Part shown: one piece after another, positions 1 to 64,000 of the stretch
How positions within the stretch are numbered: the stretch's first letter is position 1
Layout: each line of letters starts with the position of its first letter
Source of the DNA: Flavobacteriaceae bacterium
Lineage (GTDB): Bacteria > Bacteroidota > Bacteroidia > Flavobacteriales > Flavobacteriaceae
DNA: 64,000 bases
Assembly (NCBI GenBank): GCA_028284745.1
Contig: JANQRC010000068.1
Coordinates: 1-64,000 of the forward strand
Reading direction: 5' to 3'
The notes under the pieces: model-generated
What the model saw: only the letters and a program-made list of their open reading frames with translations
Databases searched by the model: none
Told to the model about the DNA's origin: nothing
Position numbers and translations under genes: made by a program

Positions 1-17
1 TATTGTTCTTGTTATCG

Positions 18-3000
18 CTATTCAATTGGACCACCACCACTTCCACATTCATCAGGTCTAGAGTATGAGAATGTCCTGCTCCTTTGGGCGGTGGGGTCGT
101 CTCCTGTAAAGAGGTCAGAATTGTCAGTGACTACCACTTCTACCTTGTAGTGTCTGTTAAAAATACAGGTCAGAGAGATTTGAGCAGTATCATGGACACC
201 TGGAATGGCTATTCGCGACCCATCGTCATTGACCTTGTACCATTGGAATATATATGGGCCGACACCTCCTGTGACATTGGCTTTCACTACTACGGTATCT
301 GCCCCTCCCTGGTGGGTGGAACTCTGTTTATCGATAGAGACATCAATAAAATACTCCGACACCTCCAGGTCATCATCCCTTACTAGGGTCTCTCCCGTCG
401 ATGAATCAGTGATCGTACAGCGGATGTCCAGCGTTCCGACATGTTCTTGCGACATGGTCAGGGAAAACTCTTGCAGCGTGGTGGTATATATCGTTTCATT
501 GGTAGTGCGTTTGGTGATATTCCAATCATATGTGTAGACCCCAGATCCTCCCTCAGGGAAAGCCTTGAAGGAGTATGTTCCCCCAGTGAATGCATATTCG
601 GGCAAAGGCCAAAAGTAAGATGCCGTAAAGGGATGCTCATGCTCTACATTGACGTTCTTGTCATTAGTTAACGATTCCCCGGTAGCAGTATCGATCACTG
701 TGCAAGTCATCTTTACCTGCCCATAGTACTCGTAGCCCAAATGCAGGGTCAGGGTGTTGTCCTGGTCATCGATGGTCAATGGTGGCTCACCACCCTTCTC
801 TATCTTCCAGTGGTAATCGAAATCTCCCGAACCTCCTGCATAAGTAATGGTGAATGTGTTGGACTGGTCGGCGATCACACGGTTGGGATGGGAGATATTG
901 CCAATAGAGAAAGGGGTCTCATGTACCACCTCGACGACCTTCGTGGCCAGCTTTCCCTCGCCGGTCACCTGATCGGTGACCAGGCAGGTGACGACCACCT
1001 GCCCATAATAGTCGTAGCCCATGGCCAGACTGAAACTCTTCTGTGGGCTGGTATGTAAGACTTCGTCGCCTTTCCTTATTTCCCAATGATAGGTGAGGTC
1101 CCCTGACCCGCCCGTCGGGTTGATGTCAAAGAAGTTGCTGGTCTCCGCTATAACTGTGTTAGCAGAGACGATTTCACCCGTACTCAAGGGGTCGTATATC
1201 TTCTTGTATTGATAGTTGTAGCGTTGGGAAACCTTCTGGTCTTGATCGATCACATGGCTTAGCCTGTTGAACTCATCGTACCCATAATAGGTGGTATAAC
1301 CTTTTGGGTCTGTCATGCTGGTTATGCCCACCAAGGGCTTGTAGGTATAGGTGGTGACCATCGCATTGGGCAAACCATCACGTATCTTTTGTAGCTCGGT
1401 GCGCAGCGCATCATCATCGGCAGGGGCATCCAGCACACTTTGTAGTACACCCGTACCTATCACTTCTGCATGGGTGGCGTTCTCCACCTTGGCCACAGGA
1501 TACATGTTATTGTAGCCCCACAAGTATGTTGTTGCCACATTGGCATCTACATCTCTAGATTGCAACAGATTCCCTTGTGTGTCAAACTTTTCAAACAACA
1601 GTCTATTGTCTAGCGGCTCATTTCCTTTGGCAGTATACACAGCCTGTAGCTGTTGCATGTCAGGCAAACTTGCCGCATAAGGCACATCACCCATTTCCAC
1701 AGGGCTAGCCTGGACATAGTCCTTTAGGCTTGTGGAAATAAGTGTCCCATTTTGATAGACCTTCATTAAGATGGGTTCATCGGGAACATTGGACCCCAAC
1801 TCAGGAGCAGAAGGATTGGGCAACAAGCTGTAGGGCTCTGTATCTGAAGAATAGTAGAGCTCGGTCTTGATTTCTTCATCATTGCTAGTACCAACCGTAT
1901 GACTATTTAGTAACATGTTATCCCTGTACTCATAGTCTGTGGTCTGCGTTAGCCACTGATCGTCAAGCTTCTTGGAAACGATCTGCTGCACCATACCTCC
2001 AGTCCTGGGGCTGATAGAGAAGGGTTTAGCCGTAGAGGTCGGGTTTATAGCATCTAGACAATCCAAGTTGCCATCAAGGTCACATCCATCGGGGGGGCCG
2101 AACCTTGTGTTTCCTTGATAGCCTGAATATTCCCATGGCGCATAACCGAAAAGCCATTTGCCATCTGAACGCTGATAAACGTGTACCGTATGGTATTGTC
2201 TGTTCCAATTGTTCTTGACCGTAAGGCCAGCGAGAGATTCCATCCCAGAAGCGACCGGCGAGTAGGAGGATGACCAGGTCTCTAGAGTATCCATGGCAAC
2301 ATCATACAATATGCGCGTCTTCTCTTTACCTTTTTCGATATTGTTCGTATATCTGGTCTCAAAGGGTGGTGCCGTATTGGGGACATTGCCATTCTGTCCT
2401 ACATTGAAAAAAGTATGTATTGTCTCTCCATTGCTGGCAACATCATTGAAGTCTACAAACCTTTCTGAGACTTCCCCATAGGTAAGGATGGGTTCACTAC
2501 CCATCACCGGCTTTGACATGCGGTGTAGTATGGGCACGTTCACAATCTGCTCGGAAATCTCCTTTCTTTGATGACTGGTATAGTAAAGCCTGTCTGATTG
2601 GTTTTGCGTAATCCCTGAATACTTATATTCTCTTCTAGTGGCAACATTGTCATTCGCGTCAAGGTCTGTAACTGTCTTCAGCCTGTAGAATGGGAGCTCA
2701 TCAGTGTCATACACATAGGTATAGGATTCTTCCCTAGAGACCTTCATAGTGATACCTATTGTCTGATTGTCATAATCTTGGAGATTATTTAGAAGAACTG
2801 TCTGATAGTACTTGTCTTTTTTCAGCTCAACCGGAAAAGACTGGGGTGCAAAAGGAAGTATTACTGGATTGTACAGTTCGTGAAAATCCCAGAAAGGGGA
2901 AGTCCCGTTTTCACACTCTGTCAATATCTCATTCAAACTCATCGCTTGGCTATCTGGGAGCTCAATAATAAAAGACCTAAGACTCTGCGTAGTATTGTCT

Positions 3001-4754
3001 ACGGGTGTTTTTGTACCATGCATGTCGACCGTCACATCATAGACTCCATCCTCGTTAACGGAAAAAACATCAGTCTCAAAGGTTGTGGCCACTGGTGAGC
3101 CATTGGCACTTGGGCAGCAACCAGAACTGTTACATTGGCCCTGCTCAGTGATCGTCAACATAGTTGCCCAGTCACTGATAAGCAAGCTGTAGTTTACTAG
3201 CCGATCTCTAATTTCTGTATATTCATCGATGGGCTGCTCGTACTCAAAAACAGTGGTACCGCCCGTAGGGTATCTTACCTTCTTTAGTATTCCTTTGGTG
3301 GCATGCTCCATGTTGAAGCTCCTGCCACTAACTGTAAAATCGGCACCATTGAATGATACTGGTGGAATGAGGGAACCTGAACATGAGCCTCCATTGTAGT
3401 ACCCAAAGGCATCCTGGCCCGCACAATCTCTGGCTGGCACCTGCTCTGGTCTATCGTAGGTGAAGTTGTATTCCTTCAGGAAGTTCTCTAGATCGAGGGA
3501 TGGGCTCTGTGGTAGTCTGGAAATGCCTATGGCATCCAACTTCAACCTTAGGTCTTCCTCCCTGTAATTACCTGGGTCGGCACTTTCAGGCATCCCAAAA
3601 TAGCTATGAAAAAGATAGAAGTCTTGAACCACCTCTTGTGAAGGTCCTGTACTTGTGGGGTCTAGTATCTCAATGCTTTGGATGGCATTGTTAAGCGGGT
3701 GGTCTTCTCGGGTCTTTCTCGAAATGGATACGATTTGCTTTCCGTTGTGTGATATGCCACTCAAGAAAACTTGTGTGATCTTATGGTCTAGCACATTGGA
3801 CCAGCTTTCGTTGGCGCCATTCCACATGATACCATTGATAGAATGGTACGTAGATCGATTGATAGCAGAGGACGAGCTGAAAGGTTTCGGCTGTGGCCAA
3901 GTACCGCTGGTATATGTAAAATCAAATACATCTCTTCCATTAGGGGAGATGATCTTCGTCAACAACCAAGACGACCTATATTTTATGTGGCTCGGGCCTT
4001 GGTAATCCCCGAAGCCAGAGTCGGTCCTAGTCTCCGTGACCTCTGAATTGGCAAATATGTAGGTAGTCCCATTCTTGTTTATGGTCCATGACCTGATGTC
4101 ACCCTTTGTCCCTCTCTGTACGGAGACCTGCATCCTAGGGTCGTCGAGCGAATAGGCCTTTCCTATCTGCGCGATAAGCTGTGAGCTTAGGCCATTCACA
4201 TTCAAGCTGTAGGTATCTGGTGCAGCGTCTACCTTATTGTCTTCAATGTCTTCGATAAAATCGAAGTGGCTTATCACATCTGCCCTCGAATTAAAGCCAT
4301 GGATCAAGCCTTGACTGACCATGTTGTACCGCGAGAGCACCCAAGACCCATCAGTGAGCGTGCTATAGTTTCCCAAGATGTAGTCATCGCTGAGCCCATT
4401 GACATTCCTAGTGATTCGTCCTCCGACATTCAGATTCCAGCCCAGCCCGACCTCGGAGGCAATGTCCTCAACTTTCAGATTGGTGGGGTCGTACGTCAGC
4501 GATAGGGGCAATACCATCTCTTTACCCTTTATGGTATAGATGGGAATATTGATGTTGGGCATCCCTCTGTACAGGTCGGTGGGCACATTCCCATATTGTT
4601 CGAATGCAGCAGCCTCTGGAGACTTGGGTATCTGGACCATTCTAATGAATTCGCTATTGTCATTAAAAGGTTCAGGTTCGCCACTGTCCTGAGAATGGCC
4701 AAAGAAGCAAAACAACCATAGTAGTGTAATCGATACGGTACAACAAAATCTCAT
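18..4754 (-). CDS. Large RHS/YD-type surface protein with C-terminal PKD-like repeats
   Basis: The 1578-residue protein begins with a signal peptide (MRFCCTVSITLLWLFCFFGHSQ) at an ATG. Residues about 40-130 (NINIPIYTIKGKEMVLPLSLTYDP, then VGLGWNLNVGGRITR) match the N-terminal module of large RHS-related Bacteroidota proteins. A single clear YD-type motif (TDPKGYTTYYGYDEFNRL) lies near residue 1160. From about 1190 to the end there are four repeats of about 85-100 residues with the pattern GGSGxxxYxW, a Y/H-x-G-x-V strand and a TDxxTGE-like end, which resemble PKD/Ig folds. It ends in a Gly-rich tail with no RHS core, toxin tip or T9SS sorting domain. It is probably exported and surface-associated; its role is unknown. 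In related genomes such genes often precede an RHS/DUF6443 gene, which would lie to the left of this window. The family call is from recognition of sequence patterns only. Confidence 0.8.
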   Translation of the reverse strand: MRFCCTVSITLLWLFCFFGHSQDSGEPEPFNDNSEFIRMVQIPKSPEAAAFEQYGNVPTDLYRGMPNINIPIYTIKGKEMVLPLSLTYDPTNLKVEDIASEVGLGWNLNVGGRITRNVNGLSDDYILGNYSTLTDGSWVLSRYNMVSQGLIHGFNSRADVISHFDFIEDIEDNKVDAAPDTYSLNVNGLSSQLIAQIGKAYSLDDPRMQVSVQRGTKGDIRSWTINKNGTTYIFANSEVTETRTDSGFGDYQGPSHIKYRSSWLLTKIISPNGRDVFDFTYTSGTWPQPKPFSSSSAINRSTYHSINGIMWNGANESWSNVLDHKITQVFLSGISHNGKQIVSISRKTREDHPLNNAIQSIEILDPTSTGPSQEVVQDFYLFHSYFGMPESADPGNYREEDLRLKLDAIGISRLPQSPSLDLENFLKEYNFTYDRPEQVPARDCAGQDAFGYYNGGSCSGSLIPPVSFNGADFTVSGRSFNMEHATKGILKKVRYPTGGTTVFEYEQPIDEYTEIRDRLVNYSLLISDWATMLTITEQGQCNSSGCCPSANGSPVATTFETDVFSVNEDGVYDVTVDMHGTKTPVDNTTQSLRSFIIELPDSQAMSLNEILTECENGTSPFWDFHELYNPVILPFAPQSFPVELKKDKYYQTVLLNNLQDYDNQTIGITMKVSREESYTYVYDTDELPFYRLKTVTDLDANDNVATRREYKYSGITQNQSDRLYYTSHQRKEISEQIVNVPILHRMSKPVMGSEPILTYGEVSERFVDFNDVASNGETIHTFFNVGQNGNVPNTAPPFETRYTNNIEKGKEKTRILYDVAMDTLETWSSSYSPVASGMESLAGLTVKNNWNRQYHTVHVYQRSDGKWLFGYAPWEYSGYQGNTRFGPPDGCDLDGNLDCLDAINPTSTAKPFSISPRTGGMVQQIVSKKLDDQWLTQTTDYEYRDNMLLNSHTVGTSNDEEIKTELYYSSDTEPYSLLPNPSAPELGSNVPDEPILMKVYQNGTLISTSLKDYVQASPVEMGDVPYAASLPDMQQLQAVYTAKGNEPLDNRLLFEKFDTQGNLLQSRDVDANVATTYLWGYNNMYPVAKVENATHAEVIGTGVLQSVLDAPADDDALRTELQKIRDGLPNAMVTTYTYKPLVGITSMTDPKGYTTYYGYDEFNRLSHVIDQDQKVSQRYNYQYKKIYDPLSTGEIVSANTVIAETSNFFDINPTGGSGDLTYHWEIRKGDEVLHTSPQKSFSLAMGYDYYGQVVVTCLVTDQVTGEGKLATKVVEVVHETPFSIGNISHPNRVIADQSNTFTITYAGGSGDFDYHWKIEKGGEPPLTIDDQDNTLTLHLGYEYYGQVKMTCTVIDTATGESLTNDKNVNVEHEHPFTASYFWPLPEYAFTGGTYSFKAFPEGGSGVYTYDWNITKRTTNETIYTTTLQEFSLTMSQEHVGTLDIRCTITDSSTGETLVRDDDLEVSEYFIDVSIDKQSSTHQGGADTVVVKANVTGGVGPYIFQWYKVNDDGSRIAIPGVHDTAQISLTCIFNRHYKVEVVVTDNSDLFTGDDPTAQRSRTFSYSRPDECGSGGGPIE

Positions 4755-5043
4755 AATTAGATGTTTTTCCCGCTAAAAATATTAAAAAAAGTAGTATAAT
4801 TTTCTTACAAGATATTGTCTAGCTGTAAGGAACAAGACCTGGATATAGGGTACGATCTTATTAACCTATTGGTTGCCAATATGTTTTGTTGTTGATAACT
4901 TTTCTTGTCGAGGCATAAGATTTTCCTTCTCTCTATGAAGCATTTATTTTAAAACATTCTAAATAGCATGTCTGCACAGTATCTAATTGCTAATAAATGG
5001 TCTATGCGCTACCTTTGTAGAAGCCAATTAAACGCAATTTTCA
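4755..5043. other. Divergent intergenic region with sdhC promoter
   Basis: This AT-rich spacer separates the RHS-like gene (leftward) from sdhC (rightward). The only clear element is the sdhC promoter near its right end. I see no small gene or RNA in it. Confidence 0.6.
4987..5017 (+). promoter_or_regulatory. sdhCAB promoter (Bacteroidota -33/-7)
   Basis: A TTG at 4987-4989 is followed after 20 bases by TACCTTTG at 5010-5017, an exact TAnnTTTG -7 box. The sdhC ATG at 5044 lies 26 nt beyond the box, leaving a short leader. This is the only promoter seen before sdhC, so it probably drives all three sdh genes. Confidence 0.7.
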
Positions 5044-5730
5044 ATGAGCGGATTACTTAAGTCTACTGTCGGAAGAAAGGTGGCCATGGCGCTTTCGGCT
5101 TTTTTCCTTATGATTTTCCTTGTCATGCACGTTTCGATAAACTTCACTTCGGTTTTCAGTGCAGATCTTTTCAACCAACTTTCACACTTTATGGGCACCA
5201 ACCCTCTGATTCAGGGAGTTATGCAGCCCATATTGATCATTGGTGTGGTGTTTCACTTTGTGATGGGGTTTGTTTTAGAAGCCAAGAATAAGGCTTCTCG
5301 CGGAGTTCGTTACGTGAAGAACAATGCAGTAGCAAACTCTAGTTGGATGTCTCGGAACATGCTGCTTTCAGGAGTGGTCATCCTTGCCTTTTTAGGATTG
5401 CATTTCTATGATTTCTGGGTGCACGAGATGACCGTGAAATATGTAGAAGGAGATATGTCTGGCTTGATAGACCCGAACAATGTCGAGTCTGGGTTCAGGT
5501 ACTACGAAGAATTGCGTGAAAAGTTTATAAGCCCCGTAAGGGTGGGTATTTACACAGTATCATTTGTGCTGTTGGCATTGCACCTCCTACACGGTTTCGG
5601 CTCTGCATTCCAGTCTATGGGCGCTAACAACAAATACACGAAAGCACTAAAAGGCTTTGGAAAAGTATATGCTATCGGGATTCCGCTATTGTTTGTTTTC
5701 ATCGCGCTATTCCATCATTTCACTCATTAA
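5044..5730 (+). CDS. sdhC: Succinate dehydrogenase cytochrome b subunit
   Basis: This is the membrane anchor of succinate dehydrogenase (complex II). It binds haem b and passes electrons from SdhB to menaquinone. The 228-residue protein is of the single-polypeptide cytochrome b558 type seen in Bacteroidota and Bacillus, with about five membrane helices. The first is near residues 10-33 (VAMALSAFFLMIFLVMHVSI). Candidate haem-ligand histidines sit in helices: MHVSIN, VVFHFVMGF, LHFYDFW, LHLLHGFGSAFQS. It starts the sdhCAB operon, 17 bases before sdhA, with its own -7 box upstream. Length and gene order fit the family well. Confidence 0.95.
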   Translation: MSGLLKSTVGRKVAMALSAFFLMIFLVMHVSINFTSVFSADLFNQLSHFMGTNPLIQGVMQPILIIGVVFHFVMGFVLEAKNKASRGVRYVKNNAVANSSWMSRNMLLSGVVILAFLGLHFYDFWVHEMTVKYVEGDMSGLIDPNNVESGFRYYEELREKFISPVRVGIYTVSFVLLALHLLHGFGSAFQSMGANNKYTKALKGFGKVYAIGIPLLFVFIALFHHFTH

Positions 5731-5747
5731 AAAACAGGAACTGAAGT

Positions 5748-7748
5748 ATGTCAATCCTAGATTCAAAAGTACCTGAAGGCCCATTAGCAGATAAGTGGAC
5801 CAATCACAAGAATACCATTGACCTGGTAAACCCAGCGAATAAGCGTTTGATCGACGTTATCGTTGTGGGAACCGGTTTGGCCGGTGGCTCGGCAGCCGCC
5901 ACGCTGGCAGAGTTGGGCTATAATGTAAAAGCGTTCTGCTATCAAGATTCGCCAAGACGTGCACACTCTATTGCTGCGCAAGGCGGGATCAACGCTGCAA
6001 AGAACTATCAGGGCGATGGAGACTCTAACTACCGTCTTTTCTACGATACGGTAAAAGGAGGCGACTATCGCTCTCGCGAAGCCAACGTGTATCGATTGGC
6101 AGAGGTCTCTTCCAATATCATCGACCAGTGTGTGGCACAAGGGGTCCCTTTTGCTCGTGATTACGGCGGATTGCTTGACAACCGGTCGTTTGGTGGTGTG
6201 CTGGTCTCTAGAACCTTTTATGCGAAAGGACAAACCGGGCAACAGTTGCTTCTTGGAGCCTACTCTGCAATGAACCGACAGATCGGCCGTGGCAAGATCA
6301 AGATGTACAACCGACACGAAATGCTCGATGTGGTGATCGTAGATGGCAAGGCCAGAGGAATCATTACAAGAAACTTGGTGACTGGCGAGATCGAGCGTCA
6401 TGCTGCACATGCCGTCGTATTGGGTACCGGTGGCTACGGAAACGTGTTCTACCTCTCTACCAACGCGATGGGCAGTAATGTCACCGCAGCATGGAAAGCG
6501 CACAAACGTGGAGCATTCTTCGCGAATCCATGCTATACACAAATTCACCCGACCTGTATCCCTGTGTCGGGAGACCATCAGTCTAAATTGACGCTGATGT
6601 CAGAGTCGCTCCGAAATGATGGGCGTATCTGGGTTCCCAAGAAAAAAGAAGACGTGCAAGCCATTCGGGAAGGCAAGTTGAAGCCCACTGACTTGGCAGA
6701 AGAAGACCGCGACTATTACCTAGAGAGGAGATATCCTGCCTTTGGAAACTTGGTGCCGCGCGATGTGGCCTCAAGAGCTGCCAAAGAGCGTTGTGATGCT
6801 GGTTATGGGGTGAATGCCACCGGTGAGGCTGTATACCTTGATTTTGCAGCAGCCATAGAGCGTTATGGCAAAGAGCAGGCACATGTGAAAGGATCGGATG
6901 AAAACGATAAGGCTTTAGTGAAGAAACTTGGAAAAGAGATCATCAAAGCAAAATACGGGAACCTCTTCCAGATGTATGAGAAGATCGTCGATCAGAATCC
7001 GTACGAGACACCCATGATGATCTATCCAGCCGTGCACTACACCATGGGCGGTGTTTGGGTAGATTACAATTTAATGACAACCGTACCAGGACTGTACTGC
7101 ATCGGGGAAGCTAACTTCTCAGATCATGGTGCTAACCGCTTAGGGGCTTCGGCCTTGATGCAAGGATTGGCAGATGGTTATTTTGTATTGCCATACACCA
7201 TTGGAGACTATTTGGCCGACGACATCCGTACGGGGCCAATTTCTACGGAGACATCAGAATTTGAAGGATCAGAGAGAGCTGTTCGTGAGCTTTTAGACAA
7301 GCTGGTCAGTAATAACGGTGGCAAATCAGTTGACCATTTCCACAAGAAACTAGGAAAGATCATGTGGAACAAATGTGGGATGTCTCGCAACGAGAAGGAA
7401 CTCAAAGAAGCCATACAAGAGATCAAAGCACTTCGCGAAGAATTTTGGAAGGATGTAAAAGTCCCTGGAGGGGCGAACGAATACAATGAAGAACTAGCGA
7501 AGGCAATGCGCGTGGCCGACTTTTTAGAGTTGGGCGAACTGTTTGCCAAAGATGCGCTCTATCGAGAAGAATCTGCTGGCGGACACTTTAGAGAAGAGTA
7601 CCAGACCGAAGAAGGCGAGGCCAAACGTAGAAAAGAATTCCAATTTGTATCTGCCTGGGAATACAAGGGAGCACCCAGTGATGCCGTGTTGCACAAAGAA
7701 GACCTTGTGTACAAGAATATAGAAGTAAAAGAAAGAAGTTATAAATAA
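5748..7748 (+). CDS. sdhA: Succinate dehydrogenase flavoprotein subunit
   Basis: SdhA oxidises succinate to fumarate with covalently bound FAD in the TCA cycle, on the cytoplasmic face of the membrane with SdhB and SdhC. The 666-residue protein has the dinucleotide-binding motif [10 protein letters not shown] near residues 41-50. The covalent-FAD histidine lies in [11 protein letters not shown] near residue 72. The substrate-binding/active-site stretch around [11 protein letters not shown] and the C-terminal FAD motif [18 protein letters not shown] are also present. This long form is typical of the Bacteroidota/epsilon-type succinate:quinone oxidoreductase. It is followed by a 75-base spacer carrying a repeat motif before sdhB. 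Confidence 0.97.
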
Positions 7749-7754
7749 GATGTC

Positions 7755-7812
7755 AGTATTGAGATTGGAGGTGTTAGAAACAATATCTCAGTACTCAATA
7801 CTCAATACTAAA
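7755..7812. repeat. Intra-operon inverted/tandem repeat, copy 1 (sdhA-sdhB spacer)
   Basis: AGTATTGAG at 7755-7763 is the reverse complement of CTCAATACT, which appears twice in overlapping 7-base steps (7794-7802 and 7801-7809). The spacer could form a hairpin with a loop of about 30 bases just before the sdhB start. The same arrangement occurs between atpD and atpC at 53844-53893, so this is a dispersed element rather than chance sequence. Confidence 0.75.
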
Positions 7813-7823
7813 ATCTAAGTCAT

Positions 7824-8570
7824 ATGAAACTTACATTGAAGATATGGCGTCAAAAGAGCGCTCAGGATAAAGGGAGAATGGTAGATTATCAGCTCGATGA
7901 TGTATCCCCAGACATGTCTTTTCTTGAGATGTTAGATGTGCTGAACCAACAATTGATAGACAATGGCGACGATCCCGTGGCGTTCGACCACGATTGTCGT
8001 GAAGGTATCTGTGGAATGTGCTCACTTTACATCAATGGAGAAGCGCATGGCCCTGACCGTGGCATTACTACCTGCCAGCTACACATGCGCATGTTTGACG
8101 ATGGCGATACGATCTATATAGAACCTTTCCGTGCAAAGGCATTTCCTGTGATCAAGGACCTGGTGGTGGATCGAAGCTCGTTCGACAGAATTCAACATGC
8201 AGGCGGCTTCATCTCAGTGAACACTTCTGGGAACACCATCGATGCCAATGCGATACCTATTTCAAAGCACGCCGCTGATGAAGCCATGGATGCTGCGACC
8301 TGTATCGGTTGTGGAGCCTGTGTGGCCAGCTGTAAGAACTCTTCGGCAATGCTGTTTGTGTCGGCGAAGGTATCTCAATTCGCTTTGTTGCCACAAGGCC
8401 AAGTGGAAGCTGCTGATCGTGTAATGAACATGGTGAAGCAAATGGACGAGGAAGGCTTCGGAAATTGCACCAACACAGGTGCTTGCGAGGTAGAATGTCC
8501 CAAAGGAATCTCTTTAGAGAACATCGCCCGCATGAATCGCGAATACCTATCTGCTAGTTTGAAGGGATAG
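7824..8570 (+). CDS. sdhB: Succinate dehydrogenase iron-sulfur subunit
   Basis: SdhB carries the three Fe-S clusters that take electrons from the SdhA flavin to the quinone site. The 248-residue protein shows the [2Fe-2S] ferredoxin motif [17 protein letters not shown] with a later cysteine in GITTCQL. The [4Fe-4S] and [3Fe-4S] ligands are in [13 protein letters not shown] and [15 protein letters not shown]. It is the third gene of sdhCAB and is followed by a strong terminator at 8602-8628. The ATG lies 11 bases after the repeat described in the spacer, so the repeat could affect ribosome access; that effect is an inference. Confidence 0.96.
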
Positions 8571-8601
8571 AACATCCAAATAGATCAATTGTACGAAATG
8601 G

Positions 8602-8628
8602 AATCCCAAGCACGCTTGGGATTTTTTA
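8602..8628 (+). terminator. Rho-independent terminator after sdhB
   Basis: AATCCCAAG (8602-8610) pairs with CTTGGGATT around a CACG loop and runs into six T. It closes the sdhCAB operon and lies immediately before the -7 box of the next gene. Confidence 0.85.
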
Positions 8629-8629
8629 A

Positions 8630-8637
8630 TAGCTTTG
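8630..8637 (+). promoter_or_regulatory. -7 box of the aminotransferase gene, 4 nt before ATG
   Basis: TAGCTTTG matches TAnnTTTG exactly. Only GTAT separates it from the ATG at 8642, so transcription would begin at or very near the start codon (leaderless). No clear -33 TTG is seen at the usual spacing. Confidence 0.5.
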
Positions 8638-8641
8638 GTAT

Positions 8642-9787
8642 ATGTTGAAGCATACCTCTAAACTCCCCAACATAGGCACTACGATCTTCACCGTGATGAG
8701 TCGCTTGGCACATCAGCACAGAGCCATCAACTTGTCACAGGGCTTTCCCAACTTTACTTCAGACCCGCGTTTGGCCGAGTTGGTCACAAAGGCCATCCAA
8801 GAAGGGTACAATCAGTATGCGCCCATGCAGGGCATCTATTCACTTCGTGAGGTCATTTCAGAGAAGATAGAAAACCTCTACGGCAAAAAATATCACCCTG
8901 AAACAGAGGTTACCGTAACGGCTGGTGCAACACAGGCTATCTACACGATCATTTCAACATTTATCAGGCCTGGGGATGAGGTGGTCATCTTTGAACCTGC
9001 CTATGACTGCTATGAGCCAGCTATCATGGTCAATGGTGGTGTGCCCGTGCATATACAAATGAGAGGGAAAGGGTTTGTGGTGGATTGGGAGGAGGTGAGC
9101 GCGAAGATCACTCCAAGGACCAAGATGATGGTGGTCAATACACCACACAATCCTAGCGGCAGGATATTTTCCAGAGAAGATATGACACGGTTGGAAGCTG
9201 TCCTAGAAGGGACAGACATCATGTTGCTGAGTGACGAAGTGTACGAGCATATCGTATTTGATGGAGAACCGCATCAGAGCGTTTCTAGATTCCCTGACCT
9301 TTCGGAACGCGCATTTGTGTGTGCCTCTTTCGGAAAGACCTTTCATAATACAGGATGGAAGATGGGCTATTGTGTGGCGCCAAAACCGTTGATGCAGGAA
9401 TTTCAGAAGACCCATCAATTCAATGTGTTTTGTGCAAACCATCCCATGCAACGAGCTTTTGCTGAATATTTGAGAACGCCCTCTCACTATTTGGAGTTGC
9501 CCAATTTCTTTCAACAGAAGCGCGACCTTTTTCTGGAATGCATCAAGGACTCAAAGTTCAAGGCAGCACCTTCAAAAGGCACTTATTTTCAATTGTTGGA
9601 TTATTCAGGCATCACCAATGAATCGGATGTGGCCTTTGCCAAAGAGCTTTGTGTTTCGCATAAGATCGCTTCGATACCTGTTTCGGTGTTCAACAGTGAC
9701 AACGAAGACAACAAGTTGCTTCGTTTTTGCTTTGCCAAGAAAGACGAGACCTTAGAAGAAGCTGCAGAAATCTTAAAGGGCTTGTAG
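8642..9787 (+). CDS. PLP-dependent methionine/glutamine-type aminotransferase (YbdL-like)
   Basis: This is a fold-type I, class I/II aminotransferase of 381 residues, close to YbdL/kynurenine-oxoglutarate transaminase length. Visible motifs are INLSQGFPNF near the N-terminus, the PLP-phosphate region TAGATQAIY, NTPHNPSG, LLSDEVYEHIVF and the Schiff-base lysine in ASFGKTFHNTGWKMGY near residue 230. YbdL-type enzymes transaminate methionine, and relatives use glutamine with 2-oxo-4-methylthiobutyrate. An omega-amidase, the enzyme that removes the alpha-ketoglutaramate by-product of such reactions, lies 1.4 kb downstream at 11178. Exact substrate preference is inferred. The gene has its own -7 box 4 nt before the ATG. 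Confidence 0.88.
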   Translation: MLKHTSKLPNIGTTIFTVMSRLAHQHRAINLSQGFPNFTSDPRLAELVTKAIQEGYNQYAPMQGIYSLREVISEKIENLYGKKYHPETEVTVTAGATQAIYTIISTFIRPGDEVVIFEPAYDCYEPAIMVNGGVPVHIQMRGKGFVVDWEEVSAKITPRTKMMVVNTPHNPSGRIFSREDMTRLEAVLEGTDIMLLSDEVYEHIVFDGEPHQSVSRFPDLSERAFVCASFGKTFHNTGWKMGYCVAPKPLMQEFQKTHQFNVFCANHPMQRAFAEYLRTPSHYLELPNFFQQKRDLFLECIKDSKFKAAPSKGTYFQLLDYSGITNESDVAFAKELCVSHKIASIPVSVFNSDNEDNKLLRFCFAKKDETLEEAAEILKGL

Positions 9788-9899
9788 TACATTGCTGATA
9801 ACTCAGGGATGTTCAATCAAAAAAGAAATTGTAACTTAGCGCCATTATTGTATTGATAGACAATAGGTTGACGAATATTGTGGTTATTTCTAGGAAATC

Positions 9900-10472
9900 A
9901 TGCCTGTTACCGACAAGTTACAATTAACACAGATCATCTCTAAGCGACCTCAGCAAAAGTTGATGGTTCATAGTAGTGTTGCCAAAGCACTTCAGCAGTT
10001 TCTAAGCGAAGCTTGCCAGAACAACGTATTGGTCATAAACACGGAAAGGGCCTTGGATGTTTACCACTTTGAATCGTGCAAGTGTAGCGAGTTGGTCAAG
10101 GATGCCTTTTTGATCCGATCAGGAAAAGACGAAGGTTTTTACTTCAAGGATTTTGTGAACGAACAAGAGGTCGTTCTACAGTTCGAGCAAACATTGACCC
10201 AGTTGGCCAAGTATCCAAAATTATTCTTGGCCTATGGAAGGCGACTTGCTTTTCGTATAAAGAGAGAGCGTATCAATCAGCAGATCGTGTGGAAATTGAT
10301 CGATCATTTTGAAGAGACCATCAAGAAGTTAGAAGCCACAGGAAAGATGCCCCACATTCGAAAGATCAAAGAGATCTCAGCGTCTTTCAAAGAGGTCAAT
10401 GCGTTGTCTGATCATGAGAAAACGATCAAAAGACTCCTAAACGACCTAGAAAGCAATCAGATCCTCAACTAA
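9900..10472 (+). CDS. Hypothetical protein, mostly helical, 190 residues
   Basis: I do not recognise this family. The protein is soluble-looking, without a signal peptide or membrane segment. The N-terminal half (to about residue 100) looks alpha/beta, with a Cys pair in ESCKCSELVKD. The C-terminal half is Lys/Glu-rich and probably helical or coiled (IKRERINQQIVWKLIDHFEETIKKLE). The ATG at 9900 begins a full-length frame with coding character. Its last 8 bases overlap the end of the convergent HAD gene. No terminator is visible, and no neighbour gives a firm clue to function. Confidence 0.75.
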   Translation: MPVTDKLQLTQIISKRPQQKLMVHSSVAKALQQFLSEACQNNVLVINTERALDVYHFESCKCSELVKDAFLIRSGKDEGFYFKDFVNEQEVVLQFEQTLTQLAKYPKLFLAYGRRLAFRIKRERINQQIVWKLIDHFEETIKKLEATGKMPHIRKIKEISASFKEVNALSDHEKTIKRLLNDLESNQILN

Positions 10473-11118
10473 GCGCCTTTCGCATTTCTGTAATGTTCTC
10501 GAACCATCTTTTGCAACCATTGTCCATCAGGACGTCTTTGTTCTTTTGACCTATTCCGATAAAATCTATTCCTAGGTTGTTGGCGGTCTGCAGATCCCAT
10601 AGGCCGTCGCCCACAGAGATGATGGCTTTTTCTCCAGACGTTTTGAAATGGTCTTTTGCCTTTTCAATCGCTTCAGACACCATCGTTTCGCGGGTAATAT
10701 GGTTGATGGATGTTACCAACAATTCGTCTGAGTACCAGATGTTGGCCTTCTTCATCTTATAATGTGTAGGCGCTGGAAAAGCACCTGTGGCAAAGGCAAA
10801 AGGAGTTTTCGTCTTTCTCAATGTGTTTATAAAGCTACGTGCTCCGGCCACCTCGGCGGCTACAGCGTGCTTGGCTATCTCGTTTCCGAGTTGTCGGTCT
10901 AGTTCTTCAAACAAGGACTCATGAAAAGGCACGTCGAAGTTATTTTCATAATTGTACCGAAGCGCATAACTGTCGGTGTGATGCAGATAGTTGTCAAAGT
11001 CAGTATCGACCTGCTCGATGCCCATCCTCCTAAAGGCATTGACCAATACATGAGCATAAGATCGAGCACTATCGATGAGTGTGCCATCGATATCAAAGAC
11101 GAACAATAGGTTCTTCAT
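10465..11118 (-). CDS. HAD-family hydrolase (phosphoglycolate phosphatase-like)
   Basis: This is a haloacid dehalogenase-superfamily phosphatase of 217 residues. Motif I is FDIDGTLIDS at residues 8-17, with the nucleophile Asp and acid/base Asp. The cap domain is helical. A Ser/Thr region (FAFATGAFPAP) corresponds to motif II, a Lys follows, and motif IV is SVGDGLWDLQTA near residue 165. It belongs with small-molecule phosphatases such as Gph, but the substrate cannot be read from sequence. It converges on the upstream-numbered gene with an 8-base tail overlap and is divergent from the omega-amidase gene. A TATTTTTA box at 11125-11132 lies 6 nt before its ATG. Confidence 0.88.
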   Translation of the reverse strand: MKNLLFVFDIDGTLIDSARSYAHVLVNAFRRMGIEQVDTDFDNYLHHTDSYALRYNYENNFDVPFHESLFEELDRQLGNEIAKHAVAAEVAGARSFINTLRKTKTPFAFATGAFPAPTHYKMKKANIWYSDELLVTSINHITRETMVSEAIEKAKDHFKTSGEKAIISVGDGLWDLQTANNLGIDFIGIGQKNKDVLMDNGCKRWFENITEMRKALS

Positions 11119-11124
11119 AAGCGT

Positions 11125-11132
11125 TAAAAATA
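11125..11132 (-). promoter_or_regulatory. Probable -7 box of the HAD hydrolase gene
   Basis: On the minus strand TATTTTTA differs from TAnnTTTG only in the last base and lies 6 nt before the ATG at 11118. The position next to the start suggests a very short or absent leader. Confidence 0.35.
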
Positions 11133-11165
11133 CAAGAAGTGATCAAGAAACGTCTGTTAAAAGTG

Positions 11166-11173
11166 TAATTTTA
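11166..11173 (+). promoter_or_regulatory. Probable -7 box of the omega-amidase gene
   Basis: TAATTTTA (TAnnTTTG with the final base changed) is followed by AAGG and the ATG at 11178. The AAGG could also act as a weak ribosome-binding site, so the reading as a promoter is tentative. Confidence 0.3.
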
Positions 11174-11177
11174 AAGG

Positions 11178-11960
11178 ATGAAGCGATCTTTACATCTAGC
11201 CCTTATTCAGACACCATTAGTTTGGCAGGATCCTGTTGCCAATCGGGAATCCTTGTCAAAAAAGATAGCAACGATCGATCAAGAGGTAGACCTTATCGTG
11301 CTGCCAGAGATGTTCACTTCTGGTTTTACCATGCAACCCGAAACGGTAGCTGAAGGCATGGAGGGAGAAACGATTGCCTGGTTGAGAACCTGGGCAAACG
11401 ACAAGCAAGCTGCGATCATGGGAAGCGTTGTGATAGAGGATACGGGGAGTTTCTATAACAGGATGCTTTTTGTATGCCCAGATGGTGCGGTAAAGACCTA
11501 TGACAAGCGGCATACATTTACCTTGGCAGGCGAAGACAAGGTGTATAGGGCAGGCACAGAGAAGAAGGTGTTCGAGTATCAGGGTTGGAAGCTATGCCCG
11601 CAGATCTGCTATGACCTTCGTTTTCCTGTCTGGTCGCGCAACATTGAAGATTATGACCTTCTTGTCTATGTGGCCAATTGGCCCACACCACGTGTTGCGG
11701 CTTGGGATGCCCTGTTAAAGGCGCGGGCCATCGAGAACATGTGCTATTGTGTAGGCGTTAACAGAGTAGGGCAAGACCCGAATGGCAATACTTATGCTGG
11801 CCACTCGGCGGCATATGATGTCCTAGGTGAGCGAATGACCGCACTGGCAGCGCATGAGGAGGGCACGATCATGGTTTCTTTAGAAAAGGAATCTATAGAA
11901 CGCCTTAGAGAAAAGCTGCAATTCTTAGCAGATAGGGATTCCTTTAGTCTTGAAGTGTGA
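11178..11960 (+). CDS. Nitrilase-superfamily omega-amidase (YafV-like)
   Basis: The protein is 260 residues, standard for YafV/NIT2-type omega-amidases, which hydrolyse alpha-ketoglutaramate or alpha-keto-methylthiobutyramate to the keto acid and ammonia. The catalytic triad is visible: Glu in LPEMFTSGF (near residue 44), Lys in TYDKRHTF (near 110) and Cys in PQICYDLRFP (near 145). The second Glu is probably in KARAIENM. It pairs functionally with the YbdL-like aminotransferase at 8642, a known metabolic combination in glutamine transaminase/methionine salvage. The 3' end overlaps the convergent Ig-like gene by 17 bases. Confidence 0.9.
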   Translation: MKRSLHLALIQTPLVWQDPVANRESLSKKIATIDQEVDLIVLPEMFTSGFTMQPETVAEGMEGETIAWLRTWANDKQAAIMGSVVIEDTGSFYNRMLFVCPDGAVKTYDKRHTFTLAGEDKVYRAGTEKKVFEYQGWKLCPQICYDLRFPVWSRNIEDYDLLVYVANWPTPRVAAWDALLKARAIENMCYCVGVNRVGQDPNGNTYAGHSAAYDVLGERMTALAAHEEGTIMVSLEKESIERLREKLQFLADRDSFSLEV

Positions 11961-13554
11961 AGGTCTCATTCAGCTCCCAGTTGGCTCGAAGATCGATAAC
12001 ACCTTGATGATAACGAACGCGCTCTGGTTGTGTTCTCTTTAGGAAGTTTCCGGTATCCCACTTCCCATTTTTGTTTGCATCGTCTACGATGCGTATATAA
12101 TACTTTCCTGGTTCTATACCATCAAAGATGTACTCGGGCCTTGCTTCTGTGACATATTCTTCACGGATAACGTCTCCTTTATCATTGGTGACCTGTATGA
12201 TGATCGGGTAAAAGTTCACATTCACCAGTTGAAGCTGCATGTTCCCAAGGTCACTTGGGCTTTTAGTCGACAGGCCAAATAAAAGTGTATCATTGACAGT
12301 GCCATAAAGGTCTTTGATGGCCTCGGGCAGTAATCTAAGCTGATAGCGCTGACTGTATTTGGGCTGGAAATCTACAAGCACCTGGTTTTTTTCTTCGTCC
12401 AAGACAGCATTAAAATCAATTGCTGTAGAGTCTTTATCGATCAAAGACATCATTTCTTTTCTAATAGTGGTGATAGGCGTGTTTCCGACAATGTATAACT
12501 TCTCGTGCAGCGAAAGCGTGCGAGGTTGGTTCAGAGAAATTTGCAATGAATCTTCGGGTAATTTCCTTAGCTTCAAAGTATATGCTTTAGACAAGGTATC
12601 CTTGCTGACTTTAAAAAGAAGCGAATCAGCCTCGAACGGTTTGAACCAATAGTTAAGAGAATCTTTGCTAGGGTCTTTCAACAAGATTGCTTCGTAATTG
12701 TCTGGTTTCGGGCTTATCAATTCCACGGCCATACCCTCTGGGTCGCCCGTGTGGCCAAAAGTAATTCGATTGCCAGCCGCATGCGAAGGTCTTCCGAATT
12801 CGAAGTTTACCGCTTCCTTGAACATGGTCAACTCGTAGAGCGAATCGGTCGGAAGTGTAATGAACTCCTTGTGATAGCCTATTTTGTCCGTATTTTGATC
12901 AAAGCGAAAGTTGGTAGCCTCATCTCTAATAGCGACCAAGAGATACTTCCCTTCATTCACATTGCTGATATCGAAGGTAGTTACACTGTCTAGCGTATTG
13001 GTGATGTAGGTGGGCTTTTGCTTGTAGATGATGGAGTCTGTGTAGGTAGAGTCTACTCGGTACAGCATTACCGATACAAATTGATCTGGATTGCGATTCA
13101 GAGCGTCCTTGACCATTCCACGGACAGAAAGCGAATCTATATAGTCTCCTGTAGAAAAGACATACTTGAAATACTCATAGGGATTATCTTCATTGTTGTC
13201 AACGATACTCTGCCCAAAGTTGAAAGTATATGTGGTGTTCTCTTGTAGCGTGTCTGTGATCTTGATGTCGATATACTTGCTAGCAGCTCCTTGTGGGGTA
13301 ACGTTATATGCCCCAGGATCTAACGGAGGCGAGATGATCAATTGCTTTTGCAGGTCTTTCAGCTTCACATATTCGTCAAAAGTGATCCGTATTTTTTTAC
13401 CGTCGAACTGAGTAGAAAAAAGTGTTGGTTCTGCACCGGTCAGTTTGGGCGGGTCCTCATCTTTTGGGCCACCGGTAGGAGAACCTCGCTTGGCACAATT
13501 CACAATCGTGAGCAATGCTATAAGAACCCATAAGATCGTTGGGATGCGGCGCAT
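11944..13554 (-). CDS. Ig-like (SbsA/Big_5) domain lipoprotein
   Basis: This 536-residue protein has a lipoprotein signal peptide ending in the lipobox TIVNC (Cys near residue 20), so it should be anchored in the envelope. After KRGSPTGGPKDEDPP comes a bacterial Ig-like domain of the SbsA type at about residues 30-115 (KKIRITFDEYVKLKDL, ENTTYTFNFG). Further beta-rich repeats follow, and a C-terminal carboxypeptidase-regulatory-like fold (GIEPGKYYIRIVDDANKNGKWDTG). This architecture is common in Bacteroidota and frequently encoded next to comF, as here (62 bases). Its role is unknown. The stop overlaps the convergent omega-amidase gene by 17 bases. Confidence 0.85.
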   Translation of the reverse strand: MRRIPTILWVLIALLTIVNCAKRGSPTGGPKDEDPPKLTGAEPTLFSTQFDGKKIRITFDEYVKLKDLQKQLIISPPLDPGAYNVTPQGAASKYIDIKITDTLQENTTYTFNFGQSIVDNNEDNPYEYFKYVFSTGDYIDSLSVRGMVKDALNRNPDQFVSVMLYRVDSTYTDSIIYKQKPTYITNTLDSVTTFDISNVNEGKYLLVAIRDEATNFRFDQNTDKIGYHKEFITLPTDSLYELTMFKEAVNFEFGRPSHAAGNRITFGHTGDPEGMAVELISPKPDNYEAILLKDPSKDSLNYWFKPFEADSLLFKVSKDTLSKAYTLKLRKLPEDSLQISLNQPRTLSLHEKLYIVGNTPITTIRKEMMSLIDKDSTAIDFNAVLDEEKNQVLVDFQPKYSQRYQLRLLPEAIKDLYGTVNDTLLFGLSTKSPSDLGNMQLQLVNVNFYPIIIQVTNDKGDVIREEYVTEARPEYIFDGIEPGKYYIRIVDDANKNGKWDTGNFLKRTQPERVRYHQGVIDLRANWELNETFTLQD

Positions 13555-13615
13555 GTTAAATTCTCAAGGTATTAGTGCAGCAAAGAAACAACTATTTTGA
13601 GTATTAACGCAACCC

Positions 13616-14302
13616 CTAGTCTGTAATTGCCATACAAGCAACACTTATTGTCGTGCTGTAGTTCTTCAATAGCAGCATACAAGCTTCTAATGTGGCGCCT
13701 GTGGTGATAATATCATCCACAATTAGGATGTGCTTGCCTTTTAAGGATGCTGGGTTTTTCACTTTAAAAGTGTTTTCTAAGCTAGACCATCTATCTATTC
13801 GACCTTTAAAAGCCATTTTCTTTGTGAAGCGCCTCCTGAGCAGATGGTTCTTTGAGAAGGTAGCATTGAGATGCCGAGCCAGTTGTTTCCCAAACCCATC
13901 AACCTGGTTGTAACCGCGACGCATTTTCCTGATCGGATGCAAGGGAACGGGGATCACGATATCTACATCGATATAGGTGTCCAGCTGCTTTAATTCATGA
14001 CCAAGCCAATCGCCTAGCATGATGCCCAAGTATGTATGGCCCCTATATTTTAGTGCGTGGATCATACGCTGTACGACCCCGTCCTTGCTAAAATGTAGCA
14101 AAGCAGTTGCCTGCCTAACAGGCACGCGACCATAGAAAACACGTTCTACAGGATTCTCTGGTATTTCATGGTAATGCGTAAAAGGTAGTTCGTGACGACA
14201 ATGTGTGCAGAGGTGCTGTTCGTTGGCTAACATATCTGAGTCGCACGCGAGGCAAGACCGAGAGAAGAAAACGGACAGTAGTTCGTTTGCAATTGAAAAC
14301 AT
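13616..14302 (-). CDS. comF: ComF family phosphoribosyltransferase-like protein
   Basis: ComF proteins help DNA uptake during natural transformation (with ComFA and PriA in other bacteria). The 228-residue protein has the N-terminal zinc-finger cysteines CLACDSD and CTHCRHE. The PRTase fold carries the PRPP-binding motif ILIVDDIITTGATLEAC near residues 190-206. Length is typical. It lies between the receptor gene upstream (stop at 14331) and the Ig-like lipoprotein, with a promoter of its own overlapping the end of the receptor gene. Its presence hints at, but does not prove, competence. Confidence 0.9.
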   Translation of the reverse strand: MFSIANELLSVFFSRSCLACDSDMLANEQHLCTHCRHELPFTHYHEIPENPVERVFYGRVPVRQATALLHFSKDGVVQRMIHALKYRGHTYLGIMLGDWLGHELKQLDTYIDVDIVIPVPLHPIRKMRRGYNQVDGFGKQLARHLNATFSKNHLLRRRFTKKMAFKGRIDRWSSLENTFKVKNPASLKGKHILIVDDIITTGATLEACMLLLKNYSTTISVACMAITD

Positions 14303-14305
14303 CCT

Positions 14306-14336
14306 TAAATGTAGGAAATAACCTTAAAATTCACAA
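14306..14336 (-). promoter_or_regulatory. comF promoter overlapping the upstream stop codon
   Basis: Minus-strand TTG (14334-14336) is followed after 20 bases by TACATTTA (14306-14313). The ATG at 14302 is 3 nt further on. The -33 element lies at the end of the receptor gene, whose stop codon is at 14331-14333. Confidence 0.5.
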
Positions 14337-17012
14337 CTTGTAGGAGAGCTTAAATAGTAGCATCCGTGGAAGGATAAAGGTCTGTTGGTCTGCAATGATG
14401 AAGTCTGAGAATGAGTTCTGCTGTTTGAATGAGGTGTTGAAAAGGTTTCTTCCTTCTAGTTCGAAACTCCAAATACTATCTTCTTCTTGATAGCGAAGTG
14501 AAGCATTGGCTATGTCAAAAGTGTTTTGAATACCAGCAGTCTTATTGTCGTAGTCTGAAAATGAATAGTCTGCCAGGAGAGAAAAGTCTTTGAAGAAATC
14601 ATACTCTAGATTGATATCAAAGCGATCATTGGTAAAGGTGTTTGTACTTGTAGTGGTCTGATAGTCATTGAACTCCTTGGTATAGCCCAACTCCAAAGAA
14701 GGCCACTTGTCAAAATAGGTTTTGATTTTGAGGGTGCTGCTGGTATTTCTGGAGATGTTCTTGCGCTGTTCGTCATTCACTAACTGAAAGAAATCTGAGT
14801 AACCTTGGCCACCTTGTACGGAATACTTGATGTCACCAATCTTTTTACTGATACTTCCTTTGAAGGATAAACTTTGCTCCGCATCGTCTATCAATATCAC
14901 TGTTGCGACTTGGTCAATGCCTTCAAGCTGTGTTGCGTTTTTTATGGACTCTTCTTTCCTTCTGTAATTTATGCTTCCGTTAAGCAATAAATTGTCAAAA
15001 AGGTTGAATTTGTAGTAAGAAAGTGAAAGTGCATGAAACAGTTCGTTCTCCAAATTTACATCCCCAGCAAATACCCTGTTAAAGCTCCTTAGCGAATTTC
15101 TGTTGGCCAAACGGTCTACGGTTGGGAAACGAGCCTGCAATCGATATCGAAAGTTGACACGCTCACTGCTACCGATCTCTACTTTTGTGCTGAATTGTGG
15201 CAGCCATAACGCTTTGGCATTTGTATTTGAATCTTCAAGTTGTTGTGTGTCCCAGGAGAAATAATGGTAAAAGATTCCGGGTTTGAAGATGAATTTCCCT
15301 CTTTGAAATTTATACTCCATCCCTAAATACGTATCTCGAATGTCATACTGAAAATCATTGCCAAAACCATTCGGAGTAAAGTCATTGGTACCGGTGTTCA
15401 ATCGCTGGACATCTCTAGAGAATAGCTCATTAAATTGCAAGTTGAAACCTATGGATGTATAGAGGTGGTCGAAACGATCGATGACCCAATAATGTTTGAG
15501 TAAGACATCGAATCGCGTATTTTTTAAGGTTCTTTCTTGGAAGATGTCCGTGATGGGCGTGTCTATGAGAGGAATGAGCCCTGTAAGAATATCTTGGTCA
15601 GTGATCCAGTTGGTATCAGGTTCTGATCGATCAATGTTGAAATTTGCCAATAGTGTGGCTGTATGATTTCGGTCAAACTTCTTGCTATACTGCAATCGGT
15701 TCTTCAATGAGACCCCTTTAATATTAGACAGTGTATAGATGTTACTTTCCCTAAAAGGGCTTTGTGTGTCTATGCGTCCATCGCTTTGTGCTTCAGAGAG
15801 CTTCGCTGTTGAAGAGAACTTCAGATCTTCCTTAAAACTAGGTTCGTAGTCCAGCGTAGCTTTGCCCAACAAAAAGCGATTTTTGAAGAACCCATCATTG
15901 CTTCTATCTTCAATGAGCGTCCCTTCTGTATTGATATACTGGTTCTGGGTTAAAGTAAGCGTTTCTGTATCGGTCTCAGAAGCTATGGCGTAGGCAGATA
16001 GGTCTGTATGGTCATTTAGGCTTTGCTGAATGTTAAAAGCACCAAAACGATTTGTACGTTCCCTATAGTCCGTATTGACCAAGAATCGTGAAAATTCATC
16101 ATTGTTCGATCGAAAGTAAGTGCCAATATCGCCCAGCATGCTACTAATACCGCCTTCGAAATCTAGATAGTCCTTAAAAGTGAAGGATTTGATGCCAACG
16201 TTGTTTAAGTCACCAATTATATTGATGTTGGTCTTGGGACTATAGTAGAAGAGTGTGGGATGCACCAAATATCGTTCTTCTGCACCACCACCTACCTCAA
16301 GATCGCCAAAGGCAAACTTTTTTTTGTCTTCCTTCAGTTTAAGGTTCATGGCCATTTCATCGTTATCCTGTAAGCCCTTTAGGAGGGCAATTTCACTGTA
16401 GTTGTCCAACACCTCGACTTGGTCTACTGCATTGGCAGGGATATTGTTCACGGCCAGTTTGCTATCTCCCGTAAAAAAGGGTTTGTTCTCTACCAGTACT
16501 TTGGTCACTTTTTTGCCTTGTACGCTTACATTGCCCTCTCGGTCTACTTCCACACCAGGTAGTTTCTTAAGCACCTCTCGTAGTTTCCGTTCCTTACCGC
16601 TGGCAAAAGCTTCTACGTTGTAGGTGATGGTATCTTCTTTGACAACTATTGGTATTTTGTAGTTAAGCACTACCTCGTCTAGTTTACTGGTGCTAGGGTG
16701 CAAGATAAAATCTTTGGTAAGATTTTGCTTTTGTGTGGCAAGGGTTATTGTTTGAGGATGATACCCTAGATAGCTTATTGTGATTTCGTATGAAGTACTT
16801 TGCTGAAGCTTTAGCTGGTAAGCTCCTTTGGTATTAGCAATGGCAAAGGTGATCTTAGCATTACTCTGCTGGGGTTTGGCGATAAGATTGGCAGAAGGTA
16901 GAGGTTGCAGAGAGTCTTTTACAATACCAACCATGTTTATGTTTTGGGAGTAAGTCTGAAGGCAACAAAGGAGGGTCAAATATAAACTGATATACTGATA
17001 CTGCTTGACCAT
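14331..17012 (-). CDS. Outer-membrane beta-barrel receptor with carboxypeptidase-like N-domain
   Basis: This 893-residue protein belongs to the TonB-receptor-like outer-membrane proteins of Bacteroidota. A signal peptide (to about residue 22, LQTYSQ) is followed by a carboxypeptidase-regulatory-like domain at about 25-105 (MVGIVKDSLQPLPSANLIA...). A plug-like domain comes next (about 115-225; LREVLKKLPGVEVDREGNVSVQGKKVTKVLVENKPFF), then a long beta-barrel ending in LLFKLSYKL. The plug wording and barrel match the OMP_b-brl_3 family commonly encoded beside GLPGLI proteins, as here (75-base gap). The ligand is unknown. No SusD partner is present, so glycan import by a classic Sus system is unlikely. 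Confidence 0.85.
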   Translation of the reverse strand: MVKQYQYISLYLTLLCCLQTYSQNINMVGIVKDSLQPLPSANLIAKPQQSNAKITFAIANTKGAYQLKLQQSTSYEITISYLGYHPQTITLATQKQNLTKDFILHPSTSKLDEVVLNYKIPIVVKEDTITYNVEAFASGKERKLREVLKKLPGVEVDREGNVSVQGKKVTKVLVENKPFFTGDSKLAVNNIPANAVDQVEVLDNYSEIALLKGLQDNDEMAMNLKLKEDKKKFAFGDLEVGGGAEERYLVHPTLFYYSPKTNINIIGDLNNVGIKSFTFKDYLDFEGGISSMLGDIGTYFRSNNDEFSRFLVNTDYRERTNRFGAFNIQQSLNDHTDLSAYAIASETDTETLTLTQNQYINTEGTLIEDRSNDGFFKNRFLLGKATLDYEPSFKEDLKFSSTAKLSEAQSDGRIDTQSPFRESNIYTLSNIKGVSLKNRLQYSKKFDRNHTATLLANFNIDRSEPDTNWITDQDILTGLIPLIDTPITDIFQERTLKNTRFDVLLKHYWVIDRFDHLYTSIGFNLQFNELFSRDVQRLNTGTNDFTPNGFGNDFQYDIRDTYLGMEYKFQRGKFIFKPGIFYHYFSWDTQQLEDSNTNAKALWLPQFSTKVEIGSSERVNFRYRLQARFPTVDRLANRNSLRSFNRVFAGDVNLENELFHALSLSYYKFNLFDNLLLNGSINYRRKEESIKNATQLEGIDQVATVILIDDAEQSLSFKGSISKKIGDIKYSVQGGQGYSDFFQLVNDEQRKNISRNTSSTLKIKTYFDKWPSLELGYTKEFNDYQTTTSTNTFTNDRFDINLEYDFFKDFSLLADYSFSDYDNKTAGIQNTFDIANASLRYQEEDSIWSFELEGRNLFNTSFKQQNSFSDFIIADQQTFILPRMLLFKLSYKL

Positions 17013-17087
17013 ATATAGTAAACGGACTACCCGTCAAAGAAAATAGCCCGATTATCAAGGTTTTTAGAGTATTTTAGAAAGTGCAGT

Positions 17088-17819
17088 TTAACCTCTAGAC
17101 AAGGCTTCTGTCGCTTTTTTGGCCATCTCACTCAATTCATCTACCGTAATTATCTTACCAGCTGGTCTTTTAATGGGACTCATATCTTCTGGATTTAATG
17201 TTAAATCTGTAAGCGAATAATTAACGCCACGATTATCTGTAACTTCAATGACCAGACCAGGTAGGCCATTGTAATAATAAGGGCCAAAGGGAGCAGGTAT
17301 CTCAGGCGTAAACCAAGCTTCTACCTTTTTTGTGAAAATACCGTTCCCCCCTTTTTCTTCAAGGGTAGCTGTAGCTTTGTTGCATGTAAAGCCTCCAATC
17401 TTTTTTGTTTCATCAGAAATTTCCCATTGAAGATTTTCATGGTTTATCAAGAAATCTCCAAAATGGTCGTTCTTCTCTAAAATATCTTTCTTCACTATAT
17501 TAGTGTAGGTTGGGCCCATACCTCCGGCCAGCACTTGGGTTAAATTAATTCCTATAGCGTTGTCGGCCTCTAGTTGTTCAATAACTTCATATAAGGATTC
17601 TTTACCGTTAAAGATCAATTTGTAATCCAAATCCTTGGCATTTTTCATTATTGTATGATGCCGCTTCCTAACCTCGATATTTTCAGTTTCCCCCAATAAT
17701 TTTGAGAGATCACCTGAAAAATCTTTATGTACCCTATAAAAGGCTATTCCTTGACTGATTGATTGACCATAAAGACTGGAGATAGTAATAAGAAATAATA
17801 TGTTGAAAAAGAACTTCAT
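17088..17819 (-). CDS. GLPGLI family secreted protein
   Basis: The protein has the family signature YYNGLPGLVIEV near residue 185, preceded by a Trp-Phe-Thr-Pro motif (AWFTPEIPAPFGPY), both hallmarks of the GLPGLI family (TIGR01200). I chose the ATG at 17819 because MKFFFNILFLITISSLYGQ is a good signal peptide; an upstream frame extension overlaps the preceding gene and looks non-coding. Length is 243 residues. The family is confined mainly to Bacteroidota, is predicted periplasmic, and its function is not known. It is usually encoded next to the receptor type seen here at 14331. It lies 37 bases downstream of the Cys-rich small gene, so the three probably form an operon. Confidence 0.9.
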   Translation of the reverse strand: MKFFFNILFLITISSLYGQSISQGIAFYRVHKDFSGDLSKLLGETENIEVRKRHHTIMKNAKDLDYKLIFNGKESLYEVIEQLEADNAIGINLTQVLAGGMGPTYTNIVKKDILEKNDHFGDFLINHENLQWEISDETKKIGGFTCNKATATLEEKGGNGIFTKKVEAWFTPEIPAPFGPYYYNGLPGLVIEVTDNRGVNYSLTDLTLNPEDMSPIKRPAGKIITVDELSEMAKKATEALSRG

Positions 17820-17856
17820 ATTGATTTTATAATTTTTGTAAAATATGGAGTGAAAA

Positions 17857-18072
17857 TTATTCTTGATAATAATCACAATTTAGCTCATAGCATCCTGCAA
17901 AGACAAGATATCTGGCATGATGGTTAAGTTCATAAGCTGCAGCATAAAGATCAGCAACTTCTTCACAGTTCTCAAAACATGTTGCAAACATGATTTCATC
18001 TTGCGGAAGTGTATTTGCATTTAAATGAGAGCTTAGGAATAAAACAAAAAATAAAGCAATTAGTTTTCTCAT
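17857..18072 (-). CDS. Small secreted Cys-containing protein
   Basis: A 71-residue frame with an ATG start, a clear signal peptide (MRKLIALFFVLFLSSHLNA) and a mature part of about 50 residues. The mature part has four cysteines arranged as CxxxC (TCFENCEE) and CxxxxC (GCYELNCDYY), which suggests two disulfides. It is acidic and ends in DYYQE. I do not recognise a family. It is first in a probable operon with the GLPGLI protein and the beta-barrel receptor. It could be a ligand, an inhibitor, a chaperone-like cofactor or a secreted effector of that system; none of these can be chosen from sequence. Confidence 0.65.
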   Translation of the reverse strand: MRKLIALFFVLFLSSHLNANTLPQDEIMFATCFENCEEVADLYAAAYELNHHARYLVFAGCYELNCDYYQE

Positions 18073-18331
18073 ATCTTAGTTTTAGAGTTGATAAATCTGT
18101 TTTGTTTCAAACACTCCCTATGTGCATCTTGACAGTATTCTCTTCAAATCTAAAAAAAAAGGAGCGAAAAAATGAAACATAATAAAGAAATAAGCTACAA
18201 ATGTTGATATTATGGATTACACCTGATTTGTGTATGGTTTTTCTGTAGCTCAACTAAAATTAGAGTCTGACGCGCCATGTGTTCGCTGTAATGTAGCTGT
18301 CTTCAAACTCTCGTTCTAAACTTTTATCAGG

Positions 18332-18365
18332 TTGTATTTCACATTTAAAAGAAACCGTATTTTTG
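18332..18365 (+). promoter_or_regulatory. glyS promoter, -7 box 4 nt before ATG
   Basis: TATTTTTG at 18358-18365 is an exact TAnnTTTG. The bases CGCC separate it from the ATG at 18370. A TTG at 18332-18334 may be the -33 element although the spacing (23) is long. Because the glyS start is well fixed by protein conservation, transcription must begin at or within a base or two of the AUG. Confidence 0.65.
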
Positions 18366-18369
18366 CGCC

Positions 18370-19911
18370 ATGGCAAAACAGAACGATCATTTCAAGAAGG
18401 TAATAGCACATGCCAAAGAGTATGGCTATGTGTTTCCTTCTAGCGAAGTATACGATGGATTAAGCGCCGTTTATGACTATGGTCAGAATGGTGTAGAATT
18501 AAAGAACAACATACGTGAATACTGGTGGAAGGCAATGGTGCAGCTGCATGATAATATCGTCGGCATCGATGCCGCCATCTTTATGCACCCTACCACTTGG
18601 AAAGCCTCTGGACACGTCGATGCTTTCAATGACCCGTTGATCGACAACAAGGACTCTAAGAAGCGCTATCGTGCCGACGTGTTGGTCGAGGATCACGTAG
18701 GCAAGTTAGATGCCAAGATCGAGAAGGAAGTGGCCAAAGCTGCCAAACGTTTTGGAGACGCCTTTGATAAAGCCCAATTTCTAGCAACCAACCCACGAGT
18801 TCTAAAATACAAAGAACAAGGCGAGAAGATCTTGAAGCGTTTGGGAAGGTCTCTAGAAAATGAAGACCTGGCCGATGTCAAGAGGTTGATCGAAGAACTA
18901 GCGATCGCAGACCCAGAGACAGGAAGCCGCAATTGGACAGATGTGAAGCAGTTCAACTTGATGTTTGGCACCAAGCTGGGCGCTTCTGCAGACTCTGCCA
19001 TGGACCTTTACCTTCGTCCTGAGACCGCACAAGGTATCTTCGTGAACTTCTTGAATGTGCAGAAAACAGGAAGGATGAAGATTCCTTTTGGAATCGCGCA
19101 AACGGGGAAAGCATTTCGCAACGAGATCGTAGCAAGACAGTTCATCTTTCGTATGCGCGAGTTTGAGCAGATGGAAATGCAGTTCTTCATCAAACCGGGC
19201 ACCCAAAAAGAATGGTACGACGCATGGAAGGAAACTCGATTGAAGTGGCACCATTCTCTAGGTATGGGCGAAGAGAACTATCCCTTTCACGATCATGAGA
19301 AACTGGCCCACTATGCCGATGCTGCTTGTGATATCGAGTTCAGGTTCCCATTCGGATTCAAAGAATTGGAAGGCATACACTCGCGAACAGACTTCGACCT
19401 ATCTAGTCACGAGAAGCATTCTGGGAAGAAGCTGCAATACTTTGACCCCGAGATCAATGAAAGCTACACGCCTTATGTCTTAGAGACCTCGATAGGGCTC
19501 GACCGCATGTTCCTGGCAGTCTTTTCGAATTCGTTGACCGAAGAAACGCTTGAAGACGGGTCTGCGAGAACGGTATTGAAATTGCCTTCCGTACTGGCGC
19601 CTACAAAGGTGGCAGTGTTGCCATTGGTCAAGAAGGACGGGTTGCCGGATGTCGCCAAGAAGATCGTCGAGGAGTTGAAGTGGGACTTCAAGGTCATCTA
19701 TGACGAAAAAGATGCTGTGGGTCGTCGATATCGTAGGCAAGATGCCAACGGAACGCCTTTCTGCATCACAGTAGATCACCAAACATTAGAAGACGACACA
19801 GTGACGATACGACATCGGGACACGATGGAGCAAGACCGCATAGAACGATCACAGGTCAGAGGCCTGGTAAAGGATGAAGTAGACATACGATCTTGGTTTA
19901 AGAAGATGTGA
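18370..19911 (+). CDS. glyS: Glycyl-tRNA synthetase (dimeric alpha2 type)
   Basis: The enzyme charges tRNA-Gly with glycine using ATP. The 513-residue protein is the eukaryote-like homodimeric class II form. Its conserved N-terminal stretch includes YGQNGVELKNNIREYWWKAMV and MHPTTWKASGHVDAFNDP. Class II motif 2 is FRNEIVARQFIFRMREFEQMEMQFF and motif 3 is the Gly-rich ETSIGLDRMFLAVF. The C-terminal anticodon-binding domain follows (APTKVAVLPLVKKDGL to the end). The N-terminus matches Bacteroidota homologues, fixing the start at 18370. It is followed by a strong terminator. Confidence 0.97.
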   Translation: MAKQNDHFKKVIAHAKEYGYVFPSSEVYDGLSAVYDYGQNGVELKNNIREYWWKAMVQLHDNIVGIDAAIFMHPTTWKASGHVDAFNDPLIDNKDSKKRYRADVLVEDHVGKLDAKIEKEVAKAAKRFGDAFDKAQFLATNPRVLKYKEQGEKILKRLGRSLENEDLADVKRLIEELAIADPETGSRNWTDVKQFNLMFGTKLGASADSAMDLYLRPETAQGIFVNFLNVQKTGRMKIPFGIAQTGKAFRNEIVARQFIFRMREFEQMEMQFFIKPGTQKEWYDAWKETRLKWHHSLGMGEENYPFHDHEKLAHYADAACDIEFRFPFGFKELEGIHSRTDFDLSSHEKHSGKKLQYFDPEINESYTPYVLETSIGLDRMFLAVFSNSLTEETLEDGSARTVLKLPSVLAPTKVAVLPLVKKDGLPDVAKKIVEELKWDFKVIYDEKDAVGRRYRRQDANGTPFCITVDHQTLEDDTVTIRHRDTMEQDRIERSQVRGLVKDEVDIRSWFKKM

Positions 19912-19928
19912 TATTTTTCAACAGAACA

Positions 19929-19963
19929 AAAAGCCCGTCGTACAACGGGCTTTTCTCTTTTTT
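19929..19963 (+). terminator. Rho-independent terminator after glyS
   Basis: AAGCCCGT at 19931-19938 pairs with ACGGGCTT at 19945-19952, followed by a T-rich tract (TTTTCTCTTTTTT). It is a strong hairpin directly after the stop codon. Confidence 0.88.
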
Positions 19964-20026
19964 AACGAGAAATTTTTTGAATTAGGACAGATTTTTCAGA
20001 CCTTTAGAGACTTTTCTATAAAACTA

Positions 20027-23000
20027 ATGACCATGAGAGTAAAACTATTTTCCTTGACCTTATTGGCCTCTCTGTCAATCCTTTCTTATGCGCAAGCACA
20101 AGACCGAGGGGTGGGGCCTAATTTTTACAGTACTTCGACCTCTATGAGGGTAGTACCGCCCCTGTCATCAAAGTCACAGCTCATACCTGCTGTTGATTCT
20201 GAAAAAGAAGTGTTAGACGGACGTTCATCTAAAAACATTGTAGTTCCAGGCAAAGGAAGCATAGGGCCAGATGTGCATGCTATGAATCCGGGTCGTTTGG
20301 AGGGAAGGATCCCCAGCCGTATGCCAGAATTGGTATTCGAGACTGCTGCAAGTGTTTCACAGCCCACAGACCCTGCTGGCGCTGTAGGACCTAACCACTA
20401 TGTGGCAGTATTCAACACGGGATTCAGGATCTTTGATAAAAGTGGGAACCCGCTTACAGGACAGCTTTCACCAGATAATATCTTCTCAAGTGGAAGTTGT
20501 TGTGACCTAACATTGTCGTACGATCCAAATGCTGATGACGACCCTAACGACGGCAACCCTCCTGGAAGATGGGTGATGTCCATTCTATATTCATCAAACG
20601 GAGACGTTGAAGTAGCCGTTTCTCAAACTAACGATCCTGAGACCACCGCGTGGAATGTTTATGAATTTGCCAACATTAACGATTACCAGAAAGTTTCGGT
20701 TTGGAGCGATGGGTACTACATGACAGCGAACGTAAACTCTGCTTCGGCAGGCACTAACGATGCTGTGTTTGCCATGGAGCGTGATGCGATGATCGCTGGT
20801 GCGCCAACCGCTCAAATACAAGCATTTCCATTGCCAGGCATTGGTACTTTTGGATTTTACAGCCCGCAGGCGTTTAACGTTAGCGATGACAACATGCCAG
20901 CTACAGGCAGTGCTCCTATCGTATATCTGCAAGATGATGGTTGGGGAAGCGTCAACGACCCTGACCACGTAAAGTTATGGGAGATCGATGTGGACTGGAA
21001 CACACCTGCGAACTCGACCATTTCGCAACCACAACTGCTTTTCACGCAGCAAGCTTTTAATTCAGTGTTTGATGGTGGTAACTTTTCCAATTTACCACAA
21101 CCTGGCGGAGGTTCAGACATCGATGCAATACAAGCATCGATCATGAACCAGGCGCAGTTCAGAAAATTCGGAAGCCATAATTCTGCTATATTCAATTTTG
21201 TTGTCAATATCGGTACAGCGACTGCAGATCGTGCTGGTATCCGCTGGTTCGAGCTTCGCCAATCGGGAGACGGCCAACCTTGGTCTATCTTTCAAGAAGG
21301 TACATATACATCCCCAGATGGTAAGAATGCATGGAATGCCAGTATGATCATGGATGGCCTAGGTAATATTGGCATGGGCTATTCAGGTATGGGCGGTACG
21401 ACTAGTACGGATGTAAGCTCTTATTATACGGGCAGGTTTGTGAGTGATGCTGCTGGTACGATGTCGGTTGCTGAAACATTGATCCAAGCTGGCAACGCGA
21501 GCATCCCTTCATTGAGGTATGGTGATTACAGTAAGATTGACATCGACCCATCTGACGATAAGAAATTCTGGTTTGTCAATGAATTGATGAACAATGGTAG
21601 AAAGAACGTTGCTGGTGTATTCCAGTTGGCACCTAATACAACCAATGATGTTGGTGTTGTAACTATTGACTCTCCTGTTTCATCTACCTTGACCAATGCA
21701 GAGACAGTCACAGTTACTGTATTCAATTTTGGAGAGAATGCTGCATCAGGTTTTGATGTTACTTATCAAGTAGATGGCGGTACAGTTGTTACGGAAGCAT
21801 TCCCTGGCACCTTAGCCTCTCAGGTAAGTGCCCAATTCACTTTTAGCACTACAACGGACCTTTCTGTGGAAGGCCAAACATACTCCATCGCATCATCTAC
21901 GGTCCTGTCTGGTGACGAAGAACCCAATAACGATTCGGTTACCGCTCAGGTGACACATTTGCCAGCGGTTGATGTAGGTGTTACGGCGATCACAGCACCC
22001 GCCACAGGGTCAGGGCTTTCAAGCACAGAGGCTGTGACCATTACGGTCGAGAACTTTGGAGGTCAAGACCAATCCAACATTCCAGTCTCCTTTACTTTGG
22101 ATGGCGGTACTCCTGTTCAAGAAACATTGGCTGGGCCACTTGCCGTAGGAGCTAGTACCTCGTACACTTTTACGGCTACAGTAGACCTGTCTGCCATAGA
22201 TGAGTACACAATTGCTGCAACAACAAGCCAACCAGGCGATTCAGACACTTCTAATGACAGTACATCAGTAGTTGTCCAAAATCAGCTAGACTATTGTATT
22301 CCTGTTACCACCCTTGGATGTAATATTGATGGAATCAAACGATTTGTGCTGAATACCATAGATGCAGACGATGGTGGTAGTGGTTGTAACTCTACCGGTG
22401 CCACCCAAGGATATGTAGACCGGACCAATCTATCAACCGACCTGGATAGAACTCCTGGCCTCAATGTGTACACCCTGCAAGCTCAGCATAACTGGACAGC
22501 AGGCGCCACTATTGAAGCACTCTCAGTCTGGATCGACCTTGACGACAACGGCATATTTGATGCCACAGAAAGACTTATCGATGCTGTGAATTTCACATTT
22601 GCAGGACAGTTGAATGACTTTACATTGACGATCCCCAACACAGCTCCTATTGGCCCGCACAGACTTAGAGCAATTGCTCTAGACACATCTGCTGCAGGAG
22701 ACCTTACGGATCCTTGTGCCGATATGGCTTTTGGAGAGACTCATGATTATACGGTCAATATCTTCGACTCTACACTTTCTAATAGAGACTTTGACATTGC
22801 TGGATCTAGCTTAGAGGTATTGTACATGGAGCAAGACCAGTTTAGAATTCGTTTGAATACGACCTTCAGTGGAGACTATTTGAACTTCAACCTTTATAAC
22901 TTGTCTGGACAGGTGCTTTCATCCTATCGTGTTGAGCCTGACGGGCAAGGACAGTTTGTGTATGACCTCGACATGTCATACGCTGCTCCTGGAGTATACA

Positions 23001-23056
23001 TTGTGAAGATGGGAGACGACGGGCAAGTGCTTACCAGGAAGATTCTGGTCAGGTAG
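20027..23056 (+). CDS. T9SS-secreted surface protein with CARDB-like and GEVED domains
   Basis: The protein has 1009 residues. A signal peptide (to about residue 25, YAQAQ) is followed by a large N-terminal beta-propeller-like region (about 75-535; DPAGAVGPNHYVAVFNTGF, YGDYSKIDIDPSDD). Two CARDB/Ig-like repeats follow (about 540-640 and 645-750; DVGVVTIDSP and DVGVTAITAP). A GEVED-type domain lies at about 755-910 (VWIDLDDNGIFDATERLID). The T9SS type A sorting domain is at about 930-1009 (FNLYNLSGQVLSS, APGVYIVKM, ILVR end). It should cross the outer membrane by T9SS. The substrate or partner is unknown. A second ATG two codons in is an equally good start. A terminator follows. Confidence 0.88.
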   Translation: MTMRVKLFSLTLLASLSILSYAQAQDRGVGPNFYSTSTSMRVVPPLSSKSQLIPAVDSEKEVLDGRSSKNIVVPGKGSIGPDVHAMNPGRLEGRIPSRMPELVFETAASVSQPTDPAGAVGPNHYVAVFNTGFRIFDKSGNPLTGQLSPDNIFSSGSCCDLTLSYDPNADDDPNDGNPPGRWVMSILYSSNGDVEVAVSQTNDPETTAWNVYEFANINDYQKVSVWSDGYYMTANVNSASAGTNDAVFAMERDAMIAGAPTAQIQAFPLPGIGTFGFYSPQAFNVSDDNMPATGSAPIVYLQDDGWGSVNDPDHVKLWEIDVDWNTPANSTISQPQLLFTQQAFNSVFDGGNFSNLPQPGGGSDIDAIQASIMNQAQFRKFGSHNSAIFNFVVNIGTATADRAGIRWFELRQSGDGQPWSIFQEGTYTSPDGKNAWNASMIMDGLGNIGMGYSGMGGTTSTDVSSYYTGRFVSDAAGTMSVAETLIQAGNASIPSLRYGDYSKIDIDPSDDKKFWFVNELMNNGRKNVAGVFQLAPNTTNDVGVVTIDSPVSSTLTNAETVTVTVFNFGENAASGFDVTYQVDGGTVVTEAFPGTLASQVSAQFTFSTTTDLSVEGQTYSIASSTVLSGDEEPNNDSVTAQVTHLPAVDVGVTAITAPATGSGLSSTEAVTITVENFGGQDQSNIPVSFTLDGGTPVQETLAGPLAVGASTSYTFTATVDLSAIDEYTIAATTSQPGDSDTSNDSTSVVVQNQLDYCIPVTTLGCNIDGIKRFVLNTIDADDGGSGCNSTGATQGYVDRTNLSTDLDRTPGLNVYTLQAQHNWTAGATIEALSVWIDLDDNGIFDATERLIDAVNFTFAGQLNDFTLTIPNTAPIGPHRLRAIALDTSAAGDLTDPCADMAFGETHDYTVNIFDSTLSNRDFDIAGSSLEVLYMEQDQFRIRLNTTFSGDYLNFNLYNLSGQVLSSYRVEPDGQGQFVYDLDMSYAAPGVYIVKMGDDGQVLTRKILVR

Positions 23057-23082
23057 ATGTTCTGGATCCAAACTAACATAAG

Positions 23083-23112
23083 AAAGAGAGGCTCATTCCT
23101 CTCTTTTTTTTA
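23083..23112 (+). terminator. Terminator after the T9SS protein, overlapping the convergent gene's end
   Basis: AAAGAGAGG (23083-23091) pairs with CCTCTCTTT (23098-23106) and runs into a long T tract. The final codons and stop (23093) of the convergent small lipoprotein lie inside the hairpin. Confidence 0.8.
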
Positions 23113-23440
23113 TTTCTTGAATTCGCACAGGAACTGTATTGGGACATCTGCTCATCTGTCGAAGCCTTTCGAATTTGACCCAAATCGGAGCGTCAGCTTT
23201 TTGAAAATCGCCTTGAAGATTTATAGGGTCGTATAGCGTGGTCTCTTGATCAAGTTGAATTAAATAGGCACATTCACCCGATTCTTTTTCAAGGACGGAA
23301 GCCTTCGAAAAACCCTCCTGGATCATCATGCTGCTTTTGCTCACTGTATTGTCCGATGCGCTTGGTCGGGTTGAATTACAACCGCTAAAAGCCAATGTGA
23401 GAGATAACAGTCCGAATGATATTTTGCTTGCTAAGGTCAT
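23093..23440 (-). CDS. Small lipoprotein of unknown function
   Basis: About 115 residues. The start at 23440 is chosen because MTLASKISFGLLSLTLAFSGC is a complete lipoprotein signal with lipobox AFSGC; a longer frame from 23467 adds nine residues that would precede it. The mature part is acidic, with one later cysteine pair (ECAYL, RCPNTV), and ends in Lys/Glu. I do not recognise a family. It follows the large beta-barrel gene at 23472 by about 31 bases on the same strand and is probably co-transcribed. This suggests a periplasmic or outer-membrane partner of that protein. Confidence 0.65.
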   Translation of the reverse strand: MTLASKISFGLLSLTLAFSGCNSTRPSASDNTVSKSSMMIQEGFSKASVLEKESGECAYLIQLDQETTLYDPINLQGDFQKADAPIWVKFERLRQMSRCPNTVPVRIQEIKKREE

Positions 23441-23471
23441 AGCCCTAATGTACATCAAAAAAAGCAAACTG

Positions 23472-26400
23472 CTAGAAGTAAGCTTTTAGCTGAATGTTTC
23501 CGGTGTGGATGGTCCTTGAGTTTTCTGACTTCCGCCCCTGGTAGTTAAGATTCAGGTCTAGGAACTTGGTCAATTGCCGCTGTGCCAGAAGATTCCAGGT
23601 CATGTTGTTGCCAGGCTGCAATCCTTCAAGCATTTGGTACCCAACAGGCGAAAACGCGTTGCCTACAAAATCGTTCCTGAAGAAATTGAATTCACCCATG
23701 ACAGTCGTCTTTTGACTTTTTGATATTGAAAAAGAGGCACCAAGCTTTTGCTGATCCAAGGTTTCCATGTCTCCGACCTGGTTCTCACGACTTCTAAATT
23801 CATAGAAAACATCAAATCGGGCATTGTCACCAAACAAATACGACAGCTTCGGATTGAGTCGGTAGGTATCTATCTCGAAGTTTCTACTCAAAAAGTTCTC
23901 GGCGGCACTTTCTATAGTGCTGGTCAGGCCTGTAAGTGTTATAAGCCAAGATTCTTGGAATTTGTGGGTGAATTGTAGTTGATGTGAGAACAGATTATTT
24001 GTCTGGCTCCCTGTAGATAATTGGCTACGTCCCTTGTTCAGTAAATAGTTGTAGACGGTGGTAAATTTTTGCTTCCCACGATTATAGTATATCGTGTTTC
24101 GCAGGTTCTGGCTCAACCCGAGCAGGTTCTCATCACCACTCTCAAAGGGATTCAAATTAAAGTTATCGCCCTCTCTACGTATTTTTCTATCTATGATATA
24201 ACTGGTCTGATTGTAAAAATGCGATAATAGCTTCTTTACCCCACTTTCATTACTCCAACTGGCAGGATTTAGTGTAAGGTTCTGACTAAACTTGTTTTGG
24301 TGTGTCTTTATGAATACCTGATTTGGAAGAAGCACTCGGATATATTCTGCCTGGTCTTGAAATTGCGCTACCTCAAACTCATCAAGTTCCTGGATGCCAT
24401 TGTTGTTATAGTCGACCCAGACGAATGTTCCTTGCCCCGGGTCTACTTGAACAAAGGTGAATTCTTGCTGTGGTTGCGTTCCCGAATTGGTCTCATAGGC
24501 AATGTTAAAACGCACTTTGTCTTTCCAGATGCGTTGGTTGTACAGTGCTCTTGAATTCAGCGACTGCTCGTCTGCAATGGCCTCATCTACATAGTCAAAG
24601 TCTCGATAGCTGGCAAAAAGCTGTAATTGGGCGTTCTTCCCTTTAAGCAATTGCGATCTTATATAGTAAGTGTTAGAAGTATTGAAGCGTTGCAGACGAT
24701 TGCTTTGTATGCTATCATTTGTTCTATATCGATACCCTATCTCTGCATAGATGCCGGTACTATCGCCCACGCCCAAAAATGGGTTGTATTCATAGAAACG
24801 TTGACTAATAGGCGTTAACGAATCGTTTACGACCACTTTTTCTTGATTGTCCTCCAAGTGAATGGCAGCACCAACCCATGCTTTTTTCACCCCATAGGCT
24901 GCCAATCCGTTAGAGCGAAAGAATGTTGATTCGGACGTATTGCTATCACTATTCAAAATGCTATTGTTCGTTTGTAGCTTGAAACGCTTAGAAGAGAGAT
25001 TCGCACTTACGATATGACGATCTCCTGTATAGAGATCATCAATCTCTAATCGCTCATATTGGTAGGTGGCGGTTCCTTTTTCGGATCGGACAAGTTGTAG
25101 TCCGCCAGTGATGAGATGCTGTGTGCCCAACGAACTATTCTGGTTGAGTCGCGAATTGTTAAGAATAGGCAGGTTCCAATCACGATTGAATTCTACCTGA
25201 TAGATACCTTCTAAGTTTCTGAAGTTCTCATCTACGAAATCATAATTGGCAAAGCCATCTAGCTTCCATGCTTTGTCTATGAGGTTTTGCTTGAGATTTA
25301 ATTTGACACCCAAGCCTTCATTGTCTTCATCATCGATGTCAGAAAATAAGTTTTGGTCGTTGTTGCTCACTGCGGCTTCAAAACGTATGGAAGTGCGTTC
25401 TGAAGGATCGTACCCGCCATTGACCACCGCCAGTTGCAGCTTGTTGGGAGCACTTAATTGCACGACAGGCTCATAGTTTCCCTGGAGCATGCCATTGATG
25501 GGTGCCACGAACTCAAAGATTCGGCCAATGGCATTGTTGTTGGCCAGTATGTAATTTCCTTGCCCTTGTCCCACCAACGAGAATCGTACGTTGAACAATT
25601 CGTCTTCAGGATCATTCGAGAACACAAAGATCTCAGTGCCATTAAGATCTTCTTTTCTGTACAGGATCTTGTTCTCAGAAAAGGTATCCTCGATTGCCGA
25701 AGGGGCGACCATAAGACGTTGATCATCGCCCGCTGTACCTAAGATGGCCACTTGCTCTTCAGAGAGGTTTTGTTGTATGGGTTGATTTTTAGCATCGTTT
25801 TCGCTGTATAGCTGGCCACCTATAAAGAACTTCTCACTTTCATATTTGGCACCGCCAAAGGCCACAAAGCGCGTGTAATTGTTGTCAGTGAATTGGTAAT
25901 CTACCGTGATACGCATATCAGAAGTGATCGGAAAGGTAGGATTGAAGCGGATCTCGCCTGCGTTGTAATCGATGACGTAGTCGTTGTTCTCACCCCGCTT
26001 CAGTGGAAGCCCGTTTACGTAGACGGTCTCACTACCAGAAATGATCAAGATGAAGAGCTCGTTGTTGGGGCCAAGCAGTTTGTAGGGGCCTTGATTGCCT
26101 TCTTGCGCTTGAAACTGACTTTGCGTGTACCGGCCCCTAACTACAGCGCCAGAAGCATATAAGGAAGTGCTCGAATTTTCATGCGGAAGGTTGGCATTGA
26201 TCGATACTCCCTGTACTTTCTTCTGGAAGCGCATGAAGTACGAATCGGTATCAGCTAGATTTACATCGCCAGCCCGTATCTTCCAACGGTCGCTTTCCAG
26301 CTCGATAAAAACCTGATCGAACTCGTCCAGTCGCTGTGAATACCCACTTTCTTGCAGTGGGATGTTTGCATCTTGTATCGAAGCCCGGAGTGTTACTTTG

Positions 26401-26897
26401 TCCGACAATTTTCCAGATATCTGAAGGTCTAACTGAGAGTTCAGTACCGAGTTCTGATTGTTGCCAATAGTGATACCTCTTGTGATGCTTCCGGAGGTGC
26501 TCAGTCCCGCAAACGGAGAGAAGGGTTGTCGATTGTCTGATCGAAGTGAGTATAGCTTGCTCAGGTCTCGCGGATTATCTACGATGATACTCTTGTCCAG
26601 CGCAGCGTATCGCTTGGTAAGAAAGTCAGGATAACGGAGGTATTCAACAATGATCGAATCTGTATCAACATTTTCTACAACAAGCAAAGCCTTGGAAAAG
26701 TCTACCTTATATCTTGTGGTGTCTATCGTGTTCCCATTCGGCATCTTAATGTTGAATTGCGCACTATTGATACTTACGCTATCGATCGTAATGGTATCGG
26801 CGACGGCTATTTTTCTCGACACAAAATTGTTGGGGATGTCTTGTGCCCGTGCAAAGAAAGCAAATGATAGTATGAAGAATGGCACAAGAAGCCTCAT
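23472..26897 (-). CDS. Large outer-membrane beta-barrel protein with SprA-like segment
   Basis: The 1141-residue protein has a signal peptide (FFILSFAFFARAQ). Residues about 130-345 carry a pattern that resembles internal segments of the T9SS translocon protein SprA: RGITIGNNQNSVLNSQLDLQ, a long beta-region ending in the AGDVNLADTDSYFMRFQK motif, then GSETVYVNGLPLKRGENNDYVIDYNAGEIRF and IVDYQ-type strands. The rest is beta-barrel-like, with a DYNNNGIQELDEF motif near residue 830 and a terminal aromatic (QLKAYF). It is far shorter than SprA (over 2000 residues), so it is not SprA itself. It is likely an outer-membrane protein of a related family. The comparison to SprA is from memory of the family, not an alignment. 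Confidence 0.7.
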   Translation of the reverse strand: MRLLVPFFILSFAFFARAQDIPNNFVSRKIAVADTITIDSVSINSAQFNIKMPNGNTIDTTRYKVDFSKALLVVENVDTDSIIVEYLRYPDFLTKRYAALDKSIIVDNPRDLSKLYSLRSDNRQPFSPFAGLSTSGSITRGITIGNNQNSVLNSQLDLQISGKLSDKVTLRASIQDANIPLQESGYSQRLDEFDQVFIELESDRWKIRAGDVNLADTDSYFMRFQKKVQGVSINANLPHENSSTSLYASGAVVRGRYTQSQFQAQEGNQGPYKLLGPNNELFILIISGSETVYVNGLPLKRGENNDYVIDYNAGEIRFNPTFPITSDMRITVDYQFTDNNYTRFVAFGGAKYESEKFFIGGQLYSENDAKNQPIQQNLSEEQVAILGTAGDDQRLMVAPSAIEDTFSENKILYRKEDLNGTEIFVFSNDPEDELFNVRFSLVGQGQGNYILANNNAIGRIFEFVAPINGMLQGNYEPVVQLSAPNKLQLAVVNGGYDPSERTSIRFEAAVSNNDQNLFSDIDDEDNEGLGVKLNLKQNLIDKAWKLDGFANYDFVDENFRNLEGIYQVEFNRDWNLPILNNSRLNQNSSLGTQHLITGGLQLVRSEKGTATYQYERLEIDDLYTGDRHIVSANLSSKRFKLQTNNSILNSDSNTSESTFFRSNGLAAYGVKKAWVGAAIHLEDNQEKVVVNDSLTPISQRFYEYNPFLGVGDSTGIYAEIGYRYRTNDSIQSNRLQRFNTSNTYYIRSQLLKGKNAQLQLFASYRDFDYVDEAIADEQSLNSRALYNQRIWKDKVRFNIAYETNSGTQPQQEFTFVQVDPGQGTFVWVDYNNNGIQELDEFEVAQFQDQAEYIRVLLPNQVFIKTHQNKFSQNLTLNPASWSNESGVKKLLSHFYNQTSYIIDRKIRREGDNFNLNPFESGDENLLGLSQNLRNTIYYNRGKQKFTTVYNYLLNKGRSQLSTGSQTNNLFSHQLQFTHKFQESWLITLTGLTSTIESAAENFLSRNFEIDTYRLNPKLSYLFGDNARFDVFYEFRSRENQVGDMETLDQQKLGASFSISKSQKTTVMGEFNFFRNDFVGNAFSPVGYQMLEGLQPGNNMTWNLLAQRQLTKFLDLNLNYQGRKSENSRTIHTGNIQLKAYF

Positions 26898-27010
26898 AAG
26901 GTATGAAGTCGCGTTTTCAGACCAAAAATATCCTAAATCTTTTAGAAGGAATAGTCTATGCTAGTTAACGTGAAAAGCCCATCATTATTTATTTTAGCAA
27001 AAAATATCAG

Positions 27011-27772
27011 ATGAGGATAGCATCATACAATGTAAATGGGATTAGAGCGGCCTTGAACAAGGGCTTTGTCGAGTGGTTGCAAAGTGCCGACCCAGACGTG
27101 ATCTGCCTTCAAGAGATCAAGGCCATGAAGGATCAATTAGACCTTTCGGTCTTTGAGGAGGCAGGATATGCAAACAACTATTGGTTCAGCGCTCAGAAGA
27201 AAGGATACAGTGGCGTGGCCATTCTATCAAAGACAGCGCCTGATAACATTACGGTAGGTACTGGCATCGATTATATGGATGCTGAAGGACGCAATATCAG
27301 AGCCGATTTTGGGGATATTTCTGTGATGAGTATGTACTTGCCTTCGGGGACCAACCTGGGTCGTTTAGATTTTAAGCTACAATACATGGCAGACTTTCAG
27401 CGATATGCTGACGAGCTTCGAAAGGAAACGCCCAATTTGATCGTTTGTGGCGATTACAATATTTGTCATGAGGCGATCGATATTCACGATCCTGTGCGCA
27501 ACAAGAATGTCTCGGGTTTTCTCCCTGTAGAGCGAGAGTGGATCGGTGATTTCATTAAAAGCGGTTTCGTAGATTCCTTTAGGCATTTCAATAAAGAACC
27601 GCACCACTATACTTGGTGGAGTTATCGTGCCAATGCGCGTGCTAACAATAAAGGATGGCGTTTAGACTATGCCATGGTGGCCGAGTCGCTACAAGACCGA
27701 TTGAAGCGATCTGTGATTCTTACAGAAGCGAAGCATAGTGATCACTGTCCGATCATGATCGAAGTTGATTAG
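27011..27772 (+). CDS. xth: Exodeoxyribonuclease III / AP endonuclease
   Basis: This metal-dependent endonuclease/exonuclease/phosphatase-family enzyme incises DNA at abasic sites and removes 3' blocks in base-excision repair. The 253-residue protein has the expected motifs: SYNVNGIRAALNKG at the N-terminus, CLQEIKA (metal-binding Glu), KKGYSGVAILSK, CGDYNICHEAIDIHDP, WWSYRANARANNKGWRLDY and the C-terminal catalytic Asp-His in SDHCPI. Length and start are standard. It is divergent from the large beta-barrel gene and followed by a terminator, so it is monocistronic. Confidence 0.95.
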   Translation: MRIASYNVNGIRAALNKGFVEWLQSADPDVICLQEIKAMKDQLDLSVFEEAGYANNYWFSAQKKGYSGVAILSKTAPDNITVGTGIDYMDAEGRNIRADFGDISVMSMYLPSGTNLGRLDFKLQYMADFQRYADELRKETPNLIVCGDYNICHEAIDIHDPVRNKNVSGFLPVEREWIGDFIKSGFVDSFRHFNKEPHHYTWWSYRANARANNKGWRLDYAMVAESLQDRLKRSVILTEAKHSDHCPIMIEVD

Positions 27773-27798
27773 AAAAGAATTCCGCAGTATCTTTATAG

Positions 27799-27831
27799 GC
27801 CTTGCAAACAGTTTGCAAGGTTTATTTTTTG
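27799..27831 (+). terminator. Rho-independent terminator after xth
   Basis: CCTTGCAAAC (27800-27809) and GTTTGCAAGG (27811-27820) form a perfect stem followed by TTTATTTTTT. Confidence 0.88.
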
Positions 27832-27862
27832 AAGCGTCTAAACCTTCAACCAAAAATCAGCT

Positions 27863-28900
27863 ATGAGATACACGACACTCCCTAACACAGACATTAAAGT
27901 AAGCAAGATATGCCTTGGCACGATGACCTGGGGCGAGCAGAATACCGAGACCGAAGGCCATGCCCAAATGGACTATGCCTTTGAGCAAGGAGTAAATTTC
28001 TTCGATACGGCAGAACTATACTCCGTGCCATCGCGCAAAGACACACAAGGGTCTACCGAAACCATTATTGGAAATTGGTTCAAGAAGACAGGAAATCGAG
28101 ATAAGATCGTCCTGGCAACCAAGATTGCAGGCCCTGGCGAGTATACCAAGCACATTCGCACAGGCGGTTTTGCAAAGCACGAGATCGATGATGCCATCGA
28201 TAAAAGCTTAAAACGCCTGCAGACAGATCATATAGACCTGTACCAATTGCATTGGCCAGAGCGAAACACCAATTTTTTTAGCGTGCGTGACTATGCTCAT
28301 AAGGAGAGGGAACAATGGCAAGACAATTTCAATGAAGTGCTACATTCACTTGAAGATAAGATAAGAGAAGGTAAGATTCGTCATATAGGACTGTCTAATG
28401 AAGGACCCTGGGGTGTCATGCGCTATAACGAAGAGGCCAAGCATAGCGATCTACCAAAGATGATCACTGTACAGAATCCATATTCACTATTGAATAGAAC
28501 TGACGAACAAGGATTGTCCGAGGTTTTGCATCGCGAGAACATAGGCTACCTTCCGTATTCACCACTAGGTTTTGGCGTGCTTACAGGCAAATACCGGAAT
28601 GGGGCAAAACCAAGCAATGCTCGTGTGACCTTGTTCCCGAATTTTGCACGATACCACGGAAAGAACAGTTTCGAGGCCACAGAAAGATACTACGAACTTG
28701 CAAAGGCACATGGTTTGAGCCTTGCCCAGCTATCGCTTGCTTTTGTGAATGACCGTTCGTTTGTTACCAGCAACATCATCGGAGCGACTACGTTGGAACA
28801 ACTCAAGGAGAACATCGAGAGTGTAGATGTGAGACTTGGTGGTGAAGTACTTGAGGCCATAGATGCTATCCATAACGATATTCCCAACCCAGCACCCTGA
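27863..28900 (+). CDS. tas: Aldo/keto reductase, Tas family
   Basis: This NADP(H)-dependent aldo/keto reductase has 345 residues, the length of E. coli Tas (346). The N-terminal phrase SKICLGTMTWGEQNTE matches the Tas subgroup. The catalytic tetrad is visible: Asp in NFFDTAELYS, Tyr in the same segment, Lys in LATKIAGPG and His in YQLHWPERN. The NADP-binding end includes IGATTLEQLKENIE. The physiological substrate of Tas proteins is not settled. The gene stands alone, after the xth terminator and before a repeat-bearing spacer. Confidence 0.92.
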   Translation: MRYTTLPNTDIKVSKICLGTMTWGEQNTETEGHAQMDYAFEQGVNFFDTAELYSVPSRKDTQGSTETIIGNWFKKTGNRDKIVLATKIAGPGEYTKHIRTGGFAKHEIDDAIDKSLKRLQTDHIDLYQLHWPERNTNFFSVRDYAHKEREQWQDNFNEVLHSLEDKIREGKIRHIGLSNEGPWGVMRYNEEAKHSDLPKMITVQNPYSLLNRTDEQGLSEVLHRENIGYLPYSPLGFGVLTGKYRNGAKPSNARVTLFPNFARYHGKNSFEATERYYELAKAHGLSLAQLSLAFVNDRSFVTSNIIGATTLEQLKENIESVDVRLGGEVLEAIDAIHNDIPNPAP

Positions 28901-28914
28901 AAAATTAAACTTTA

Positions 28915-29069
28915 TAATAAATATTCACTACTGAAAGCACCGGCTTTGTTGAAAACTCTAGAATGTTTTTTCAAGTGACACCCACCTTGATCCTCTCTCA
29001 AGGGAGGAATCCAAACTAATAAGTTGTCCCCTTGAAAGGACCATAGGGGTGCGTTTTATATGCTAGAAT
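28915..29069. repeat. Diverged intergenic repeat, copy A
   Basis: This spacer aligns by eye with 62516-62689 over its whole length. Both begin with AAATATYCACYACTGAAAG and GGCTTTG, share a CTC(T/C)C-AAGGGAG block and a CCCTTG block, and both end at GCTAGAAT. The two are clearly related but diverged. No reading frame is conserved. It lies between the tas gene and the terminator of the convergent surface protein. Confidence 0.6.
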
Positions 29070-29104
29070 GTTATATGAATGCAAAAGTGAATCCCCAGTT
29101 TTAA

Positions 29105-29137
29105 CTAAAAAAGCGACTTCATCGAAGCCGCTTTTCA
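29105..29137 (-). terminator. Terminator after the 1291-residue surface protein
   Basis: On the minus strand AAAGCGGCTTC pairs with GAAGTCGCTTT around a GAT loop (one G-T pair) and ends in six T. It lies 20 bases after the stop codon of the gene at 29157. Confidence 0.8.
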
Positions 29138-29156
29138 GTTTATAAAAGGTTGTGGT

Positions 29157-32100
29157 CTATCTGATCATCACTTTCTTTGTGCGCCTACCAAATTCTGTGT
29201 TCACTCTGACGACATAGACACCAGATCTTATATTCATCGGGATGCTGATGTGACTGTCTGTTGAAGCAATTTTGGCCTTCTTGACCACTTGACCGTAGAT
29301 ATCAAGAACCCTGATCGATTTTACTGTGACGTTTTCGGGATTTACGATCATAATCTCTGACCCACTTCTGTTGGCGATGATGTCTATGCTCTTCTTCGCT
29401 GAAATATCCTGTGGTGTGAACCCTTTAGGATGGAAGATGATAGAGAATCTATCTAGGGTGGTGCCTTGAGGTACGGTCACTTCATAATCGGTCTCTCTCA
29501 AGTTGGTTACGGTCTCAGCTTCCTTGTCTCTAAGGTAAACACCTGCCTTTGGAAGGAAATTGATCAGTTCATCTAGCTTGAAGGTCACAGTTCCTTCCTG
29601 AGAGCTATTGACACCAAGTGGCGTCTCTAACCTTCTGCGGAATCTCTGAAGTGATTGTATCACCAATTTGTTGTCGCCGACCACCCAATAGAAGTCATCA
29701 TTGTTCTCATCACCAAGGTCAGAGTCCAGGCCATAGTCCATATCGTCGGTAGCGCTATCGTCAAACCCCAATAAGAGCTGTCTTGTGTAGCCACTTTCTG
29801 AAGTCATGGAGATGCGTAGCTTCATTCTTTCGTCAGCGGTAGTCGATGGTCTGTCGGCAGGCTTCTCTTTGGTAGCCTTACCACCCGATACACCATCGGG
29901 AGCTGCTCTGAAGAACAGCGATGATCCGTCAGATTCTTTTTGGAAGGTACGTTGTCCGTTATTGAATTCAATAGTACCGCCAGCAGCAGCTTCTACGAAG
30001 AACCCTTGAGATACAGGAATGTATTGGCTAGGCACTTTGTTTGAGGGCGTGCCAGCACCATTCCATGCGATAGCAGGAGTGCCATCCATTTCGTTTCTAT
30101 AGGCATAACCACCTTGATACCCAACAGTTACATGCGTTCCGCCACCAAAGTGATCCCAGAATTCCAAGGTGCCATCAATAACACCTGCATTGTCTTGGAT
30201 GAACTGTGTGGCATCCAAGGCAGAAGCATAAGGATTACCAACAAGATATTGGTTTCCTGTGTCGATGTTCAGTGTGATATCACCATTGTTGGGTTTGCCG
30301 ATGAATACATAGTTCTGCTCGGCCCCTAGACCAAAGTCAGGGCCTTTCATAGAATACCCTTGTCCAGCCTCTACGATACCTGTATTGCCTGTATATACCC
30401 AAGAGAAATAATCATCTGCGGTGCCATTTACGAAACGATAGATCCAACGAGTACTCAAGGTGATCGGCGTGGTAGGAGTTACATCACCATCAAAGGTCCA
30501 TGTAATGTCCTCTGCAACACCTGTAGAACCATCGTGCAGTACATTTTGGATCTGATAGTTCGTATTATTAGATGAAGTACTTGTTTCTCCCACAGGCGAT
30601 GACCAATAGTTGTAGGTGTATTGATCTTTTGTGCCCTGCTGGTCACGCTCTAGTGTCCCCGTACTTCTTTCGTTCAATACACTATTAGGGCCTTGGATCA
30701 ATTGGGATTCACCCTCTAGATCGATAAGGCCGTTAAGGTCAAGATAGCGTCTAACATCGAGTCCAGAATCTTCAGCCACCTCTAATTCGGCACTAATACT
30801 TATCAAGAGCCCGAAGATATTGACACTTCTATCTAGTGTATACTTGGTAGATGGCACCCTAAGAAGATCATTACCTTCTAGTTGAACAATTGCATATTCA
30901 GAATCAATGAAAGCTAAGGCATCTACCACATCCTGACCGTTCAGCCATGTGCTAGCGTCATGCCACATACCGCCATTTTTAGCAACTAGCGGAAGTGGTG
31001 CCGTTCTAGGTTGGGCTGTAGAGACATTCAGCAATTGACCTCTATTTTTCATGGCTTTGTCAGAAGCTTTACTGTCGATCACCTCGTCCATACGATAGTA
31101 GAATTCAAGATCGCTCCAAACATTTCCTTCAATATCTAATGGAACAATGGCACCAATGAGATTTCCTGTAGCGGTGTTCTGTTCTACTTCTTGGAATATC
31201 TGTGCCCCAACTTGTTGTTGTGTCAAGGCCGCATTAAAGGCTTTGATCTCGTAAATAGAGCCTCCAAACAGTTCAGCATTTGCGGGCAATAGATCCAGGT
31301 CATAGTTTCTTCCAATTAGAAAATGGCCTCCTCCAACTGTAACATCGGCCATATCTCGGGCTGAGTCAATTGCTCTCTCGTCAATTTCTTCACCATTGAG
31401 GTACAGCTTCATTGTTCTAGCATCCACATCGACCACACTAGCAAAGTGCTGCCATACTCCTTTAGTGACCAATCCAGAAACATCTGTGTTGCTTGAAAAG
31501 CTAACTTCTTGACCTGCGTCGTCTTTAGCAATGATATTTGATCGCAACACTCCTGTGGTTGCATTCAAGGAGATATTGTGATTTCGTTGCCCTGCGATAG
31601 ATACGTTGCCGGATAGAGACGGGTCGGCTAAAAACCATCCCATGATGGTGTTTCCGTTACCAAAGACCAAAGGAGACTCTGTAACCACACAATCGTCCAC
31701 ACCATCGAAATCGATGGTGGTTCTGGGATTGTCTACATTGTCTCTATAGTCTACATCATTGGTCAGTACAGTGCTCAAATAGGTGTCACCATCACTGTCG
31801 CCCAGAAGTACTTGCATTTGCCACAGGTTTCCGTTAGTGATGTAACCGCTTACATTCCATGAAGCTGTATTGTCTATGGCATCAAAATCATCATCGATGC
31901 CATCGTTGTCGGCATCAGTGAAGGTGCCTGGGCTGTTGGCAGCCATACCATTCTCTTCTGCATCAAAGACGGCGTCATTGTCAGAATCGGTATCTCTAAA
32001 ATCTTCAAAAGCGTCGCCATCAGAATTTTGAGGCGTGATACCGCCAGTGGCCACATATGCAGAGTTTAGACCATTGTTGCTAGTATATGTTCCGCTGGCA

Positions 32101-33032
32101 TCATTATTCAATTCAACAAAACCAAAGGTGCTTTGTGCTTCTACGTTATCTGGAATACCGTCATTGTCAGAATCTAGGTCTTGGGAGTCCAGCAGGCCGT
32201 CTTCGTCAGAGTCTAAGAAGTCTACGAACAAGTTAGCGCTCGGTTCTCCAAAATAAGTGACGATGTCACAAGGGTCGAATGATATAGAGAAATAACGGTC
32301 ATTGATATCGCCCGTAGTACCTATTACGTAGTTGAAAGATGATAATGAGCTGTATCGCAGACCTGCCATCACCTGTGTGTTTTCGAGCGAGGTGGGGCTG
32401 TAAGTTGTGGTGCTTCCGTCAAAGCGAATGCTCGAAGGACCTTCGGTCACGGTCAGCTCGGTACTGCTTGATCCGGATGGGTTGTTATCTATAGCGTAGA
32501 CCAAACTTCTGGTATACTCTTGAAACTCTACCCCATCTTCGCTGCCATCGATATCCGTGGCGACGATAATGAAGTTTGGAAATACTCTGGGGATCGAATT
32601 GTCAGAACCTTCTACAAAATCGATCCTGAACTCTACACGGCGTGCCGCCCCACCACGAAGTACAGGGGCAAAGAAGGTGTCAGAACCAGATTCGGTAGTA
32701 TTATCATCGAAAACCAAAAGGGCATCATTGCTGTCCATGCTTACGATGGTTACCAATGCATCTATGCCGAGGCCGACATTATCATATTTGTATACGGCAC
32801 CAACGCTTAGATCAGTACCACTGACCAAACTTATCTTATCATTGCTGAAGTTTAATTGCGGAAAATCGTCACATGCCAGGTTTGGTACTTCAACTACATC
32901 GAGGAGGCCATCGTTGTCGTCGTCTACATCGACGCTGTCGACAACACCATCGCCATCAAAATCCTGTGCTAGAAGGGTTGTTGTTCCACATAGGAAGAAC
33001 AATAATAAAAATGGAGTAAAAACTTTTCTCAT
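29157..33032 (-). CDS. T9SS surface protein with thrombospondin-3 repeats and LamG domain
   Basis: The protein has 1291 residues. A signal peptide (to about residue 22, TTLLAQ) leads directly into a calcium-binding TSP3 repeat (DFDGDGVVDSVDVDDDNDGLLD). More TSP3 motifs lie near residues 270-300 and 340-390 (DSDEDGLLDSQDLDSDNDG; DADNDGIDDDFDAID). A LamG/concanavalin A-like domain is at about 440-610 (WFLADPSL, HFASVVDVDARTMKLYLNGEEID). A C-terminal half of about 600 residues is shared with the next gene. It ends in a T9SS type A sorting domain (ILDIYGQVVKK-type strand, SGVYVVRVNTEFG, KVMIR). It is predicted to be secreted and adhesive or structural, needing calcium; the ligand is unknown. Confidence 0.88.
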   Translation of the reverse strand: MRKVFTPFLLLFFLCGTTTLLAQDFDGDGVVDSVDVDDDNDGLLDVVEVPNLACDDFPQLNFSNDKISLVSGTDLSVGAVYKYDNVGLGIDALVTIVSMDSNDALLVFDDNTTESGSDTFFAPVLRGGAARRVEFRIDFVEGSDNSIPRVFPNFIIVATDIDGSEDGVEFQEYTRSLVYAIDNNPSGSSSTELTVTEGPSSIRFDGSTTTYSPTSLENTQVMAGLRYSSLSSFNYVIGTTGDINDRYFSISFDPCDIVTYFGEPSANLFVDFLDSDEDGLLDSQDLDSDNDGIPDNVEAQSTFGFVELNNDASGTYTSNNGLNSAYVATGGITPQNSDGDAFEDFRDTDSDNDAVFDAEENGMAANSPGTFTDADNDGIDDDFDAIDNTASWNVSGYITNGNLWQMQVLLGDSDGDTYLSTVLTNDVDYRDNVDNPRTTIDFDGVDDCVVTESPLVFGNGNTIMGWFLADPSLSGNVSIAGQRNHNISLNATTGVLRSNIIAKDDAGQEVSFSSNTDVSGLVTKGVWQHFASVVDVDARTMKLYLNGEEIDERAIDSARDMADVTVGGGHFLIGRNYDLDLLPANAELFGGSIYEIKAFNAALTQQQVGAQIFQEVEQNTATGNLIGAIVPLDIEGNVWSDLEFYYRMDEVIDSKASDKAMKNRGQLLNVSTAQPRTAPLPLVAKNGGMWHDASTWLNGQDVVDALAFIDSEYAIVQLEGNDLLRVPSTKYTLDRSVNIFGLLISISAELEVAEDSGLDVRRYLDLNGLIDLEGESQLIQGPNSVLNERSTGTLERDQQGTKDQYTYNYWSSPVGETSTSSNNTNYQIQNVLHDGSTGVAEDITWTFDGDVTPTTPITLSTRWIYRFVNGTADDYFSWVYTGNTGIVEAGQGYSMKGPDFGLGAEQNYVFIGKPNNGDITLNIDTGNQYLVGNPYASALDATQFIQDNAGVIDGTLEFWDHFGGGTHVTVGYQGGYAYRNEMDGTPAIAWNGAGTPSNKVPSQYIPVSQGFFVEAAAGGTIEFNNGQRTFQKESDGSSLFFRAAPDGVSGGKATKEKPADRPSTTADERMKLRISMTSESGYTRQLLLGFDDSATDDMDYGLDSDLGDENNDDFYWVVGDNKLVIQSLQRFRRRLETPLGVNSSQEGTVTFKLDELINFLPKAGVYLRDKEAETVTNLRETDYEVTVPQGTTLDRFSIIFHPKGFTPQDISAKKSIDIIANRSGSEIMIVNPENVTVKSIRVLDIYGQVVKKAKIASTDSHISIPMNIRSGVYVVRVNTEFGRRTKKVMIR

Positions 33033-33190
33033 AATCCAACTGTTTTATGGAAAAGTCATGTGCAAGATCGTTGGGCAGGGTAAATATTGTGATTCTATGA
33101 TTAAAATTATCCAATATGTGGATCGAATGGGGGTTTTTTAGTTGATTTATAACCTTTTATCGACGAAATGCCAAGCACACTATAACGCAT

Positions 33191-33221
33191 TAAAAAACGC
33201 CAAACATCTGTTTGGCGTTTG
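33191..33221 (-). terminator. Terminator after the 1516-residue surface protein
   Basis: On the minus strand AAACGCCAAACA pairs with TGTTTGGCGTTT around a short GA loop and runs into TTTTTTAATG. It follows the stop codon of the gene at 33243 by about 20 bases, separating the two paralogues into two transcripts. Confidence 0.85.
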
Positions 33222-33242
33222 ATTCATATCGTAGGGATCAGC

Positions 33243-36200
33243 TTACTTTTTAAACACTTTTCTTGTAAGCTCTCCTTCTTCTGTAACCACCTTTACGATG
33301 TACATGCCTGCACTGTCTCCCAGTGCTATGTTCATCTGTGTGTCTGAGGTAGCTTCCGTACTATTGAAAATTCTCTGACCGAATACATTGTGAATGCTTA
33401 CTTGCTGGATCGATCGTGCATTCTTGTTCAACACAACAACCTCAGAAGCATCACTGCTCATGCTAACGCTTAGGCCATCTAACTGTTCAAAGCTATCGTT
33501 GCCAAGTGTTAGCTCGTCTTGGAAGCGTATTGAGAATCGACCGTGGGTGACTCCAGCGGTTACAGGTGTTTGGAAGTTTCCTTCGCGAAGATTAAAAACT
33601 TGTCCCGTTTTTAGGTCGCTTATATAGATGCCAACGTCAGCAGGCACATGCGCCAACTCATCGATCTTGAACGTAACCATACCATCTGCTTCGCTCACCA
33701 CACCTAACGGAACCCGTAAAGCCTGATTCCATTGCGGAAGTGTTTGGATAACCAACTTGTCATCCCCAAGTGTCCAGTATAGGTCGTTCTCATTCTCGTC
33801 GGTGATTTTAGAGTCTAGGCCTCTGTCTATAAGATCAGTGGCTTTCTCATCAAAACCAAGCAATATTTGCCTTGAGTAATCGGTCTCCTCTGATTTCGCA
33901 GATAACCAGATCTTCATTCTGGTGTCCTCTTCCTCAGCGGATCGTTCTTGCGAAGCGCCTCTGATGAAAAGTGACGACCCGCCACCTTCAGTTTCAAAGG
34001 CACGCTGACTGTTATTGAACTCGATCATACCGCCAGAAGCTGCTTCAACGAAGAACCCTTGTGATACGGGAATGTAGCGCTCAGGTCTTTTGCCTGTAAC
34101 GCCACTGCCGTCCCACGATACAGCAGCGATACCGTCTAAGGCATTGCGATAACCGTATCCACCTTGGTATTCTTGGGTTACGTGGCTGCCACCTCCCCAG
34201 TGATGCCAGAACTGCAAAGTACCGTCTAGCACACTTAAGTTATCGTTGATAAAGGTAGTGGCATCTATAGCCGAAGGATACGGATTACCAATTAAGTATT
34301 GGTTTCCGCCTGTAATGCTTAGGTTGATAACGCCATTGTTAGGTTTACCATCGAAAGTATAGTTCTGCTCTAGGTTCACACCGGTACCTGGGCCTTTCAT
34401 AGAGAAACCTTCACCAGCATCGACGGTACCCGATTGCCCTGTGTATAACCACGAGTAGTAGTCATCAGCGGTACCGTCTACAAATCGATAGATCCAACGG
34501 TGACTTAATGTAATGGGCGAAGTAGCAGATCCGTCATTCGAGCTTGTCCATGTAATATTTTGAGGATTGTTTGGATCTGACCCATCTTTAAGAACATTCT
34601 GTATTTGGTAACTGTTGTTGTTTGTGCTGTTGTTAGGCGCACCGACGGGCGATGACCAATAGTTGTAGGTAAACTTGTCTAGTGTACCTTGTTGGTCACG
34701 TTCGATGGTTCCTGAACTGGTCACATCCAGATCACTGTCAGTCTCTTGGATCAATTGTGCTTCTCCCTGGAGGTCGATCTTCCCATCTAATTCTAAATAA
34801 TGTGAGACGGTCAAGGCATTGCCATCGTTTATGGTAAGTGTGTTGGCCGTATTCATCAAAGCCAAGACCTCTTTGCTGCTACCCGTCGTCACGTTGTGCC
34901 GTATTTCTATAATGTTCCAATCGATGTCTGTGCCGCCAAATGAAGAAGCAGGAATTATCTGTGTGCTTCCATTGGCCCATGTGCTGGAGGTTTCCCAGTT
35001 ACCATTGGCTGCAGAGACGTAGGGAAGTGGTGCCGTTTGCGAGGTGACCACACGCTTGTCGGGCGTTAGGTATTTAATTCGGGCCCAGTGATCATTGTTC
35101 GATTTGTCTTTTACAGAAGTACCATAGTAGCTGTTGAAGTCATAATAGACAAGCAGATGACTCCACAATTCTCCACTAAGATCGTTCTTGGTGATCGATG
35201 TGGGGATGATCTTTCCTTCTACATTGCCACTCACTTCCTCGATCTCTTGATTCATCAAATAGCGCAGCTGGTCTAGTGTCAACGCTTCATCCCAGATATG
35301 CAATTCATCGATATCTCCCGTGAACGAGTTCGAGATGTTGTTCTTGTCAGCCCAAACTACACCGACAGAGAAGAAATTGGAGGTGCCTGCTAAGGGAGCC
35401 GTCACTGTGCCCGAAACATCTAGGAAGCCATCGATGTAGAGCGCTGCAGCGCTTCCGCTTTTCACAACACTTATATGATGCCATCGGTCACCGTTGATGT
35501 TGACGGTGCCTGCCAATTGGGTGACTCCATTCCATGCCACATTCACAGTACCTCCCGCACTCACAGAGATTCGATAGTCGTCATCTTTGGCAAACACAGT
35601 GCCACCCGCACCGACTTTCTTCACCCAGGCAGAAATAGTGAAGTCAGAATTCAAGTCAATATCGTCGTTAGACACCAAGTAGTCGCCTGATCCAAAGTCT
35701 AGTCCGTAGCTGCCCTCAGCGCGTTCTGCGACACCTATCGTAAAGTAGCGTATGTTGTCAAAGTCGTACCAGATCTCTAGATCAGTGCCATTCACGTCGA
35801 AAGGCAGGATGTCTACAATATCTGCAGGACCAAAGGCACCGTTGGCAGCAACGATCAAGGCATACTCCTCATCGGCAGCTAAGGTGTGTGCAGCTTGCAA
35901 GAACGAAGCTGGGATCGAGATGAAAACATTTCCGATATCACCTGTGGTCGTCTCTTGGATACGCCACCTTCTGTCGGCCATGATATAGTTGGTGGTAGTA
36001 CCATCTAGGTCAACTGTGTTAATGGTAGGCGATGAGATCACGATATTGTCGCCATTGTTACCCCATACCAAGAAATCACGGTCGTTATCAAAAGTGTTTG
36101 GGTTGTTGCTATTGGTGTCGTAAATACCTCCCAGGGAGATGGTCACGTCATCTTCATCGTTCTGTGTGCGCGATTGCTTCTGGTTCAGACCCGTGTTGTC

Positions 36201-37793
36201 ATCACGACCAATACCCGTAATGTCATGGTTGTAGTCTCCGCTATCGGACGTGTGGTCCCAAATGGTAGTACCGTTAGAGGCATAGTAGCTGCGATCGCCC
36301 TCTCTATCAGAAGTGGTACTGGTGCTTCCTGCTTTCAGAGTAACCCCATTTTTAATGGCTAGATAGCTTAGGATGCGGTCCTGTTCGGTGTTACTTCCTT
36401 TTGAGGAATAGCTGATCAACTCGGACATGCCGCCATCGTAGTAGGAGTTAACGGAAGGGTTGAACCCATTCATGGTAAATCGACCCACACCCAAGTAATA
36501 CATCAAATTATCAAACTCGCTGAAAATTAAAGGATTGCCATCGCCAGCTAAGCCAGTCTGGTTGTCGACCTGCTCGCCATTGAGATAAATTTCGGTGGAA
36601 GTGTCGCTTGAGTTGGTCTTTATATTCAGGATCATCACGTTCTTATCGATGGTCTCTGTAGAGCTTGAAAAACACCTACCATACGAATCAGGAGTGGGCG
36701 GCCCCGAATTTGGATACGAACTGATCGTATGTGCGATCAGGGCATTGGTGTATCGACCAGAAATGAAGCCAAATCCCGTACCCGTACCGTCCACGCTAAA
36801 ACCAGTATCGTTGAATTTTCCAGCTATTGGCTGCTGGCGATACGTTCCCGTATTGTCTATAGGTTCGGTGGGTGAGAGCACAAGAAAATAGTCTTGAGAG
36901 TGGTACCCGCCCTTTCCTTTCATGTGATCCTGGGTCGTTCGGTCAAAATCAATGATGGGATTATAGTTCACGTTGTCCGTAGCGTTGTCCTTGTATGTGG
37001 GCAAGAAGGTGCTATAGGCAATGGCATTGTCATCACCAGCTTGGTCGGTCCAAGTGCTGATATCCGTATTATCGGTGGTCGTGACCCCATCGTTGGCTTT
37101 GAGCCAAAGTTCCAGATCGGTTGTTCTACCTCCTGGAGCCACAGTGATTGGTATGGTAGTACTTGGTGTTCCCTCCAAGAAAAAGTTGTCGATGGCCACC
37201 CCCATGTCTGCATCTTCATCATCACTGGCAAACACGATCCTGAAGTATATGGTAGTGCGATTGTCCATGGCCGAATCAACGACAGAAGTTTCGATGAATT
37301 TAGAGGCACTAGAGGCATTTTGAAAACTGGCACCGCTCCACCCATGTGCATTGTTGGAAATGGCATCGATGTCAGTGTCGTTGTACCAATTTAGACCTGT
37401 GCTACTTGTGGTACCCAATTGAAACCAAGCCGAGCCATTGTAACTGTACTCTACCTGCATCCCGTCGTCTACATCGTTGTCGGTATCATGAAAGATGTCC
37501 AGGCGTAGCTTCACACTGGTATAGCCCGAGGTAGAATAGGCTGGGCTGGTCAGATACGTATAGTAGTTGTCACCATAGCTGTTGAAGGAGTTCAGGGCCC
37601 AATAGCCAGCCTCTGCCTGTAGCGGTGTAGTGGTCGTGTGGTAGGTCCAAGACCCGTTGTGGGGCCCACTTCTGGTAGACGAGGTCCAGCTACCATTGTT
37701 GGCATCAAAGTTTTCGTAAACGAAGGTATGCTGTGCAAAAATTGCTGTTGTGAAGGACACAGCACATAGTAAGGTTAAGCACGTACGTAACAT
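33243..37793 (-). CDS. T9SS surface protein with MAM-like, DUF8202-like and LamG domains
   Basis: The protein has 1516 residues. A signal peptide (to about 20, TAIFAQ) precedes an N-terminal jelly-roll-like domain of about 190 residues (ENFDANNGSWTSSTRSGPH... MGVAIDNFFLEG). Next is a region of about 400 residues (ELWLKANDGVTTTDNTDISTW, ILSYLAIKNGVTLK, RRWRIQET) resembling DUF8202. A LamG domain spans about 700-865 (YGLDFGSGDYLVSNDDIDLN, WHHISVVKSGSAAALYIDG). The remaining C-terminal half is homologous to the neighbouring gene at 29157 and ends with a T9SS type A sorting domain (HNVFGQRIFNS, SAGMYIVKVVTEEGELTRKVFKK). It is likely a surface adhesin; its binding target is unknown. Domain names are from motif recognition. 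Confidence 0.87.
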   Translation of the reverse strand: MLRTCLTLLCAVSFTTAIFAQHTFVYENFDANNGSWTSSTRSGPHNGSWTYHTTTTPLQAEAGYWALNSFNSYGDNYYTYLTSPAYSTSGYTSVKLRLDIFHDTDNDVDDGMQVEYSYNGSAWFQLGTTSSTGLNWYNDTDIDAISNNAHGWSGASFQNASSASKFIETSVVDSAMDNRTTIYFRIVFASDDEDADMGVAIDNFFLEGTPSTTIPITVAPGGRTTDLELWLKANDGVTTTDNTDISTWTDQAGDDNAIAYSTFLPTYKDNATDNVNYNPIIDFDRTTQDHMKGKGGYHSQDYFLVLSPTEPIDNTGTYRQQPIAGKFNDTGFSVDGTGTGFGFISGRYTNALIAHTISSYPNSGPPTPDSYGRCFSSSTETIDKNVMILNIKTNSSDTSTEIYLNGEQVDNQTGLAGDGNPLIFSEFDNLMYYLGVGRFTMNGFNPSVNSYYDGGMSELISYSSKGSNTEQDRILSYLAIKNGVTLKAGSTSTTSDREGDRSYYASNGTTIWDHTSDSGDYNHDITGIGRDDNTGLNQKQSRTQNDEDDVTISLGGIYDTNSNNPNTFDNDRDFLVWGNNGDNIVISSPTINTVDLDGTTTNYIMADRRWRIQETTTGDIGNVFISIPASFLQAAHTLAADEEYALIVAANGAFGPADIVDILPFDVNGTDLEIWYDFDNIRYFTIGVAERAEGSYGLDFGSGDYLVSNDDIDLNSDFTISAWVKKVGAGGTVFAKDDDYRISVSAGGTVNVAWNGVTQLAGTVNINGDRWHHISVVKSGSAAALYIDGFLDVSGTVTAPLAGTSNFFSVGVVWADKNNISNSFTGDIDELHIWDEALTLDQLRYLMNQEIEEVSGNVEGKIIPTSITKNDLSGELWSHLLVYYDFNSYYGTSVKDKSNNDHWARIKYLTPDKRVVTSQTAPLPYVSAANGNWETSSTWANGSTQIIPASSFGGTDIDWNIIEIRHNVTTGSSKEVLALMNTANTLTINDGNALTVSHYLELDGKIDLQGEAQLIQETDSDLDVTSSGTIERDQQGTLDKFTYNYWSSPVGAPNNSTNNNSYQIQNVLKDGSDPNNPQNITWTSSNDGSATSPITLSHRWIYRFVDGTADDYYSWLYTGQSGTVDAGEGFSMKGPGTGVNLEQNYTFDGKPNNGVINLSITGGNQYLIGNPYPSAIDATTFINDNLSVLDGTLQFWHHWGGGSHVTQEYQGGYGYRNALDGIAAVSWDGSGVTGKRPERYIPVSQGFFVEAASGGMIEFNNSQRAFETEGGGSSLFIRGASQERSAEEEDTRMKIWLSAKSEETDYSRQILLGFDEKATDLIDRGLDSKITDENENDLYWTLGDDKLVIQTLPQWNQALRVPLGVVSEADGMVTFKIDELAHVPADVGIYISDLKTGQVFNLREGNFQTPVTAGVTHGRFSIRFQDELTLGNDSFEQLDGLSVSMSSDASEVVVLNKNARSIQQVSIHNVFGQRIFNSTEATSDTQMNIALGDSAGMYIVKVVTEEGELTRKVFKK

Positions 37794-37959
37794 AACTTTT
37801 CAGATTTGGGTATTAGCTAAAATATCACACGCGCGCGAAACAGGGTCAAAAAAATAGTCGATCTGCACGTTTTTTAGACAAAGTGCATGTTTTTCGATAA
37901 TTAGGAATAAGGATTTAACCGAATGAAAGACAGTCTGTTAAGAATAAGTTAATGGATCT

Positions 37960-39321
37960 CTATCCAAACAAGGCGTTGGTAAGTCCCTCGATCTTAGAAA
38001 CTTGCTCGACCTTTAGGTTTTTAGGTTGTGCAGAGACCTTATTGCTCTTCGATATGTAGATGGTATCATACCCTAATTTTTCGGCTTCCATAATACGCTG
38101 ATCAACCCTTTGTACGGCTCTAATCTCACCAGAAAGGCCTATCTCGCCAGCAAAGCAATATTTTCGATTTACAGCAATGTCTGTATCACTCGATAAGATA
38201 GCGGCGATCACTGCTAGGTCGATAGCTGTATCATCTACCGAAACACCGCCTGTGATATTCAGAAATACATCTTTGGCTGCCAACCGAAATCCTGCACGTT
38301 TTTCTAATACGGCCAAGATCATATTTAGCCTCTTGGCATTGTATCCGGTGGCTGAGCGCTGTGGTGTGCCGTACACAGCCGAACTTACCAAGGCCTGCAC
38401 CTCGATCATGAGTGGGCGTGCGCCCTCGATCGTAGCGGCAATGCTGTTTCCGCTTAGTGACGGGTCGGTATTAGAGATCAATATCTCACTGGGATTGTTT
38501 ACCTGTCGCAGGCCAGAACCTTGCATTTCGTAGATGCCGATCTCGTTGGTAGAGCCAAAGCGATTTTTGTTGGTGCGAAGAATTCGGTATACATGGTTTC
38601 GGTCGCCCTCAAACTGTAACACCGTGTCGACCATATGTTCTAAGATCTTTGGCCCAGCAATGTTGCCATCTTTGGTGATATGGCCGATCAGCAGCACAGG
38701 TGTCTGCGTTTCTTTGGCAAATTTGATGAGCTCAGCGGTGCATTCTCTGATCTGCGAAATGCTGCCGGGATTGCTTTCGATATACTCCGAATGCAATGTT
38801 TGGATGGAATCGATCACAACGACGTCGGGTTTTAGCGATTCTATGTGATTGAAAATAGACTGTGTCTTTGTCTCGGTAAGCACAAAGCAGTTGTCGTCAC
38901 CAGTACGTAGTCTGTTGGCACGCATCTTTATCTGTCGTTTGCTTTCTTCCCCAGATACATAAAGGGTCTTGAAGGGCAATTGCAGGCTCGCTTGCAATAG
39001 CAGTGTGCTTTTCCCAATACCGGGCTCTCCGCCCAGTAATGTAAGCGAACCAGGAACCAGACCCCCACCTAATACACGGTTCAATTCTTTGTCGATCAGG
39101 TTCATTCGGAACTGTTCTCCACCATCGATCTCAGCAAGCCTGACGGGCTTGGTTCTTTTCTGCTTTTCGGAGGAATCGCCATGCCAAGGCTTTTTGTCTT
39201 CCCTGGTAACGACCTCTTCTACAATAGTGTTCCATTGCTTGCAGGCACTGCACTGGCCTTGCCATTTAGGGGATTGCGTGCCACAGTTTTGGCAAAAGAA
39301 AGCGGTTTTGGTCTTGGCCAT
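37960..39321 (-). CDS. radA: DNA repair protein RadA
   Basis: RadA (Sms) is a RecA-like helicase that processes recombination intermediates. The 453-residue protein shows the N-terminal C4 zinc finger (FFCQNCGTQSPKWQGQCSACKQWNT). Walker A is GGEPGIGKSTLLLQ and Walker B VVVIDSIQTLHSE. The RadA-specific KNRFG motif is TNKNRFGSTNEIGIYEM, and the C-terminal Lon-like domain includes NITGGVSVDDTAIDLAV. Length and start are standard. It is the last gene of a leftward series panC-panD-membrane protein-esterase fold-radA, with 76 bases before it. Confidence 0.96.
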   Translation of the reverse strand: MAKTKTAFFCQNCGTQSPKWQGQCSACKQWNTIVEEVVTREDKKPWHGDSSEKQKRTKPVRLAEIDGGEQFRMNLIDKELNRVLGGGLVPGSLTLLGGEPGIGKSTLLLQASLQLPFKTLYVSGEESKRQIKMRANRLRTGDDNCFVLTETKTQSIFNHIESLKPDVVVIDSIQTLHSEYIESNPGSISQIRECTAELIKFAKETQTPVLLIGHITKDGNIAGPKILEHMVDTVLQFEGDRNHVYRILRTNKNRFGSTNEIGIYEMQGSGLRQVNNPSEILISNTDPSLSGNSIAATIEGARPLMIEVQALVSSAVYGTPQRSATGYNAKRLNMILAVLEKRAGFRLAAKDVFLNITGGVSVDDTAIDLAVIAAILSSDTDIAVNRKYCFAGEIGLSGEIRAVQRVDQRIMEAEKLGYDTIYISKSNKVSAQPKNLKVEQVSKIEGLTNALFG

Positions 39322-39397
39322 AAAAAATCTGGTTGAGAAGCTAAAGGTAACTATTCAACCAGATAACGAAAAGAAGGGTGCTGCTATTTCTTGTTTT

Positions 39398-40561
39398 CTA
39401 GAAACCGAAGTCGGCTTTCAAGGCGTCCATGCGTTCTATGGCCAGGTCCTTGGTGATGAAATCGATCTCTTGCATCGTAAAGGCTTTTTCGTAGGTCTTC
39501 AGTGCTTTTTTGGGTTCTCCAAGTTGTTCGTAATATTCGGCCAAGAAGAACATTCCCATCATAGTGTCTGGAAATTCCTTTCGAGTAAGCTTGGCCAGAA
39601 ACTCTAGCGACTCCAGGTCTTCCTTCTTCTTTAGTGCAGCATATATGGCCATGATGTCATTGAGTGCATAGGGCTTTCTAAAACCAAACAACGACTCTAT
39701 GGTATTGTACTTCTCTTCTAGATATTCATAGACGGGACCGTCCTCATAAGTAAGGATGTTTTCTTTGAACTCTTTTTGCGTGATGGGCTCATATATCTTG
39801 AAGATGTTATCAAACGCTTTTGGAATGGCATACGATGGCATGGTGAAGTGGTCTGCCAACCGAAAGTCATCGTAATAGTAGTTCAGGAATTCGTTCTCGG
39901 CAGACTTCATGGTGGCGTCCAGTGCCGATATCCTTTTTCTATTCTCCTTTCTATCATTCTGTGCTGTGGCCAAATAATAGAATACTTTAGATTTGGCACC
40001 ATACAGATTGTCGTAGATGCGTTGTTCCATGCTAGGTGCCATCTCTGGGCTCAAAGCCAAATAGCCATTGAAGACAGGTTGTTCGAAGAACATGAAATAG
40101 TTGATGAAATTCGCGGTGATACCATGACCAACGATCATCTTGAAATTGGCGATCTCGTACTTTCCTTCCAAATAGGGAACAAGTTCGAGACTGATGAAAT
40201 CGAAGAAATCATTTGCCTTGTCTTTTGGAAAACCGTCCGCATCGCTATAATCGCAGTCATCGTAACGTTCTTGATTACTGTTCTGGTCGATCCCCACCAC
40301 GATAGCGCTTGGCATCTTTTCGAAATACGAGTAGTACTTCACGCTAGAGACGACAGACTCGAACAGATAGTCGGCGTCTAGTACGATGAATAGCGGGTGT
40401 GGAGTGCTTTCTTCAGAATCTTCCGTGTAATTCTCAGGAATGTAATAACGCAATGTGCGGTCTTCACCAAGTTTGTACGATTCAAAAGTTTCAACCTTTG
40501 TCTGTGCCAAGGCCACAAAAGAGAATAGCATTAAGTAGGCGAACAAAATAGCTCTTTTCAT
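39398..40561 (-). CDS. Esterase-fold (alpha/beta hydrolase) protein lacking the nucleophile serine
   Basis: The start at 40561 (ATG) gives MKRAILFAYLMLFSFVALAQ, a good signal peptide; the longer frame begins at TTG. Residues about 20-250 resemble the esterase D/Fes family: RTLRYYIPENYTE, PLFIVLDADYLF, a nucleophile elbow IVGHGITANF, then GYLALSPEMAPSM, and LADHFTMPSYAIPKAF where the catalytic His lies. The elbow normally reads GHSxGG; here the serine codon is GGT (Gly), so classical esterase catalysis is not expected. The C-terminal part is helical and TPR-like (FFLAEYYEQLGEPKKALKTYEKAF). It lies between radA and the flippase-like gene in a conserved flavobacterial neighbourhood. Substrate unknown. 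Confidence 0.8.
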   Translation of the reverse strand: MKRAILFAYLMLFSFVALAQTKVETFESYKLGEDRTLRYYIPENYTEDSEESTPHPLFIVLDADYLFESVVSSVKYYSYFEKMPSAIVVGIDQNSNQERYDDCDYSDADGFPKDKANDFFDFISLELVPYLEGKYEIANFKMIVGHGITANFINYFMFFEQPVFNGYLALSPEMAPSMEQRIYDNLYGAKSKVFYYLATAQNDRKENRKRISALDATMKSAENEFLNYYYDDFRLADHFTMPSYAIPKAFDNIFKIYEPITQKEFKENILTYEDGPVYEYLEEKYNTIESLFGFRKPYALNDIMAIYAALKKKEDLESLEFLAKLTRKEFPDTMMGMFFLAEYYEQLGEPKKALKTYEKAFTMQEIDFITKDLAIERMDALKADFGF

Positions 40562-40724
40562 GTTCAATAATATTTTACTCGATAATCGAGATTTAAATGC
40601 TTCGAGGCTTGTGCCGAAGTGTTCTAGCCGTTTCCTGAGAAGGCTTGCGGGCTTTCCGAAGGTAGTTGACTAAACAGGGGCGGCTAAAAGTAGCGTTTCT
40701 TTAAAAGAATTGACAATTAATGTT

Positions 40725-41702
40725 TTAAGAACGCTTGTTTCTGTTGTAAAGTGGCAAAATAAAGAAGGCTAGGGCACCGAACACTACAACCATGATCGTC
40801 TGAGCGATCCACATGATCCAACCAAAAGCATCTCCAGAAGCTTTACTGACGCCATAAAGCTCAAAGATCGTGCTTACCGCAAGCGGATAAGCTCCTATGC
40901 CGCCATTGGTGGTGCTCATGGCAAATGCGCCTCCTACAAATCCTGATAGGATGGCACCTAATGAAAGGCCTGTGGTCTCCTCAACGGTAAACTTGATCAC
41001 ATAGAACATGCAGATGTACATGCTCCAGATAAAGAAGGTGTGAAAGATGAACGCCCACTTTTTCTTCATGTTCACCACGCTTTTTATGCCGTCGAGCAAT
41101 CCGTTCAAGAAGTCCTTTATTTTGATGACGAGAGGATTGCTTGAGCGTGTGATGATGCGAAGGCCAACGATCAATACGATGAGTGCGGCTACAATAAACC
41201 CAATGATCGTGAATGGATTGAAGTTGTTTTCCTGCAACACGGTCACAATGACATCGGTTTGCGCCAAAAAGGCAATGAAGATGACCAAGAAAAGCATGAC
41301 AAGGTCGATGATGCGCTCGGCTACGATAGTGCCGAAGGCCTTCTCAAAAGGAATGTCTTCATAGGCAGAGATAGCGGTAGCCCTGAAAACCTCGCCAGAG
41401 CGTGGGATCCCCAAGTTGGCAAAGTAGGCGATCAATACGGTGAGCACGCTGTTCACAAACTTGGGCTTGTAGCCCAGAGGTTCTAGCAAAAAGCCCCAGC
41501 GATAGGCTCTGGAAAGGTGACTCATCACCCCAAAGAACAGCGAAAGCGCTACCCACCAGTAGTTGGCCTCTTTCATGTGCTTGACAATGTTCGCTCGATC
41601 TTCTGGGGTCGTGTTGTGGAAGGAGTACCAGATCAAAAAAACTCCCACAGCAAGTGGGAGCACTATTTTGAGGATCTTTTTTACTCGTTTGTTCAAGGTC
41701 AA
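40725..41702 (-). CDS. Flippase-like integral membrane protein (lysylphosphatidylglycerol synthase TM family)
   Basis: The 325-residue protein has eight or so membrane helices and the UPF0104/LPG_synthase_TM pattern: an N-terminal helix ([16 protein letters not shown]), [50 protein letters not shown] with the conserved Arg-Ser-Gly-Glu, [10 protein letters not shown], and the C-terminal [18 protein letters not shown]. Family members transfer or flip lipids or polyprenyl-linked groups; this one lacks the soluble synthase domain. It appears to start at a TTG whose last two bases are the first two of the panD stop (TTGA overlap), implying translational coupling to panD. A terminator-like hairpin lies inside its first codons. 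Confidence 0.85.
41634..41660 (-). promoter_or_regulatory. Terminator-like hairpin within the start of the flippase-like gene
   Basis: On the minus strand CTCCCAC pairs with GTGGGAG around TTGCT and is followed by seven T. It sits about 40-70 nt inside the coding region after the TTG start. It may attenuate transcription between panD and the downstream genes; it may also be only a codon accident in LPLAVGVF. Confidence 0.45.
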
Positions 41703-42049
41703 GTAAGGGTGTTGGTCGCTTCGTTAGGGAACACCAAATTGGGTTTGAAGGTCTTGGCCTCTTCAATGTCCATCATGGCATACGAGATGAGGATCAATAT
41801 ATCGCCAACGGCTACTTTTCTAGCTGCAGCTCCGTTGAGTGTGATTTCGCCACTGCCTCTAACACCGGGGATCACATAGGTCTCTAGGCGCTCGCCATTG
41901 TTGTTGTTGACGATCTGCACCTTTTCACCTTGAATGATGTTAGCAGCTTCCATCAAATCTTTGTCAATGGTAATGCTTCCGATGTAATTTAGATCGGCAC
42001 CGGTGACTTTTACTCTGTGAATTTTTGATTTTACTACAGTAATTAGCAT
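41699..42049 (-). CDS. panD: Aspartate 1-decarboxylase
   Basis: PanD makes beta-alanine from L-aspartate for pantothenate (coenzyme A) synthesis. The 116-residue proenzyme self-cleaves at Gly24-Ser25 in YIGSITID to form the pyruvoyl cofactor; that motif is intact. Other conserved parts are [16 protein letters not shown] at the N-terminus (catalytic Lys), [12 protein letters not shown] and [19 protein letters not shown]. It follows panC by 13 bases on the same strand, so substrate supply and use are co-expressed. Its stop overlaps the TTG start of the next gene. Confidence 0.96.
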
Positions 42050-42062
42050 GTGGCAAAGTTAG

Positions 42063-42911
42063 TTAATTTAGGGCTATGTTGTCTATGAGCCTAACGTCGT
42101 TTGCGTATACGGCAATAAAGGCTCGATACTTCTTGTTGGCGACTTTTCGCTTCATGGGCTTTAATGTTTTCGCATCCGCTATCTCAAAATATTCCAGTGA
42201 TAGCTTCGGATGTCCTTCAAATTGATCGTTGACCCATTTCGAGACTTTACTAGCACTTTTTGTGCCAAACTTTTCCTTGGCAGCTTTTAGTGTGCTGTAG
42301 ATGAAAGAGGCCTCCTGTCGTTGTTCTTTGGTAAGGCGCTGGTTCCTGGAGCTAAGTGCGAGGCCATTTACCTCACGATAGATGGGGCAGCCTACGATCT
42401 CTACATCCAGGTCAGTTATTTCTACCAGCTTTCTCACGATGGCCAATTGCTGGAAGTCCTTCTCGCCAAAGTAGGCTTTGTTGGGCAAGACGATTTCGAA
42501 CAATTTTGATACGATCGTACCGACTCCATCAAAATGCCCTTTTCTATGCTTCCCCTCCATCTCGTGCTCTAGCCCGCCAAAATCGAAACGCCTGGACTCA
42601 ATGCTGCCATTGTAGATGTCCTCAGCTATGGGAGCATAGACCCATACGCTCTCGCCAAGAAGCTTCAGTTTAGAGATGTCCTCTTCGAGTGTGCGAGGAT
42701 ATTTCTCAAGGTCTTTAGTGTTGTTGAACTGGGTGGGATTCACAAAAATGCTCACATACACCACATCGTTTTGCCTCAAAGCACGTTTCACCAAAGCCAA
42801 ATGGCCCTGATGAAGCGCTCCCATGGTAGGCACAAGTCCTATAGACTTTCCTCTCGAGCCAAGAGAACGCGAATGCTCGGTAACGTCGTTTTTGTAATTG
42901 AAGACTTTCAA
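42063..42911 (-). CDS. panC: Pantothenate synthetase
   Basis: PanC joins pantoate and beta-alanine with ATP to form pantothenate. The 282-residue protein has the ATP-binding motif LVPTMGALHQGHLALV near residues 27-42. It also has SIFVNPTQFNNTKDLEKYPRT, FFGEKD-type stretch AYFGEKDFQQLAIVRKLV, and REVNGLALSSRNQRLT (KMSKS-like and substrate residues). No ATG is available at the expected N-terminus; the frame starts with TTG at 42911, giving a normal length. It is the first gene of panC-panD and divergent from the GlgA-like gene. Confidence 0.93.
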   Translation of the reverse strand: MKVFNYKNDVTEHSRSLGSRGKSIGLVPTMGALHQGHLALVKRALRQNDVVYVSIFVNPTQFNNTKDLEKYPRTLEEDISKLKLLGESVWVYAPIAEDIYNGSIESRRFDFGGLEHEMEGKHRKGHFDGVGTIVSKLFEIVLPNKAYFGEKDFQQLAIVRKLVEITDLDVEIVGCPIYREVNGLALSSRNQRLTKEQRQEASFIYSTLKAAKEKFGTKSASKVSKWVNDQFEGHPKLSLEYFEIADAKTLKPMKRKVANKKYRAFIAVYANDVRLIDNIALN

Positions 42912-42968
42912 ACGAAAAAACTAAGGCGCGCAAAAATAGTCAATTCAAGTCAATCCACATATTTTTTG

Positions 42969-42976
42969 TAATTTTG
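42969..42976 (+). promoter_or_regulatory. -7 box of the GlgA-like gene
   Basis: TAATTTTG fits TAnnTTTG. Transcription from it would begin a few bases after 42976, downstream of or at a possible ATG at 42978. This supports the later ATG at 43011 as the true start. Confidence 0.5.
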
Positions 42977-43010
42977 CATGTTTTTTATTGAAAAATTTGA
43001 AGCTGAGCAT

Positions 43011-43820
43011 ATGACGAATAAAAGGGTACTTTATGTATCATCAGAGGTAATCCCCTACTTGCCAGAGACAGAGATCTCATCGATGTCTTTCGAGGCACCG
43101 AAGATGGTCAACGATAGAGGCGGGCAGATACGGATATTCATGCCTCGGTACGGAAATATCAACGAGCGACGACATCAACTCCACGAAGTGATTCGCCTAT
43201 CGGGAATGAATCTTGTGATCAACGACATGGACATGCCATTGATCATCAAAGTAGCTTCAATACCCAAAGAGCGCATTCAGGTTTACTTTATAGACAACGA
43301 AGAGTATTTCAAGAGAAAGGCAACATTTGCAGATGAAGAAGGCAACTTGTTTGATGACAACGACGAGCGTGCCATCTTTTTTGCAAAAGGTGTCGTAGAG
43401 ACGGTCAAGAAGTTGAATTGGGCACCAGACATCATCCATGTGCATGGCTGGATGGCTTCCCTTCTACCTGTATATTTGAAAAAATACTATCAAGACGAGC
43501 CCCTTTTCCAAGACAGCAAAGTTGTTTTGTCCGTGTACGGGCAAGGCTATGAAGGCGCCTTGAATAAAGCGATGCACCAGAAGGTGACGTTTGACAACAT
43601 AGAAGAAGGGACTGCTTCAAAATATGCAGACCCTACATACGTTAACATCATGAAGGCTGCCATAGAGAATGCTGATGCGCTTGTGGTCGGATCTGAAGAG
43701 ATTCCGAAAGAATTGACCGAATCTGTAGAGAATGCCAAGGTACCTTCTCTGGGGTTCAAGAGTGCCGAAGAATTTGCGGATGCATATTATGATTTCTATA
43801 ACAGCCTGATTGCCGAATAA
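43011..43820 (+). CDS. GlgA-like protein (starch synthase catalytic domain only, motifs degenerate)
   Basis: The 269-residue protein matches only the N-terminal half of glycogen synthase (GT5): KRVLYVSSEVIPYL at the start, IRIFMPRYGNINERRHQLHEVI, and PDIIHVHGWMASLLPVYLKKYY. The Lys-x-Gly-Gly ADP-glucose loop that follows SEV in GlgA is replaced (PETEISSMSF). The HDWH-type motif reads HGWM, and the C-terminal GT1 domain is missing altogether. Glycogen synthesis is therefore unlikely. Start 43011 was chosen because MTNKRVLYVSSEV aligns with GlgA N-termini and the -7 box lies just before 42978. Similar short proteins are annotated glycogen synthase beside panC in flavobacteria. It is followed 35 bases later by the DUF4270 gene and then glmS. 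Confidence 0.8.
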   Translation: MTNKRVLYVSSEVIPYLPETEISSMSFEAPKMVNDRGGQIRIFMPRYGNINERRHQLHEVIRLSGMNLVINDMDMPLIIKVASIPKERIQVYFIDNEEYFKRKATFADEEGNLFDDNDERAIFFAKGVVETVKKLNWAPDIIHVHGWMASLLPVYLKKYYQDEPLFQDSKVVLSVYGQGYEGALNKAMHQKVTFDNIEEGTASKYADPTYVNIMKAAIENADALVVGSEEIPKELTESVENAKVPSLGFKSAEEFADAYYDFYNSLIAE

Positions 43821-43855
43821 GGCTAATTTTGTCCACAACAGATTTAGGATAATCA

Positions 43856-45748
43856 ATGATGAAAAGAATAAAAAGCTTGGTGCTCGGGTTTGTGGTACTC
43901 TCCCTTGTAGCCTTGGTTTCGTGCGACGAAGACTTCAATGCGATTGATGCCGGTGCCATTATCGGCAACCAGAATTTTAGTGTAAGGGATACTACTTTTC
44001 CTGTCTTCGCATATAACAAGAGACTGCAAGCAGTACGAACTAACGATCTGCCTGCCTATCAATTCGGTAATTATACAGACCCTATTTACGGAAAGACCTC
44101 TGCTGCCATGGCGGCACAAGTTACCTTGCCCATCACTTTTGCAACCAATGCCACAAGAATATTTGGCCAGAAGACCCAAGAGCAGGAAGATGAGGATGCT
44201 GCAAGCGGAGAACTCGTTGGTGATGAACAAGAGCGCATCACCAGGATCTACCTCGACCTACCTTATTTTGCAGAGACTGCTGATAGGGACAATGATGGTG
44301 TTGTTGATAGCCTGGATGCAGACCCTACTGATGCAGCCAGTGATAGTGACGGAGATGGGGTCAACGATTCTGAAGAAAGAGCTGCAGGTACTGACCCTCT
44401 GAATACGGATACCGACGGTGATGATATTCCAGATGGTGATGATGATTGTATTGATAGAGATGCAGAGTTGACGGCGAGAAGTTTTGCATTGGATTCCATA
44501 TATGGCAACATATCAGAGTTTACTGTGAAGGTAGCGCGATTCAATTTCTACCTTAGAGAGCTAGACCCTGAGGCAGACTTTCAAGAGAGTCAAGAATTTT
44601 TCTCCAATGCACTCGAGACCCAATTCACAGGATTCATAGGTGATGAATACTTTAGTGGCGCTAGATCGATCAGCGACCAAGAAATACTGGTCACTGAAGA
44701 CATCGACGACAATGAGACCTCTAACTGTGGCGATCCCGACCCGAACAATCCACCTAGTTCCGTGACGGTTGTCAATGAAAGATTGTCTCCAAGGATACGA
44801 ATAGAGATGAATCAAAAGATGGTCGATGACTTTCAGGCTGAGATCTTCGACCAAGAAGGTGCGGACTTTTTCAGGAATAACGATGACTTTACCGAGCACT
44901 TCAGAGGACTGTTCATTTCAATGGCCGAAACAGACGAGTTACTGATGCTATTGGATATGCAGCAAGCCCAGGTTGTTGTTGAATACGAATATCAAGGTAT
45001 TGATGACAAAGGCACAGATGATACCGCTGACGATGTTGCGACACCGTTGACTGAATCTATTGCGTTCCCAATGCAAGGAAATATAGTAAATACCTTGACC
45101 AACAGCGATTTTCCTGAAGGTCTGATCGCTGGTGATGGTGTCAATGCCGATAGATTGTACTTAAAAGGAGGTGCGGGTACCTTTGCGGAGATCAGGCTGT
45201 TGGATGAAGATGATAGTAACCCTACCGTAGAAGGTCAGCTTAAAGCTAACCAATGGTTGATCAACGAAGCAAGCTTGATCTTTCACCTCGACCAACCGAC
45301 CATAGATGCTGCCGGGGCAACATTTAACAATGCATACCGCATTTATCTTTATGATACGACTACTGAGCTACCTGTGGCAGATTATTTCTTTGACCCAACA
45401 ACGGGAGTGTTGAGTACTGACGATAAAATCATTCATGGCGGCATCATAGACGAAGATTCTTCCGGAGCCACGTACAAGATCCGAATAACCCAACATGTTA
45501 ACAACTTCCTTCGTAATGAAGAGGATTTCTCTAACGTTACGCTGGGTCTTGTCGTTACCCCAGATATCGATGTTAACACCAACTACAATGCAATGGTCGG
45601 TGCAGCTATGGACTCGTCCCAAGAGATGAGCATTCCGATTGCCAATATCATCAATCCGTTTGGCACAGTATTATACGGAGGTTCTGAAGATGCGCCAGAA
45701 GACAAAAGATTGCGATTAGAGATAATATATTCAGACCCAAATCAATAG
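43856..45748 (+). CDS. DUF4270 lipoprotein with thrombospondin type 3 insert
   Basis: The 630-residue protein has a lipoprotein signal with lipobox LVSC (Cys near residue 24) followed by DEDFNAIDAGAIIG, typical of DUF4270 proteins of Bacteroidota. Residues about 140-205 hold Asp-rich calcium-binding TSP3 repeats (DRDNDGVVDSLDADPTD, DSDGDGVNDSEE, DTDGDDIPDGDDD), inserted into the domain. The rest is beta-rich, including IYLYDTTTELPVADY and a Gly-Gly-Ser-Glu-Asp C-terminus. The second ATG one codon in is an equivalent start. It lies 3 bases before glmS, implying co-translation; why an envelope lipoprotein sits there is unknown. Confidence 0.85.
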   Translation: MMKRIKSLVLGFVVLSLVALVSCDEDFNAIDAGAIIGNQNFSVRDTTFPVFAYNKRLQAVRTNDLPAYQFGNYTDPIYGKTSAAMAAQVTLPITFATNATRIFGQKTQEQEDEDAASGELVGDEQERITRIYLDLPYFAETADRDNDGVVDSLDADPTDAASDSDGDGVNDSEERAAGTDPLNTDTDGDDIPDGDDDCIDRDAELTARSFALDSIYGNISEFTVKVARFNFYLRELDPEADFQESQEFFSNALETQFTGFIGDEYFSGARSISDQEILVTEDIDDNETSNCGDPDPNNPPSSVTVVNERLSPRIRIEMNQKMVDDFQAEIFDQEGADFFRNNDDFTEHFRGLFISMAETDELLMLLDMQQAQVVVEYEYQGIDDKGTDDTADDVATPLTESIAFPMQGNIVNTLTNSDFPEGLIAGDGVNADRLYLKGGAGTFAEIRLLDEDDSNPTVEGQLKANQWLINEASLIFHLDQPTIDAAGATFNNAYRIYLYDTTTELPVADYFFDPTTGVLSTDDKIIHGGIIDEDSSGATYKIRITQHVNNFLRNEEDFSNVTLGLVVTPDIDVNTNYNAMVGAAMDSSQEMSIPIANIINPFGTVLYGGSEDAPEDKRLRLEIIYSDPNQ

Positions 45749-45751
45749 ATC

Positions 45752-47605
45752 ATGTGTGGAATAGTAGGTTATTTAGGCCATAGAGAAGCGTATCCTATCA
45801 TTGTCAAAGGACTAAAGCGACTTGAATATCGAGGGTATGATAGTGCCGGAATTGCACTATTTGATGGTTCAGACCTAAAAGTGGCCAAGACAAAAGGAAA
45901 AGTAGTAGACCTAGAAGAGCGAGCTGCACAAGAGATCACTAAAGATGGCACCATTGGAATAGGGCATACGAGATGGGCAACCCATGGTGTCCCCAATGAC
46001 GTCAATTCCCATCCACACTATTCAAATTCTGGAGAACTGGTGATCATTCATAATGGCATCATAGAGAATTACGAGCCACTCAAGAAAGAATTGATCAACA
46101 GAGGGTATACCTTCAAGTCAGATACAGATACAGAAGTGCTTGTAAATCTCATTGAAGATGTCAAGAAGAACGAAGAAGTAAAGCTAGGCAAGGCAGTGCA
46201 GATAGCACTCAATCAAGTGGTCGGGGCCTACGCGATCGCTGTTTTCGATAAGGCAAAGCCCGATGAGATCGTAGTTGCCAGACTTGGAAGCCCGCTAGCT
46301 ATTGGTATTGGAGAGAATGAGTTCTTCATCGCCTCAGATGCATCACCATTTATAGAGTACACCAACAAGACCATATACCTAGAGGATGAAGAAATGGCTG
46401 TGGTGAGGCTTGCAAAAGGCGTCAAAGTAAGAAAGATCCATGATGACTCATTGGTCGACCCGTACATACAAGAACTTCAGCTGAACCTTGAACAGATCGA
46501 AAAGGGTGGCTACGACCATTTCATGCTAAAAGAGATCTACGAGCAACCTGAAGCCATAAAAGACACCTATAGAGGAAGACTTCTGGCAGATGAGGGCATT
46601 ATAAGAATGGCTGGTGTCGATGATAATATTCAAAAGTTCTTAAATGCTGATAGAATTATCGTCGTGGCCTGCGGCACATCATGGCATGCTGGATTAGTGG
46701 CAGAATACATCTTTGAGAATTTGGCCAGGGTCCCTGTAGAGGTTGAATATGCATCAGAGTTTAGATATAGGAACCCTGTAATTACAAAAAAGGATGTAGT
46801 TATTGCCATATCACAATCGGGCGAAACGGCAGATACCTTAGCAGCCATCAAGCTCGCCAAGCAAAATGGTGCGTTTGTCTTTGGGGTCTGCAATGTGGTG
46901 GGGTCATCGATTGCTCGAGAAACGGATGCTGGTGCATATACACACGCAGGTCCAGAGATCGGTGTTGCCTCGACAAAGGCATTCACGACCCAAATAACGA
47001 TCTTATCATTGATTGCCTTGCGCTTAGGTGAAGCAAAGGGCACGCTTTCCAAGAGTGATTACCACTACTATCTTAGAGAGCTAGAGTTGATCCCAGAAAA
47101 AGTAGCGCAGACATTGACGGAAGCAACAAACCAGCATATCATCACTATCTCTGAGGAATACAAGGACGCCTCCAACTTTCTGTATCTAGGGCGAGGATAT
47201 AACTTCCCGGTAGCATTAGAGGGCGCGTTGAAGTTGAAGGAGATATCATACATCCATGCTGAAGGATATCCTGCTGCAGAGATGAAGCATGGCCCGATCG
47301 CTTTGATCGACGAACAAATGCCAGTGGTTGTGATCGCCACCAGAAAAGGCCATTACGAAAAAGTAGTAAGTAACATTCAAGAGATAAAATCTCGAGCAGG
47401 GAAGATCATAGCTGTGGTCACCGAAGGGGATCAAGCCGTCAAAGAACTATCAGACCACGTCATTGAAGTGCCTGAAACTTTCGAGGCCTTTACTCCTTTG
47501 CTGACAACGATTCCGCTTCAACTTTTATCGTACCATATTGCCGTAATGAGGGGTTGTAATGTAGACCAACCAAGGAATTTGGCAAAATCTGTTACGGTAG
47601 AATAG
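45752..47605 (+). CDS. glmS: Glutamine-fructose-6-phosphate aminotransferase (isomerizing)
   Basis: GlmS converts fructose 6-phosphate and glutamine to glucosamine 6-phosphate, the entry step to UDP-GlcNAc for peptidoglycan and LPS. The 617-residue protein starts with the N-terminal nucleophile Cys2 (MCGIVGYLGHREA). The glutaminase domain has GIGHTRWATHG and HNGIIENY. Two SIS sugar-isomerase domains follow (ACGTSWHAGL, SQSGETADTLAA; ASTKAFTTQ; LGRGYNFPVALEGALKLKEISYIHAEGY). The C-terminal DQPRNLAKSVTVE is the standard end. It is third after the GlgA-like and DUF4270 genes. No glmS ribozyme is visible upstream, as expected outside Firmicutes. Confidence 0.97.
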   Translation: MCGIVGYLGHREAYPIIVKGLKRLEYRGYDSAGIALFDGSDLKVAKTKGKVVDLEERAAQEITKDGTIGIGHTRWATHGVPNDVNSHPHYSNSGELVIIHNGIIENYEPLKKELINRGYTFKSDTDTEVLVNLIEDVKKNEEVKLGKAVQIALNQVVGAYAIAVFDKAKPDEIVVARLGSPLAIGIGENEFFIASDASPFIEYTNKTIYLEDEEMAVVRLAKGVKVRKIHDDSLVDPYIQELQLNLEQIEKGGYDHFMLKEIYEQPEAIKDTYRGRLLADEGIIRMAGVDDNIQKFLNADRIIVVACGTSWHAGLVAEYIFENLARVPVEVEYASEFRYRNPVITKKDVVIAISQSGETADTLAAIKLAKQNGAFVFGVCNVVGSSIARETDAGAYTHAGPEIGVASTKAFTTQITILSLIALRLGEAKGTLSKSDYHYYLRELELIPEKVAQTLTEATNQHIITISEEYKDASNFLYLGRGYNFPVALEGALKLKEISYIHAEGYPAAEMKHGPIALIDEQMPVVVIATRKGHYEKVVSNIQEIKSRAGKIIAVVTEGDQAVKELSDHVIEVPETFEAFTPLLTTIPLQLLSYHIAVMRGCNVDQPRNLAKSVTVE

Positions 47606-47686
47606 AAAATAATCAATTTTCACCCCTTTTTTGTTCGAAATAGGCAAAAAAGTGTATCTTGTTCGCATTAATATAACCCTAATTTA

Positions 47687-50470
47687 ATGATGAGAACACT
47701 TTTATCAATTTTCACCCTGCTCTGTTGTGCAGTGACCTTTGCACAATCGACGGTGACAGGGAAAGTCATGGACAATAACGGACAACCAATACCCGGCGTG
47801 AATGTTGTTGTTGACGGTACTGCAACTGGTGCCGTTACTGATTTTGATGGGCTATTCACTCTTCAGACAGACAAAACACCACCATTTACTTTAAGATTTA
47901 CCAGTGTTGGATTTGAAGCACAGACCGCACAGATAACCTCCAACAATCAAAATGTTGAAGTTACTATGCAGGAAGAGGCAACCCTGTTGGATGAAATAGT
48001 GATTTCAGCTTCTCGTACTCCGGAGCGTATTCGCGAGTCGCCCGTAACGATCGAGCGCTTTGATGTCAAAGCCATCCAAAACTCAAGCGCCCCCACGTTC
48101 TACGATTCATTAGAAAACCTAAAAGGTGTTGACATGAACACCAACAGCCTTACATTCAAGAGCATCAACACTCGCGGCTTTGCCTCCTTTGCTAACACCC
48201 GTTTCGTACAGCTTGTAGATGGTATGGACAACTCATCGCCAGCATTGAACTTCCCCTTGGGGAACCTGTTAGGAATGTCTGAGCTGGATGTTAATTCGGT
48301 AGAGCTACTTCCTGGCGCATCTTCGGCTCTATATGGTGCTAACGCCTTCAACGGGATCCTTTTCATGACCAGCAAGAGCCCATTTACGCATACAGGTATA
48401 AGTACCTACCTAAAAACAGGTCTTACCTCTAGCGACAATGCAGGAGACAATGCGTTCTATGATGTTGGCGTCAGGGCAGCCCACAAGTTCAGCGAGAAGT
48501 TTGCAGCCAAGGCTTCGGTGTCTTACTTGCAAGGTACAGAGTGGTTCTCTACAGACTTCACCGATTTCAACAATCCAGGCTTTACACGAGATAACCCTAA
48601 CTATGATGGGCTAAACATATATGGTGACGAAGTAGCAACTACCTTGGATTTTGATGAAATAGCTGCCGGTGCATTACCCATTCCCGCTGCTACAAACTAT
48701 GGCTCGGCAACAATCTCAAGAACTGGCTATGCCGAGCAAGACCTGATGAACTACGATGCCGAAAGCGTAAAGGCAGACTTCGCATTACATTACAAGCCGT
48801 TTGGTGATGACCTAGAGTTTATCTGGAACTCAAAGATCGGTAGAGGAAACACCATTTACCAAGGTGCCAACCGCTATTCCATACAAGACTTCTTCATGCA
48901 ACAGCACAAATTAGAGGTGCGAAGCGACAACTTCTTTGTGCGAGGCTACACGACTTCTGAGAAGGCAGGGAACTCATATGACACACGCTTCACGGCGATC
49001 AACGTTAACCGACGCTGGAAGAGTGATCAGCAATGGTTCACCGACTATGCAGGAGCATTTATTGGGGCACTAGCAGGTCAAGGTATTTTCAGCAACCCTA
49101 CCGAAGACCAACTCGCTGCAGCTCATGCTGCAGGTAGGTCTGCAGCCGATACGGGTCGTTTTCTGCCTGGTACTCCAGAGTTCGAAAATGCCTTTAATGC
49201 CGTGACTGCCGATGGCGACCTTACCACGGGATCGAGATTCCAAGATAATTCTAGGCTATATCATGTAGATGCCAACTACAACTTTGCGCATCTTACCAAA
49301 GACTTTGCAGACATCATGATCGGTGGTTCGTACCGTCAATTTGAGTTGAACTCTGCAGGAACCATCTACACGGATACCGACGGCCCGATCAACTACAGCG
49401 AATATGGCGCCTATCTTCAGGTTCAGAAGAAGTTTGCTGACGAGCGCGTAAAGTTCACAGGCTCTGTGCGCTATGATAAGTCAGAATTCTTCGATGGTTT
49501 CTTCTCGCCACGGGCATCATTGGTGGTGGCCCTAGACGAAGAAGCTCGCCACAACATCAGAGCATCGTTCCAGACCGGTTTCAGGAATCCTGACACTCAA
49601 TCATTGTTCATTGGATTGAACGCCGGTAGAGCCATCCTCGTAGGGTCGGCTCCTGATAACTTAGACCGTTACAGCATTACTTTAGACGATGTTAGTACCA
49701 ACGGACAGGCCATCATTGGCAACGAAGTGACCCTGACCGGGAGACAGGCCTATGAGAATTCCTTTGATGCGGCTTCAGTACGAGCCGGTGCTCCTGTTGC
49801 TGCTGAAACGCCACTAGTGGAGCCAGAGCAAGTTACGGCATATGAGGTAGGATATCGCGGCATCTTGGGCAGCAACTTCAATATAGACCTAAGTGTATAC
49901 TACAATACATACGATGACTTTCTCTCTAACCGAAACGTACTGGTACCTTACTACGGTACAGTAGGCGATAACTCATTATCGTTGCTAGCGCTTCAAAACG
50001 AAGACTTCCAGGTCTTTCAGACCTACACCAATGCAGTCTCGGATATCAGTTCATATGGTGGGGCCATCGGCATCAACACGAAGGTGCTCAATGGCTTTGA
50101 CCTAGGCCTTAATTACACCTACGCCAAGCTAGATTTTGACCGCGCACCCCAAGATGCGGATTTCGAGACGAACTTCAACACCCCCGAGCACAAGGTCAAG
50201 GCCTCTTTTGGTAAGGACAACTTGTTCGAGAACTTTGGTTTTAATGTGAATTGGAGATGGAACGATGCGTTCCTTTGGGAATCAACGTTTGCTGATGGCA
50301 TCATCCCTGCTAGGAACCTTATCGATGCTCAGATCAATCTCACGGTGCCTAGTATCAAGTCAATATTCAAAATAGGTGGAGCCAACATCCTAGGGCACGA
50401 GTACGTGAGTGCACCGGGAGCTGGTACCATCGGAGCACAATATTTTGTTTCTTGGACAATCAATCAATAG
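47687..50470 (+). CDS. TonB-dependent receptor with carboxypeptidase-like domain
   Basis: This 927-residue outer-membrane receptor has a signal peptide (to about residue 19, AVTFAQ). A carboxypeptidase-regulatory-like domain follows at about 22-100 (VTGKVMDNNGQPIPGVNVVVDGTATGAVTDFDG). A TonB plug lies at about 105-230 (ISASRTPERIRESPVTIERFD, INTRGFASFANTRFVQLVDGMD, VELLPGASSALYGANAFNGI). The beta-barrel ends in QYFVSWTINQ. It is followed 20 bases later by an SGNH-hydrolase lipoprotein, so the pair probably handles one lipid- or ester-containing substrate. That substrate cannot be read. An AT-rich spacer of 81 bases after glmS may carry its promoter; no perfect -7 box is seen. Confidence 0.9.
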   Translation: MMRTLLSIFTLLCCAVTFAQSTVTGKVMDNNGQPIPGVNVVVDGTATGAVTDFDGLFTLQTDKTPPFTLRFTSVGFEAQTAQITSNNQNVEVTMQEEATLLDEIVISASRTPERIRESPVTIERFDVKAIQNSSAPTFYDSLENLKGVDMNTNSLTFKSINTRGFASFANTRFVQLVDGMDNSSPALNFPLGNLLGMSELDVNSVELLPGASSALYGANAFNGILFMTSKSPFTHTGISTYLKTGLTSSDNAGDNAFYDVGVRAAHKFSEKFAAKASVSYLQGTEWFSTDFTDFNNPGFTRDNPNYDGLNIYGDEVATTLDFDEIAAGALPIPAATNYGSATISRTGYAEQDLMNYDAESVKADFALHYKPFGDDLEFIWNSKIGRGNTIYQGANRYSIQDFFMQQHKLEVRSDNFFVRGYTTSEKAGNSYDTRFTAINVNRRWKSDQQWFTDYAGAFIGALAGQGIFSNPTEDQLAAAHAAGRSAADTGRFLPGTPEFENAFNAVTADGDLTTGSRFQDNSRLYHVDANYNFAHLTKDFADIMIGGSYRQFELNSAGTIYTDTDGPINYSEYGAYLQVQKKFADERVKFTGSVRYDKSEFFDGFFSPRASLVVALDEEARHNIRASFQTGFRNPDTQSLFIGLNAGRAILVGSAPDNLDRYSITLDDVSTNGQAIIGNEVTLTGRQAYENSFDAASVRAGAPVAAETPLVEPEQVTAYEVGYRGILGSNFNIDLSVYYNTYDDFLSNRNVLVPYYGTVGDNSLSLLALQNEDFQVFQTYTNAVSDISSYGGAIGINTKVLNGFDLGLNYTYAKLDFDRAPQDADFETNFNTPEHKVKASFGKDNLFENFGFNVNWRWNDAFLWESTFADGIIPARNLIDAQINLTVPSIKSIFKIGGANILGHEYVSAPGAGTIGAQYFVSWTINQ

Positions 50471-50490
50471 TGACTATAAAAATTAAAGAC

Positions 50491-52134
50491 ATGAAAAAAT
50501 ATATTAGTTTACTTTTTGCCTTTACGGTCACTTTTGCGATCGTGTCGTGCGAATCTGATGACGATACCTTGGTAGATCCCTTTATTCGTGATGTAGAACT
50601 TGTAAACCCTCCTGCAGTAACGATATCAAGCGGCACAGCTAATTTTTCGACTTTTGTTTCCGTGGGTAACTCCATCACCGCAGGCTTCTCTGACGGGGCA
50701 TTGTTTACTACAGGGCAAGCAGTTTCGTTCCCTAATATCTTGGCACAACAGTTTGCCCAAGTTACAGACGATGGTGCGAACACTTCATTCACACAACCTT
50801 TGATGAATGACGATATAGGGGGATTGTTATTAGGTGGAACTCCTATTGCGGGTCCTCGATTGATCTTTGACGCTGTTAATCAGGCTCCTGTTCCAGTAAG
50901 TGGCACACCAACGACAGATGTGGCAACAAATGCCATTCCAGGTCAGTACAACAATTCAGGAGTCCCAGGTGCTAAGAGTTTCCATTTATTGGCACCAGGT
51001 TATGGAAATATTGCAGGACTGGCCACAATGCCAGCAACAGCCAATCCATATTTTGTAAGAATGGCTTCTGCTCCAAATGCAACTGTTCTAGGAGATGCAC
51101 TGGCACAACAACCAAGCTTTTTGTCATTATGGATCGGTAATAACGATGTCTTAGGCTATGCTACCTCTGGTGGCGAAAGCGACATGATGGCCGATAACTA
51201 CAATCCTATTACAGATACACCAACATTTACAGGTACTTTTGCAGCTATTACCCAGCAAATACAAGCTGCAGGTGTTGGCGGTGGTATCGTGGCAAATATC
51301 CCTAATGTTGCAGATGCACCATTCTTCACTACGGTTCCTTTTGCGCCTCTAGACCCAACAGATCCTAATTTTGGACCTCAGATTCCGACGTTGAATTCTG
51401 TGTTTGGCGCACTAAACCCAATTTTTGAGGCGGTTGACCCAAGTAGAGCAATTGTTTTTTCTGAAACAGCTGCAAGCCCAGTGGTAATTGTAGACGAGAC
51501 CTTGGCAGACATCTCTGCCATCATAACAGCACAGTTGAATGCGAGCCCTACCTTCCCGATTTTCTTGCAACAATTTGGAATAACTGACCCAGCAGCAGTG
51601 CCATTAGTTGCAGCACTATTAGGAAATCTTTATGGTCAAACGCGTCAAGCTACGGCAGACGACCTATTGTTGTTAACGACAAGTTCGCTCGTTGGTACTG
51701 TGAATGCAGATGCTGCGGCATTCTTAGAGTCTCAAGGGCTGTCTCCTGAGCTAGCTGCTCAGTTCTCTACAGAAGGAATTACGCTTGGATTGGCAGATAA
51801 GTGGGTATTGCTGCCTTCAGAACAACAAGAGATCGCCGATGCTACCGTAGCATTCAATCAGGTGATCGCCGATACGGCCACTCAATTAGATTGGCCTCTG
51901 TTTGATGTGAACACCTTTTTCAACGAAGTAGCTACTAACGGATTTCAGGCTGGAAGCGCCTTTATGACTGCAGATTTTGTAACTGGAGGAACATTCTCAT
52001 TAGATGGTATCCATCCATCACCAAGGGGGAATGCCGTAATTGCCAATCAAATGATCGCTCTGATCAATGCCAAATACGGTGCAAACCTGCCAGAAGTAAA
52101 CCCAGTTGATTTTACAGGGATATATCTGAATTGA
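50491..52134 (+). CDS. SGNH/GDSL-family hydrolase lipoprotein
   Basis: The start at 50491 gives MKKYISLLFAFTVTFAIVSC, a lipoprotein signal with lipobox AIVSC; the longer frame begins with a non-ATG codon inside the receptor gene. The 547-residue protein has the GDSL-type block I as VSVGNSITAGF (nucleophile Ser), block III WIGNNDVLGYA (oxyanion Asn) and block V LDGIHPSPRGNAVIAN (Asp and His), all intact. It is longer than minimal SGNH enzymes because of inserts rich in Ala/Pro. It is likely an outer-membrane-anchored esterase or lipase working with the TonB receptor just upstream. A strong terminator follows. Confidence 0.88.
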   Translation: MKKYISLLFAFTVTFAIVSCESDDDTLVDPFIRDVELVNPPAVTISSGTANFSTFVSVGNSITAGFSDGALFTTGQAVSFPNILAQQFAQVTDDGANTSFTQPLMNDDIGGLLLGGTPIAGPRLIFDAVNQAPVPVSGTPTTDVATNAIPGQYNNSGVPGAKSFHLLAPGYGNIAGLATMPATANPYFVRMASAPNATVLGDALAQQPSFLSLWIGNNDVLGYATSGGESDMMADNYNPITDTPTFTGTFAAITQQIQAAGVGGGIVANIPNVADAPFFTTVPFAPLDPTDPNFGPQIPTLNSVFGALNPIFEAVDPSRAIVFSETAASPVVIVDETLADISAIITAQLNASPTFPIFLQQFGITDPAAVPLVAALLGNLYGQTRQATADDLLLLTTSSLVGTVNADAAAFLESQGLSPELAAQFSTEGITLGLADKWVLLPSEQQEIADATVAFNQVIADTATQLDWPLFDVNTFFNEVATNGFQAGSAFMTADFVTGGTFSLDGIHPSPRGNAVIANQMIALINAKYGANLPEVNPVDFTGIYLN

Positions 52135-52159
52135 ATACATACCAAGTATAGTAATTAAG

Positions 52160-52187
52160 GCCAGCGAAATTTTCGCTGGCTTTTTTG
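52160..52187 (+). terminator. Rho-independent terminator after the SGNH lipoprotein
   Basis: GCCAGCGAAA (52160-52169) and TTTCGCTGGC (52171-52180) form a strong stem followed by TTTTTTG. It insulates atpD from upstream transcription. Confidence 0.9.
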
Positions 52188-52242
52188 TTCAAAGATGTTT
52201 AAAAATGAAAGCGATGCATGCTACTTTTTATATTGAAAAGTA

Positions 52243-52250
52243 TATCTTTG
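52243..52250 (+). promoter_or_regulatory. -7 box of the atpDC operon
   Basis: TATCTTTG is an exact TAnnTTTG match 61 nt before the atpD ATG. The long leader contains a small hairpin (52265-52284). Confidence 0.65.
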
Positions 52251-52264
52251 CACCGCTAAAAACA

Positions 52265-52284
52265 ACGTGTTGCCGCATACACGT
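52265..52284 (+). promoter_or_regulatory. Hairpin in the atpD leader
   Basis: ACGTGT (52265-52270) and ACACGT (52279-52284) can pair around TGCCGCAT within the predicted 5' leader of atpD. Function unknown; it could protect the 5' end of the transcript. Confidence 0.4.
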
Positions 52285-52308
52285 CTTACCGAATATAAAA
52301 ACACTTAA

Positions 52309-53820
<1,512 letters not shown>

Positions 53821-53843
53821 AACAGTAACGAGATGTGTAGTTT

Positions 53844-53893
53844 AGTATTGAGTGTGATCTCATGATCTAAATGCTCAATACTCAATACTTAAA
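53844..53893. repeat. Intra-operon inverted/tandem repeat, copy 2 (atpD-atpC spacer)
   Basis: AGTATTGAGT (53844-53853) is complementary to the ACTCAATACT unit; CTCAATACT appears twice at 53874-53882 and 53881-53889. It repeats the sdhA-sdhB spacer motif in the same order, just before the start codon of the downstream gene. Confidence 0.75.
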
Positions 53894-53895
53894 AC

Positions 53896-54174
53896 ATGTA
53901 TTTAGAAATAGTAACCCCAGAGGCCACACTTTTCAGTGGTGAAGTAGAATCAGTTGCAGTGCCAGGCATCAACGGCGAGTTCCAGATGCTGAAGGATCAC
54001 GCCCCCATCGTATCGCTGCTTGGTCAAGGGAACGTGAAGATCCATGGTGCCATAGAACTTAGTAAGGAATTCAAAGATGAATTCACCAAAGGAGAAAACA
54101 ATACAACTGTGTTGTCGATCAACAGTGGAACGCTAGAGATGAAGGACAACAAAGTTATCGTGCTTGCAGACTAA
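53896..54174 (+). CDS. atpC: ATP synthase F1 epsilon subunit
   Basis: The 92-residue protein is the N-terminal beta-sandwich of the epsilon subunit (LEIVTPEATLFSGEVESVAVPGINGEFQMLKDHAPIVSLLG). It lacks the C-terminal helical hairpin that inhibits the enzyme in many bacteria. Such short forms are usual in Bacteroidota. It couples the rotor to the catalytic head in F1. The ATG at 53896 lies 2 bases after the repeat element in the atpD-atpC spacer, so that element forms almost the entire upstream untranslated part. A terminator follows the gene. Confidence 0.92.
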   Translation: MYLEIVTPEATLFSGEVESVAVPGINGEFQMLKDHAPIVSLLGQGNVKIHGAIELSKEFKDEFTKGENNTTVLSINSGTLEMKDNKVIVLAD

Positions 54175-54201
54175 AGCATATCTTTGAGATAGGATAGAAG
54201 G

Positions 54202-54227
54202 AAACCCGCAACGTTTGCGGGTTTTTT
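54202..54227 (+). terminator. Rho-independent terminator after atpC
   Basis: AAACCCGCAA (54202-54211) pairs with TTGCGGGTTT (54215-54224) and runs into TTTTTT. It ends the atpDC transcript. Confidence 0.9.
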
Positions 54228-54277
54228 CATGATGAAATCATTTCAAGGAACTATCAGCAGTTATGCTGGTTATTCCC

Positions 54278-54285
54278 TATTTTTG
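54278..54285 (+). promoter_or_regulatory. -7 box of rpoN
   Basis: TATTTTTG is an exact TAnnTTTG match 25 nt before the ATG at 54311. Since it lies inside the longer frame that could start at 54263, it supports the later start. Confidence 0.6.
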
Positions 54286-54310
54286 TTTAGCAAATGGCAG
54301 ACAGGTTTTC

Positions 54311-55774
54311 ATGTTAAAACAACAGTTACAATTCAAATTATCACAGAAGCTTTCTCCGCAACAGATCCAGTTGATGAAACTGATCCAGTTGCCAACCTTG
54401 GCCTTTGAGCAACGATTGAAGCAAGAACTTGAAGAGAATCCAGCGTTAGAGAGCGGTAAGGATAAGACAGATGACTATGAGGACGATTCGCTTTACGGAG
54501 AGGACGCCTATGATGACTACTCGTCTGACGATGATTCGCGTGATGATGTAAATATAGACGAGTATATCAGCGATGATGAGATCCCGAACTATCGCCTGCA
54601 AGCCAACAACTACAGTGCCGATGATGACGACAAGAAAGTGCCGTATGCTTCAGGGACTTCTTTCACGCAGTTCTTAATGAATCAGTTGAGTACGTTTCGC
54701 CTTGAAGAAGAAGAGCAAAAAATTGCAGAATTCCTAGTTGGAAGCATTGATGAGAGTGGCTATGTCCGTAGGTCGGTAACTGATATCATGGATGACCTTG
54801 CTTTTACTCAGAATGTTTTCACCACAGACGAGCGAATTAATGAAGTGTTCGAAATAATTCATGAGCTTGACCCTGCTGGGGTTGGTGCAAGAAACTTACA
54901 AGAGTGTCTTTTGATCCAGCTCAAGAGAAAGGAAAATTCTTTTGGGGTGAGGTTGGCCATGGAGATCCTTGAAAAAGCGTTCGATCAGTTTACCAAAAAA
55001 CACTATAAGAAGATCCTTCAGAAGTTCGATATCGATGAGGATGCCTTAAAAGATGCCATCAGCGAGATAGAAAGGCTCAATCCTAAGCCTGGAGGAACGT
55101 ATGCTGGCAGCAATAAGATCGTAGAACAGATCGTGCCTGATTATACGATTAGAATTGTTGATGGTAAGTTAGAATTGACGCTCAATGGTAGAAATGCCCC
55201 TGAGTTGCATGTGTCAAAAGAGTATAACGAAATGCTCAAAGGGTACAAGCAGAGCAAAGAGAAAAGCAAATCGCAAAAGGATGCTGTGCTGTTCATCAAG
55301 CAGAAGTTAGATGCAGCGAAGTGGTTCATAGATGCGATCAGACAACGCCAGCAGACGTTGCTTGTTACGATGAATGCCATTATGCATTATCAGGAGGAAT
55401 ATTTCCTCACGGGAGACGAGCGTAAGCTAAAGCCCATGATCCTGAAGGACATTGCAGATATGATCGCGATGGATGTATCAACAGTTTCGCGAGTGGCCAA
55501 TAGCAAGTATGTAGACACGCCTTATGGCACCAAGCTGATAAAGGAATTCTTCTCTGAGGCAATGAAAAATGAGCAAGGCGAAGAAGTAAGTACGCGCGAG
55601 ATCAAAAAGATTCTAGAAACTGTTATCGAAGAGGAAGATAAGCGCAAGCCACTCACTGATGAGAAACTGTCCAAGATCCTGAAAGACAAAGGATATCCCA
55701 TTGCTCGAAGAACGGTTGCTAAATACCGCGAGCAATTAGACTACCCTGTGGCACGCTTGCGTAAGAAGATATGA
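54311..55774 (+). CDS. rpoN: RNA polymerase sigma-54 factor
   Basis: Sigma-54 directs transcription from -24/-12 promoters activated by enhancer-binding ATPases. The 487-residue protein begins with the Gln/Leu-rich region I (MLKQQLQFKLSQKLSPQQIQLMKLIQLPTLAFEQRLKQEL). A strongly acidic region II follows (about residues 55-105, Asp-rich). The core-binding domain is next, then the helix-turn-helix (IADMIAMDVSTVSRVANSKYV) and the RpoN box ARRTVAKYRE near residue 465. The start was chosen because region I begins exactly at 54311. Its stop overlaps the ATG of the next gene (ATGA). Confidence 0.95.
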   Translation: MLKQQLQFKLSQKLSPQQIQLMKLIQLPTLAFEQRLKQELEENPALESGKDKTDDYEDDSLYGEDAYDDYSSDDDSRDDVNIDEYISDDEIPNYRLQANNYSADDDDKKVPYASGTSFTQFLMNQLSTFRLEEEEQKIAEFLVGSIDESGYVRRSVTDIMDDLAFTQNVFTTDERINEVFEIIHELDPAGVGARNLQECLLIQLKRKENSFGVRLAMEILEKAFDQFTKKHYKKILQKFDIDEDALKDAISEIERLNPKPGGTYAGSNKIVEQIVPDYTIRIVDGKLELTLNGRNAPELHVSKEYNEMLKGYKQSKEKSKSQKDAVLFIKQKLDAAKWFIDAIRQRQQTLLVTMNAIMHYQEEYFLTGDERKLKPMILKDIADMIAMDVSTVSRVANSKYVDTPYGTKLIKEFFSEAMKNEQGEEVSTREIKKILETVIEEEDKRKPLTDEKLSKILKDKGYPIARRTVAKYREQLDYPVARLRKKI

Positions 55775-56376
55775 ATCGTTTCCTGACATTAGTCTCATAT
55801 GTTTTCCATCCTGTATTCATTTCTTTGATCGGTACGATCATCTTTTATGCAGTTACTCCTAAATTCTATCCTCAAAGGCTGGTCAGAGCTGTTATCATTT
55901 CAATAACCATATTAAGTGTGATCATTCCGCTTGTCCTTTTTCATTTGTTGAAAAACCTAGGAATCATACGATCCTTTTTTTTGCCCAATGTACAAGAACG
56001 GAAAATACCTGTTCTGGCCAATGTCGTACTGATGTTGTTGATCATGGTCAGAGTGGTGCCGAAGACCTTTGCCCAGGAGCTATTCTTCTTTTTTTCGGGC
56101 ATTGTAGGAACGATGATGCTTTGCTATGTAATGATCGTTTTCAAGATAAAGGCCAGCATGCATATGATGGGGGTTACTGGGTTGACGATCTTTGTGGTTG
56201 GTCTAAGCTATCACTACAAGATAAACTTGGCCTGGCTTTTGGGAGCTTTGATAATCGCCAGTGGGGCAGTCGCTACATCACGACTTCACTTCAAAGCACA
56301 CACACGACATGAGGTGATCCTAGGAAGCATGGCTGGGGCAATTCCTCAACTGTTTGCGTTCCATTATTGGTTATAG
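55771..56376 (+). CDS. Integral membrane protein, divergent PAP2-like
   Basis: The 201-residue protein has about five to six membrane helices. Near the C-terminus SRLHFKAHTRHEVILG resembles the third motif of PAP2 phosphatases (SRx5Hx3D), with Glu in place of the final Asp. The first motif (KxxxxxxRP) is not visible and PSGH is replaced by SMHMMG, so phosphatase activity is uncertain. It overlaps rpoN by 4 bases and so is translationally coupled to it. It converges on sprT with a 6-base overlap. The PAP2 name is used in related genomes, but the motif loss argues for caution. Confidence 0.7.
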   Translation: MNRFLTLVSYVFHPVFISLIGTIIFYAVTPKFYPQRLVRAVIISITILSVIIPLVLFHLLKNLGIIRSFFLPNVQERKIPVLANVVLMLLIMVRVVPKTFAQELFFFFSGIVGTMMLCYVMIVFKIKASMHMMGVTGLTIFVVGLSYHYKINLAWLLGALIIASGAVATSRLHFKAHTRHEVILGSMAGAIPQLFAFHYWL

Positions 56377-57054
56377 AATGTAGAACATCAGGCCTATCTT
56401 GAGGTCATTGATCTGTATTGATTCGTTTTCAACAGTAAAGACGCCATCTTCAAATAGCTTGTCAAGTCCATAGTAGGCATAGAAATTCCAAGTGTGGTAC
56501 CCAAAACTTACATGAACCCCATATTGGAAGCGTTGTATGTCCGAGCTACTGAATCGCTGGTTTACCGTGTCATCTTGAAATCGGAAGCTGTTAGCGAACA
56601 CATAGCCCAACTTTATGCCCGAGTAAATGCGCCAAAATTCGTAGCTAGCTGTGTCAGATGTTCGCCATCTGAACTCTAACGGCATCTCTACAATATGTGA
56701 GGTGTAACGGTTCTTACTAAAATTATTAGAGCTTATCTGTTGGTATACAATGGTGTTATTGGCCTTGGAGGCAGTAAAATTCGAGAAATAGGTATTGATG
56801 TTATAACCTACGCCGATACCAAAACCAATATTTCTTCTTTTATTGATGGGAAGGTCCTTGATGAAGCCTATATGAAGCCCGTTAGATAAACTATTTTGGC
56901 TTACATCATTTGGCCTATTAAGTAACAGGTTGTATGTGATGCCTGTGTAAAATTGGTCTTCTAAGTATCTCTGGCCAAGGACATCATCAGAGTTTTCTTG
57001 AGATACTGCCATTGGTCCAATTAGAAGGAAGATCGCAAAAAGATATACGCGCAT
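56371..57054 (-). CDS. sprT: PorT/SprT family outer-membrane protein (T9SS component)
   Basis: The 227-residue protein has a signal peptide (FAIFLLIGPMAVSQ) and a beta-barrel of the PorT type: TGITYNLLLNRPNDVSQNSLSNGLHIGFIKDLPINKRRN, GFGIGVGYN, EMPLEFRWRTSD, and the last strand LKIGLMFYIL. PorT/SprT is needed for type IX secretion and gliding in Porphyromonas and Flavobacterium. The neighbourhood rpoN, PAP2-like, sprT, exbD, exbD, exbB is one I associate with flavobacteria, which strengthens the call. Its own -7 box follows the exb terminator. It should serve the cargo proteins seen elsewhere in this window. Confidence 0.78.
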   Translation of the reverse strand: MRVYLFAIFLLIGPMAVSQENSDDVLGQRYLEDQFYTGITYNLLLNRPNDVSQNSLSNGLHIGFIKDLPINKRRNIGFGIGVGYNINTYFSNFTASKANNTIVYQQISSNNFSKNRYTSHIVEMPLEFRWRTSDTASYEFWRIYSGIKLGYVFANSFRFQDDTVNQRFSSSDIQRFQYGVHVSFGYHTWNFYAYYGLDKLFEDGVFTVENESIQINDLKIGLMFYIL

Positions 57055-57070
57055 AGCGAAGCGTTTGTAA

Positions 57071-57078
57071 CAAAGATA
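57071..57078 (-). promoter_or_regulatory. -7 box of sprT
   Basis: Minus-strand TATCTTTG is an exact TAnnTTTG match 16 nt before the sprT ATG. With the terminator just upstream, it makes sprT independent of the exb operon. Confidence 0.6.
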
Positions 57079-57108
57079 CTAATAGCTTTTGGAGCAGTAG
57101 GTGCAAAC

Positions 57109-57136
57109 AAAAAAGGCATTCCATGGAATGCCTTTT
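57109..57136 (-). terminator. Terminator of the exbB-exbD operon
   Basis: GGCATTCC and GGAATGCC form a perfect palindrome flanked by A and T tracts. On the minus strand it ends in TTTTTTGTTTG. The T/A symmetry means it could also act rightward, but no rightward gene ends here. Confidence 0.85.
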
Positions 57137-57163
57137 TCTATCTGAAAGTCTCTAAACGTACGA

Positions 57164-57631
57164 TTACTCACTTTTCTTATTGGCAATGTAATTGATCTTC
57201 AATGCATTAACATCTCTCAATTCTTGCTTGATGTCTGAAATAAGTCCCATGTTGGTCTCACCATCTACCTTAAGGGCAGTGGTGATCTTATTTTGCTGGT
57301 CTTGTCTAAAATCAGCGCGCTCTGAAAGGATGTACTGTGCAATGTCAGTAACTTCCTTGAAAGAATCGTTTAATTGGATCTTGGCACTGCTTCCCCATTT
57401 GGCCTTGAATTGATCTAGCGGCTCTCCAGCATAGATGTAGATCACAGGGTCTTTCTTGTCTAGCGTGTGTAGCTGGTCAGCAGATGGAAGCTGTTGCTTT
57501 ATCTTCAGCGTGTTGTCTTTCATCACTGTTACGGTCATGAAGAAGAACAACAGCATGAAAACGATATCAGGCAAGGCAGCCGTGTTCACAGGCGGAAGGC
57601 CCCCATCCTTTTTTTTCTTAAACTTTGACAT
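57164..57631 (-). CDS. exbD: ExbD/TolR family biopolymer transporter (second copy)
   Basis: ExbD partners ExbB to use the proton gradient to drive TonB- or Tol-type machines. The 155-residue protein has a short basic cytoplasmic start (KFKKKKDGG), one membrane helix (PDIVFMLLFFFMTVTVMKD) with the conserved Asp in the proton path, and a periplasmic domain. It is last in the operon exbB, unknown, exbD, exbD, 12 bases after the first exbD, and is followed by a terminator. Two different ExbDs in one operon are common in Bacteroidota and may form a heteromeric stator. Confidence 0.9.
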   Translation of the reverse strand: MSKFKKKKDGGLPPVNTAALPDIVFMLLFFFMTVTVMKDNTLKIKQQLPSADQLHTLDKKDPVIYIYAGEPLDQFKAKWGSSAKIQLNDSFKEVTDIAQYILSERADFRQDQQNKITTALKVDGETNMGLISDIKQELRDVNALKINYIANKKSE

Positions 57632-57643
57632 ATCTATATGTTT

Positions 57644-58267
57644 TTAGTTTTTCTTCGGTTCAGCTTCCGATAGCTTTTGAGGATACATTTTTTTAACACG
57701 CTCTAACCTCGGCTTGAGGCGGTCTTTAACCTCTTCTGGTGTCTTAGCGGTTGTATACTCTTCCTCGTCAGCAAGATAATCTCTGCCAGGATATAGTCTA
57801 GCATATTCGCGTGCACGAAGCTCGTTGTACGCTGCAACAAGCTCATTTTGCACTTCTATGTACGTTTTATAGCTAGTTTCCCTGTCATTTTGAAGTGAAA
57901 TGATCGCTTTGTCTGGGTGGTCAGAAGACTCGGGGTCCTTCTTTCCTTTACAGTAGTTGCAATTTTCACCTTGGTCATTGGTAGAAGCTCCGTTATCTAG
58001 GAAATCCATGGCGGCCTTTCGAAGATCTGTTACCTCCATCAATTGGTCTTCTACAAGTAGCTGGTCATTTTTGTTGACCACCACAGTGAAGATGTTACGC
58101 TGTCTAATGATGGGTGGGTCCACATCTTCTGGTTGTGGTGGTGGCAACTTACGGTTGATCCCGGAATTGGTCTCAAAAGTCGTTGTCACCAAAAAGAAAA
58201 TGAGGAGCAGAAACGCAATGTCTGCCATCGAACCCGCATTGATCTCTGGTATTGCTCTTTTTGGCAT
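57644..58267 (-). CDS. exbD: ExbD/TolR family biopolymer transporter (first copy)
   Basis: The 207-residue protein starts MPKRAIPEINAGSMADIAFLLLIFFLVTTTFE, with the conserved proton-pathway Asp in the single membrane helix. The periplasmic domain is larger than usual, containing a Cys pair (NCNYCKG) and a Lys/Arg/Glu-rich tail (RDYLADEEEYTT...KRLKPRLERVKKMYPQKL). It lies between the 145-residue membrane protein and the second exbD, separated by 13 and 12 bases. Together with ExbB it should form the stator that powers TonB-dependent receptors or another outer-membrane machine. The Cys pair is unusual for ExbD. Confidence 0.9.
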   Translation of the reverse strand: MPKRAIPEINAGSMADIAFLLLIFFLVTTTFETNSGINRKLPPPQPEDVDPPIIRQRNIFTVVVNKNDQLLVEDQLMEVTDLRKAAMDFLDNGASTNDQGENCNYCKGKKDPESSDHPDKAIISLQNDRETSYKTYIEVQNELVAAYNELRAREYARLYPGRDYLADEEEYTTAKTPEEVKDRLKPRLERVKKMYPQKLSEAEPKKN

Positions 58268-58280
58268 AACTTATATTGTT

Positions 58281-58718
58281 TTATCTGCTTAGTGCTCTTT
58301 TTACTCCACCCCAGGCCATAGCAGCAATGGCAACGATGGCAAGGATATAGAAGATACGCAAGCCGGCACCTACGTTCTTAGAGGTGGATTCAGCCACTTC
58401 GATGGGCTGAGGTCTTTCGGAGAATGACTTGATGAGGTCTGGGCTTGAATCTGCCAAGCCAAACCCAAGCGCTACTACAGCAGCTAACACTCCGAGTGTA
58501 ATTAAGGTCTTTTTGATGTTGCCTCCAGTAAAGATGCTTATCAATCCAAAGAGGATAGCAGCAAAAGCAGCAATGGCTATCATTACATATGCCAATTGTA
58601 GCATAGGTGATATCTGCGATGGGGCATCACTGTCAGAAGCTCCCATCATTGCATATAGCACAACACCAACCACAGCCAATATAGCTGCAATGATTCCTAC
58701 TATTTTACTAATTTTCAT
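58281..58718 (-). CDS. Small membrane protein of the exb operon
   Basis: The 145-residue protein is hydrophobic with four predicted membrane helices: about residues 5-24, 42-64, 72-88 and 121-140. Short loops include GASDSDAPSQISP and SSPDLIKSFSERPQPIEVAEST. I do not recognise a family name. It is encoded between exbB (25 bases) and exbD (13 bases), so it is likely an accessory or assembly part of that stator. Homologues in the same position in other flavobacteria would be expected if that is right. Confidence 0.8.
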   Translation of the reverse strand: MKISKIVGIIAAILAVVGVVLYAMMGASDSDAPSQISPMLQLAYVMIAIAAFAAILFGLISIFTGGNIKKTLITLGVLAAVVALGFGLADSSPDLIKSFSERPQPIEVAESTSKNVGAGLRIFYILAIVAIAAMAWGGVKRALSR

Positions 58719-58743
58719 AATTATACAATAGTTTGGTTAGTGT

Positions 58744-59457
58744 TTACTTTTTATGTGCAGCCAATAGGTCGATCAACGAAATTGAGGCATCTTCCATGTT
58801 GTTTACGATGCTATCGATCTTTGCAATGATATAGTTGTAGAAAATTTGAAGAATGATGGCTACGATAAGACCGAATACTGTTGTCAAAAGTGCTACCTTA
58901 ATGTCGCCCGCAATTAGCGAAGCATCCAAAGCACCTACAGCACTGATCTTGTCGAATGCCTGAATCATACCAATCACCGTACCCATGAAACCAAGCATGG
59001 GAGCAATAGCGATAAAGAGCGAGATCCAAGAAACGTTCTTCTCCAATTGTCCCATCTGAACCCCTCCGTAGGCTACCACTGATTTTTCAGCGATGTCCAG
59101 ACCTTCCTCAGACCGATCTAGACCTTGATAGAAGATGGAAGCAACAGGACCTTTTGTGTTTCTAGCTACTTCTTTGGCAGCATCTACACCGCCGGAAGCT
59201 AGTGCGTCTTCTACGTTCTTGATCAATTTGTTGGTGTTGGTGGTGGCCATGTTCAAGTAAATGATCCTTTCGATACAAAAAGCAAGACCAAGGATAAGAC
59301 ATAGTAGTACGATACCCATAAAGGCAGGACCACCTTCAATGAATTTTTCTTTAAGTACTTGGTGGAATCCTTTCGACTCAGCTTCCTGAGCAAAAACAGG
59401 TGCTGCATTCAGCAACATAAATCCAGCAATCGTAAGTGTAGAGAATAATCTTTTCAT
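58744..59457 (-). CDS. exbB: MotA/TolQ/ExbB proton channel family protein
   Basis: ExbB forms the pentameric channel around ExbD. The 237-residue protein begins at ATG 59457 (MKRLFSTLTIAGFML), with an N-terminal hydrophobic segment that could be a signal or helix (ending AAPVFAQEAES). The family's three helices follow: GIVLLCLILGLAFCIERII, SLFIAIAPMLGFMGTVIGMIQAF and DIKVALLTTVFGLIVAIILQIFYN. The conserved ProMet-Leu-Gly/Gly-Thr-Val signature is intact. A longer TTG start exists but adds only three residues. It is first in the operon. Confidence 0.92.
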   Translation of the reverse strand: MKRLFSTLTIAGFMLLNAAPVFAQEAESKGFHQVLKEKFIEGGPAFMGIVLLCLILGLAFCIERIIYLNMATTNTNKLIKNVEDALASGGVDAAKEVARNTKGPVASIFYQGLDRSEEGLDIAEKSVVAYGGVQMGQLEKNVSWISLFIAIAPMLGFMGTVIGMIQAFDKISAVGALDASLIAGDIKVALLTTVFGLIVAIILQIFYNYIIAKIDSIVNNMEDASISLIDLLAAHKK

Positions 59458-59488
59458 TTCTGTCAAACTTAAGTTAGTTAATTGGTTT

Positions 59489-59496
59489 TAAAGATA
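59489..59496 (-). promoter_or_regulatory. Probable -7 box of the exb operon
   Basis: Minus-strand TATCTTTA lies 31 nt before the exbB ATG, differing from TAnnTTTG in the last base. A -33 TTG at ideal spacing is not seen. Confidence 0.4.
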
Positions 59497-59693
59497 TAAA
59501 AAATGTCAATAAGTAATGAATTTAATTTCGCAGAGCCAAAGGGACTAAGCTTTCGTTTTCCCTATGCTCTCTTTGTGGTGTACAAGTGCAAACAAAAACA
59601 AGTTGGCAACTTCCTCAAAATTCACAAAATTTGATGTGCGCATCCTTTTCGTTGCTCTAGGGGAAGCCTCAGCTACGCTGATGTTTGCACTTG

Positions 59694-59781
59694 CAGAGAG
59701 GAAGGGATTCGAACCCTCGATACGGTTTTGCCGCATACACGCGTTCCAGGCGTGCGCCTTCGACCACTCGGCCACCTCTCT
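59694..59781 (-). tRNA. tRNA-Ser (GGA anticodon)
   Basis: A class II tRNA of 88 nt. The acceptor stem AGAGAGG pairs with CCTCTCT. The anticodon stem CACGC/GCGTG encloses the loop CTGGAAC with anticodon GGA. A long variable arm (TATGCGGCAAAACCGTA) is typical of serine, and the T-loop is TTCGAAT. The discriminator is G; CCA is not encoded. A reading frame drawn over it is an artefact. Confidence 0.95.
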
Positions 59782-59861
59782 ATCTATCTCTGAAACCTTG
59801 AAAAATAAGGAAACAGAGTCCCAAATAACAAAAAATATTCTAGCCGTGAAAATATACCCCG

Positions 59862-60893
59862 TTAATTTTCTGAGACCTCTCCGCGCAGTGATCGCTCAAA
59901 AGCATGCTTAAAGTTTTCACCTTCAATATTTTGGCCCAACAGGTACATGGTCTTGGCGATAGCTGCCTCGGTGGTCATGTCCTTGCCGCTGATGATGCCA
60001 AGGTCTTTTAATCGCTTGCTGGTCTCATACTGGCCAAGCACTACTCCTCCGCCTGAGCACTGTGTCACATTGATAAGGAGCTTGCCTGCCCCTGAGAGCT
60101 CTTGCAACAATGCTATGAACCAAGGACTGGTAGGTGCATTGCCCGCACCAAAAGTTTCAAATACCACAGCTTTGATAGATTCAGAGGATGTCATACAACG
60201 CAATGTCTGTTCGTTGATTCCCGGAAATAACTTGATCAGAGCGATATTGTCTTCCAACTGCGTTCTAATGATCATCGCTTGGTCTTCTGGTTTAAAAAGA
60301 GCAGCCTCATTTACCTTCAGGTGCACACCAGATTCTACCAGAGGAGGATAGTTGAATGAGGAAAAAGCTTCGAAATGCTCTGCATTGATCTTGGTAGTGC
60401 GATTGCCACGATAGAGTTTGTACTCAAAGTAGAGACCTACTTCTTGGACCAGGGGCTTGCCTTCTCTTTGCAATGATGCTATTTGTATGGAGGTGATAAG
60501 GTTTTCCTTGGCGTCTGTGCGTAGGTCGCCAATAGGCAATTGTGAGCCTGTGAAAATGACGGGCTTTGCCAAATGCTCCAGCATAAAACTCAATGCCGAA
60601 GCCGAATAACTCATCGTGTCGCTGCCATGCAATACTACAAAACCATCGAAATCATGATAGCCCTTTTCGATGATCTCTGCCAAATGTACCCAATGCTGTG
60701 GATCCATGTTAGAAGAATCTAACGGCACATCGAAAGAAACGGTTCTAATGGTACAGTGCAAATGCGTGAGCTCTGGGATTCGTTCCAATAGCTTTTCGAA
60801 ATCAAAGGCCCGCAAAGCGCCTGTTTCAAAATCCTTGATCATGCCAATGGTACCACCCGTATAGATCAGTAGTATGTTAGGAATTGCCTTCAA
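59862..60893 (-). CDS. ansA: Type I L-asparaginase
   Basis: AnsA hydrolyses asparagine to aspartate and ammonia in the cytoplasm. The protein has the first catalytic Thr in the motif LLIYTGGTIGMI, the second-Thr motif VVLHGSDTMSYSASALSFML, and the Lys region FTGSQLPIGDLRTDAKENL. The C-terminal half includes VVFETFGAGNAP and INVTQCSGGGVVLGQYETS. I chose the TTG at 60893, giving about 343 residues, the usual size, because the first ~60 residues of the longest frame (from 61076, or an ATG at 61052) overlap tatD out of frame and look non-coding. The exact start remains open. No signal peptide. Confidence 0.88.
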   Translation of the reverse strand: MKAIPNILLIYTGGTIGMIKDFETGALRAFDFEKLLERIPELTHLHCTIRTVSFDVPLDSSNMDPQHWVHLAEIIEKGYHDFDGFVVLHGSDTMSYSASALSFMLEHLAKPVIFTGSQLPIGDLRTDAKENLITSIQIASLQREGKPLVQEVGLYFEYKLYRGNRTTKINAEHFEAFSSFNYPPLVESGVHLKVNEAALFKPEDQAMIIRTQLEDNIALIKLFPGINEQTLRCMTSSESIKAVVFETFGAGNAPTSPWFIALLQELSGAGKLLINVTQCSGGGVVLGQYETSKRLKDLGIISGKDMTTEAAIAKTMYLLGQNIEGENFKHAFERSLRGEVSEN

Positions 60894-61011
60894 ACGAGTC
60901 TTAATTTCATGTGAATTTAAAGATAATAGAAATAAGACTTGTTTCACTACTAGAACGAAGATAATGGATAGATTCTTTCGTCTTCCGGCGTAGCGGCCCC
61001 TGGTCTGGATG

Positions 61012-61779
61012 TTAAATACCAAAAACCTCCTTGGAGTTTTCAGTAGTGACATGGGCGATCTCTTCTTCTGAGACACCGTAGACAGAAGAAAGCTTTTCTA
61101 AGACCTTGATGATATAGGAGGATTCGTTCCGCTTGCCGCGGAAGGGTGTCGGGGCTAGATAGGGCGAATCTGTTTCGAGCACTATATGCTTCAGGCCGAC
61201 CTCATGTAAAAAACGATCGACCTTTCCGTTCTTGAAAGTTACGACACCACCGATTCCTAGTCTCATGTTAAATGAAATGGCACGTTCCGCTTGGTCTTTG
61301 GTGCCTGTAAAGCAATGGAAGATCCCGAACAGGTCGTCACCTCTTTCGTCTTCGAGTACGTCAAAGATTTCATCGAATGCGTCACGGCAATGTATGACAA
61401 TGGGCAAGGTGTATTTCTTTGCCAATCGAATTTGCCTTGTAAAGGCATCTTGCTGAATCGCTAGTGTACTTTTGTCCCAATACAGGTCAATCCCAATTTC
61501 GCCTACCGCATAGAACCTTCGCTTTGCAAATTCTGCCTCTACGTGTGCCAGCTCTTCTTCGTAGTCTTCTTTGACGCTGGTAGGGTGAAGGCCCATCATC
61601 AAGAATACTTGTTCAGGATACTTCCCTTCCAAAGCATACATGCGTTGGGTGTAGCTCGAATCAATAGCCGGGATGAAGAATCGAGAGACGCCTGCCGCTT
61701 CGGCACGACGTATCATTGCCTCTTGGTCATCGTCAAACGCCTCACTGTAAAGGTGGGTATGCGTATCGGTTATTATCAT
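61012..61779 (-). CDS. tatD: TatD family metal-dependent hydrolase
   Basis: A TIM-barrel amidohydrolase-related enzyme of 255 residues; TatD is a 3'-5' nuclease acting in DNA repair and turnover. Metal ligands are visible: THTHLYSEAFD at the N-terminus, EIGIDLYWDKS, PIVIHCRDAFDE, IFHCFTGT and LETDSPYLAPTPFRGKRNES. The ATG at 61779 follows a perfect -7 box by 5 nt. It is divergent from the retropepsin-like gene and upstream of ansA on the same strand (about 118 bases to the chosen ansA start). Confidence 0.93.
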   Translation of the reverse strand: MIITDTHTHLYSEAFDDDQEAMIRRAEAAGVSRFFIPAIDSSYTQRMYALEGKYPEQVFLMMGLHPTSVKEDYEEELAHVEAEFAKRRFYAVGEIGIDLYWDKSTLAIQQDAFTRQIRLAKKYTLPIVIHCRDAFDEIFDVLEDERGDDLFGIFHCFTGTKDQAERAISFNMRLGIGGVVTFKNGKVDRFLHEVGLKHIVLETDSPYLAPTPFRGKRNESSYIIKVLEKLSSVYGVSEEEIAHVTTENSKEVFGI

Positions 61780-61784
61780 GGCCG

Positions 61785-61792
61785 CAAAGATA
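61785..61792 (-). promoter_or_regulatory. -7 box of tatD, 5 nt before ATG
   Basis: Minus-strand TATCTTTG matches TAnnTTTG exactly, and CGGCC separates it from the ATG at 61779. A minus-strand TTG at 61809-61811 could be the -33 element. The geometry predicts a leaderless mRNA. Confidence 0.6.
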
Positions 61793-61798
61793 AATGTT

Positions 61799-61806
61799 TA
61801 CATTTG
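61799..61806 (+). promoter_or_regulatory. -7 box of the retropepsin-like gene
   Basis: TACATTTG is an exact match to TAnnTTTG, 15 nt before the ATG at 61822. It is back-to-back with the tatD box, only 6 bases apart, so the two promoters must compete for polymerase. Confidence 0.5.
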
Positions 61807-61821
61807 TACAAAATTGCATGA

Positions 61822-62259
61822 ATGTCTTCACTAAGAAAATTTCTTCTAGACAAGGGATACACACGAGTGCCTTTAAAACGTATCAGCACCGATCATTATG
61901 AGGTCTATGCCAAGGTGAATGGTGTTGAAGGGCGTTTCATTCTGGACACAGGTGCTTCTAACACGTGCATAGGCACAGACCGTATCGACCATTTTAACCT
62001 GCAGCCAAAAGACTCGGAGATCAGAGCGGCAGGTGCAGGCGGTCGTGGTATGAGCACGCAAATAGCCAAGCGCAATAGTGTTGAGATCGGTGAGTGGAAA
62101 CGACAGAAATTGGCCATCATACTCTTTAATATGATGTATGTGAATGCTGCCTTGGCAGAACGTGATGCCATTCCCGTAGATGGGATCATTGGGGCTGATG
62201 TGCTAAAGCGTGCCAAGGCGGTCATTGATTATGACAAGAATTGCGTCTATTTGAGATAA
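61822..62259 (+). CDS. Retropepsin-like aspartic protease family protein
   Basis: The 145-residue protein has the retropepsin active-site motif FILDTGASNTCIG near residues 38-50. A flap-like Gly-rich loop (AAGAGGRGMSTQ) and the C-terminal hydrophobic-Gly motif IPVDGIIGADVLKRAKAVIDYDKNCVYL follow, typical of single-domain gag-like aspartyl proteases (PF13975 type). Such enzymes act as homodimers. There is no signal peptide or membrane helix, so it is probably cytoplasmic. Its substrate is unknown. It is divergent from tatD with overlapping promoters. Nothing indicates a retroelement here; cellular members of this family are common in bacteria. Confidence 0.87.
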   Translation: MSSLRKFLLDKGYTRVPLKRISTDHYEVYAKVNGVEGRFILDTGASNTCIGTDRIDHFNLQPKDSEIRAAGAGGRGMSTQIAKRNSVEIGEWKRQKLAIILFNMMYVNAALAERDAIPVDGIIGADVLKRAKAVIDYDKNCVYLR

Positions 62260-62323
62260 ACAGGTATTTTCACCCTGTCACAGGTAATCAAGTTTACACA
62301 ACTTTGTATGGTAACCAAAACCA

Positions 62324-62443
62324 ATGGCCGTGAAAAGCAACACTACCTCCCCGAGTAAATTAAGCCACCTTTTGCCTTATACAATTTTCATCTTAATGAT
62401 CTTAGGGCTTATTGTCAATTCGTTAATATTTTTTACCTTGTAA
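62324..62443 (+). CDS. Candidate 39-residue single-helix membrane protein
   Basis: A 40-codon frame starts at ATG 62324 and ends at TAA 62441-62443. It encodes MAVKSNTTSPSKLSHLLPYT, then the hydrophobic helix IFILMILGLIVNSLIFFTL. The polar N-terminus with two Lys and the terminal helix fit a small membrane peptide. There is no recognisable family. An 11-bp hairpin lies 40 bases downstream. Coding status rests only on frame, start and composition. Confidence 0.45.
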   Translation: MAVKSNTTSPSKLSHLLPYTIFILMILGLIVNSLIFFTL

Positions 62444-62482
62444 CTGATTTTCACTTATTTCTCATACCAACCAATGACCTCG

Positions 62483-62510
62483 ATTGACCCAGTTGACCTA
62501 CTGGGTCAAT
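62483..62510 (+). terminator. Inverted repeat, possible terminator or operator
   Basis: ATTGACCCAGT (62483-62493) and ACTGGGTCAAT (62500-62510) form a perfect 11-bp inverted repeat with a TGACCT spacer. The following bases are CTTCTTAG, a poor T tract, so it may equally be a protein-binding site. Confidence 0.4.
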
Positions 62511-62515
62511 CTTCT

Positions 62516-62689
62516 TAGTAAATATCCACCACTGAAAGTGATGGCTTTGATCAAGCTCTAAAAGAGCTTTCAATGAACGCCCTCTTTTCTTCTCCCCCAA
62601 GGGAGAAGTTCAGACAGATCAACTGTTCCCTTGTGGTTGACATGGATGAGCGAGCCTTAGGAGTGCTGCAGAGTCAATGAGGCTAGAAT
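62516..62689. repeat. Diverged intergenic repeat, copy B
   Basis: Related to 28915-29069. It shares AAATATYCACYACTGAAAG, GGCTTTG, the TCAA..GAAC/GAC-CCC stretch, an AAGGGAG block, CCCTTG and the terminal GCTAGAAT. It is slightly longer (about 174 versus 155 bases). No conserved reading frame. Confidence 0.6.
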
Positions 62690-62754
62690 TCGACTAAAAG
62701 ACGGTAAGGCCAAGGGGCGGGCTTCCATGTTCAGGCGGAAGTTTTACCAAGTTT

Positions 62755-62788
62755 CAATAAAAGAAGCACTCTTTCAGAAGAGTGCTTT
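62755..62788 (-). terminator. Terminator of the E2 dehydrogenase gene
   Basis: On the minus strand AAAGCACTCTT pairs with AAGAGTGCTT around a CTGA loop, followed by a T-rich tract (CTTTTATTG). It lies about 25 bases after the stop codon at 62811. Confidence 0.8.
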
Positions 62789-62810
62789 CGTATGCATGAG
62801 CGATATGGAA

Positions 62811-64000
62811 TTATAGCTCTAGGGCTTTCTTGATATTCCCATCCATTAATAGTTCAACAGGATTTTCAATAGCTTCCTTAACTGCGACCAAGAACCCAAC
62901 AGACTCGCGACCGTCGATGATTCTATGATCATAGGACAATGCCACATACATCACTGGCGCAGCAACAATTTGGCCATCTTTTACGATGGGGCGTTCTACA
63001 ATGTTGTGCATACCCAGAATTCCTGATTGGGGCGGATTGATGATCGGGGTAGAAAGCATAGACCCAAACACGCCTCCATTCGATATGGTGAAGGTGCCAC
63101 CTGTCATCTCATCCACAGTAATTTGTCCATCACGTGCACGAATGGCCAGTCGCTTCACTTCAGCTTCAACACCTCTAAAAGATAAATTCTCAGCATTTCG
63201 TATCACGGGGACCATTAGCCCTTTTGGGCCAGAGACAGCAATGCTAATATCACAGAAATCGTAGGCGATCATCTCTTTGCCATCGATCATGGAATTTACT
63301 TCAGGATATTCTTGTAAAGCTCGTACCACTGCTTTGGTGAAGAACGACATGAACCCTAAACTTACACCATGCTTGGCCTTGAAGGTTTCTTTGTATTCCT
63401 TGCGAAGGGCGAATACAGCAGACATGTCGACCTCATTGAATGTGGTAAGCATAGCTGTCTCATTCTTTGCTGAGACCAATCGCTCGGCCACTTTTCTGCG
63501 GAGCATGGACATCTTCTTGCGGCTGCTTCCTCTACTGCCACCTGAGGGAGTGCCCATAGCAGGGACTGCATTTGTTGCATCTTCTTTGGTGATTCTGCCA
63601 TCTCGCCCTGTACCTTGTATGTCTTTCGCCTCGATACCTTTTTCGGCCAATATCTTTTTGGCGGCTGGTGAAGCAGTGCCTGAGGCATAGGTCGTCTTTT
63701 CTTCAACCTTTGGTGCTTCGGGCTTTGGTGTTTCTTTGGTCGCTTCCTTTGGCTCTTCTTTGGCAGATGCCTCACCTCCAGCAGGTTTTTCTGCAGAGGT
63801 GTCGATCAAACAAACCACTTGGCCTACTGCAACAGCATCGCCTTCTTCAGCTTTTAGCGTAATGGTGCCACTGGCTTCGGCCGGTAGTTCAAGCGTGGCT
63901 TTGTCAGAGTCGACCTCTGCGATGGCTTGGTCTTTCTCTACATAGTCGCCATCTTGCACGAGCCATTCTGCGATTTCTACTTCGGTGATCGACTCTCCCG
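62811..64000 (-). CDS. sucB: 2-oxoglutarate dehydrogenase E2 (dihydrolipoyl succinyltransferase), 5' end outside the window
   Basis: The frame is open to the right edge, so the N-terminus is missing by a few dozen codons at most. The lipoyl domain has GESITEVEIAEWL before the Val-Gln-Asp-Gly-Asp stretch and the lipoylated Lys in EVDSDKATLELPAE. An Ala/Pro/Lys-rich linker follows, then the peripheral subunit-binding domain (SPAAKKILAEKGIEAKDIQGTGRDGRITKED). The catalytic domain ends with the active-site SYDHRIIDGRESVGFLVAVKEAIENP. The GES motif and DHRIIDGRESVGFL favour the succinyltransferase over the acetyltransferase. It transfers succinyl to CoA in the TCA cycle. Start codon not visible. 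Confidence 0.92.
   Translation of the reverse strand, partial: GESITEVEIAEWLVQDGDYVEKDQAIAEVDSDKATLELPAEASGTITLKAEEGDAVAVGQVVCLIDTSAEKPAGGEASAKEEPKEATKETPKPEAPKVEEKTTYASGTASPAAKKILAEKGIEAKDIQGTGRDGRITKEDATNAVPAMGTPSGGSRGSSRKKMSMLRRKVAERLVSAKNETAMLTTFNEVDMSAVFALRKEYKETFKAKHGVSLGFMSFFTKAVVRALQEYPEVNSMIDGKEMIAYDFCDISIAVSGPKGLMVPVIRNAENLSFRGVEAEVKRLAIRARDGQITVDEMTGGTFTISNGGVFGSMLSTPIINPPQSGILGMHNIVERPIVKDGQIVAAPVMYVALSYDHRIIDGRESVGFLVAVKEAIENPVELLMDGNIKKALEL

Follow-up and report, generated by a model that had tools for sequence, protein, structure and literature searches.

Heptad-phased hairpins in operon spacers of Flavobacteriaceae, often wrapped around a four-helix protein gene, suggest a little-noticed insertion family that may separate operon neighbours

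Two operon spacers in a 64,000-nt stretch of a Flavobacteriaceae genome (positions 1 to 64,000 of contig JANQRC010000068.1, assembly GCA_028284745.1; hereafter, the window)—those between sdhA and sdhB and between atpD and atpC—hold stem-loops built of 7-nt units, and related hairpins, which often wrap a gene for a four-helix protein, suggest a little-noticed family of hairpin insertions that may separate operon neighbours. On balance, we favour the explanation that the window spacers hold ORF-less members of a heptad-phased stem-loop insertion family that is IVS-like (i.e., similar in anatomy to the IVS of 23S rRNA) and uncouples cistrons. Taken separately, the IVS-like identity of the elements, whose family also has members with a PF05635 (23S rRNA IVP) ORF in the loop, appears quite likely, and the uncoupling of the flanking cistrons by the stem-loop is a tentative model that we regard as possible. 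The evidence read from sequence consists of the phasing, the complementarity of the arms, the three states of one junction and the association with IVP ORFs.

The two window copies (Table 1) share a common layout: AGTATTGAG, a short loop, tandem CT-phased heptads (CTCARTA) and then sdhB or atpC. The first-pass annotation had described the same inverted/tandem motif in both spacers, and AGTATTGAG and tandem heptads are indeed present in each. Its count of two overlapping 9-mers per spacer is right for atpD–atpC (CTCAATACT at 53874 and 53881; the tandem 16-mer is 53874–53889), but sdhA–sdhB has three, at 7787 (CTCAGTACT), 7794 and 7801 (CTCAATACT). From the end of the heptads to the ATG there are 14 nt for sdhB and 6 nt for atpC. 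These genes, followed by an aminotransferase gene (sdhB) and a sigma-54 gene (atpC) that are both unrelated to their operon by Pfam, are plausibly the last of their operons. Both copies lie between protein-coding genes, outside any rRNA gene, and neither has an ORF in its loop. Gene starts were taken as called by a simple ORF finder, and folds are predictions.

Table 1. The two intercistronic inserts of the window and the genes on either side.
Feature	Position	Strand	Basis
sdhA (succinate dehydrogenase flavoprotein)	5748..7748	+	Pfam; stop codon ends 7748
sdhA–sdhB intercistronic insert, whole: stem-loop, A-rich tail up to sdhB ATG	7749..7823	+	sequence, fold
sdhA–sdhB insert, 5' arm AGTATTGAG	7755..7763	+	sequence; paired in predicted fold
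sdhA–sdhB insert, 3' arm heptads CTCAGTA CTCAATA CTCAATA CT	7787..7809	+	sequence
sdhB leader, A-rich and G-poor, AAAATCTAAGTCAT, ahead of start codon	7810..7823	+	sequence; cross-genus composition
sdhB (iron-sulfur subunit)	7824..8570	+	Pfam; ATG at 7824
atpD (F1 beta subunit)	52312..53820	+	Pfam; stop codon ends 53820
atpD–atpC intercistronic insert, whole: stem-loop and A-rich tail	53821..53895	+	sequence, fold
atpD–atpC insert, 5' arm AGTATTGAG	53844..53852	+	sequence; paired in predicted fold
atpD–atpC insert, 3' arm heptads CTAAATG CTCAATA CTCAATA CT	53867..53889	+	sequence
atpC (F1 epsilon subunit)	53896..54174	+	Pfam; ATG at 53896

The motif in both spacers is real and beyond chance. 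Within the window, the single 9-mer occurs at chance level (20 matches vs. 17.6 expected, one mismatch allowed); the tandem 16-mer occurs twice, both times with the inverted arm, and is absent from all 100 dinucleotide-shuffled sequences. Allowing as many as 3 mismatches gives it 9 matches vs. 1.8 expected. Genome-wide there are five exact 16-mers, three with the inverted arm, as well as more diverged copies. The exact sites are sdhA|sdhB, atpD|atpC, atpA|atpG, fadI|acyl-CoA dehydrogenase and one after a guaB-like gene, and a looser heptad pattern adds sites that include rpsE|rpmD, rpsJ|rplC, nusG|rplK, trpG|trpD and trpB|trpA. The gene downstream of the genome's heptad sites is typically co-directional (genome gene names were read off translations, except those of the window genes and the IVP, which were identified by Pfam). 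The first-pass proposal of a dispersed element is borne out by these copies and by elements in the same spacers of other genera; the pair would have been put down to coincidence had the genome held no further copies and orthologous spacers lacked the motif, and both further copies and orthologous elements were found.

Long heptad arrays also occur in this genome, those of CTAACAC at C1:51562-51647, C30:5-90, C70:8476-8575, C31:22867-22931 and C20:17193-17271 (several of them at contig ends, where they probably broke the assembly) and others of CTCACTA. In the trpG–trpD spacer (C12:76642-76840), the heptad element and the first trpD codons are apparently tandem-duplicated. A separate observation from the window concerns positions 29157–37793 on the − strand, where two large adjoining ORFs have paralogous stretches ~4050 nt apart that are 72–78% identical.

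Orthologous spacers were surveyed in one genome per genus within the family. The CTCAATA form recurs in named Flavobacteriaceae, at sdhA–sdhB in Aquimarina, Joostella, Zunongwangia and Mesoflavibacter and at atpD–atpC in Aquimarina. In most genera the sdhA–sdhB spacer is empty (~10 nt) and the atpD–atpC spacer is usually long. The insert heptads vary by genus (CTCAATA, CTGAATA, CTCATAA, CTGCAAA, CTAACAA, CCAATAA), and the design is kept despite the change in sequence: an AG/GT-rich arm after the stop codon and a CT-phased, G-poor arm before the ATG. Pooled autocorrelation at lags 7, 14 and 21 gave z of 14.3, 7.7 and 5.7 for 18 sdhA–sdhB inserts and of 18.7, 14.9 and 7.3 for 32 atpD–atpC inserts, with z never above 2.8 at any other lag in either set. 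CT–CT pairs at 7 nt numbered 31 vs. 4.8 expected (sdhA–sdhB) and 54 vs. 9.9 expected (atpD–atpC), and 8/18 and 21/32 of the respective inserts individually exceeded z 3 at lag 7. The defining feature of the element is its 7-nt phasing, not a fixed sequence. Averaged over all spacers genome-wide, the lag-7 autocorrelation is weak, and so heptads are a trait of a subset of spacers rather than of spacers generally.

Phasing of this kind could arise if the heptads were simple-sequence repeats (TAACTGA and others), i.e., slippage-prone 7-nt intergenic microsatellites whose hairpin would simply follow from inverted duplication, with no element behind it. Arrays of heptamers ahead of start codons have been described in Beggiatoaceae, cyanobacteria and some Bacteroidetes (PMC4679880), the long CTAACAC and CTCACTA arrays lie in this very genome, and a single genome holds several heptad sequences, a finding that led us to drop the idea of one own heptad per genome. 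Slippage alone, however, predicts neither complementary arms around a loop, nor arms that change together, nor an IVP ORF in the loop. Moreover, the signal is nearly confined to co-directional gaps: in ~1.65 Mb from four genomes, lag-7 z exceeded 3 in 14/451 co-directional spacers (~3%; vs. ~3.7 spacers for the average control lag), in 0/89 convergent and in 1/128 divergent spacers (1/217 for the latter two together). We therefore consider a microsatellite origin unlikely.

As RNA, the window copies are predicted to fold at −20.4 kcal/mol (z −3.6; sdhA–sdhB) and −18.1 kcal/mol (z −2.9; atpD–atpC), more stably than almost all shuffles, and across genera the mean fold z is −2.25 and −2.87, respectively, while the sequence changes. 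Co-directional spacers of 50–120 nt, terminators included, have a mean fold z of −1.3 to −1.8; because such ordinary spacers also beat their shuffles, the sdhA–sdhB fold z alone is a modest excess. Native arm pairs form more stable duplexes than combinations exchanged between genera (z −7.6 for atpD|atpC, −7.9 for atpA|atpG and −3.9 for sdhA|sdhB). Either selection for structure or the insertion of a preformed palindrome would account for this. No intrinsic terminator was found on the + strand around atpD–atpC, and A-rich sequence, with no U-run, follows both stems. Searches of Rfam at relaxed thresholds gave, among the matches listed, none at its gathering score, and PADLOC gave no match.

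At the sdhA–sdhB junction, three states occur across genera: empty (most), hairpin (~12 genera) and hairpin plus IVP ORF (7). In these seven other genera, the ORF between sdhA and sdhB encodes a PF05635 four-helix IVP, and in six of them—those with delimitable arms—it lies within the loop of a complementary-armed hairpin whose arm duplexes have energies of −14 to −44 kcal/mol, the last at locus L546 (arms GTTAAGTGTTAAATGTTAAGGGTTAGGCGTTAAG and GCGCTTAACACTTAACGCCTAACACTTAAC). The genome studied here has its own PF05635 ORF (E 3e-39) in the fadJ|fadI spacer, between AGTATTGAG and CTCGATACTCAATACT, and its product resembles PDB 2gsc (E 2.8e-19). Phasing and pairing extend to IVP loci at large: the flanks of 48 such loci have lag-7 z of 14.8 upstream and 12.2 downstream, and outside fadJ|fadI the upstream:downstream duplex is −29.5 kcal/mol vs. 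−19.2 ± 1.0 kcal/mol with permuted partners. At the fadJ|fadI loci, own arms paired no better than permuted partners, a comparison that is uninformative there because the arms are alike across genera.

PF05635 was found in 68/90 genera of the family. The heptad triplet is present in 55/68 genomes with an IVP and absent in 17/22 IVP-free genomes, and heptad count tracks IVP copy number over the 90 genera, which are not independent samples (Spearman 0.70; 0.67 after genome size). A reversed pattern used as a control also tracks IVP copies (0.59, 90 genera); it is itself heptadic and rings in some genomes, and was dropped as unsuitable. Among independently drawn, named loci, 7 have the exact 16-mer ≤150 nt from an IVP ORF (1.0 expected), including one in Balneolaceae and one in Roseivirga. 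Because the IVP ORF sits in the loops of the same hairpins elsewhere, these data point to an insertion-element origin, the putative IVP link of the window copies resting on shared anatomy and shared sites. A search of mainly open-access literature turned up no description of IVP hairpins in intergenic DNA.

We infer that the element may be mobile. No transposition event or target-site duplication was seen, and in occupied vs. empty sdhA–sdhB sites, whose leaders are strongly diverged, no duplication was apparent by eye. Mobility of another kind would be that of REP-like or MITE-like palindromes, moved by a transposase (RAYT or DDE) and tolerated in operon spacers. The elements are dispersed, palindromic and intergenic, as such palindromes would be, and number from a few up to a dozen in this genome; yet across genera they have no fixed sequence or terminal motif, their 7-nt phasing is strict and no duplication was seen beside empty sites, which makes a transposase-moved palindrome highly improbable.

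In the atp operon, hairpins across genera come after atpE (28/29 spacers long, fold z −5.3), atpA (26/30, −4.2) and atpD (32/48, −2.7), i.e., after subunits needed in many copies, and there is no common hairpin across genera after atpB (z +0.5) or atpF (3/29 long). We rejected stoichiometry as the only rule, because sdhA–sdhB (1:1) and atpH|atpA (1 to 3; its spacer also has a hairpin signal, z −2.4) do not conform to it. The hairpin after atpE is a separate conserved structure. In the atpE–atpF spacer of this genome (C47:208709-208793) and of further genera (L464–L492), its top, AACGGTTGGTT, is nearly invariant in almost all of 28 genera and the stems vary; the loci scanned gave no Rfam match. 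At atpA–atpG, loci L440, L441, L449, L451 and L455 are without heptads and have palindromes of other kinds (TCATTCCTGCGAG...CAGGAATC, GTCACTCTGAGC and the like), which gives the impression that any hairpin is favoured at this site.

The occupation of the same junctions in many genera is also what might be expected of an ancient regulatory RNA, i.e., a conserved cis element, unlinked to mobile elements, whose binding by a ribosomal or RNA-binding protein adjusts how strongly the downstream subunit is translated. In the inserts, the A-rich, G-poor composition of 3' arm and leader would suit such a role and matches the preference of Flavobacterium johnsoniae, in which initiation is promoted by adenines ahead of the start codon and by a lack of structure (PMC6847099). 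However, presence is sporadic (sdhA–sdhB is empty in most genera), the sequence is not conserved and lacks an Rfam match, and unrelated palindromes fill atpA|atpG in some genera. We judge a regulatory RNA of this kind to be quite improbable.

Under the insertion-family explanation that we favour, the element would run from the stop codon through an AG-phased heptad 5' arm, a loop with or without an IVP ORF and a CT-phased heptad 3' arm (roughly CTNANNA) to an A-rich leader and the start codon, slippage by 7-nt steps giving varying heptad numbers. In the mRNA, the stem-loop would uncouple the cistrons on either side by acting as a barrier or as a site of RNase III-type cleavage, with the upstream message stabilised and/or the downstream message lowered, and the G-poor, A-rich 3' end would leave open a translation start of the Bacteroidia kind. 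Since known IVS stem-loops are cut by RNase III, the hairpins here could, by analogy, be cut or stop exonucleases, and at the RNA level their probable role is the insulation or processing of the adjoining cistrons. The first-pass annotation had offered an mRNA or translation element and a parasitic palindrome as alternatives; both readings survive and are not mutually exclusive. It is partly supported overall, having overlooked that the 7-nt phasing is defining, that most genera are empty at sdhA–sdhB and that an IVP ORF lies in the loops elsewhere.

If PF05635 proteins ride in heptad hairpins, a common four-helix family of obscure role gains a genetic context. The same would offer an origin for heptamer repeats so far reported without explanation, and would hint at how unrelated genera got hairpins at atpA|atpG, atpD|atpC and sdhA|sdhB. 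It bears, too, on how expression is separated within operons in Bacteroidota, rare users of Shine-Dalgarno control. A bolder and doubtful extension is that these hairpins form a propagating, mobile Bacteroidota class in which a loop-encoded IVP/Avd-like ring protein recognises the 7-nt phase of the stem, ORF-less derivatives have been taken up to keep the expression of neighbouring cistrons apart in core operons, and the heptamer repeats of Bacteroidetes, cyanobacteria and Beggiatoaceae are traces.

Several known systems invite comparison. Intercistronic REP/BIME elements (e.g., malE–malF) are dispersed operon-spacer palindromes that have been proposed as protectors of the upstream mRNA segment. 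The elements described here are likewise dispersed palindromes sited in operon spacers, but REP sequence is conserved, whereas these differ by genus at one junction and are heptad-phased. The genome's own IVP scores against Pfam bAvd of diversity-generating retroelements at E 9e-6, below the curated cut-off, and homology between Avd and PF05635 has been noted (PMC10053308).

The IVS of 23S rRNA are stem-loops with an S23p/IVP ORF in the loop that are excised from rRNA by RNase III (Coxiella, Leptospira; PMC4990558). Shared with them are the stem-loop with complementary terminal arms (present in the window copies), the S23p/IVP ORF in the loop of related copies and a sporadic pattern of occupied and empty sites. 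On the contrary, the elements here lie in operon spacers rather than rRNA helices, their arms are heptad-phased, the window copies are without the S23p/IVP ORF (as are some known IVS), and RNase III cleavage, shown for IVS, is proposed here by analogy. As rRNA location and ORF are both missing, we do not file the window copies as IVS and use "IVS-like" for anatomy.

Tandem heptamers (TAACTGA and others) have been described in intergenic DNA before start codons, including in Bacteroidetes (MacGregor, 2015; PMC4679880). The window copies, too, have tandem 7-nt intergenic units close upstream of a start codon, and the TAACTGA unit fits CTNANNA in phase (CTGATAA), although the window unit is CTCARTA. 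That paper predicted no particular RNA structure and named no linked gene (PMC4679880); to such heptamers, the elements described here add an inverted 5' arm, and with it a hairpin, and a link to the IVP gene.
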